Shown one piece after another: positions 1-21,404 of a stretch of 21,404 bases of DNA. Every line of letters starts with the position of its first letter. The first letter of the stretch is position 1. The DNA comes from a virus, in the IMG/VR virus record IMGVR_UViG_3300033149_006501, positions 1-21,404 of that record. One strand, given 5' to 3'. Position numbers and translations under genes: made by a program. The notes below the pieces were generated by a model. That model saw only the letters and a program-made list of their open reading frames with translations, made no database searches and was not told the DNA's origin.

Positions 1-591
1 TGTTCCTCCACCCCTGTAAAGCATACCATCTGAAACAACAATATGATAATCAAGACTAGCTTGCTCAGTCCCTGATGTAGCTAAAGTATGTGTATGGTCA
101 GGAGTTGAGTGAGTGTGAGAATCTACTGTATGGGAGTGGTCTCCAGCAGAACCAGTATTAGAACTAAAGCTGTGGGAGTGTCCTCCTGCAGAACCAGTTT
201 TTCCTTGAGTGTGATAGTGAGAGCCTGCAGAGCTAGTAGATAACCCTGATATTGCCCAGCTTCCTCCAGTTCCTCCTCCCTCTCCGTTTACCACTCTCAA
301 AACTCTATCATTAATAGACGTATCCTGTGTCCATCCTGTAGGAGCGGTAGCCTGAGCAAAAATCATCTTCGTCCCAGAGGGAATAGCTCCCCAAGCTACG
401 GTTGAGGGAATATCTCCGTTTGAGTCAAGTTGCAGAAGTCCATTTGCTGTATTCAGAATAGAGGATTTGATATTACTTAAGTCAATATTTCCATTAAACT
501 CATTGATTATGTTATCAATATTACCATTTAAACGCTCAGCAGTTATCGTATCTCCTGTTTGCCAAGTATGTGCCTTATTTACAAGTCCCAT
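1..591 (-). CDS. Tail fibre / short-tail-fibre-like protein with HxH repeats (3' end cut by window edge)
   Basis: The frame is open from the ATG at 591 to the window edge (197 codons seen, no stop). The start overlaps the previous stop (TAATG), so translation is probably coupled. Residues 70-100 (GTKMIFAQATAPTGWTQ, then NDRVLRVV) match the collar-type entry domain common in phage tail fibres. It is followed by a Gly/Ser/Thr-rich stretch with five His-x-His motifs (residues 125-127, 138-140, 152-154, 159-161, 166-168). In T4-like fibre tips such HxH motifs coordinate iron along a trimeric needle, so the same architecture is inferred here. The likely role is host receptor binding. The true C-terminus, where specificity often lies, is outside the window. 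Confidence 0.85.
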   Translation of the reverse strand, partial: MGLVNKAHTWQTGDTITAERLNGNIDNIINEFNGNIDLSNIKSSILNTANGLLQLDSNGDIPSTVAWGAIPSGTKMIFAQATAPTGWTQDTSINDRVLRVVNGEGGGTGGSWAISGLSTSSAGSHYHTQGKTGSAGGHSHSFSSNTGSAGDHSHTVDSHTHSTPDHTHTLATSGTEQASLDYHIVVSDGMLYRGGGT

Positions 592-2021
592 TATTTTCTC
601 CTCTTTTCTCTAAATTTTAAAGTGATTGCTTTTAAAATGATATCCTCATCGGAGGATGATTCTAAATCCAGTTGAACTCTTTTCCCAACTACAGCTAAAG
701 GTATTCGATGATAAGCATATTCTCCTGCTACCTGTGCTGTCCCAACAGTTGAACTTGCATCTCCAACCAAGTATGCGTTTACAGGAGTTAAATTTACAGA
801 ACGGGATTGAGTATATTTTCCTCCATCAATTATTGCGTTAATACTCATTATTCCTGCTGTTGCTAAGGCATCAATAGAGCATTGACGAAAAACTTTATAT
901 ACTTCATCACCATAGCTTTTTGTTTTAACTTTAAATATAATTGAGTTCCCATCATCAGTTTTTCCTTTATCAAGTTGATAAACATATCCGTTATCTCCTG
1001 CTCCGTAGATAGTTTTATCCTCCCAAACAGAAAAATAATGAAATCCATATTCAAAAACACTCCATCCTCCAAGAGTATTAAAAACAACAGTTATATCGTT
1101 ATCCGTGCTACCTGATTTTGGAAAAGACAAATAATAACAGTTGTCGTAAAATGCGCTAACAGCTTTTGTGATTTGTGCTGTAGCTCTGTTGTCAGTGTAG
1201 TCTCTAATCGGTTCACCAACAAAACGAAGCTGTGAACCTGTAAAAAGATACACACCGTCTCCAGATAAAAAGAAAAGTCCGCCCGGAACATTGCAAATAG
1301 AATGATGCGCAATACATCCCTTTAGAGCATCAATTTGGATAACAGAGAAACTTCCCGGCACTCTCTCAATCACCATATAAGTTGCCTTTTCCTTAAAAAC
1401 AACCACATCATTACCAAAGATACCAAGCCCTGTAATTACTCCTTCATATCCGTGAGGTGATTCAGGAAAATCAATGTAGTTGTTTGCTCCAAATGTTTCA
1501 GGGTCTCCCACATCTGAATAATAGAGTCTGTAGGGAGAAGAAGATACTCCAGCCACCCACAATCTATCTTTTAAAACCACAAGATATTTTCCTTTAGGTA
1601 AAGTAGAATGTTCAGTAACAGTTGTTCCATCAAAACTCATAAAATTATCCGTCCCATTTGACATATAGAGCTTATCATTGTAAGCCGCAAAATCCCATAA
1701 GAGGTCAGCGGTGATCCCAGATTTAATAGAAGAAAAAGTTTTATTTGTTAAATCCGCCTTGTAGATATCAGTTCCGCAAAAAGCAAGAAAATATTTTGTT
1801 CCTGAGGATACAGTGAAACGGATAATACTTGTAACTTTATCTGTTCCCCCTCCTATTGCAGTTGAGTTCCACTTCTCATATCCACCTCTTTTTTTTATCC
1901 CTTCACGCCCCACAATCCCATTTTTACAAAGAGCTAAAGCATTATCAGGAATAAGAAATTCAGAGTCTTTAGAGACTTGACCAAAGGAAAAATCCTGAAT
2001 TGTCAGAGTTTGAAGTCGCAT
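591..2021 (-). CDS. Virion/tail protein, beta-propeller-like (phage stabilisation / tail hub type)
   Basis: 476 aa, ATG start with an AGGGGTGG SD. The protein is built from repeated short beta-strand units of the kind YFLAFCGTDIYKAD, KLYMSNGTDNFMSFDG, RLYYSDVGDPETF, and GLFFLSGDGVYLFTG. These resemble the blades of propeller-like tail proteins placed between adaptor and fibre genes in short-tailed phages. It lies just upstream of the tail fibre and shares its stop with that start. No enzymatic motif is visible. I infer a structural role in the tail (nozzle, hub or stabilisation protein). The exact family is not certain from sequence alone. Confidence 0.6.
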   Translation of the reverse strand: MRLQTLTIQDFSFGQVSKDSEFLIPDNALALCKNGIVGREGIKKRGGYEKWNSTAIGGGTDKVTSIIRFTVSSGTKYFLAFCGTDIYKADLTNKTFSSIKSGITADLLWDFAAYNDKLYMSNGTDNFMSFDGTTVTEHSTLPKGKYLVVLKDRLWVAGVSSSPYRLYYSDVGDPETFGANNYIDFPESPHGYEGVITGLGIFGNDVVVFKEKATYMVIERVPGSFSVIQIDALKGCIAHHSICNVPGGLFFLSGDGVYLFTGSQLRFVGEPIRDYTDNRATAQITKAVSAFYDNCYYLSFPKSGSTDNDITVVFNTLGGWSVFEYGFHYFSVWEDKTIYGAGDNGYVYQLDKGKTDDGNSIIFKVKTKSYGDEVYKVFRQCSIDALATAGIMSINAIIDGGKYTQSRSVNLTPVNAYLVGDASSTVGTAQVAGEYAYHRIPLAVVGKRVQLDLESSSDEDIILKAITLKFREKRRK

Positions 2022-2068
2022 TTAAATCCACCCCTAAATTAAACTTTCAATTACTCGCTTATTCATTT

Positions 2069-2311
2069 TTATAACCCTTCATTTTCCTTCTCCAACTCCT
2101 TTATTGCCATCTCTCGTATCTTTTCCTGTATTTTCCTTTCCTTTTCTATATCTATCTTATCCCAATCAATGCTTTGTATTTTAATAAGCTTTTTTATTTT
2201 TTCTAAGTCTACTCCCTCAGGCTCCTGATGAGATGGATAATCAGGAAAAGGAAGTTTATCATCTACATACTCTATTTTCTTCTTCTTTACATCTACCTTA
2301 TAACCCTTCAT
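2069..2311 (-). CDS. Small charged protein of unknown function in the tail module
   Basis: 80 aa with ATG at 2311, directly after the TAA of the upstream gene. It begins MKGYKVDVKKKKIEYVDD and continues with a strongly charged, probably helical C-terminal half rich in Lys, Glu and Ile (about residues 35-80). There is no signal peptide, membrane segment or metal motif. I do not recognise the family. Small proteins at this position between fibre genes can be fibre chaperones or tail assembly factors, but nothing in the sequence proves that. The gene is bracketed by a 16-bp direct repeat. Confidence 0.7.
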   Translation of the reverse strand: MKGYKVDVKKKKIEYVDDKLPFPDYPSHQEPEGVDLEKIKKLIKIQSIDWDKIDIEKERKIQEKIREMAIKELEKENEGL

Positions 2312-2313
2312 TT
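2069..2313. repeat. 16-bp direct repeat at both ends of a small gene
   Basis: The 16-mer TTATAACCCTTCATTT occurs at 2069-2084 and again at 2298-2313. On the coding (minus) strand one copy supplies the start of the 80-aa gene (ATGAAGGGTTATAAG) and the other its end (ATGAAGGGTTATAA, where TAA is the stop). This could reflect a duplication or recombination event that inserted or could excise the gene, or simply a local copy of a start region. Confidence 0.8.
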
Positions 2314-3007
2314 AGCTCCTCGGTCTTGCTAAGATAAATTTTGAGCCTGCTCCTATTGCTCCAGAAATAGACGAACTAATTCTAATTTGAGTAATATTAC
2401 TAACAGAAGCAGTCTTTGAAACAGCAAAATTTTCTACCATAATAACACTCCCTACTTTTATTGCAGCATTTGAGATAGCGTGAAGATATTCACCCGGTGT
2501 CCTTTGAACTGTTAAGAAGCAAGAAGCTTCTTTGCGACCAGCTTCGACAGTATTCCAAAGAATTCTGGGATTATTGGTCCTTATCAGATACACGTTAGTT
2601 CCATCTCCAGATATCCTCTGAGAATAATAATTAGCAAGAGTTGTGTCACCTTCTACAAATAAATAATAATCAGAAGAGGATTCTGTAGGGTTTTTTATTG
2701 TAATAAAGAATATATAGAACCAGTCCCTATTGATATCCAACCCCGTAAAGTCCACATAATCGCAGTCTGAGGCAACTTCTACTTCAGCAAGAACTTGCCA
2801 GTCACCTCCTCCAATCTCAGAAGCGTGAAGCCCATCCACCTTATCTACATCCAATCCTCCACCAGAACCCCAGGGAAGAGGGTCAATACCTTTTGGCAGG
2901 TGAGAATCCCAGTGCCTTCCTGTATAGGAAATATCCTTCTCGATAGTAAAAGGAACTCTTTGTAGCTCCTGTTGAATAATTTTTCTTATATCAGCTTCAG
3001 TTAACAT
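2312..3007 (-). CDS. Putative tail fibre / receptor-binding protein
   Basis: 231 aa. The N-terminus (residues 1-20, MLTEADIRKIIQQELQRVPF) is a short helix, followed by a Gly-rich linker and the motif DVDKVDGLHASEIGG (about residues 53-67). That 'VDGxHAxE' pattern is frequent in phage fibre and spike proteins as a hinge before the distal domain. The rest is beta-rich and ends in a pattern typical of fibre tip domains (ITQIRISSSISGAIGAGSKFILARP). No signal peptide is present, unlike two neighbouring fibre-like genes. The SD is modest (AAGGGA). Likely a structural or adhesion component; the receptor is unknown. Confidence 0.65.
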   Translation of the reverse strand: MLTEADIRKIIQQELQRVPFTIEKDISYTGRHWDSHLPKGIDPLPWGSGGGLDVDKVDGLHASEIGGGDWQVLAEVEVASDCDYVDFTGLDINRDWFYIFFITIKNPTESSSDYYLFVEGDTTLANYYSQRISGDGTNVYLIRTNNPRILWNTVEAGRKEASCFLTVQRTPGEYLHAISNAAIKVGSVIMVENFAVSKTASVSNITQIRISSSISGAIGAGSKFILARPRS

Positions 3008-3027
3008 TTTTTAACTTCCCTTGTTTT

Positions 3028-3345
3028 TTACCTCTTTATATCCTTTATTATCTCCTGCCTTGCGTAGTTATTTAAAACCTGAAGTGCAGCTTTAAGTTCA
3101 CCAGGTAGATTTTCCTTCTTCAATCCCCACCTTGTAAAGTTCTTTGTTCCAAGCTCCTCAATTCTGTTACCTGCATCATCCACAAAGTAGTAATTTGCAG
3201 AAAAGTCAATTGCATCTCCCTTGTCAGCAATACTCACATTCAAAAGCTTTATATCCTTTACGGTTATCGTCTTTAGTGCTTGTCCAAAAGCTATCCCTGT
3301 TAAAAGCATTCCTAAAGCAAGAATGATTATAAGTTTCTTAGTCAT
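3028..3345 (-). CDS. Small exported protein of unknown function (signal peptide)
   Basis: 105 aa, ATG start behind AGAGGAGG. Residues 1-21 form a classic Sec signal peptide: basic MTKK, a hydrophobic core (LIIILALGMLLTGI) and a cleavage-like AFG/Q. The mature part of about 84 aa has alternating polar and hydrophobic segments and ends in a helix (ELKAALQVLNNYARQEIIKDIKR). It follows a 393-aa fibre-like gene that also has a signal peptide, so the two may act together in the envelope or at the cell surface. I do not recognise the family. A membrane-anchored rather than cleaved form is possible. Confidence 0.7.
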   Translation of the reverse strand: MTKKLIIILALGMLLTGIAFGQALKTITVKDIKLLNVSIADKGDAIDFSANYYFVDDAGNRIEELGTKNFTRWGLKKENLPGELKAALQVLNNYARQEIIKDIKR

Positions 3346-3360
3346 ACTAACCTCCTCTAT

Positions 3361-4542
3361 TTAATCTAAAGATGCTACGCCATTTCTATCAACTTGGAAG
3401 TAAAGTCCAATGTGAACTAAAGCAGCATCTGCCCCATAATCATCTGCATCAGCATCCCTGTAAATTCTCATTGATATTGTATCACCAGGTTGAATCCCAG
3501 TTCCTGATATTGTTATAAAGTCTGTTAATAGTAGCTCATTTGCAAGACCTTCTGCTGAGTCAGTTACAGTTTGGGTTGTCGTTGTGGCAGTTAAAACTTC
3601 ATTGTTATTTGGGGTTATGATTGTGTATTCTGTTGCCCAAACAACATCGCCTGTCCCCCCGTCAGTAGGAGCCCAAGCAAATCTTAACTTTATATCAGAG
3701 CCTGAATAGTAGTTCTCTGGCACTTCCCACTCGTAATATACCCACTCATCTGAGGAAGCATTAAATAAAAGAACTGGGGTTACACCTATTTCACCCTGGT
3801 CTGGATTGTTTGAAGCGGGTGCATAGAACTGGGTAATGTGTGCTCTTTGCTCCTGATATACTGGTGTCCATTGAAGCTCTCCTGATGTATTTTCAAAGCC
3901 TATTTTATACTGTGTTCCTCCTTCATCCCAGATAAACCAGTATCTGTTATTTGCTGTGTCTTCCCAGAGGACTACTCTGCCAGGACTTATATCAGGTTCT
4001 GTAGCCTGAGAGCTACTCCGTATCATCGCTACCTTAGTATCATCCAAAATAGCGTTCGGGTATAAAACACCCACTCTCGTCCACGTAACAACTCCAGTTC
4101 CAGCTCCAACCTGGTAAAATGCTATATAGTTTTCAGCATCAAGTCTTATTCTCCACGCCCCCTTACTCTCATCAATCCTATACCAATTGCCTGTGCTCTC
4201 ATCGTAATAGGCATTGGCTACAAGATTAAGGTCTCCCCCCGTCCTTATAATCCCAATCCCACCATCCTTTGGGTCAAGGGATATACTTGCCTTATCATCA
4301 CCTGTCTTTAAGTGAACTGTATTATCACTTGCCCAAAGCCTCACATTTGGAGTTGCAGGTGTTGCAGGCTCTGTTGTTGATTGGAGAAGAATAGATGACA
4401 CATTGTTGATTGAGTTACCTCCTGCATCCACATCCCTTTGCCAATAGTAAATATTTCTTTCTATCTGTATTCCTCCAAAAGCTAAAGAGGTAAAAGAGAG
4501 AGAAAGATAAATTACCAAAAGAGGAACTATAAGTTTTTTCAT
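3361..4542 (-). CDS. Fibre-like structural protein with N-terminal signal peptide
   Basis: 393 aa, ATG behind GAGGAG. Residues 1-24 look like a Sec signal (MKKLIVPLLVIYLSLSFTSL, then AFGG). The mature protein is beta-rich. Segments such as TPATPNVRLWASDNTVHLKTGD and SPGRVVLWEDTANNRYWFIW resemble the short beta modules of phage tail fibre and spike proteins. The C-terminal third (about 250-393) looks like a beta-sandwich with Thr-rich strands. It lies in the tail region between adaptor and fibre genes, which supports a virion role, but an export signal on such a protein is unusual. It could instead be a surface-displayed or secreted protein. Confidence 0.65.
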   Translation of the reverse strand: MKKLIVPLLVIYLSLSFTSLAFGGIQIERNIYYWQRDVDAGGNSINNVSSILLQSTTEPATPATPNVRLWASDNTVHLKTGDDKASISLDPKDGGIGIIRTGGDLNLVANAYYDESTGNWYRIDESKGAWRIRLDAENYIAFYQVGAGTGVVTWTRVGVLYPNAILDDTKVAMIRSSSQATEPDISPGRVVLWEDTANNRYWFIWDEGGTQYKIGFENTSGELQWTPVYQEQRAHITQFYAPASNNPDQGEIGVTPVLLFNASSDEWVYYEWEVPENYYSGSDIKLRFAWAPTDGGTGDVVWATEYTIITPNNNEVLTATTTTQTVTDSAEGLANELLLTDFITISGTGIQPGDTISMRIYRDADADDYGADAALVHIGLYFQVDRNGVASLD

Positions 4543-4545
4543 CTT

Positions 4546-4854
4546 TTACTCCTCGTAGGTTACTCGTAAGGTTGCATCCGTTGAGCCTGTTCTTATTGCC
4601 TTGAAGTTTTTGATATTATCGTATCCTTCTATAATCAATACGTCTCCCGGACTTAAAAGATGTCCTTCTGAAGTAGTAGGGTCAGTTCCATCGTATCTGT
4701 ATCTTATCTGAGCATCTTCTACTGTTACAAAAGCTCTCTGTGCACTATGAACGGATGTTTTATATTTAGAACTTGTAAATCCCACAGCACTATTTGATAC
4801 TGTTACGCTCTCATAGTTAAAAGCAACTGGTTTATGTGTAAAAACTTGTGGCAT
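4546..4854 (-). CDS. Small beta-rich virion protein (head or tail module), unknown role
   Basis: 102 aa, ATG behind a strong AAAGGAGG. The sequence is nearly all predicted beta strand, with a recognisable pattern AQIRYRYDGTDPTTSEGHLLSPGDVL followed by NFKAIRTGSTDATLRVTYEE. This type of small beta-sandwich (strand, loop 'GTDPT', strand ending in 'LRVTY') is common in phage morphogenesis clusters next to adaptor genes and probably serves as a decoration or fibre-base protein. The assignment to the virion is from context. There is no catalytic or membrane feature. Confidence 0.6.
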   Translation of the reverse strand: MPQVFTHKPVAFNYESVTVSNSAVGFTSSKYKTSVHSAQRAFVTVEDAQIRYRYDGTDPTTSEGHLLSPGDVLIIEGYDNIKNFKAIRTGSTDATLRVTYEE

Positions 4855-4865
4855 TCTTTCCTCCT

Positions 4866-5525
4866 TTAATTCATTTCATATCTATCTTGTGGATAATACC
4901 TTGAAGATGGAATAAATCTTACTGAAGGCTCATATTTTAGCCCGCTTTTTGCTAGCTCATTAGTTAGTATGACATAATCTCTTTGCACTCTATCAGCAAG
5001 CTCAAATTCTCTATCTCGAAGTAATGCTTTTCGAGTTGCCATAAGAGCAATAATATCTTGATGCTCTGGTCTTATCTCTGTATCATCAGCACTTCCAGAT
5101 AAATCAGCAGGGATTTTTATACAAGTTAGGGTAAAATTAGAATCATCGCTAATCGCAGTGGAAGAGGGGGCAGGATCAACAACAAAAGTTTTTCCTCTCG
5201 TATACCAGACTGCAGGAGTTCCATTATCAGATGTTCTCCACTCTGAATCTATATCATCAAGAATATGCTCTCCGCCAAAAGCAAGAGGTTTGCCATTGTG
5301 AACAATCTCAGATATCTCTATTACACGAGTGGGAAAACTATATTCTCTCTGTCCTTCTACCAACGCCACAGTTTCCTTGCTGATAATTGATTTTGTTCTT
5401 CTTGCAAACTCACGCCTTGCATCATTTATAAACCTGTCAAGCATAGTATCAGACCAGAAGATATTATCCGCTCCATACTCATCTGCTATATCTCTTATTC
5501 TTGCTCTATAATCAGATAATCTCAT
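4866..5525 (-). CDS. Head-tail adaptor (connector) protein
   Basis: 219 aa, ATG behind AAGGTGG inside the end of the preceding gene. The N-terminal helices (residues 1-45, MRLSDYRARIRDIADEYGAD and FINDARREFARRT), a central beta region (VEGQREYSFPTRVIEISEIVHNG), and a C-terminal helical part (EIRPEHQDIIALMATRKALL, then REFELADRVQRDYVI) fit the adaptor proteins that dock under the portal in short-tailed and related phages (gp6-like or T7 gp11-like by general organisation). It would join the portal ring to the tail. Position after the capsid genes and before tail genes agrees. Confidence 0.65.
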   Translation of the reverse strand: MRLSDYRARIRDIADEYGADNIFWSDTMLDRFINDARREFARRTKSIISKETVALVEGQREYSFPTRVIEISEIVHNGKPLAFGGEHILDDIDSEWRTSDNGTPAVWYTRGKTFVVDPAPSSTAISDDSNFTLTCIKIPADLSGSADDTEIRPEHQDIIALMATRKALLRDREFELADRVQRDYVILTNELAKSGLKYEPSVRFIPSSRYYPQDRYEMN

Positions 5526-6149
5526 TTATTCCACCTTATAAAGATAGTCTTCTTCTACTGTGTAAACTTTCTCTCCTATGTGACCAAATCTTACATCTGT
5601 ATCAATAAAAACTCTAAAACCTTTTTCTTTAGCCTTCAGGCAAAATTGAATATCAGAGCTTATCTTTTGCTTCATATCATACTCAAACCAGGGATAGCTT
5701 ATTGCTTCAAAAACTTTCCGTTTTATAAGGCAAAATCCCATTCCAACCCCGTCAACCTCTATAAGCCCTTCTTTTATCTCTGGGTCTTGAAAGCTATTCT
5801 TTACTTTAACCCGAGCAATAAGCCTGTGTGGCTCTCTTCTTCCAATATAAAGTCCTGTGACAATATCCTTGTCATCTGCCAAGAGCTTCTCAAGAGCATA
5901 ACGAGGAAAAGTCATATCTCCGTCTATAAAGAGAAAATACTCAGCTCTTTTTATCCTTAAAAACGCCTCTACCAGCTTATTTCTTGCCTCGTGTATGTAT
6001 GTTCCCTGTATCCACTGGTAGATAAACTCGTGAGGATTAGGTTTTCTTAACTCATAGTCAATGAGCTGAATTAAGCTTGCTTCTCTTCTCCAAGAGGGGT
6101 CGCCGTATAGAGGCAACCCCACCATAATAACTTTCCCTTTATCTTTCAT
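5526..6149 (-). CDS. GT-A glycosyltransferase family 2-like protein in the virion operon
   Basis: 207 aa. I chose ATG at 6149 (TAATG overlap with the upstream stop, AGGA SD) over a TTG at 6173 without a good SD. The N-terminal strand (KVIMVGLPLYGDPSW) starts a Rossmann-like GT-A fold. FLFIDGDMTFP carries the DxD metal/nucleotide-sugar motif (D76, D78). Then come VDGVGMGFCLIKRKVF and SSDIQFCLKAKEKGFRVFIDTD (D166 at the usual acceptor/catalytic region), followed by H190. No membrane segment is present, so it is soluble. It may glycosylate a virion protein or alter host surface glycans. The donor and acceptor cannot be told from sequence. Confidence 0.8.
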   Translation of the reverse strand: MKDKGKVIMVGLPLYGDPSWRREASLIQLIDYELRKPNPHEFIYQWIQGTYIHEARNKLVEAFLRIKRAEYFLFIDGDMTFPRYALEKLLADDKDIVTGLYIGRREPHRLIARVKVKNSFQDPEIKEGLIEVDGVGMGFCLIKRKVFEAISYPWFEYDMKQKISSDIQFCLKAKEKGFRVFIDTDVRFGHIGEKVYTVEEDYLYKVE

Positions 6150-6760
6150 TAACTTCCTGTTAATGCTTTCCAAGCACTACCGTCATAGTAGTAGATAGAG
6201 CTTCCAGAGAGAAATACTGTCCCAGTTGCAGGAGTAGAAGGTGCTGTGGTTGTAACAGGAATTACCAATCTTGCATTTGCATCCTGAATATCAATGGTAG
6301 CACCAGAGGCTACTTTTACTGTCCCATCTAAGCTAGCGTTAGAGTTAAATTGAACAGTTGCACCAGAAGCAATTTTCATAGTTCCAGTAACAGAAGCATT
6401 AGAGTCATAATTTACAGTTGTGCCAGAGGCAATCTGCATAGTTCCTGTAATAGAGGCATTGGTATCAAAGTCAACTGTTGCTCCCGAGAGAACCTGCACG
6501 GTGCCACTAAAATTTTCAGTTCCAGAGTGAGTGTTTGTTCCTGAAAAGGTATTGTTTCCAGAGAAAGTATTGTTTCCAGTTACAGTCTCATTCTCATCAA
6601 GAATAAAACAGGCATGAGATATCATATCCTTGACTCTATCAAAGATGTAGCTAAAACCAGGAGCTTTTTGCCTTGCCTCATCAATTTTCCCAGCGTAGAC
6701 AAGTCCGGAGATAGCTACGCTGAACAAGGCTATAAGAAACCATACTCTCCATTTGCTCAT
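6149..6760 (-). CDS. Repetitive fibre-like protein with signal peptide
   Basis: 203 aa, ATG behind GGTGAGG. Residues 1-23 form a signal peptide (WRVWFLIALFSVAISGL, cleavage near VYA/G). After a short helical region come four 6-residue units (GNNTFS, GNNTFS, GTNTHS, GTENFS; residues 62-85), then four 20-residue units of the form GTxxxASGATVxxxSNASxx (86-165). The C-terminal tip IYYYDGSAWKALTGS is of the kind seen in phage tail fibres. The repeats predict a regular beta-helix or triple-beta shaft. It is translationally coupled to the glycosyltransferase, so this Ser/Thr/Asn-rich shaft is a plausible glycosylation substrate (inference). Confidence 0.75.
   Translation of the reverse strand: MSKWRVWFLIALFSVAISGLVYAGKIDEARQKAPGFSYIFDRVKDMISHACFILDENETVTGNNTFSGNNTFSGTNTHSGTENFSGTVQVLSGATVDFDTNASITGTMQIASGTTVNYDSNASVTGTMKIASGATVQFNSNASLDGTVKVASGATIDIQDANARLVIPVTTTAPSTPATGTVFLSGSSIYYYDGSAWKALTGS
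6266..6577 (-). repeat. Coding tandem repeats: four 18-bp units and four 60-bp units
   Basis: Within the repetitive fibre gene, 6506-6577 encodes four 6-residue repeats and 6266-6505 encodes four 20-residue repeats. The 60-bp units are diverged at the DNA level (different codons for the same residues), so the array is not a recent expansion. Unit number may vary between related phages. Confidence 0.85.
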
Positions 6761-6773
6761 TTTTTAACCTCAC

Positions 6774-7247
6774 CTATTTTTTCTTTTTTTCCTTATCCCA
6801 TCTACCGTGAGCTGAGGCTTTATGAGCTTGGAGCTGTTCTTCTGACTCTGCTATATAATCACACCCCGGAAAATCACATTTGTATTCTGAATGAACTTCT
6901 TGAAGGTGTTTTTCCATATCCTCTACATCCTTAGCTTTATATCCACATCCAGGATAGACGCAGATAAGATAAGCTTTAGAGATTTCCTTTTTTGCCTCTT
7001 CCTGAATTTCCTCCTCAGTTGGAACTCTAAAGAAGTCTCTTCCAAAATGAGGATGTGATTCTAAGAACCTAATCTCCTCTTTGTTATCAGTTTCGTAAAA
7101 GCCTCCGTGAAACTGGATTGATTTCATATCCTCAACAAAAACATGCTCTCTAATCCCGTCTCTCACAACCTTCTTGTATCCGGGGTTGACTATCAGCTCA
7201 AGCTCATTGCCGACCACAGACTGAAACCTTGCTTTTTTCTTCCTCAA
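6774..7247 (-). CDS. Head-region protein with two C-terminal C2H2 zinc fingers
   Basis: 157 aa, TTG start (7247) six bases after GGGAGG. The N-terminal part (about residues 1-76) contains SIQFHGGFYETDNKEEIRFL ending in ESHPHF, a pattern of small proteins often found beside phage capsid genes. The C-terminus has two matching fingers, each C-x4-C-x12-H-x4-H: C96, C101, H114, H119 and C124, C129, H142, H147. They share the CxxPGC knuckle and are separated by four residues, like tandem nucleic-acid-binding fingers. A Lys-rich tail follows. It is the first gene after the capsid gene, separated by a strong hairpin. It may bind DNA inside the head or act as a late regulator; both are inferences. Confidence 0.75.
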   Translation of the reverse strand: MRKKKARFQSVVGNELELIVNPGYKKVVRDGIREHVFVEDMKSIQFHGGFYETDNKEEIRFLESHPHFGRDFFRVPTEEEIQEEAKKEISKAYLICVYPGCGYKAKDVEDMEKHLQEVHSEYKCDFPGCDYIAESEEQLQAHKASAHGRWDKEKKKK

Positions 7248-7263
7248 AATTTACCTCCCATTA

Positions 7264-7286
7264 GGGGAGGCTAATACAGCCTCCCC
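7264..7286 (-). other. Strong hairpin between capsid gene and zinc-finger gene
   Basis: GGGGAGGCT (7264-7272) and AGCCTCCCC (7278-7286) form a perfect 9-bp stem with a 5-base loop, just after the capsid stop. No T-tract follows on the transcribed strand, so it is unlikely to be a full terminator. It may stabilise the capsid mRNA 3' end or be a processing site. Its CCTCCC arm could also pair with the GGGAGG SD of the zinc-finger gene. Confidence 0.7.
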
Positions 7287-7295
7287 ATTTATTTA

Positions 7296-8432
7296 TTAAC
7301 CTATCCCGGTAACTCCATACATCATACCGTGAGTTTTCTCTAAATCGAGTTGAAGACCAGCTTCAGTTAGATACTCATCTAAAATCTTATCTGCACCAGG
7401 ATTCTGAATATCTCTTAAGAGCTTTGTATCTCTACCATTCAGAGGTCTATACCAGATGTTATCCATATCTATACAGAAGGCATATCCATCATAGCCCTGC
7501 TCAAAGAGAACATGATTCACTAATCTTACCCTTCCATGAGGGGATAGATATTCCATGATGTGTATGCCGTAGGTCTGGTCAGAGGGAAGCATTCTAAGTT
7601 TTCCAGCAGCCCAGACAGAGACAGCAGAGATAATCAGAGGACAGGCAAATACAATCTTATCAGAAGAACCATATCTAAAGCATTTTCTAAGCCAAGCTTC
7701 CCAGGCGGTTTCAGTAAGATTTCCACCAACATTGGTTACATTGGTAGAGATTCTTGACTTTACTCCAGCAGTGGTTCTTCTAACATTGTTTCCAGAAGTG
7801 TTATCTTCTTTTTTCTCACCGAACCAGAACTGAAGCTCAATTCCTTTCAGATGCTCGATAGCCATTTTTCTTCTCAATCTATCTCGCTCATTTCCACCGT
7901 AGAGTCTGGTAGCATTTAAAGTTTTTGTTACATCAAAAGGAGTTCTGAAAATCTGAGTGTAGTTATCTACGTAAGTTACGTTGCTCACATTAGGAGAAAT
8001 GGGGTCTTCTCCCTCCATAAAGGCATTACCCATAATAAGAAGCTTATCATCGTCAGAGATATTTCCAGCAGAGGTTGTTCCAAATCCACGAATAACAGTT
8101 AAAGTGTTGGTGCTGGTATTAACAGCAGTTACAAGCATCTGTTCGCCGGTATCTGTATCCTGTATCACATCGTATTTAGTAAAGTAGCTTCCATTATCTA
8201 CCACAATGGAAGTATCCCCTGCAGTGTAACCAGCTGCGTGGTTAACTGCATCCCATCTTGCCTTTAAGCTGTCCTCTAAAGCTCTAAACTGAGGATCGTA
8301 AGTAACTTTCTTTCTCAGTTTAGATAGGAGGACAACAAGCGGTGATTTATCAGGTTCAAGTTCAGCTATCTTATCTGCAACATCTAAAGGTCTTCTTTGT
8401 TGCAGAATATCCATCGTATCTCTTACAGCCAT
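7296..8432 (-). CDS. Major capsid protein, HK97-fold, DUF5309 / SU10-like
   Basis: 378 aa, ATG at 8432 with AGGAGG ten bases upstream. The N-terminus (DTMDILQQRRPLDVADKIAE), the FMEGEDPISPNVSNVTYVDN and TQIFRTPFDVTKTLNAT segments, ERDRLRRKMAIEHLKGIELQ (the long spine-helix region), and the C-terminal half (SDQTYGIHIMEYLSPHGRVR, KLLRDIQNPGADKI, DEYLTEAGLQL) agree with the DUF5309 major head protein family typified by phage SU10. Length is typical. It follows the scaffold gene directly. No protease gene is seen nearby, so scaffold removal may not need one, or the protease is elsewhere. Confidence 0.85.
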   Translation of the reverse strand: MAVRDTMDILQQRRPLDVADKIAELEPDKSPLVVLLSKLRKKVTYDPQFRALEDSLKARWDAVNHAAGYTAGDTSIVVDNGSYFTKYDVIQDTDTGEQMLVTAVNTSTNTLTVIRGFGTTSAGNISDDDKLLIMGNAFMEGEDPISPNVSNVTYVDNYTQIFRTPFDVTKTLNATRLYGGNERDRLRRKMAIEHLKGIELQFWFGEKKEDNTSGNNVRRTTAGVKSRISTNVTNVGGNLTETAWEAWLRKCFRYGSSDKIVFACPLIISAVSVWAAGKLRMLPSDQTYGIHIMEYLSPHGRVRLVNHVLFEQGYDGYAFCIDMDNIWYRPLNGRDTKLLRDIQNPGADKILDEYLTEAGLQLDLEKTHGMMYGVTGIG

Positions 8433-8466
8433 TTAAACTTACCTCCTTAGAGAAGTTATTTCCTCC

Positions 8467-9156
8467 CTAAAAAGGTAATCCTGGCTTGGCATTTTTAATC
8501 CTCTCCCACTCCTCTTCATCTTCAGGAGTAGGTTGAGGCATGCCAGCCGCCTCGCTTTCTGTGTATCCCATTTTCCTCTTTACTTCTTCCTCTATCTGCT
8601 TGCGAAGTTCACTGGTAACATTCTGTCCCTTCCAAATTCGATAGGCAGCTTCCAAAGGGTCTCTGGAGTTAGCCAAGCCATACTCTCGAATAATAGAGGC
8701 AAGTTGAGTTCCAACCTTCTCAAAAGTAGCCTCATCAGGAAATTCATCTCTGTGTCTTTCTCTGAAATCCAAAATTCTTTGCTGTAGAACAACAGGAGTT
8801 ACTGTTCCAAGAATCTCCTGCCTTATCTCTTGTTTTAACCGCTCCATTGTTCCAACTGGGTCTTTGATAAACTCTTTCTTAAACTGTTCAATTTGCTGTT
8901 CCCTTGTGAGCTGTCGTTGCCTCTGGAAGTGTGCCTCTATCTGGCTCAGTCTTTCCTCCAACTCCTTTCTTTCCTGCGCAAGCCTTGTTGCGTAGGCTTG
9001 CAAATCCTTATACCGCTTCTCCCAGTCTTGAGGTGTCCCTTGTACAGGGGTCTCTTGACGGGAAGTTTCTTGGCTCTTCTGAATCTCTTCGGAAGAGTGT
9101 CCCTCGTTAAGGGATTCTCCCTCTGAGGTGTTCAGAAGTTCCTTGTTTTCCTGCAT
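8467..9156 (-). CDS. Capsid scaffolding protein
   Basis: 229 aa, ATG behind AAAAGGAG. It has a disordered, Ser/Gln/Glu-rich N-terminus (residues 1-45), a coiled coil (about 46-100, WEKRYKDLQAYATRLAQERK and onward), a helical middle and an acidic C-terminus with PTPEDEEEWERIKNAKPG. Gene order portal - scaffold - capsid and this architecture are characteristic of phage scaffolds, which assemble inside the procapsid and then leave. The identification rests on architecture and context, as scaffolds diverge quickly in sequence. Confidence 0.8.
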   Translation of the reverse strand: MQENKELLNTSEGESLNEGHSSEEIQKSQETSRQETPVQGTPQDWEKRYKDLQAYATRLAQERKELEERLSQIEAHFQRQRQLTREQQIEQFKKEFIKDPVGTMERLKQEIRQEILGTVTPVVLQQRILDFRERHRDEFPDEATFEKVGTQLASIIREYGLANSRDPLEAAYRIWKGQNVTSELRKQIEEEVKRKMGYTESEAAGMPQPTPEDEEEWERIKNAKPGLPF

Positions 9157-9157
9157 A

Positions 9158-9430
9158 CTATTCTCCTTTTTGCTTTATTAGTTTTTTATAATCCTGAACC
9201 CACTCGTTCAGGGTATTTATTATCTCGTTAGCAAATTGAGCCTGACCTACTGAAACTAAAAGCTTTAGAACTTCCTTATCCCACTCATCAAGGTTTAAAG
9301 TTAAAAGATGTTTTACAAGCCCCAATCTTTTTTGCTCTAAAAGAGGAGCAAAATATTCCTGATAAAACTTGCTGTTTAAAAAATTCTCAGCATATCTTCC
9401 CCTCTGAATAACCTCATTTGGATTTATCAT
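9158..9430 (-). CDS. Small helical protein between portal and scaffold, unknown
   Basis: 90 aa, ATG at 9430, overlapping the portal stop by four bases (ATGA), so it is coupled to portal translation. It is all-helical by appearance (RGRYAENFLNSKFYQEYFAP, and KEVLKLLVSVGQAQFANEII). No cysteines, signal or membrane segment. Small helical proteins at this site occur in many podovirus-type clusters and may assist procapsid assembly, but I cannot name the family. Confidence 0.7.
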   Translation of the reverse strand: MINPNEVIQRGRYAENFLNSKFYQEYFAPLLEQKRLGLVKHLLTLNLDEWDKEVLKLLVSVGQAQFANEIINTLNEWVQDYKKLIKQKGE

Positions 9431-11085
9431 GGTGTTAAGCTTCTCCCCATTAAGTCTTTAAGTAGAGCCTGAACCTGTTCTGCCTGTGGACCAGCCTGAT
9501 TTGGCAAAGAACCTACTCCAACAGGTGGTATAGGAGCAGGTGCTGGAGGCTGTTCTTCAAACAGAGTTTCAAGCTCTTTTATATCAAAGGTTTCAAGAAC
9601 AAGACGCATAAATTTAAGCATATTAAAACCAGGAAGCTGACCATTAGCTACAAGAGGAGCTACAATCTGCATAAATTCTAAGAGCTGGCGTCTTCTTATT
9701 GGCTTTGCAACCTCTGGATCAACTGCCAGAGCTTTAGGAATAAAATCATACCTTCCCTGAATATCCTCCCTTCGTATAACAAGTGGTGTTTCTAAGGCTT
9801 TTTCACCGATAATTCTGATAACTTTTTGTTCTGGGATAAACTGCTGGTTTAAATCAGTCATCATTGCTGCAAGAGGTTTTATACCAAGCTCCACAATAAG
9901 TCTTGTGGTCATCTGAAAACGAATCTGAGCCATTTGTTGAAGAGAGGTTATTCCAGTTGCAGTTTCTCCTCTTGGAGGAGTAACTCCCCTTGCATAGTCA
10001 TACATTCCTGTTGCATCCTGCATATCTCTTTTACTTGATTCTTCCATCATAAAGAACTGAGGATTTAAAGCTGCTCTTACCTCTCTTATTCCATTTGGCG
10101 ATATATCATCCGCCCTTATTATCTGTCCCGGTCTTGCAATCAGGTCATCGTAGTTGACTCCTGCATTTCGATTAACAAGCCACATATTGTTGATGAACAT
10201 ATTGGCATTATCCATTCTCTGGTTTCTGATATCGTTAAGCTCGTAAGAGAGATATTCAATTGGCTCTATAAAGCCTATTCCATAGAACTCGTGAGTAACT
10301 GGTGTTGCTGGAACGCAGATGAAAGGAATTCTTTTGTGTTTAAAGAAATTCTTTGTATCTCTCAAAATAACTTCTCTATTTGCTACAGTAACTACTCTAT
10401 CTTTTTCCCAGTATTCAAGAATCTCCACCTTTCGCTTCTTCTCATCATCCGTCCATTTTTTTATCTCTTCATCCTGAGAGGCAAATTGCTGGTAATCGTT
10501 GAGATACTGTCCTTCCAGTTTTATTTCATCTACGTTCTGATAAATTCCCATAGCTTGGGCTTCTTTTAACCTGTCTATATCGGTTATGGTTCTATGAATA
10601 CACCAGGGTATATCTCCGGTTTTAGAGATAGGGGAGGGGTAAAAATTCCAGGGGGCAACGTGCTCTACTTTGGGATTATCTTCTTCAAAATCCCAAGTAA
10701 CTTTTAAAATCCCAATCCCATAGATACATACATCCTTAATCCACTGAATTGCTCTTGTAAAAAAGTCAGTGGCATAAAACTGATAAGATAAAAGTTTCTC
10801 GATGAGTTTTGCTGCCTTAATATCTCCTGTCTCTCTTGGCGCAACAGTAACAAAAGGCTCTGCTGCAAAGATTGCATTGACGATACGAGGAACAATTGAT
10901 TCGATAATAGAGTAGGGGAATGGAACAAAAATATTGGAGTATCCCTCAGGTTTGTCTTCCCTGGGGATACAGCGATAAATCTTATACCACCGCTCCCATT
11001 TTGATTCAAGATTTTTAGTGGAGCGGTAATCTTCTGCTAACTCAAATTTTCCTAAAATCTCTATTAGTCTCTTATCCTCAGCCAA
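9427..11085 (-). CDS. Portal protein
   Basis: 552 aa, TTG start at 11085 with AGGA six bases upstream; the codon for a preceding frame's stop lies two codons upstream in the same frame. Features fit the short-tailed-phage/P22-type portal group: an N-terminal helical region with KWERWYKIYRC, the wing (YSNIFVPFPYSIIESIVPRI, then FAAEPFVTVAP), the WNFYPSP and IHRTITDIDRLKEA region, the clip and stem segment (LSYELNDIRNQRMDNANMFI, typical portal helix), and a C-terminal GVTPPRGETATGITSLQQMA-type stretch before the crown. It would form the dodecameric DNA gate at one capsid vertex. The Pro-rich tail (PPAPAPIPPVG) is flexible. Confidence 0.9.
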   Translation of the reverse strand: MAEDKRLIEILGKFELAEDYRSTKNLESKWERWYKIYRCIPREDKPEGYSNIFVPFPYSIIESIVPRIVNAIFAAEPFVTVAPRETGDIKAAKLIEKLLSYQFYATDFFTRAIQWIKDVCIYGIGILKVTWDFEEDNPKVEHVAPWNFYPSPISKTGDIPWCIHRTITDIDRLKEAQAMGIYQNVDEIKLEGQYLNDYQQFASQDEEIKKWTDDEKKRKVEILEYWEKDRVVTVANREVILRDTKNFFKHKRIPFICVPATPVTHEFYGIGFIEPIEYLSYELNDIRNQRMDNANMFINNMWLVNRNAGVNYDDLIARPGQIIRADDISPNGIREVRAALNPQFFMMEESSKRDMQDATGMYDYARGVTPPRGETATGITSLQQMAQIRFQMTTRLIVELGIKPLAAMMTDLNQQFIPEQKVIRIIGEKALETPLVIRREDIQGRYDFIPKALAVDPEVAKPIRRRQLLEFMQIVAPLVANGQLPGFNMLKFMRLVLETFDIKELETLFEEQPPAPAPIPPVGVGSLPNQAGPQAEQVQALLKDLMGRSLTP

Positions 11086-11088
11086 TTT

Positions 11089-11292
11089 TTATCCTTTTCT
11101 CATTTTTTTCCTCCCCTTTTTATTTTTTCCTCGCTTTCTTTTTTTATCTCGCTCTCTTTTGCTTCTTGCTCCAAAGATATTGTCGTATTTACCACTATTA
11201 AGCATCCCGTGGTAAATCCGCTCTGCTTTTTCTTTTCCATATTGTCTAACTAAGCTCCGGTAGAGCTTTTTCTCTTTCTGGGTATAAGGAAT
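11089..11292 (-). CDS. Small basic protein with probable ATT start
   Basis: 67 aa if translation starts at ATT (11292-11290), five bases after a strong GAGAGGGAG. There is no ATG, GTG or TTG in this frame before the conserved-looking core, and the only upstream alternative is ATA at 11310 without an SD. The protein reads PYTQKEKKLYRSLVRQYGKE, then RIYHGMLNSGKYDNIFGARS, then a Lys/Arg-rich tail. The 'LYRxLVxxYGxxKAxxIYxxMLNSGK' pattern looks like a small phage protein type found near portal genes, which argues for real coding. Its stop is in the same frame as the portal, two codons before the portal TTG. Confidence 0.6.
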   Translation of the reverse strand: MPYTQKEKKLYRSLVRQYGKEKAERIYHGMLNSGKYDNIFGARSKRERDKKRKRGKNKKGRKKMRKG

Positions 11293-11353
11293 TTTATCTC
11301 CCTCTCTTATTTAATTTTTTAATTTCTTTCCAGCATTTCCACCGTATAGGGTA

Positions 11354-11485
11354 CTACTTCTTACCCCTTTTAGGACATCTTTCTCCTGCACGTCTTCGTC
11401 TACCTATTTTTCCACCTCTTCTGCGAATAAAGCTGTTTTTATAGGGACCTGTGCCGTCCCTTACGCCTCTACGTGTTCTTCCCAT
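11354..11485 (-). CDS. 43-aa Arg-rich phage protein
   Basis: 43 aa, ATG at 11485 overlapping the preceding TAA (TAATG), with GGGAGGA upstream. It begins MGRTRRGVRDGTGPYKNSF and ends RRRAGERCPKRGKK. The 'RDGTGPYxxS' core followed by a basic tail with a single Cys is a pattern I associate with tiny phage proteins near terminase and portal genes. Very basic, so nucleic-acid contact is likely; no further function can be given. Confidence 0.65.
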   Translation of the reverse strand: MGRTRRGVRDGTGPYKNSFIRRRGGKIGRRRRAGERCPKRGKK

Positions 11486-11763
11486 TATTTTTTCCTCCCT
11501 CGTTTTTTTCGTTTACGTCCTTGAATTGCCATTTGTTGAAATTTCTTAGAGCCATATTTTTTTCTACCGATAGCAGCAGCAACTGCCTCTGGATTAGTTA
11601 CTCCTCCTTTCTGTTTTAACTTCTGAACTAAACTCTTAAATCTTGCTCCAGTGCCGGGTTTTGTTCTTTTCATAACCTTCTTATGGGCTTCAGCTAAAGC
11701 TGTGGATTTTGCAATTTTTCCTTTACCTCTTTTTTTTGCTCTTCTTTTTACTTTCACTGCCAT
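11485..11763 (-). CDS. Small, very basic phage protein next to terminase
   Basis: 92 aa, ATG behind GGAGT, ten bases after the large terminase stop. Both ends are Lys/Arg-rich, flanking a central conserved-looking part, ARFKSLVQKLKQKGGVTNPE then AVAAAIGRKKYGSKKFQQMA. The 'NPEAxAAxIGRKKYGxxxFxxMA' segment recurs in small proteins of many phages, usually in the packaging or head module. Function unproven; charge suggests DNA binding or internal virion protein. It is the first of three consecutive small basic genes. Confidence 0.75.
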   Translation of the reverse strand: MAVKVKRRAKKRGKGKIAKSTALAEAHKKVMKRTKPGTGARFKSLVQKLKQKGGVTNPEAVAAAIGRKKYGSKKFQQMAIQGRKRKKRGRKK

Positions 11764-11773
11764 TTTTTACTCC

Positions 11774-13222
11774 TTAAAAATATCCTGTTATGGAATTATA
11801 TTTCCGAATAATAGGCTCTTCTTTTATACTTCCTCCCGGTTTTGCAATCTCTAAAACATTTGCCAGAGCATCAATTCTATCTTTTGTTTTCCCTTTAGGA
11901 AAGCGCCTCAGCTCATCTATAAGTCCAACCAAATCTTTTCTGATAAAGACTGTTTGATTTCTAAAGCGGGGAATAAGCCCTCTGATTCTCTCATCCTTGC
12001 TCTTTGCTTTTGCTCCAGCGTGTGTTAGCTCTTCAAAGTTAATAAACTGTCCAGTTTCTCTCATTCTTTGTTCAATTGTGGGTTTTAATGCCTTCCAGGT
12101 CATATCATTTTCTATGCCAAAGGCTCTGAAGCGATGACGCTTGGCAAAGTAAAATAAGGCATCAATGGTTTCTCCCGGATTCCACCTTCCAGCAATACAA
12201 TCTTCAACCCACCAGTTATTTTGCCTGTCAACTCCCACTGCAACAAAGGCTCTGTTACAGGCTGTATCTTCCTGGGAGATAGCCAAATCTCCTCCTGCAT
12301 ACCAGATGAGGTCTTTGGGAAGCTCATCTGGGGAAAATGTTTTAATCCAGTCTCTTTTAAACTCAGCAGATTCTTCTGAGATTACCTTATTAAGATACTG
12401 AGAGGAGAAGAAAGCTGCACCAAGTTTTTTTCTTAATGCTTTTAATTTTTTTCTTGGCAAAAGCGTTGGAAACTGAAGTTCACCCTTCTCTATGTCCTCA
12501 GAGTCACCTTTGAGCGATCCTCTTATGAAAAATTCATATTCGTCTTTAAAATTCTCAATCAGCCAGCCATATAAATCTCCATCATCCCAGCGTGTTCCCA
12601 CCACAACATAGAGAGTATTACCAAAGTATTCCGCTTTTCCTTCCGGTGCTGCAAGAGGACCAAGTCTTTGAAAATATTCAATAACTCTTAAAAGCTGCTC
12701 AGGTGAGTTTGAATTGGTAGAGCCAACCAAATCATCTGCTATACATAAATCATAGTGACCTCCAGTCAGCTCTGAGTCTGTTCCAGCGATAGCAATTGTC
12801 GGCTCTTTATAACCCTTTGTCCTTGTTGCAACTGTAATTTTGTCCTCTCTCCATCCTGGCTCTTTTTTCAGGTTTCCAAAGAGCTGTATGAATTTCTCAT
12901 TTTCCTCTATATGCCATTTAATCTCAGATAGAGTCTCAGCAGCCTTTGATTTTTCCTCGTGAACAAGAAGAATTCTGATATTTGGACAGTTTACTATGAG
13001 AAAGAGCGAAAATCCTATTGTTACAATCGAGGTTTTAAAAGTCCCCCGGGGCATCTCTATGTGTTTATCTTTTCCAGTTTTCTTTTGTAGAAAAGAACAA
13101 AGTGGTCTGTGATTTTCCTCATCTAAATCCTTGTATCCAAGAACATATTTGCAGAAGTAATAAAGGTCTGACTTTGCCGCAACTCTTATTGTGTTTAAAG
13201 GAACTTCTATCCCACTCTTCAC
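11774..13222 (-). CDS. terL: Terminase large subunit (packaging ATPase/nuclease)
   Basis: 482 aa, GTG start at 13222 (a TAA lies directly upstream in frame); the nearest SD, GGAGGG, is about 12 bases away. ATPase domain: Walker A-like MPRGTFKTS (57-65), Walker B with YDLCIADD (157-164, D163/D164), coupling motif VGTRWDD (208-214). RNase H-like nuclease domain: GGDLAIS (D312), GIENDM (E371), and KTKDRIDALA (D448, D451). It pumps DNA into the procapsid and cuts concatemers. It is followed by the small basic genes and the portal, and preceded by the candidate late promoter and terminator region. Confidence 0.95.
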   Translation of the reverse strand: MKSGIEVPLNTIRVAAKSDLYYFCKYVLGYKDLDEENHRPLCSFLQKKTGKDKHIEMPRGTFKTSIVTIGFSLFLIVNCPNIRILLVHEEKSKAAETLSEIKWHIEENEKFIQLFGNLKKEPGWREDKITVATRTKGYKEPTIAIAGTDSELTGGHYDLCIADDLVGSTNSNSPEQLLRVIEYFQRLGPLAAPEGKAEYFGNTLYVVVGTRWDDGDLYGWLIENFKDEYEFFIRGSLKGDSEDIEKGELQFPTLLPRKKLKALRKKLGAAFFSSQYLNKVISEESAEFKRDWIKTFSPDELPKDLIWYAGGDLAISQEDTACNRAFVAVGVDRQNNWWVEDCIAGRWNPGETIDALFYFAKRHRFRAFGIENDMTWKALKPTIEQRMRETGQFINFEELTHAGAKAKSKDERIRGLIPRFRNQTVFIRKDLVGLIDELRRFPKGKTKDRIDALANVLEIAKPGGSIKEEPIIRKYNSITGYF

Positions 13223-13240
13223 TTAAGTTCATTTCCCTCC

Positions 13241-13252
13241 GTTGACGTCAAC
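13241..13252. promoter_or_regulatory. Perfect 12-bp palindrome upstream of terL
   Basis: GTTGACGTCAAC is a perfect palindrome 19 bases before the terL start codon, abutting the GGAGGG SD on the minus strand. It could be an operator or a processing site, or a terminase-related recognition site. No second copy was noticed in the window. Confidence 0.45.
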
Positions 13253-13278
13253 CTGGGCTTCTTCCCCCCAGATTCAAT

Positions 13279-13351
13279 AAAAAAAGGGGACCTCCTCCCT
13301 AAAAAAACATCCTCGCTTTTTGGTATTTTTAGAAAGGAGATCCCCTTTTTT
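13279..13351. terminator. Long bidirectional terminator hairpin between late-gene segments
   Basis: Arms starting AAAAAAGGGGA (left) and ending TCCCCTTTTTT (right) pair over about 17 bp with one wobble, and continue inward through CTAAAAA/TTTTTAG to about 26 bp. Each strand ends in a run of six or seven T, so it can stop transcription both ways. For the leftward operon it lies downstream of the small-terminase genes and upstream of terL, so terL expression must either bypass it or be gated by it. Confidence 0.85.
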
Positions 13352-13377
13352 AAGCTTTTCGCTTACTGTCAAAGAAA

Positions 13378-13424
13378 CTAAAACTTACACTTATAAGTTT
13401 AGTAATCCACTATACCCAAGTCAA
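13378..13424 (-). promoter_or_regulatory. Candidate leftward promoter with overlapping inverted repeat
   Basis: On the minus strand TTGACT (13424-13419) and TAAACT (13401-13396) are separated by 17 bases, a fair sigma70-type promoter. An inverted repeat, CTAAA(A)CTTA and TAAGTTTAG (13378-13402, one bulged A), covers the -10 box and expected start site and could be an operator. The transcript would run through the long terminator at 13351-13279 before reaching terL. Confidence 0.5.
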
Positions 13425-13443
13425 GACCTTTGGCTTTTATTTT

Positions 13444-13617
13444 TTACTGTAAAAATCTTATTATTACCACAAAAATAAGAGAAATAGCAAATATCACAAC
13501 AGGGAGAATTATGAGATGAGAAGACTCCGAAAGTGCTATACCTTTCAATTTTGTCTGATATCTATGAGACTTAATAGTCAAGTTACATTGAGTTGTGTAG
13601 TTATTCTTCTTTCTGAT
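13444..13617 (-). CDS. Small single-span membrane protein with probable ATC start
   Basis: 57 aa if initiation is at ATC (13617-13615), five bases after a textbook AAGGAGG. No ATG, GTG or TTG occurs upstream in frame after the preceding TGA. The polar N-terminal part of about 35 residues (RKKNNYTTQCNLTIKSHRYQ) is followed by one long hydrophobic segment (HLIILPVVIFAISLIFVVII) and a short RFLQ tail. This could be a holin- or antiholin-like or other phage membrane protein. The weak points are the start codon and the fact that AT-rich non-coding DNA can mimic hydrophobic segments. Confidence 0.45.
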   Translation of the reverse strand: MRKKNNYTTQCNLTIKSHRYQTKLKGIALSESSHLIILPVVIFAISLIFVVIIRFLQ

Positions 13618-13632
13618 TTTTTCCTCCTTGTT

Positions 13633-13950
13633 TCATTCCTCAATGTCCTCTTCTCCCTTTTCTTTTAAACCGTATTTCTCTTTAAAATACTCTTTAATTA
13701 GCGAAAATTTTGCGTCTTTAGGGGTTCTGGACACATGTGAACAGTAAAGTTTTCCGTAATCAGGGTAAAGCGCTAAATAACCGCGTTTCTTGTAGCCCAT
13801 CTGGAGATATTTTTCTTCTTCGCTGTAAGCTGTAAGGACACTTTCGCTTTTCTCGTCAGTGCGAATATCTCCTTTATTCATAAGCGAGAGGATTACGCAT
13901 TCTTCTACAATCTCTTTAATTTCTCTTTTTTGTCTCTCTGTTAGCTTCAA
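13633..13950 (-). CDS. Unknown protein between terminase subunit genes
   Basis: 105 aa, TTG start (13950) with AAAGGAG ten bases upstream. It has a charged helical N-terminus (MKLTERQKREIKEIVEECVI), a central Tyr-rich part (MGYKKRGYLALYPDYGKLYC), and a charged helical C-terminus (KFSLIKEYFKEKYGLKEKGE). No recognised domain. It sits just after the small terminase and before a possible membrane protein. Role unknown. Confidence 0.7.
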   Translation of the reverse strand: MKLTERQKREIKEIVEECVILSLMNKGDIRTDEKSESVLTAYSEEEKYLQMGYKKRGYLALYPDYGKLYCSHVSRTPKDAKFSLIKEYFKEKYGLKEKGEEDIEE

Positions 13951-14024
13951 TGGATTTCATCTCCTTTCTGGCTTTTGAAATTTTGTTATATTGTGGGGAT
14001 GGGATATTTACCCTCTCCGGCGCT

Positions 14025-14477
14025 TCAGCCTCCCGATGCCCCCTTCCCCTTGACCTTCTCTCTTATCTTCGCCTCAATCACCTTTTTCGCCTCCACAAGC
14101 TCATCCATGTCTACAGTGATTGTGATGTTTTCCTGTCTAATTTCTTTTTTCTCAGGTGCGTAGGCTCCTAAGAGCTTGATAAGCATGTCCATAAACCTCT
14201 GTAGAACTGCGTAATGACGAGAGGATTTTTGTTTTCTACACTCATCCATGGCTTCTTTGGTGACTTTCATTAGATAGGCCGGAGTAACACCCTGGCTTTC
14301 TAGCTCCTGGAGCAGTGCTTGGCGGATTCTATCCCTCACCATATACCACGAACTCATCTTCTCCGCATAACTCTGAGAATATCCTGCTTTCTTCATCGCT
14401 TCCTTAACACTATTACTTTTCTTTAGTTCCTCTATAAATTTCTTTTCTCTCTCTGATAATTTTCTCTTATAACTCAA
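14025..14477 (-). CDS. terS: Terminase small subunit
   Basis: 150 aa, TTG start at 14477 with AGGGG ten bases upstream. The N-terminal helix-turn-helix region (LSEREKKFIEELKKSNSVKE, AMKKAGYSQSYAEKM, about residues 7-45) is the typical DNA-binding domain of small terminases. It is followed by an oligomerisation helix region (VRDRIRQALLQELESQGVTP onward) and a C-terminal segment (ITITVDMDELVEAKKVIEAK) that likely contacts the large subunit. It selects phage DNA for packaging. As the first leftward gene it starts the packaging operon. Confidence 0.85.
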   Translation of the reverse strand: MSYKRKLSEREKKFIEELKKSNSVKEAMKKAGYSQSYAEKMSSWYMVRDRIRQALLQELESQGVTPAYLMKVTKEAMDECRKQKSSRHYAVLQRFMDMLIKLLGAYAPEKKEIRQENITITVDMDELVEAKKVIEAKIREKVKGKGASGG

Positions 14478-14716
14478 TTTTATAATACCCCTATAAATAA
14501 TAATATTTTTAATAATAAATCTTATTTTAAAACAATAATATAAATAATACTTAATTTAAGTATAGTAAATATCCCTTTCTTTTACCTCCCAAATCCCTGG
14601 AACCTCCCTTCTATCCCACTATAGCAAAAATCCTACTCCATAATTAAACTTAAAAAACTTGACAAAAATGCAGTAAATGCTATAATAGAAGCAGAATGAA
14701 AAAAAAGGAGGTAAGA
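14478..14716. promoter_or_regulatory. Divergent control region with strong rightward promoter and AT-rich palindrome
   Basis: No gene. The rightward promoter is close to consensus: TTGACA (14659-14664), 16-base spacer, extended -10 TGCTATAAT (14678-14686). It should start transcription near 14693, a few bases before the first plus-strand gene. The spacer contains the dyad-like GCAGTAAATGC (14671-14680, overlapping the extended -10). Further left, ATACTTAA-T-TTAAGTAT (14547-14563) is a perfect 17-bp palindrome in very AT-rich DNA and may be an operator for one or both directions. No convincing leftward promoter for terS was identified. Confidence 0.8.
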
Positions 14717-15007
14717 ATGTTAACAGAAAGAGAAAAAAGAATCTTGGACAAATACCTCAGAGGCAAAGAAGAAGGGCCAAAAGAGGATCCGGAAATTATA
14801 GATGCGATGGAGAAAATCTACTACTCCGGTGGGAGAGAAGGAACAGATTTTTCTCCTGAGGTAGAGAAAAAGATATTGGAGCATCTTGGGAAATTACATC
14901 CAGAGCACGATTATTCTGGTCTCATCCAGAGATTGAGAAATCCGGAAAGAGCAAAGTTTGCTGCATACACAGTACTTCGCTCTTTCCCAAAGTGGGAGAG
15001 GAGGTAA
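14717..15007 (+). CDS. Unknown small charged protein, first gene of the rightward cassette
   Basis: 96 aa. I chose ATG 14717 (AAGGAGGT four bases upstream) over ATG 14696, which lies on the expected transcript start and has no SD. The protein is charged and helical (MLTEREKRILDKYLRGKEEG, VEKKILEHLGKLHPEHDYSG, LIQRLRNPERAKFAAYTVLR). No metal motif, signal or membrane segment. Being the first gene behind a near-consensus promoter, it is probably made early and strongly. Family not recognised. Confidence 0.75.
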   Translation: MLTEREKRILDKYLRGKEEGPKEDPEIIDAMEKIYYSGGREGTDFSPEVEKKILEHLGKLHPEHDYSGLIQRLRNPERAKFAAYTVLRSFPKWERR

Positions 15008-15012
15008 AAAAG

Positions 15013-15264
15013 ATGAAAAAAGTAGAAAAAAGAATTTGGATTTGGCTTCAGCCAGATGACGGAGCATACTCAGAGGAGTATGCTAGGGAAACTATAGCAA
15101 GCTATGAAAAGCTTCTTGATGTAGAGGTAGAGGAGACTACCTTGTCCCGAGACACAGGACATGGACAAGAAAAACTCTTCATCATCTCAGGTGATCCTGA
15201 GGCGGTGGAAAAATTCAAGATAAACCTTGACGAAGTGGAAGGAATCTACTTCGTCGAGGAATAG
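15013..15264 (+). CDS. Unknown small protein, possible ferredoxin-like fold
   Basis: 83 aa, ATG 15013 behind GAGGAGGT, which overlaps the end of the previous gene (coupling likely). The order strand (RIWIWLQPDD), helix (EEYARETIASYEKLLDV), strand (VEVEETTLS), strand (EKLFIISGD), helix (PEAVEKFKINLDEV), strand (GIYFVEE) is beta-alpha-beta-beta-alpha-beta, as in ACT-like or ferredoxin-like domains. Acidic. Such small acidic phage proteins are often inhibitors of host enzymes, but no target can be named. Confidence 0.7.
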   Translation: MKKVEKRIWIWLQPDDGAYSEEYARETIASYEKLLDVEVEETTLSRDTGHGQEKLFIISGDPEAVEKFKINLDEVEGIYFVEE

Positions 15265-15276
15265 AAGGAGGGAAAA

Positions 15277-15840
15277 ATGGGGATAAGAGAAAAGTTTCTT
15301 GAGTTGGTTGAGGAACGAAAGAAATCCCTCCAAGACGAGGGATGGGAAATACTGGATGTAAATGTCGGAAAAGCTCTAGGGTTTATCAATGTGAAAAACC
15401 CTAGAGGTCAAGAAAGAATCTATATGCTCAATTCTGAAGGTGTAGAGAGAATGGCGTTGATATGCAATCGATGCGGTAGAGAAATTTTTCCAGATGAAAC
15501 TTGGGGATACGAAAATCCAACCTTATCGGACAGAGTACTCTGCAAAAGATGCTGGGGAGAGGTTTACCCTGGCAAAATATTGCCAGAGGTAAAATACAGA
15601 ACAGTAGACCGAGACCATCTTATTAGATTTTCCATCATTAGAAGTAAAGGTGAGGAAGAAAGGGTAGTAGACCTCGAGCATTATACGATTGGAGTTGCTA
15701 GCCATGAAATTCTCTATGAAGACGAGAATATTCTCATAGGAAAGGGAGAAAGCGAATATGTAGATGCCGAGGAGGAGTTTTATTATATCCTCCTCAAGGG
15801 GCAAAGAGGAGAAATTGAAGAAGAAATTGAAGAGCAGTAG
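15277..15840 (+). CDS. Unknown protein with a CxxC-CxxC zinc ribbon
   Basis: 187 aa, ATG behind AAGGAGGG. The N-terminal helix (EKFLELVEERKKSLQDEGWE) precedes a beta region, then ICNRCGREI (C63, C66) and VLCKRCWGE (C89, C92), a zinc-ribbon-type site. The C-terminal half is beta-rich and acidic (EHYTIGVASHEILYEDENIL) and ends in a Glu-rich tail. No enzyme motif. The last codons lie inside the terminator hairpin that ends this transcription unit. Confidence 0.7.
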   Translation: MGIREKFLELVEERKKSLQDEGWEILDVNVGKALGFINVKNPRGQERIYMLNSEGVERMALICNRCGREIFPDETWGYENPTLSDRVLCKRCWGEVYPGKILPEVKYRTVDRDHLIRFSIIRSKGEEERVVDLEHYTIGVASHEILYEDENILIGKGESEYVDAEEEFYYILLKGQRGEIEEEIEEQ

Positions 15841-15864
15841 GGCTTTACCCTCTGCTCTTTTTTT
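15831..15864 (+). terminator. Rho-independent terminator
   Basis: AGAGCAG (15831-15837) pairs with CTGCTCT (15852-15858), with inner AGGG/CCCT, followed by a run of seven or more T. It overlaps the stop codon of the preceding gene and closes the first three-gene unit of the cassette. Partial read-through could feed the next genes, as no clear new promoter is seen after it. Confidence 0.85.
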
Positions 15865-15893
15865 ATTTTTAAAAAAAGAAAAAGGAGGTAAAA

Positions 15894-16250
15894 ATGAGAA
15901 CAGTAAAGACAGTTAAGAATCAACAGGAACTCAAGTCCTTCATTGAGGACTTGAAAAGAGAAGAGAAGGAATTTAGAGGTGGAGTAGCAGTAATGGATGG
16001 AACGGTGAAGGTTTGCTTTCGGAGAGGATTCAAAAGCAACGGCGGTGGATACCTAGTAGACGAAATTGAACCTGACACTCCATATCACTTCTACAGAGAA
16101 GTGAAATGCCCTGCTATTGTGTATCTGGCGGCTCGACACTTTATCATCCCCCGGATGTATTGCGTAGACATTCTAGCGGTGTGCAATCTGGAAGGAGCTG
16201 TTACCAAAGACGATGTCCCCGCACGGTGCTTTACTGTGCGGTGGGATTAA
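15894..16250 (+). CDS. Unknown protein upstream of the Csx3-like gene
   Basis: 118 aa, ATG behind AAAGGAGGT. It starts with a charged helical region (residues 1-27) and continues as a mixed alpha/beta domain with three cysteines (VCFRRGF, VKCPAIVYLAARHF, RMYCVDILAVCNLEG). No known motif. It lies 20 bases before the Csx3-like gene and ends in the same terminator, so the pair forms a two-gene unit. An anti-defence role is suggested only by that partner. The last codons form a hairpin (16219-16241) just before the next SD. Confidence 0.7.
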   Translation: MRTVKTVKNQQELKSFIEDLKREEKEFRGGVAVMDGTVKVCFRRGFKSNGGGYLVDEIEPDTPYHFYREVKCPAIVYLAARHFIIPRMYCVDILAVCNLEGAVTKDDVPARCFTVRWD

Positions 16251-16270
16251 GAAGAAAAGGGAGGAGTAAA

Positions 16271-16516
16271 ATGAAGAAAGTTACCATTGACCTGTCCTCA
16301 CTACACGGAGGACAAGCTAAGCTAGGGAAAGTGAATGAATACATTTCTTGTGCCCAAGAACTAGCAGGGCACGGAAACGAGGTTATCCTCACAGGTCCTG
16401 CACCTGTGTGGATGTACCTGAAGCTTGCCCATGCTCTACACGGGAAAGCAACTATTTTGAAATACCTCTCCCCAGCTACGGGGGAGGTAACCATCTTTGA
16501 CCATAACCCTCACTGA
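16271..16516 (+). CDS. Csx3-like protein (candidate viral ring nuclease / anti-type III CRISPR)
   Basis: 81 aa, ATG 16271 behind GGGAGGAG. The N-terminal strand KKVTIDLSS and the core NEVILTGPAPVWMYLKLAHA, followed by LHGKATILKYLSPATGEVTI then FDHNPH, align along their length with the CRISPR-associated Csx3 family: G42-x-x-P45-V-W47, L52-A-H54, H57, then P-x-x-G71 and D77-H78. From memory of archaeal Csx3 (AF1864), the histidines near H57 and H78 are kept, but the DPRLG loop is SPATG here, so the Asp and Arg there are missing. It is also shorter at the C-terminus than usual Csx3 (about 100 aa). Csx3 cleaves cyclic tetra-adenylate. A phage copy could quench type III signalling, or be a cA4-binding sponge if catalysis is lost. 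Confidence 0.65.
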   Translation: MKKVTIDLSSLHGGQAKLGKVNEYISCAQELAGHGNEVILTGPAPVWMYLKLAHALHGKATILKYLSPATGEVTIFDHNPH

Positions 16517-16555
16517 TTAAAAAAAGAAATTAATGAGGGTTAGGGCTGAAAAAGA

Positions 16556-16592
16556 AGCCCAGTCAGGCTAAAAAGCTTGGCTGGGCTTTTTT
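16556..16592 (+). terminator. Rho-independent terminator after the Csx3-like gene
   Basis: AGCCCAGTCAGGCT (16556-16569) pairs with AGCTTGGCTGGGCT (16574-16587) over 14 bp with two G-T wobbles and an AAAA loop, followed by six T. An extra 8-bp stem AACCCTCA/TGAGGGTT (16505-16541) precedes it, beginning inside the last codons of the Csx3-like gene. Confidence 0.9.
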
Positions 16593-16619
16593 ATTAGAAA
16601 ACAAAAAGGAGGTAAAAAA

Positions 16620-17156
16620 ATGGAACTTTGGAAAAGTTGGGTCAAACAAAATGCCGAGCAAACCGTTGAATACCTAAAAGTAGCTGGGGAAGCGGAAAAA
16701 AAGAATCTCCAGCTTATCCAAGAGCTGGAGAGGAAAATAAGAGAATTACTTCCAGAAACATACAAAATTCTGGAAGAAATTAAGAACAATCCGAGACTGA
16801 GAGAGAAAATCAATCGGCTTTTGTGGTGTTCTGGTTGCCATTCTCAGCATCCGCTCACTACTGCAAGCCTTTACAAACTCCTTCCCAGAGATTGGGCTGA
16901 TTTCATCGTGCCTAATCTTGATTTCCAAAGATATGAAGAAGAATATCTATGCGGCCCTTATTGGTATATCCCTTCTGCTTTTCACGCTTCCTTTTGCATC
17001 TGCCCCACAGAAGGTAGTTGGAACTGGGTAGAGAAGGAATACTGGAAGCGAAAAAAGAGTATCCTGCAGGGCTTCAGGAAGCATCCTGACAGGTACCCTT
17101 CAGAATATAGACATCTCTTAGAAGGTCCAGAGATGCTGATAGATGATGTTTTATAG
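16620..17156 (+). CDS. Unknown Cys/His-rich protein with N-terminal coiled coil
   Basis: 178 aa, ATG behind AAAGGAGGT after the second terminator. Residues 1-65 are a long charged helix, probably coiled coil (AEKKNLQLIQELERKIRELL). The rest is Trp/Tyr/Cys-rich, with WCSGCHSQH (C70, C73, H74, H77) and later C111, H122, C126, C128, suggesting one or two metal sites. No family recognised. It is followed by a GC-rich structured region rather than another gene. Confidence 0.7.
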   Translation: MELWKSWVKQNAEQTVEYLKVAGEAEKKNLQLIQELERKIRELLPETYKILEEIKNNPRLREKINRLLWCSGCHSQHPLTTASLYKLLPRDWADFIVPNLDFQRYEEEYLCGPYWYIPSAFHASFCICPTEGSWNWVEKEYWKRKKSILQGFRKHPDRYPSEYRHLLEGPEMLIDDVL

Positions 17157-17167
17157 CAGTAGGGCTT

Positions 17168-17265
17168 CCGGGGATGCGGGGGAATTTTGAACCCTGCAAA
17201 GCTTACCCCCGCAGGTAGGCTATCCCTTTCTGGAGAAAAAAGCAGGGTTACACCCTTATCCCCGG
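17168..17265 (+). ncRNA. GC-rich structured RNA element with pseudoknot (candidate sRNA or riboswitch-like leader)
   Basis: The non-coding gap 17157-17313 is far richer in G+C than its surroundings and forms three perfect helices: P1 CCGGGGAT (17168-17175) with ATCCCCGG (17258-17265); P2 GCGGGGG (17176-17182) with CCCCCGC (17206-17212); P3 AACCCTGC (17190-17197, in the P2 loop) with GCAGGGTT (17242-17249), making an H-type pseudoknot enclosed by P1. An alternative stem, AGCTTACC (17200-17207) with GGTAGGCT (17214-17221), excludes P2, and CCTTTCT (17225-17231) can pair with AGAAAGG (17270-17276). No T-tract follows. I do not recognise a known class. It may control the next genes or act as a separate RNA. 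Confidence 0.6.
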
Positions 17266-17313
17266 CATAAGAAAGGATATAAAAAAAGAAAAAATTTGTC
17301 AAGAAGGTCTAAA

Positions 17314-17529
17314 ATGGCATCCTTCAAACAACACCACTTCATTCTACGTCCAGGTCAAATTGTGCAGGGCAAGAGTGGGCATAGAACCTACATTGGTAAG
17401 GTTCTTGAAAGCATAAAGCACCCAGGAAGACCGGCAGTATTCCAGCGTCATGGCTTCGTGGGAGTTTATGTTCTCTGTAATGACGGAAAGAGAAGAGCAT
17501 TAAATGAACTAAGACTTCTAGGAGGGTAG
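17314..17529 (+). CDS. Small basic protein, possible SH3-like beta barrel
   Basis: 71 aa from ATG 17314 (AAGAAGGT six bases upstream); an in-frame TTG at 17296 lacks a good SD. It contains ILRPGQIVQGKSGHRTYIGK, then a His/Arg-rich loop and GFVGVYVLCNDGKRRALNEL, alternating short strands as in KOW or SH3-like nucleic-acid-binding folds. Basic with several His. It lies directly before the HTH gene (one base between its stop and that ATG), so the two form a unit downstream of the structured RNA element. Function unknown. Confidence 0.65.
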   Translation: MASFKQHHFILRPGQIVQGKSGHRTYIGKVLESIKHPGRPAVFQRHGFVGVYVLCNDGKRRALNELRLLGG

Positions 17530-17530
17530 A

Positions 17531-17701
17531 ATGAAATCAAAACCTTTTTACACTGTCAAAGAACTCTCTCACATCCTTGGAGTTCATGAGCAGACCCTTT
17601 ACGACTGGATTGAGCAAGGCAAGATTAAAAGCATTAGGCTCGGTAGACTCATCCGCATCAGAAAAGAGGAGCTACACCGTATCCTCAAAAGAGGAGTGTA
17701 G
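17531..17701 (+). CDS. Excisionase-family / HTH_17 DNA-binding protein
   Basis: 56 aa, ATG 17531 behind GGAGGGT. FYTVKELSHILGVHEQTLYD then WIEQGKIKSIRLGRLIRIRK and EELHRIL is a textbook MerR-type winged HTH of the HTH_17 (AlpA/Xis-like) family: residues 6-20 first helices, 'TLYDWI' recognition helix, 'GKIKSIRLGRLIRI' wing. It is likely a small transcriptional regulator or directionality factor; no integrase is in this window to decide. Its last codons contain a strong hairpin and overlap by 30 bases the end of the convergent gene. Confidence 0.85.
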   Translation: MKSKPFYTVKELSHILGVHEQTLYDWIEQGKIKSIRLGRLIRIRKEELHRILKRGV

Positions 17702-17708
17702 CTCCTCT
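17665..17708. other. Strong hairpin at the convergent gene junction
   Basis: AGAGGAGCTACAC (17665-17677) and GTGTAGCTCCTCT (17696-17708) pair perfectly over 13 bp, and the interior adds TCCTC-AAAA-GAGGA. It spans the stop codon of the HTH gene and the end of the opposite gene. No clear T-run follows on the plus strand and only a short one on the minus strand, so it may be a weak two-way terminator, an mRNA-end stabiliser or an operator. Confidence 0.65.
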
Positions 17709-17911
17709 CCTTCCACCCCCACAGGGGGTAATACCGCTTTTCCCTCCCTCCACATAATCTCATGATGTTTCCTTCCCTGACAGTAAGGATAACAAATGTA
17801 AATCATTCCCCAGGGAGTGCTAATTGCCTTATACCTTCCATTTAGAGGTTTTAGGCAGTTCCAGCAAATTTTAATTTTCTTCTCTTCTTTTTTTCTCTCT
17901 TTCATAGGCAT
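17672..17911 (-). CDS. Small zinc-finger protein, last gene of the replication operon
   Basis: 79 aa, ATG 17911 behind AGAAGGG, overlapping the upstream gene by 41 bases. The basic N-terminus (MPMKERKKEEKKIKI) precedes CWNCLKPL (C16, C19) and YICYPYCQGRKHH (C40, C44, H49, H50), a probable zinc site. The C-terminus overlaps the convergent HTH gene. Family not recognised; a nucleic-acid-binding role is plausible from charge and metal motif. Confidence 0.6.
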   Translation of the reverse strand: MPMKERKKEEKKIKICWNCLKPLNGRYKAISTPWGMIYICYPYCQGRKHHEIMWREGKAVLPPVGVEGEELHSSFEDTV

Positions 17912-18098
17912 TTTTTGCCCTTCTAAATACCTCCTCTGGCAGTCCCTTCTTGATGAGCCTTTTTTTTAACTCCTTGTGCAGTCCCTCATCCAAAATCCTG
18001 AGCCACTTTAAGACCTTCTTTGAGTCCGCACTTTTCCCGATATTTGCCTTTGCATCCTTCAGGATATGCCAGTGTTGTTCAAGGTTTTTAATATCCAC
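17871..18098 (-). CDS. Small helical basic protein, unknown
   Basis: 75 aa, GTG start at 18098 behind GGAGG, immediately after the stop of the 185-aa gene. Entirely charged and helical (KNLEQHWHILKDAKANIGKS, VLKWLRILDEGLHKELKKRL, VFRRAKNAYEREKKRREE). No motif. Position in the replication operon suggests a replication or DNA-associated role, but there is no direct evidence. Confidence 0.65.
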   Translation of the reverse strand: MDIKNLEQHWHILKDAKANIGKSADSKKVLKWLRILDEGLHKELKKRLIKKGLPEEVFRRAKNAYEREKKRREEN

Positions 18099-18100
18099 TG

Positions 18101-18658
18101 TTAGCCTCCTTTCTCTAAAATCTCAACCTGTTTTATTATCCTTTGCTTCATCTTCTCAAGTTGTTTTCTCTTCTCCTCTTCTGATATCTTCCTTCTCTTC
18201 TTCTCTATTATTTTCTCAATCTCTTTCTCCCGCTCTTTCTTCCAGATATCTTCCCTCACCGCCTGCAATCCAAGATGATTAGTGAACTCTTTGGGTGGTT
18301 CAGCAGAATCACCTATTCCCTTCTCTAATATACAAGAGTAAACTCTTTCATCCCAAATATACCAGTAAAGCACAGGTCTTTTGCTCATATCTTCAGGATT
18401 AATCCACTCATAATATTCAGTCTTCTTCCCTATTCCTGGTCCTCCGACTTCACTAATCGCCCGGTGAACTTGATGAACAGTAGGAAACTTATCCTCGTGT
18501 CTAATCCACCAAGCAATAGCTTTTTGAAACTGTTCCTCCGATACATTCTTAAACTCCTCCATCCAGATTCTTGCAAGCTCATCTCCTCTTCTCTGGTGAA
18601 TGTTAAAAGCTGTTTCTAGTCTCTGGATAGCTTCCAATGCAGTTTGCTCACTAATCAT
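18101..18658 (-). CDS. Putative helicase loader (G39P-like N-terminus)
   Basis: 185 aa, ATG 18658 overlapping the initiator stop by four bases (ATGA). Residues 5-70 (IQRLETAFNIHQRRGDELAR, EEFKNVSEEQFQKAIAWWIR, KFPTVHQVHRAI) resemble the domain of phage helicase loaders such as SPP1 G39P ('W...l.d.s.e.F..Av..w......PTv..v...i'). The middle is Tyr/Trp-rich and the C-terminus (about 135-185) is a long Lys/Glu helix or coiled coil. It would deliver a replicative helicase to the origin. It follows the initiator gene, as loaders usually do. Confidence 0.55.
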   Translation of the reverse strand: MISEQTALEAIQRLETAFNIHQRRGDELARIWMEEFKNVSEEQFQKAIAWWIRHEDKFPTVHQVHRAISEVGGPGIGKKTEYYEWINPEDMSKRPVLYWYIWDERVYSCILEKGIGDSAEPPKEFTNHLGLQAVREDIWKKEREKEIEKIIEKKRRKISEEEKRKQLEKMKQRIIKQVEILEKGG

Positions 18659-19482
18659 GGTGGTGACCTCCCTCTTTCTTGAGCTTCTCTCAGTTCCCGT
18701 AGCCGGCGTTGGGCAGGAGATAGCTCTTCAAATTCTTTTCTCTTTGTACCCCCTTTTTCTTGGGAGCGAGTTAGCCAATTTGTTATAAAACGTCTATAAT
18801 TTTTCTTTCGTTTATTAGGATTAGAAAGAAGCCATTCTCTCATTTGGTTTAACTCTATCTCTATATCACAAGCAGGGTAAGCCTCTTTCCACTTTTGTTT
18901 ATCCAACTCTCTTATATTCTCCCACTCCTCAGTTTCAAAATTGAAGTTTATCTTTGCTTTAACTTTTTTTTGTCCTGAATTCGTAACGGTATCGTTACGG
19001 TTCAGGACAGAAGTATATATATTATTATTATTTATATTCTCTTTCTTTTCTCTTTCTCTTTCTATATCTCTTTCTCTTTCTCCCTGTAACTTTTCTTGTA
19101 ACTTTGAGTTGTAACTTTCGGTTGTAACTTTTTGTTCTTTTTTCTTTCTATATTCTTTTTGACGTGCATATTCAGATTGATATTTTTTCCAATTAACAAT
19201 TTTAATCTCGTTATACGCATTAACAGTTATTCTTCCTGTCTCACATAATCTTTTTTTTGCTCTTATCCATACATCATCATTAATGTTGAGAATCTTACAA
19301 ATTTGCTCATCAGTAAAACCACAATTAGGAGCAAGTCTAATAATTCCATCATCGCCATAAGCAGAATCACCAGCAAGAGCAAGGAGGTCTATAAAAACAG
19401 CTCTAACTTCTAAATTTTCCCCTCTAATACTTCCCCTTAACCATTTTTCGGAATAAATCTTAATCCAGGTTCTTCTTCCCAT
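18655..19482 (-). CDS. Phage replication initiator / replisome organizer
   Basis: 275 aa, ATG 19482 inside the end of the previous gene. The N-terminal domain (residues 5-100: WIKIYSEKWLRGSIRGENLE, VRAVFIDLLALAGDS, DGIIRLAPNCGFTDEQICKI) is the winged-helix type found in phage replisome organizers and DnaD-like initiators. The middle (about 105-175) is low-complexity and Glu/Arg/Asn-rich and is where the origin-like DNA lies. The C-terminal domain (ETEEWENIRELDKQKWKEAY then PACDIEIELNQMREWLLSNP) is of the DnaD/initiator C-terminal kind. Origin DNA within the initiator gene is a known arrangement, as in lambda O. Confidence 0.8.
   Translation of the reverse strand: MGRRTWIKIYSEKWLRGSIRGENLEVRAVFIDLLALAGDSAYGDDGIIRLAPNCGFTDEQICKILNINDDVWIRAKKRLCETGRITVNAYNEIKIVNWKKYQSEYARQKEYRKKKEQKVTTESYNSKLQEKLQGERERDIEREREKKENINNNNIYTSVLNRNDTVTNSGQKKVKAKINFNFETEEWENIRELDKQKWKEAYPACDIEIELNQMREWLLSNPNKRKKNYRRFITNWLTRSQEKGGTKRKEFEELSPAQRRLRELREAQERGRSPP
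18971..19131. other. Candidate replication origin inside the initiator gene
   Basis: Four direct copies of GTAACTTT (19086-19093, 19098-19105, 19111-19118, 19124-19131), each preceded by T, at 12, 13 and 13 bp intervals, look like iterons. Next to them 19011-19038 is almost pure A/T (TATATATATTATTATT) and suits duplex opening. Beyond lies a 39-bp dyad, TGTCCTGAA (18971-18979) with TTCAGGACA (19001-19009) and inner CGTAACG (18982-18988) with CGTTACG (18993-18999). Confidence 0.65.
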
Positions 19483-19711
19483 TCTTTAATCTCGGATATT
19501 TAGGATACTTTTTTCTATCCTTCCAAGCCTTCTCTATCTTTCTCTTCCACCATTCAAAATCAAGAATTTCTCCCTCACTCATAACAAGTCTGCCGTTATC
19601 ATAAACTGTAGCTTTTGCAAAATTATCTCTAATAGAATTTTCAAACCTCAATTTTTCCTCATCTTCGTTTTTATTTCTACTTTTTTTTCTACATAAAGTT
19701 TTAATTTCCAC
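19460..19711 (-). CDS. Unknown small protein between RusA and initiator genes
   Basis: 83 aa, GTG start 19711 behind GGAGG, overlapping the rusA end by 11 bases and the initiator start by 23. The N-terminus is very basic (CRKKSRNKNEDEEKLRFE), followed by NFAKATVYDNGRLVMSEGEI then LDFEWWKRKIEKAWKDRKKY and a Lys-rich tail. No domain recognised. The tight overlaps on both sides show it belongs to the same translated operon. Confidence 0.65.
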   Translation of the reverse strand: MEIKTLCRKKSRNKNEDEEKLRFENSIRDNFAKATVYDNGRLVMSEGEILDFEWWKRKIEKAWKDRKKYPKYPRLKNGKKNLD

Positions 19712-20081
19712 TTATTTCCTCCACTAAAATTTCTGTCCGGGGATATTGCTTGTCATAAGCTTTATAGTATTGTGTCTCAATATCATCCCAATTATCATCT
19801 TTGATGATTCCTGCATAGATGAGACCGTCTATAATTGGCTTAGCTCCTCTGACAAAATTCTCTTTATCTCTTTTTCTCCTGTCAGGGAAATAAAAAGTGA
19901 GAATAACTTTTGCTCTTTTGATTGGAAGATTGGGGATTTTATGGTCTTCCTGATAGTATCTCCAGCATATTGTTACTTCATCATACCAGTCCTGGTTATA
20001 TTGGTGGCGCTTGTGATAGTGCCAGTTTTGGATTTTATTACCTGATTTGGGTAGTTTTGGGATAACAAGTTTAATTCTCAT
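19701..20081 (-). CDS. rusA: RusA-family Holliday junction resolvase
   Basis: 126 aa using ATG 20081 (GAGGGG upstream). A 20-residue N-terminal extension starting at 20141 would overlap the zinc-ribbon gene and does not resemble the family. MRIKLVIPKLPKSGNKIQNW is the usual RusA opening, RAKVILTFYFPD the central strand, and RRKRDKENFVRGAKPIIDGL then IYAGIIKDDNWDDIE carries the active-site set (D72, D85, D95/D96). The usual second Asp in 'RDxDN' is Glu here (E74). It resolves four-way junctions in phage recombination or replication, for example before packaging. Length is typical (about 120 aa). Confidence 0.9.
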   Translation of the reverse strand: MRIKLVIPKLPKSGNKIQNWHYHKRHQYNQDWYDEVTICWRYYQEDHKIPNLPIKRAKVILTFYFPDRRKRDKENFVRGAKPIIDGLIYAGIIKDDNWDDIETQYYKAYDKQYPRTEILVEEISGN

Positions 20082-20098
20082 TTTTTTAATCCCCTCTT

Positions 20099-20299
20099 CT
20101 ATCCGCACTCCGAATAACCGCAACTGTGGCACAAGCAGCATCCTCCTTCAAAGCTAAGAGGTGCTCCGCACTCAGGACAGCAACCTGCTTTCCTTTTATT
20201 CTCATCATCCTCCAAAAGTCCCCACCTTTTTAGAAGGTGAGGTTTCTCTTTTTTTAGTCTCTCGTATTCTTCTTTTGTGAGTCCTTTTGGTAACTTCAT
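20099..20299 (-). CDS. Small zinc-ribbon protein
   Basis: 66 aa, ATG 20299 behind AGGAGG. The N-terminal half is a charged helix (GLTKEEYERLKKEKPHLLKR). The C-terminus CCPECGAPLSFEGG then CCLCHSCGYSECG is a rubredoxin/zinc-ribbon knuckle pair (C41, C44, C57, C60), similar to the C-terminal tail of ribonucleotide reductases. No reductase gene is seen, so it is probably a stand-alone nucleic-acid- or protein-binding ribbon. Confidence 0.75.
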   Translation of the reverse strand: MKLPKGLTKEEYERLKKEKPHLLKRWGLLEDDENKRKAGCCPECGAPLSFEGGCCLCHSCGYSECG

Positions 20300-20308
20300 T
20301 GCATCCTC

Positions 20309-20416
20309 CTATTCTGGTTTTTTCATCTGAATTCTTGCTATCTCAATCCCCACAGTATTTCCGTACTCATCAAGGTCAACCACCTTTTGTCTTTGTAGTT
20401 TGCTTGTTTCCGCCCT
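20309..20416 (-). pseudogene. DUF2283-like C-terminal fragment without a usable start
   Basis: The frame 20416-20309 reads AETSKLQRQKVVDLDEYGNT then VGIEIARIQMKKPE before TAG. 'VVDLDExGNxVGIEI' is the hallmark end of DUF2283-type proteins, but the N-terminal half of that family is missing. Upstream the frame is closed by TGA within the end of the 139-aa gene, and the only start is a GTG at 20383 giving 24 aa. It is either a decayed remnant, a product of frameshifting at the end of the 139-aa gene (a +1 shift would be needed), or a sequence error. Confidence 0.4.
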
Positions 20417-20795
20417 TCACCCATTCCTCCTTCTCATCATCCCAGACTTTTCTGTACTTTTTATACATTACATAAGCAAGCCAAAGTTGCTCTAAAGAGG
20501 TATATTTAACCCCCACATCGTATACAGGCAACCATTTCCAAAATTCCATAAGAAGAATATCCAATGGTGGCTCACACATCTCTTGCAGTTGGTCTTGACG
20601 AGGAAGCCAAACCGCTCTAAATGTTCCTAAGTCTTTTAGAACTTTAACCCAAAAACTCCCATCTGAGCCTAATACATAAGGCAACTGATAAGCAGCCGTA
20701 GTAAAAGGCAAGAAACTACATTGGTCTCGAGGAGCTATTTCCTGTACCTCCTTAGCCTTCTCACACATTTTTATGTATCTTGGTGATATATCCAA
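20376..20795 (-). CDS. Conserved phage protein of unknown function (PRQDQLQEM type)
   Basis: 139 aa, TTG start 20795, six bases after AGGAGG. YIKMCEKAKEVQEIAPRD, WLPRQDQLQEMCEPPLDILL and SLEQLWLAYVMYKKYRKVWD then EEWV form a set I know from small proteins widespread in phages and prophages of Gram-positive and anaerobic bacteria. No activity is known to me. The C-terminal tail after EEWV (KGGNKQTTKTKGG) looks non-conserved and overlaps the DUF2283-like fragment. Confidence 0.75.
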   Translation of the reverse strand: MDISPRYIKMCEKAKEVQEIAPRDQCSFLPFTTAAYQLPYVLGSDGSFWVKVLKDLGTFRAVWLPRQDQLQEMCEPPLDILLMEFWKWLPVYDVGVKYTSLEQLWLAYVMYKKYRKVWDDEKEEWVKGGNKQTTKTKGG

Positions 20796-20925
20796 TTTTT
20801 TCCTCCTTTTTATTCATCTCCTCCTTTTCTAATAAAAATTCCCTAAGTATTCTCTCAAAGTTTGTAAAAGACAAGACTCTTTCTTGGTCTTCTTTTATTG
20901 CCTCAAACTCTGCCCATTCTCCCAC
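20761..20925 (-). CDS. 54-aa acidic helical protein, unknown
   Basis: 54 aa, GTG start 20925 behind GAAAGGAGG. It overlaps the preceding 147-aa gene end by 31 bases and the following gene start by 35. MGEWAEFEAIKEDQERVLSF then TNFERILREFLLEKEEMNKK is helical and Glu-rich. The strong SD and the way it fills the gap support it as a real gene. No family recognised. Confidence 0.55.
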   Translation of the reverse strand: MGEWAEFEAIKEDQERVLSFTNFERILREFLLEKEEMNKKEEKIGYITKIHKNV

Positions 20926-21338
20926 TTTGTCCTCCTTTCATCTTTGTTCTCTTTAAAACACAAATATCCATTCTCTACCAACCAAATTAGCATCTCAGCA
21001 CGAGCATTTGGTTCAGTATCAGCTATGATATAACATCCGTTAAAGGTCTCCTCATCATAGTAATAATGAAAACCATCTTCATTTCGTTCAACATTCAAAA
21101 ATTTAAGTTCTGGAAGATACCAGGGCAACCACTCTCCCAACTCTCGGCAAGTAGGAGCTTTCCACCAATCCAGTTCTCCTACTAATATCTTGTTGCCAAA
21201 AAGCAATACATATTGTTCGTCATCTTTTAAATGAGCTCTGTATCCCCACCAATAGCCTGTTTTGTCTTGTGGATATCCCAATTCTTTTAGCTTTCTACAT
21301 AACTCCAAACTTGGAACTTCTTTTTCAGGTTTAAACAT
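20895..21338 (-). CDS. Conserved phage protein of unknown function (ELGEWLP type)
   Basis: 147 aa, ATG 21338 shortly after the upstream stop with AGAGGAGG. VPSLELCRKLKELGYPQD, KAPTCRELGEWLPWYLPELK and DTEPNARAEMLIWLVENGYL match a common small phage/prophage protein pattern ('SxELCxxLKExGYPQ ... APTxxELGEWLP ... AxAxMLIYLIExG'). These often sit near YopX, RusA and replication genes, as here. Function not known to me. Confidence 0.75.
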   Translation of the reverse strand: MFKPEKEVPSLELCRKLKELGYPQDKTGYWWGYRAHLKDDEQYVLLFGNKILVGELDWWKAPTCRELGEWLPWYLPELKFLNVERNEDGFHYYYDEETFNGCYIIADTEPNARAEMLIWLVENGYLCFKENKDERRTKWENGQSLRQ

Positions 21339-21341
21339 TTT

Positions 21342-21404
21342 TTATTTCCTCCTCTCTTTCTTCAATAACTCTGGATTCTCATAAATGTTTCCGATTACCT
21401 CCGC
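21342..21404 (-). CDS. C-terminus of a YopX-type protein (5' end cut by window edge)
   Basis: Only the last 20 codons are present: AEVIGNIYENPELLKKERRK and TAA. 'xEVIGNIYENPELL' is the characteristic end of the YopX family, small phage/prophage proteins of unknown function. The stop is three bases before the next ATG, so it belongs to the same operon. Confidence 0.65.
   Translation of the reverse strand, partial: AEVIGNIYENPELLKKERRK

What the first reader, a model, noticed from the sequence alone, without database searches (positions are those of the whole stretch)
16271..16516. Phage-encoded Csx3-like protein: candidate anti-type III CRISPR ring nuclease or cyclic-oligoadenylate sponge
Seen: an 81-aa protein whose core (VILTGPAPVWMY, LAHALH, SPATG, VTIFDH) follows the Csx3 pattern, in a phage accessory cassette with no cas genes or CRISPR array. 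Known: Csx3 degrades cyclic tetra-adenylate made by type III CRISPR systems, and some viruses carry unrelated ring nucleases as anti-CRISPRs. Inferred: this phage copy defends against host type III immunity. It keeps two histidines but has SPATG where cellular Csx3 (from memory) has DPRLG, so it may use altered chemistry or bind without cleaving. It is also a minimal version lacking the usual C-terminal end.
Basis: partly seen in the sequence, partly recalled or inferred. Interest (0 to 1): 0.82.

Follow-up and report, generated by a model that had tools for sequence, protein, structure and literature searches.

The report
Phage-borne Csx3 variant, likely anti-CRISPR
This virus of bacteria carries a small stand-alone copy of a bacterial CRISPR regulator (a Csx3 variant that in bacteria sits beside, or is fused to, the type III CRISPR RNA-cutting effector Csx1), most likely so that it can remove the host's alarm molecule; two residues essential in the best-studied Csx3 enzyme are missing from the whole variant family, so whether it destroys the molecule or only soaks it up is open.

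Summary
The 81-aa ORF at 16271-16516 (+) is real and is a Csx3-fold protein. It scores above the Pfam Cas_csx3 cut-off, matches PADLOC's CARF-HEPN-Csx3 model over its full length (1.9e-32), and its AlphaFold model (pLDDT 95.7) has Csx3/Crn3 bound to cA4 as its best PDB match. It belongs to a distinct 'SPxTG' subfamily. In bacteria this is the C-terminal domain of a Csx1 (CARF-HEPN) ribonuclease or a separate gene, usually directly 3' of csx1 in type III operons. Stand-alone copies occur in at least three other, otherwise dissimilar phage contigs (L006, L007, L020). The three catalytic-face histidines are kept (H54/H57/H78), but the essential D69 and R71 of A. fulgidus Csx3 are absent in the whole subfamily, cellular members included, so the SPATG motif is inherited, not a phage adaptation. 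One tandem copy in L020 and a distant viral relative (L021) lost all three histidines but keep the putative ligand loop, which suggests sponging in some viral members. Best explanation: an anti-type III CRISPR protein that captures cyclic oligoadenylate between head-to-tail dimers and possibly cleaves it. A 28,114-phage survey reported no Crn3 in phages. No biochemistry was done.

The parts
16271..16516 (+). Stand-alone Csx3-like (SPxTG subfamily) protein, 81 aa: TGxAPxW loop T41-W47; histidines H54, H57, H78; S67-P68-A69 where AfCsx3 has D69-P70-R71
16259..16266 (+). Shine-Dalgarno sequence GGGAGGAG, 4 nt before the ATG
   Evidence: direct reading of the sequence
15894..16250 (+). 118-aa ORF of unknown family immediately upstream, sharing a terminator-bounded interval with the Csx3-like gene
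   Evidence: no family match; 20-base gap to the Csx3-like ATG
15829..15866 (+). Intrinsic-terminator-like hairpin (-19.1 kcal/mol, z -5.8) plus T run, at the end of the upstream 187-aa gene
16551..16592 (+). Strong intrinsic-terminator-like hairpin (-30.6 kcal/mol, z -7.2) plus T run, just downstream of the Csx3-like gene
14659..14686 (+). Perfect sigma-70 consensus promoter TTGACA-16-TATAAT (0.03 expected by chance in the window) at the head of the + strand accessory cassette
14696..17701 (+). Accessory cassette of small + strand genes between the - strand structural and replication blocks; the Csx3-like gene is its fifth ORF

Best explanation
The gene encodes a viral counter-defence protein against type III CRISPR. 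It is the Csx3-like cyclic-oligoadenylate (cOA) module that some bacteria attach to, or encode next to, the RNase Csx1, probably as an off-switch, here carried by the phage without the RNase. Shown: family, fold, phage context, recurrence in dissimilar phages, Csx1 coupling in cells, and loss of the D69/R71 pair throughout the subfamily. Inferred: dimers stack head to tail and clamp cA4 between the TGxAPxW/SPxTG face of one dimer and the three-histidine face of the next, depleting the messenger so that host Csx1-type effectors stay off. For this copy, which keeps all three histidines, I put metal-dependent cleavage with altered chemistry at about 55% and pure binding (sponge) at about 45%, given that it acts on cOA at all.
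For: Csx3 profile and fold matches. The cellular homologues are C-terminal domains of CARF-HEPN Csx1 proteins (L003, L004: PDLC01844 1.5e-197 and 3.3e-125; more), or separate genes directly 3' of csx1 in Cas10-encoding type III operons (L042-L044), or a separate gene beside a TM-CARF gene in a type III locus (L005). Dissimilar phages carry it alone: L006, L007, L020 (two tandem copies), distant L021. PHROG matches support a phage origin for L006, L007 and L020. Two related phages, L007 and L022, carry different Csx3 clades. M. mazei Csx3 lowers cA4 immunity in vivo (PMC7371418). AcrIII-2 is a precedent for a CRISPR cOA-binding domain taken by a virus (PMC12751052).
Against: D69 and R71 are absent; in AfCsx3 D69A abolished and R71A strongly reduced activity (PMC7371418). 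Csx1 in this clade could use another cOA; the ligand is untested. The host, and whether it has type III CRISPR, is unknown. The window is a fragment and no expression data exist.
Confidence: 0.72

Rival explanations
1. Pure sponge: the subfamily binds cA4 in a Cat1-like, non-cleaving way, and the phage copy only sequesters it (a sub-case of the best explanation).
For: D69/R71 lost in the whole subfamily. L020 copy 2 and L021 lack all three histidines yet keep the TGxAP[VI]W and SPxTG/SPTSG motifs. The L020 copies diverged with dN/dS about 0.3, so they look constrained. The cA4-sandwiching domain of Cat1, which has no detectable ring nuclease activity (PMC12162218), is the next related PDB match by sequence (E 0.38) and fold (prob 0.98). 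If that match is ungapped, essential Cat1 W215 and S235 fall on W47 and S67.
Against: All 12 cellular homologues compared and three phage copies, this one included, keep all three catalytic-face histidines. Type III systems make much messenger, which disfavours sponging (argument in PMC13148439).
Confidence: 0.33
2. Ring nuclease like Crn3, with D69/R71 chemistry replaced by other residues (for example Y49, K59, S67) (the other sub-case of the best explanation).
For: Histidine triad invariant in 12 of 12 cellular members compared; K59 and Y49 nearly invariant. Fusion or pairing with Csx1 parallels the Csx1-Crn2 fusion described as self-limiting in PMC7293037 (title and abstract seen).
Against: Loss of two residues shown to matter in AfCsx3; below the TIGR02579 equivalog cut-off.
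Confidence: 0.39
3. The protein interferes with host Csx1 directly (decoy subunit or dominant-negative partner) rather than with the messenger.
For: In cells the domain is fused to or encoded with Csx1, so it could contact it.
Against: Fusion does not require surface docking; the conserved residues map to the ligand and metal positions of Csx3, not to an obvious protein surface (inference).
Confidence: 0.1
4. A phage function unrelated to CRISPR (RNA binding or processing, nucleotide binding).
For: AfCsx3 was first described as an Mn2+-dependent RNA deadenylation enzyme (cited in PMC7371418).
Against: The four cellular loci with a stand-alone gene that were examined for context all carry type III genes (L005, L042-L044); AfCsx3 binds RNA far more weakly than cA4 (PMC7371418).
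Confidence: 0.12

Closest known systems
CARF-HEPN-Csx3 fusion (PADLOC PDLC01844; Csx1 with C-terminal Csx3-like domain)
   Same: The phage protein matches this C-terminal domain over nearly its whole length (1.9e-32) and is 58-68% identical to fused examples; same SPxTG motif and three histidines
   Different: No CARF or HEPN part; carried by a phage with no other cas gene in the window
Crn3/Csx3 ring nuclease (A. fulgidus AF1864, PF09620, TIGR02579)
   Same: Fold; [ST]GxxPxW loop; H57/H60/H80 equivalents
   Different: D69, R71 and R46 absent; no C-terminal tail; below the equivalog cut-off
AcrIII-1 (DUF1874) and AcrIII-2 (vSAVED) viral ring nucleases
   Same: Proposed role; AcrIII-2 is also a domain taken from a type III effector
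   Different: Unrelated fold (AcrIII-1) or SAVED fold (AcrIII-2); activity proven there, not here
Cat1 (TIR-CARF) cA4-binding domain
   Same: Weak sequence and fold match; cA4 sandwiched between dimers; tentative identity at W47/W215 and S67/S235
   Different: A cellular NADase effector, no ring nuclease activity; weak statistics

Membership tests
Csx3 superfamily (PF09620) | Score above the Pfam gathering cut-off | tested here: met
   24.6 bits against 21
Csx3 superfamily (PF09620) | Csx3 fold | tested here: met
   AF2 pLDDT 95.7; the best-ranked PDB matches are AfCsx3, prob 1.00, TM 0.63-0.68 for the top five; E-values only 0.008-0.016
Crn3 ring nuclease (TIGR02579 equivalog) | Equivalog score cut-off 55.4 bits | tested here: not met
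   24.8 bits
Crn3 ring nuclease (TIGR02579 equivalog) | Catalytic-face histidines H57, H60, H80 | tested here: met
   H54, H57, H78
Crn3 ring nuclease (TIGR02579 equivalog) | Conserved D69 and R71 | tested here: not met
   S67 and A69 in this protein; S/A and V/A/I/G across 12 cellular members
Crn3 ring nuclease (TIGR02579 equivalog) | Mn2+-dependent cleavage of cA4 | not testable with these tools
   needs purified protein
Csx3-like domain of CARF-HEPN-Csx3 proteins (SPxTG subfamily) | Full-length match to the C-terminal part of PDLC01844 | tested here: met
   residues 3-80 to profile 387-464, E 1.9e-32
Csx3-like domain of CARF-HEPN-Csx3 proteins (SPxTG subfamily) | Coupled to Csx1 in a type III locus (feature of the cellular members) | tested here: not met
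   true of most cellular members examined; the phage copy has no csx1 or other cas gene in the 21.4 kb window
Type III anti-CRISPR (AcrIII) | Encoded by a virus | tested here: met
   SU10-like portal, MCP, adaptor, terminase
Type III anti-CRISPR (AcrIII) | Inhibits type III immunity | not testable with these tools
   needs an in vivo or in vitro assay

The most novel reading that the evidence does not exclude
A new anti-type III CRISPR family taken from the regulator module of Csx1-Csx3 effectors: a Csx3 fold with a Cat1-like ligand face and a Crn3-like metal face, in which viral members run from ring nuclease (three histidines) to pure cyclic-oligoadenylate sponge (no histidines, as in L020 copy 2 and L021).
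Probability: 0.4. Interest if true: 0.8.

Novelty: new variant of a known kind. Interest (0 to 1): 0.66.

Why it matters
In the papers I read, only two viral enzymes that destroy type III CRISPR messengers are characterised as anti-CRISPRs (AcrIII-1 and AcrIII-2), with Csx16 and Csx20 seen rarely in phages; a survey of 28,114 phage genomes reported no Crn3 (PMC12409355). A recurring phage-borne Csx3 subfamily would be a further case of a virus taking the off-switch from a CRISPR effector. It would also offer a natural series of variants, with and without the metal histidines, to ask whether sponging alone can beat type III signalling. The cellular side matters too: Csx1-Csx3 proteins keep the histidines but lack D69/R71, so their off-switch chemistry is an open, testable question.

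Tried and rejected
A single-sequence scan of viral contigs found nothing; the gene was found in other phages only after an alignment with cellular homologues was built. tblastn in 50,697 phage records gave only weak matches at E 0.6 or worse; the best lies inside a tail fibre gene. phmmer against the PDB first listed pentatricopeptide designs and HIV protease constructs; these are repetitive or weak matches and were rejected. Host inference by terminase and whole-window similarity failed. One origin for the five SPxTG phage copies is not rejected and not shown (AU p 0.33). I tried to print the Cat1 alignment and could not, so the W47/W215 and S67/S235 correspondence rests on the equal-length coordinates and stays tentative. 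That SPATG is a viral adaptation was rejected because cellular members share the motif type.

Full report
OBSERVATION. The ORF at 16271-16516 (+) encodes the stated 81-aa protein. It has a clear Shine-Dalgarno sequence (GGGAGGAG, 16259-16266). It shares an interval of about 0.7 kb with an upstream 118-aa ORF; strong terminator-like hairpins lie on both sides (z -5.8 at about 15829-15866 and z -7.2 at about 16551-16592). It is the fifth ORF of a + strand accessory cassette (14696-17701) headed by a perfect sigma-70 consensus promoter at 14659-14686 (0.03 expected by chance). The cassette lies between - strand structural and replication blocks. The contig is a virus record with SU10-like portal, major capsid and adaptor proteins and a terminase. 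Among 32 window proteins no other Cas protein was found, and no CRISPR-like array was seen.

FAMILY. Pfam Cas_csx3 matches above its gathering score; the NCBIfam Crn3 equivalog model is matched below its cut-off. By far the best match is PADLOC PDLC01844, CARF_HEPN_CSX3, over residues 3-80 at E 1.9e-32. The AF2 model (15 sequences, pLDDT 95.7, pTM 0.84) has A. fulgidus Csx3 structures, including the cA4 complex 6yud, as its top seven PDB matches (prob 0.99-1.00; TM-score 0.63-0.68 for the best five, E 0.008-0.016). Sequence and fold agree.

CELLULAR RELATIVES. The closest relatives (54-68% identity) are C-terminal domains of Csx1 proteins of about 500-550 aa, found in Acidobacteriota and elsewhere (L003, L004, L029, L031, L033, L039, L047, and the partial L030), or stand-alone genes. 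In L042, L043 and L044 the stand-alone gene is directly 3' of a csx1 gene of about 380 aa in a type III operon with Cas10; by inspection there is also a cas6-like gene, and in L042 and L043 cas1/cas2-like genes and CRISPR-like repeats. L005 is a stand-alone gene next to a TM-CARF gene and, by inspection, an RT-Cas1 in a type III locus. In 396 sampled genomes of the L003 phylum and 395 of the L005 phylum it is rare: 12 and 4 genomes with any match, fewer with strong ones.

VIRAL RELATIVES. L006, L007 and L020 encode stand-alone SPxTG proteins; L021 encodes a distant one. Apart from the Csx3-like gene and one weak helix-turn-helix match to L017, no window protein has a relative in these flanks. 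L020 has two tandem copies, each with its own ribosome-binding site. Other viral contigs carry the canonical DPRLG type (L022-L026) or a DDGRG type (L008), and a prophage-like Pyramidobacter 'plasmid' carries a canonical one (L017). L007 and L022 are related phages (three shared genes) with different Csx3 clades. In a tree of 81 columns the window protein groups with the L020 pair (95/96 support); one origin of the five SPxTG phage copies is not rejected.

ACTIVE SITE. By alignment, AfCsx3 H57, H60 and H80 correspond to H54, H57 and H78, which are present in all 12 cellular members compared and in three phage copies including this one. D69 and R71 correspond to S67 and A69. D69A abolishes and R71A strongly reduces AfCsx3 activity (PMC7371418). 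S67 (A in L005) and small or aliphatic residues at 69 hold across the cellular subfamily, so the change is inherited. In L020 copy 1 H57 is N; in L020 copy 2 and in L021 all three histidines are gone, while TGxAP[VI]W and the SPxTG-like loop stay. The L020 copies differ with pN 0.22, pS 0.51 and dN/dS about 0.3, which argues against two dead copies, though one pair cannot prove it. Cat1, a cA4-sandwiching domain without detectable ring nuclease activity (PMC12162218), is the next related match; its essential W215 and S235 fall on W47 and S67 if the match is ungapped. This is a lead, not a result.

MECHANISM. The best reading is a phage-borne cOA binder that turns off type III signalling. AcrIII-2 (PMC12751052) is a proven case of a cOA-binding domain taken from a type III effector, and M. 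mazei Csx3 lowers cA4 immunity in E. coli (PMC7371418). Cleavage by this copy is plausible because the metal face is intact; sponging is plausible because the D69/R71 face is not. I do not call it a Crn3 ring nuclease, since defining residues and the equivalog cut-off are not met. The two sub-cases (sponge, ring nuclease) listed as rivals split the probability of the best explanation.

NOVELTY. A survey of 28,114 phage genomes listed AcrIII-1 (36), Csx20 (4) and Csx16 (2), and no Crn3 (PMC12409355). No paper on phage Csx3 was found in the library searched, which lacks most subscription journals. The fusion protein itself is already in PADLOC. I rate this a new variant of a known kind.

LIMITS. 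There is no biochemistry, the host is unknown, the window is a fragment, viral searches were by peptide pattern and so miss divergent copies, and some IMG/VR contigs (L021, L023-L026) were not shown here to be viral by structural genes.

Noticed in passing
L020:8001-8526: Two tandem Csx3-like genes in one phage contig; the first keeps two of three histidines, the second none.
   Followed up: partly
L007 and L022: Two related phages (shared amidoligase-like, glutamine-amidotransferase-like and one other gene) carry different Csx3 clades: SPxTG in L007, canonical DPRLG next to the terminase in L022.
   Followed up: partly
L017 (NZ_CP133039.1): A Pyramidobacter 'plasmid' with integrase, LexA-family repressor, Rha and DUF2815 genes looks like a prophage and carries a canonical crn3.
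   Followed up: partly
window 6774-7247 (-): Phage protein with what look like two C2H2 zinc fingers; the C2H2 Pfam hits in the window (best 3.4e-8) presumably belong to it.
   Followed up: no
window, one of 32 proteins: A PADLOC mad1 (MADS system) match at 4.3e-10; the matching protein was not identified.
   Followed up: no
window 5526-6173 (-): Glycosyltransferase-like protein inside the structural gene block; probably the source of the Pfam Anp1 hit (2.3e-5).
   Followed up: no
L008:2660-2962: Viral contig with a third Csx3-like type (DDGRG), whose second histidine is shifted by one position relative to AfCsx3.
   Followed up: no
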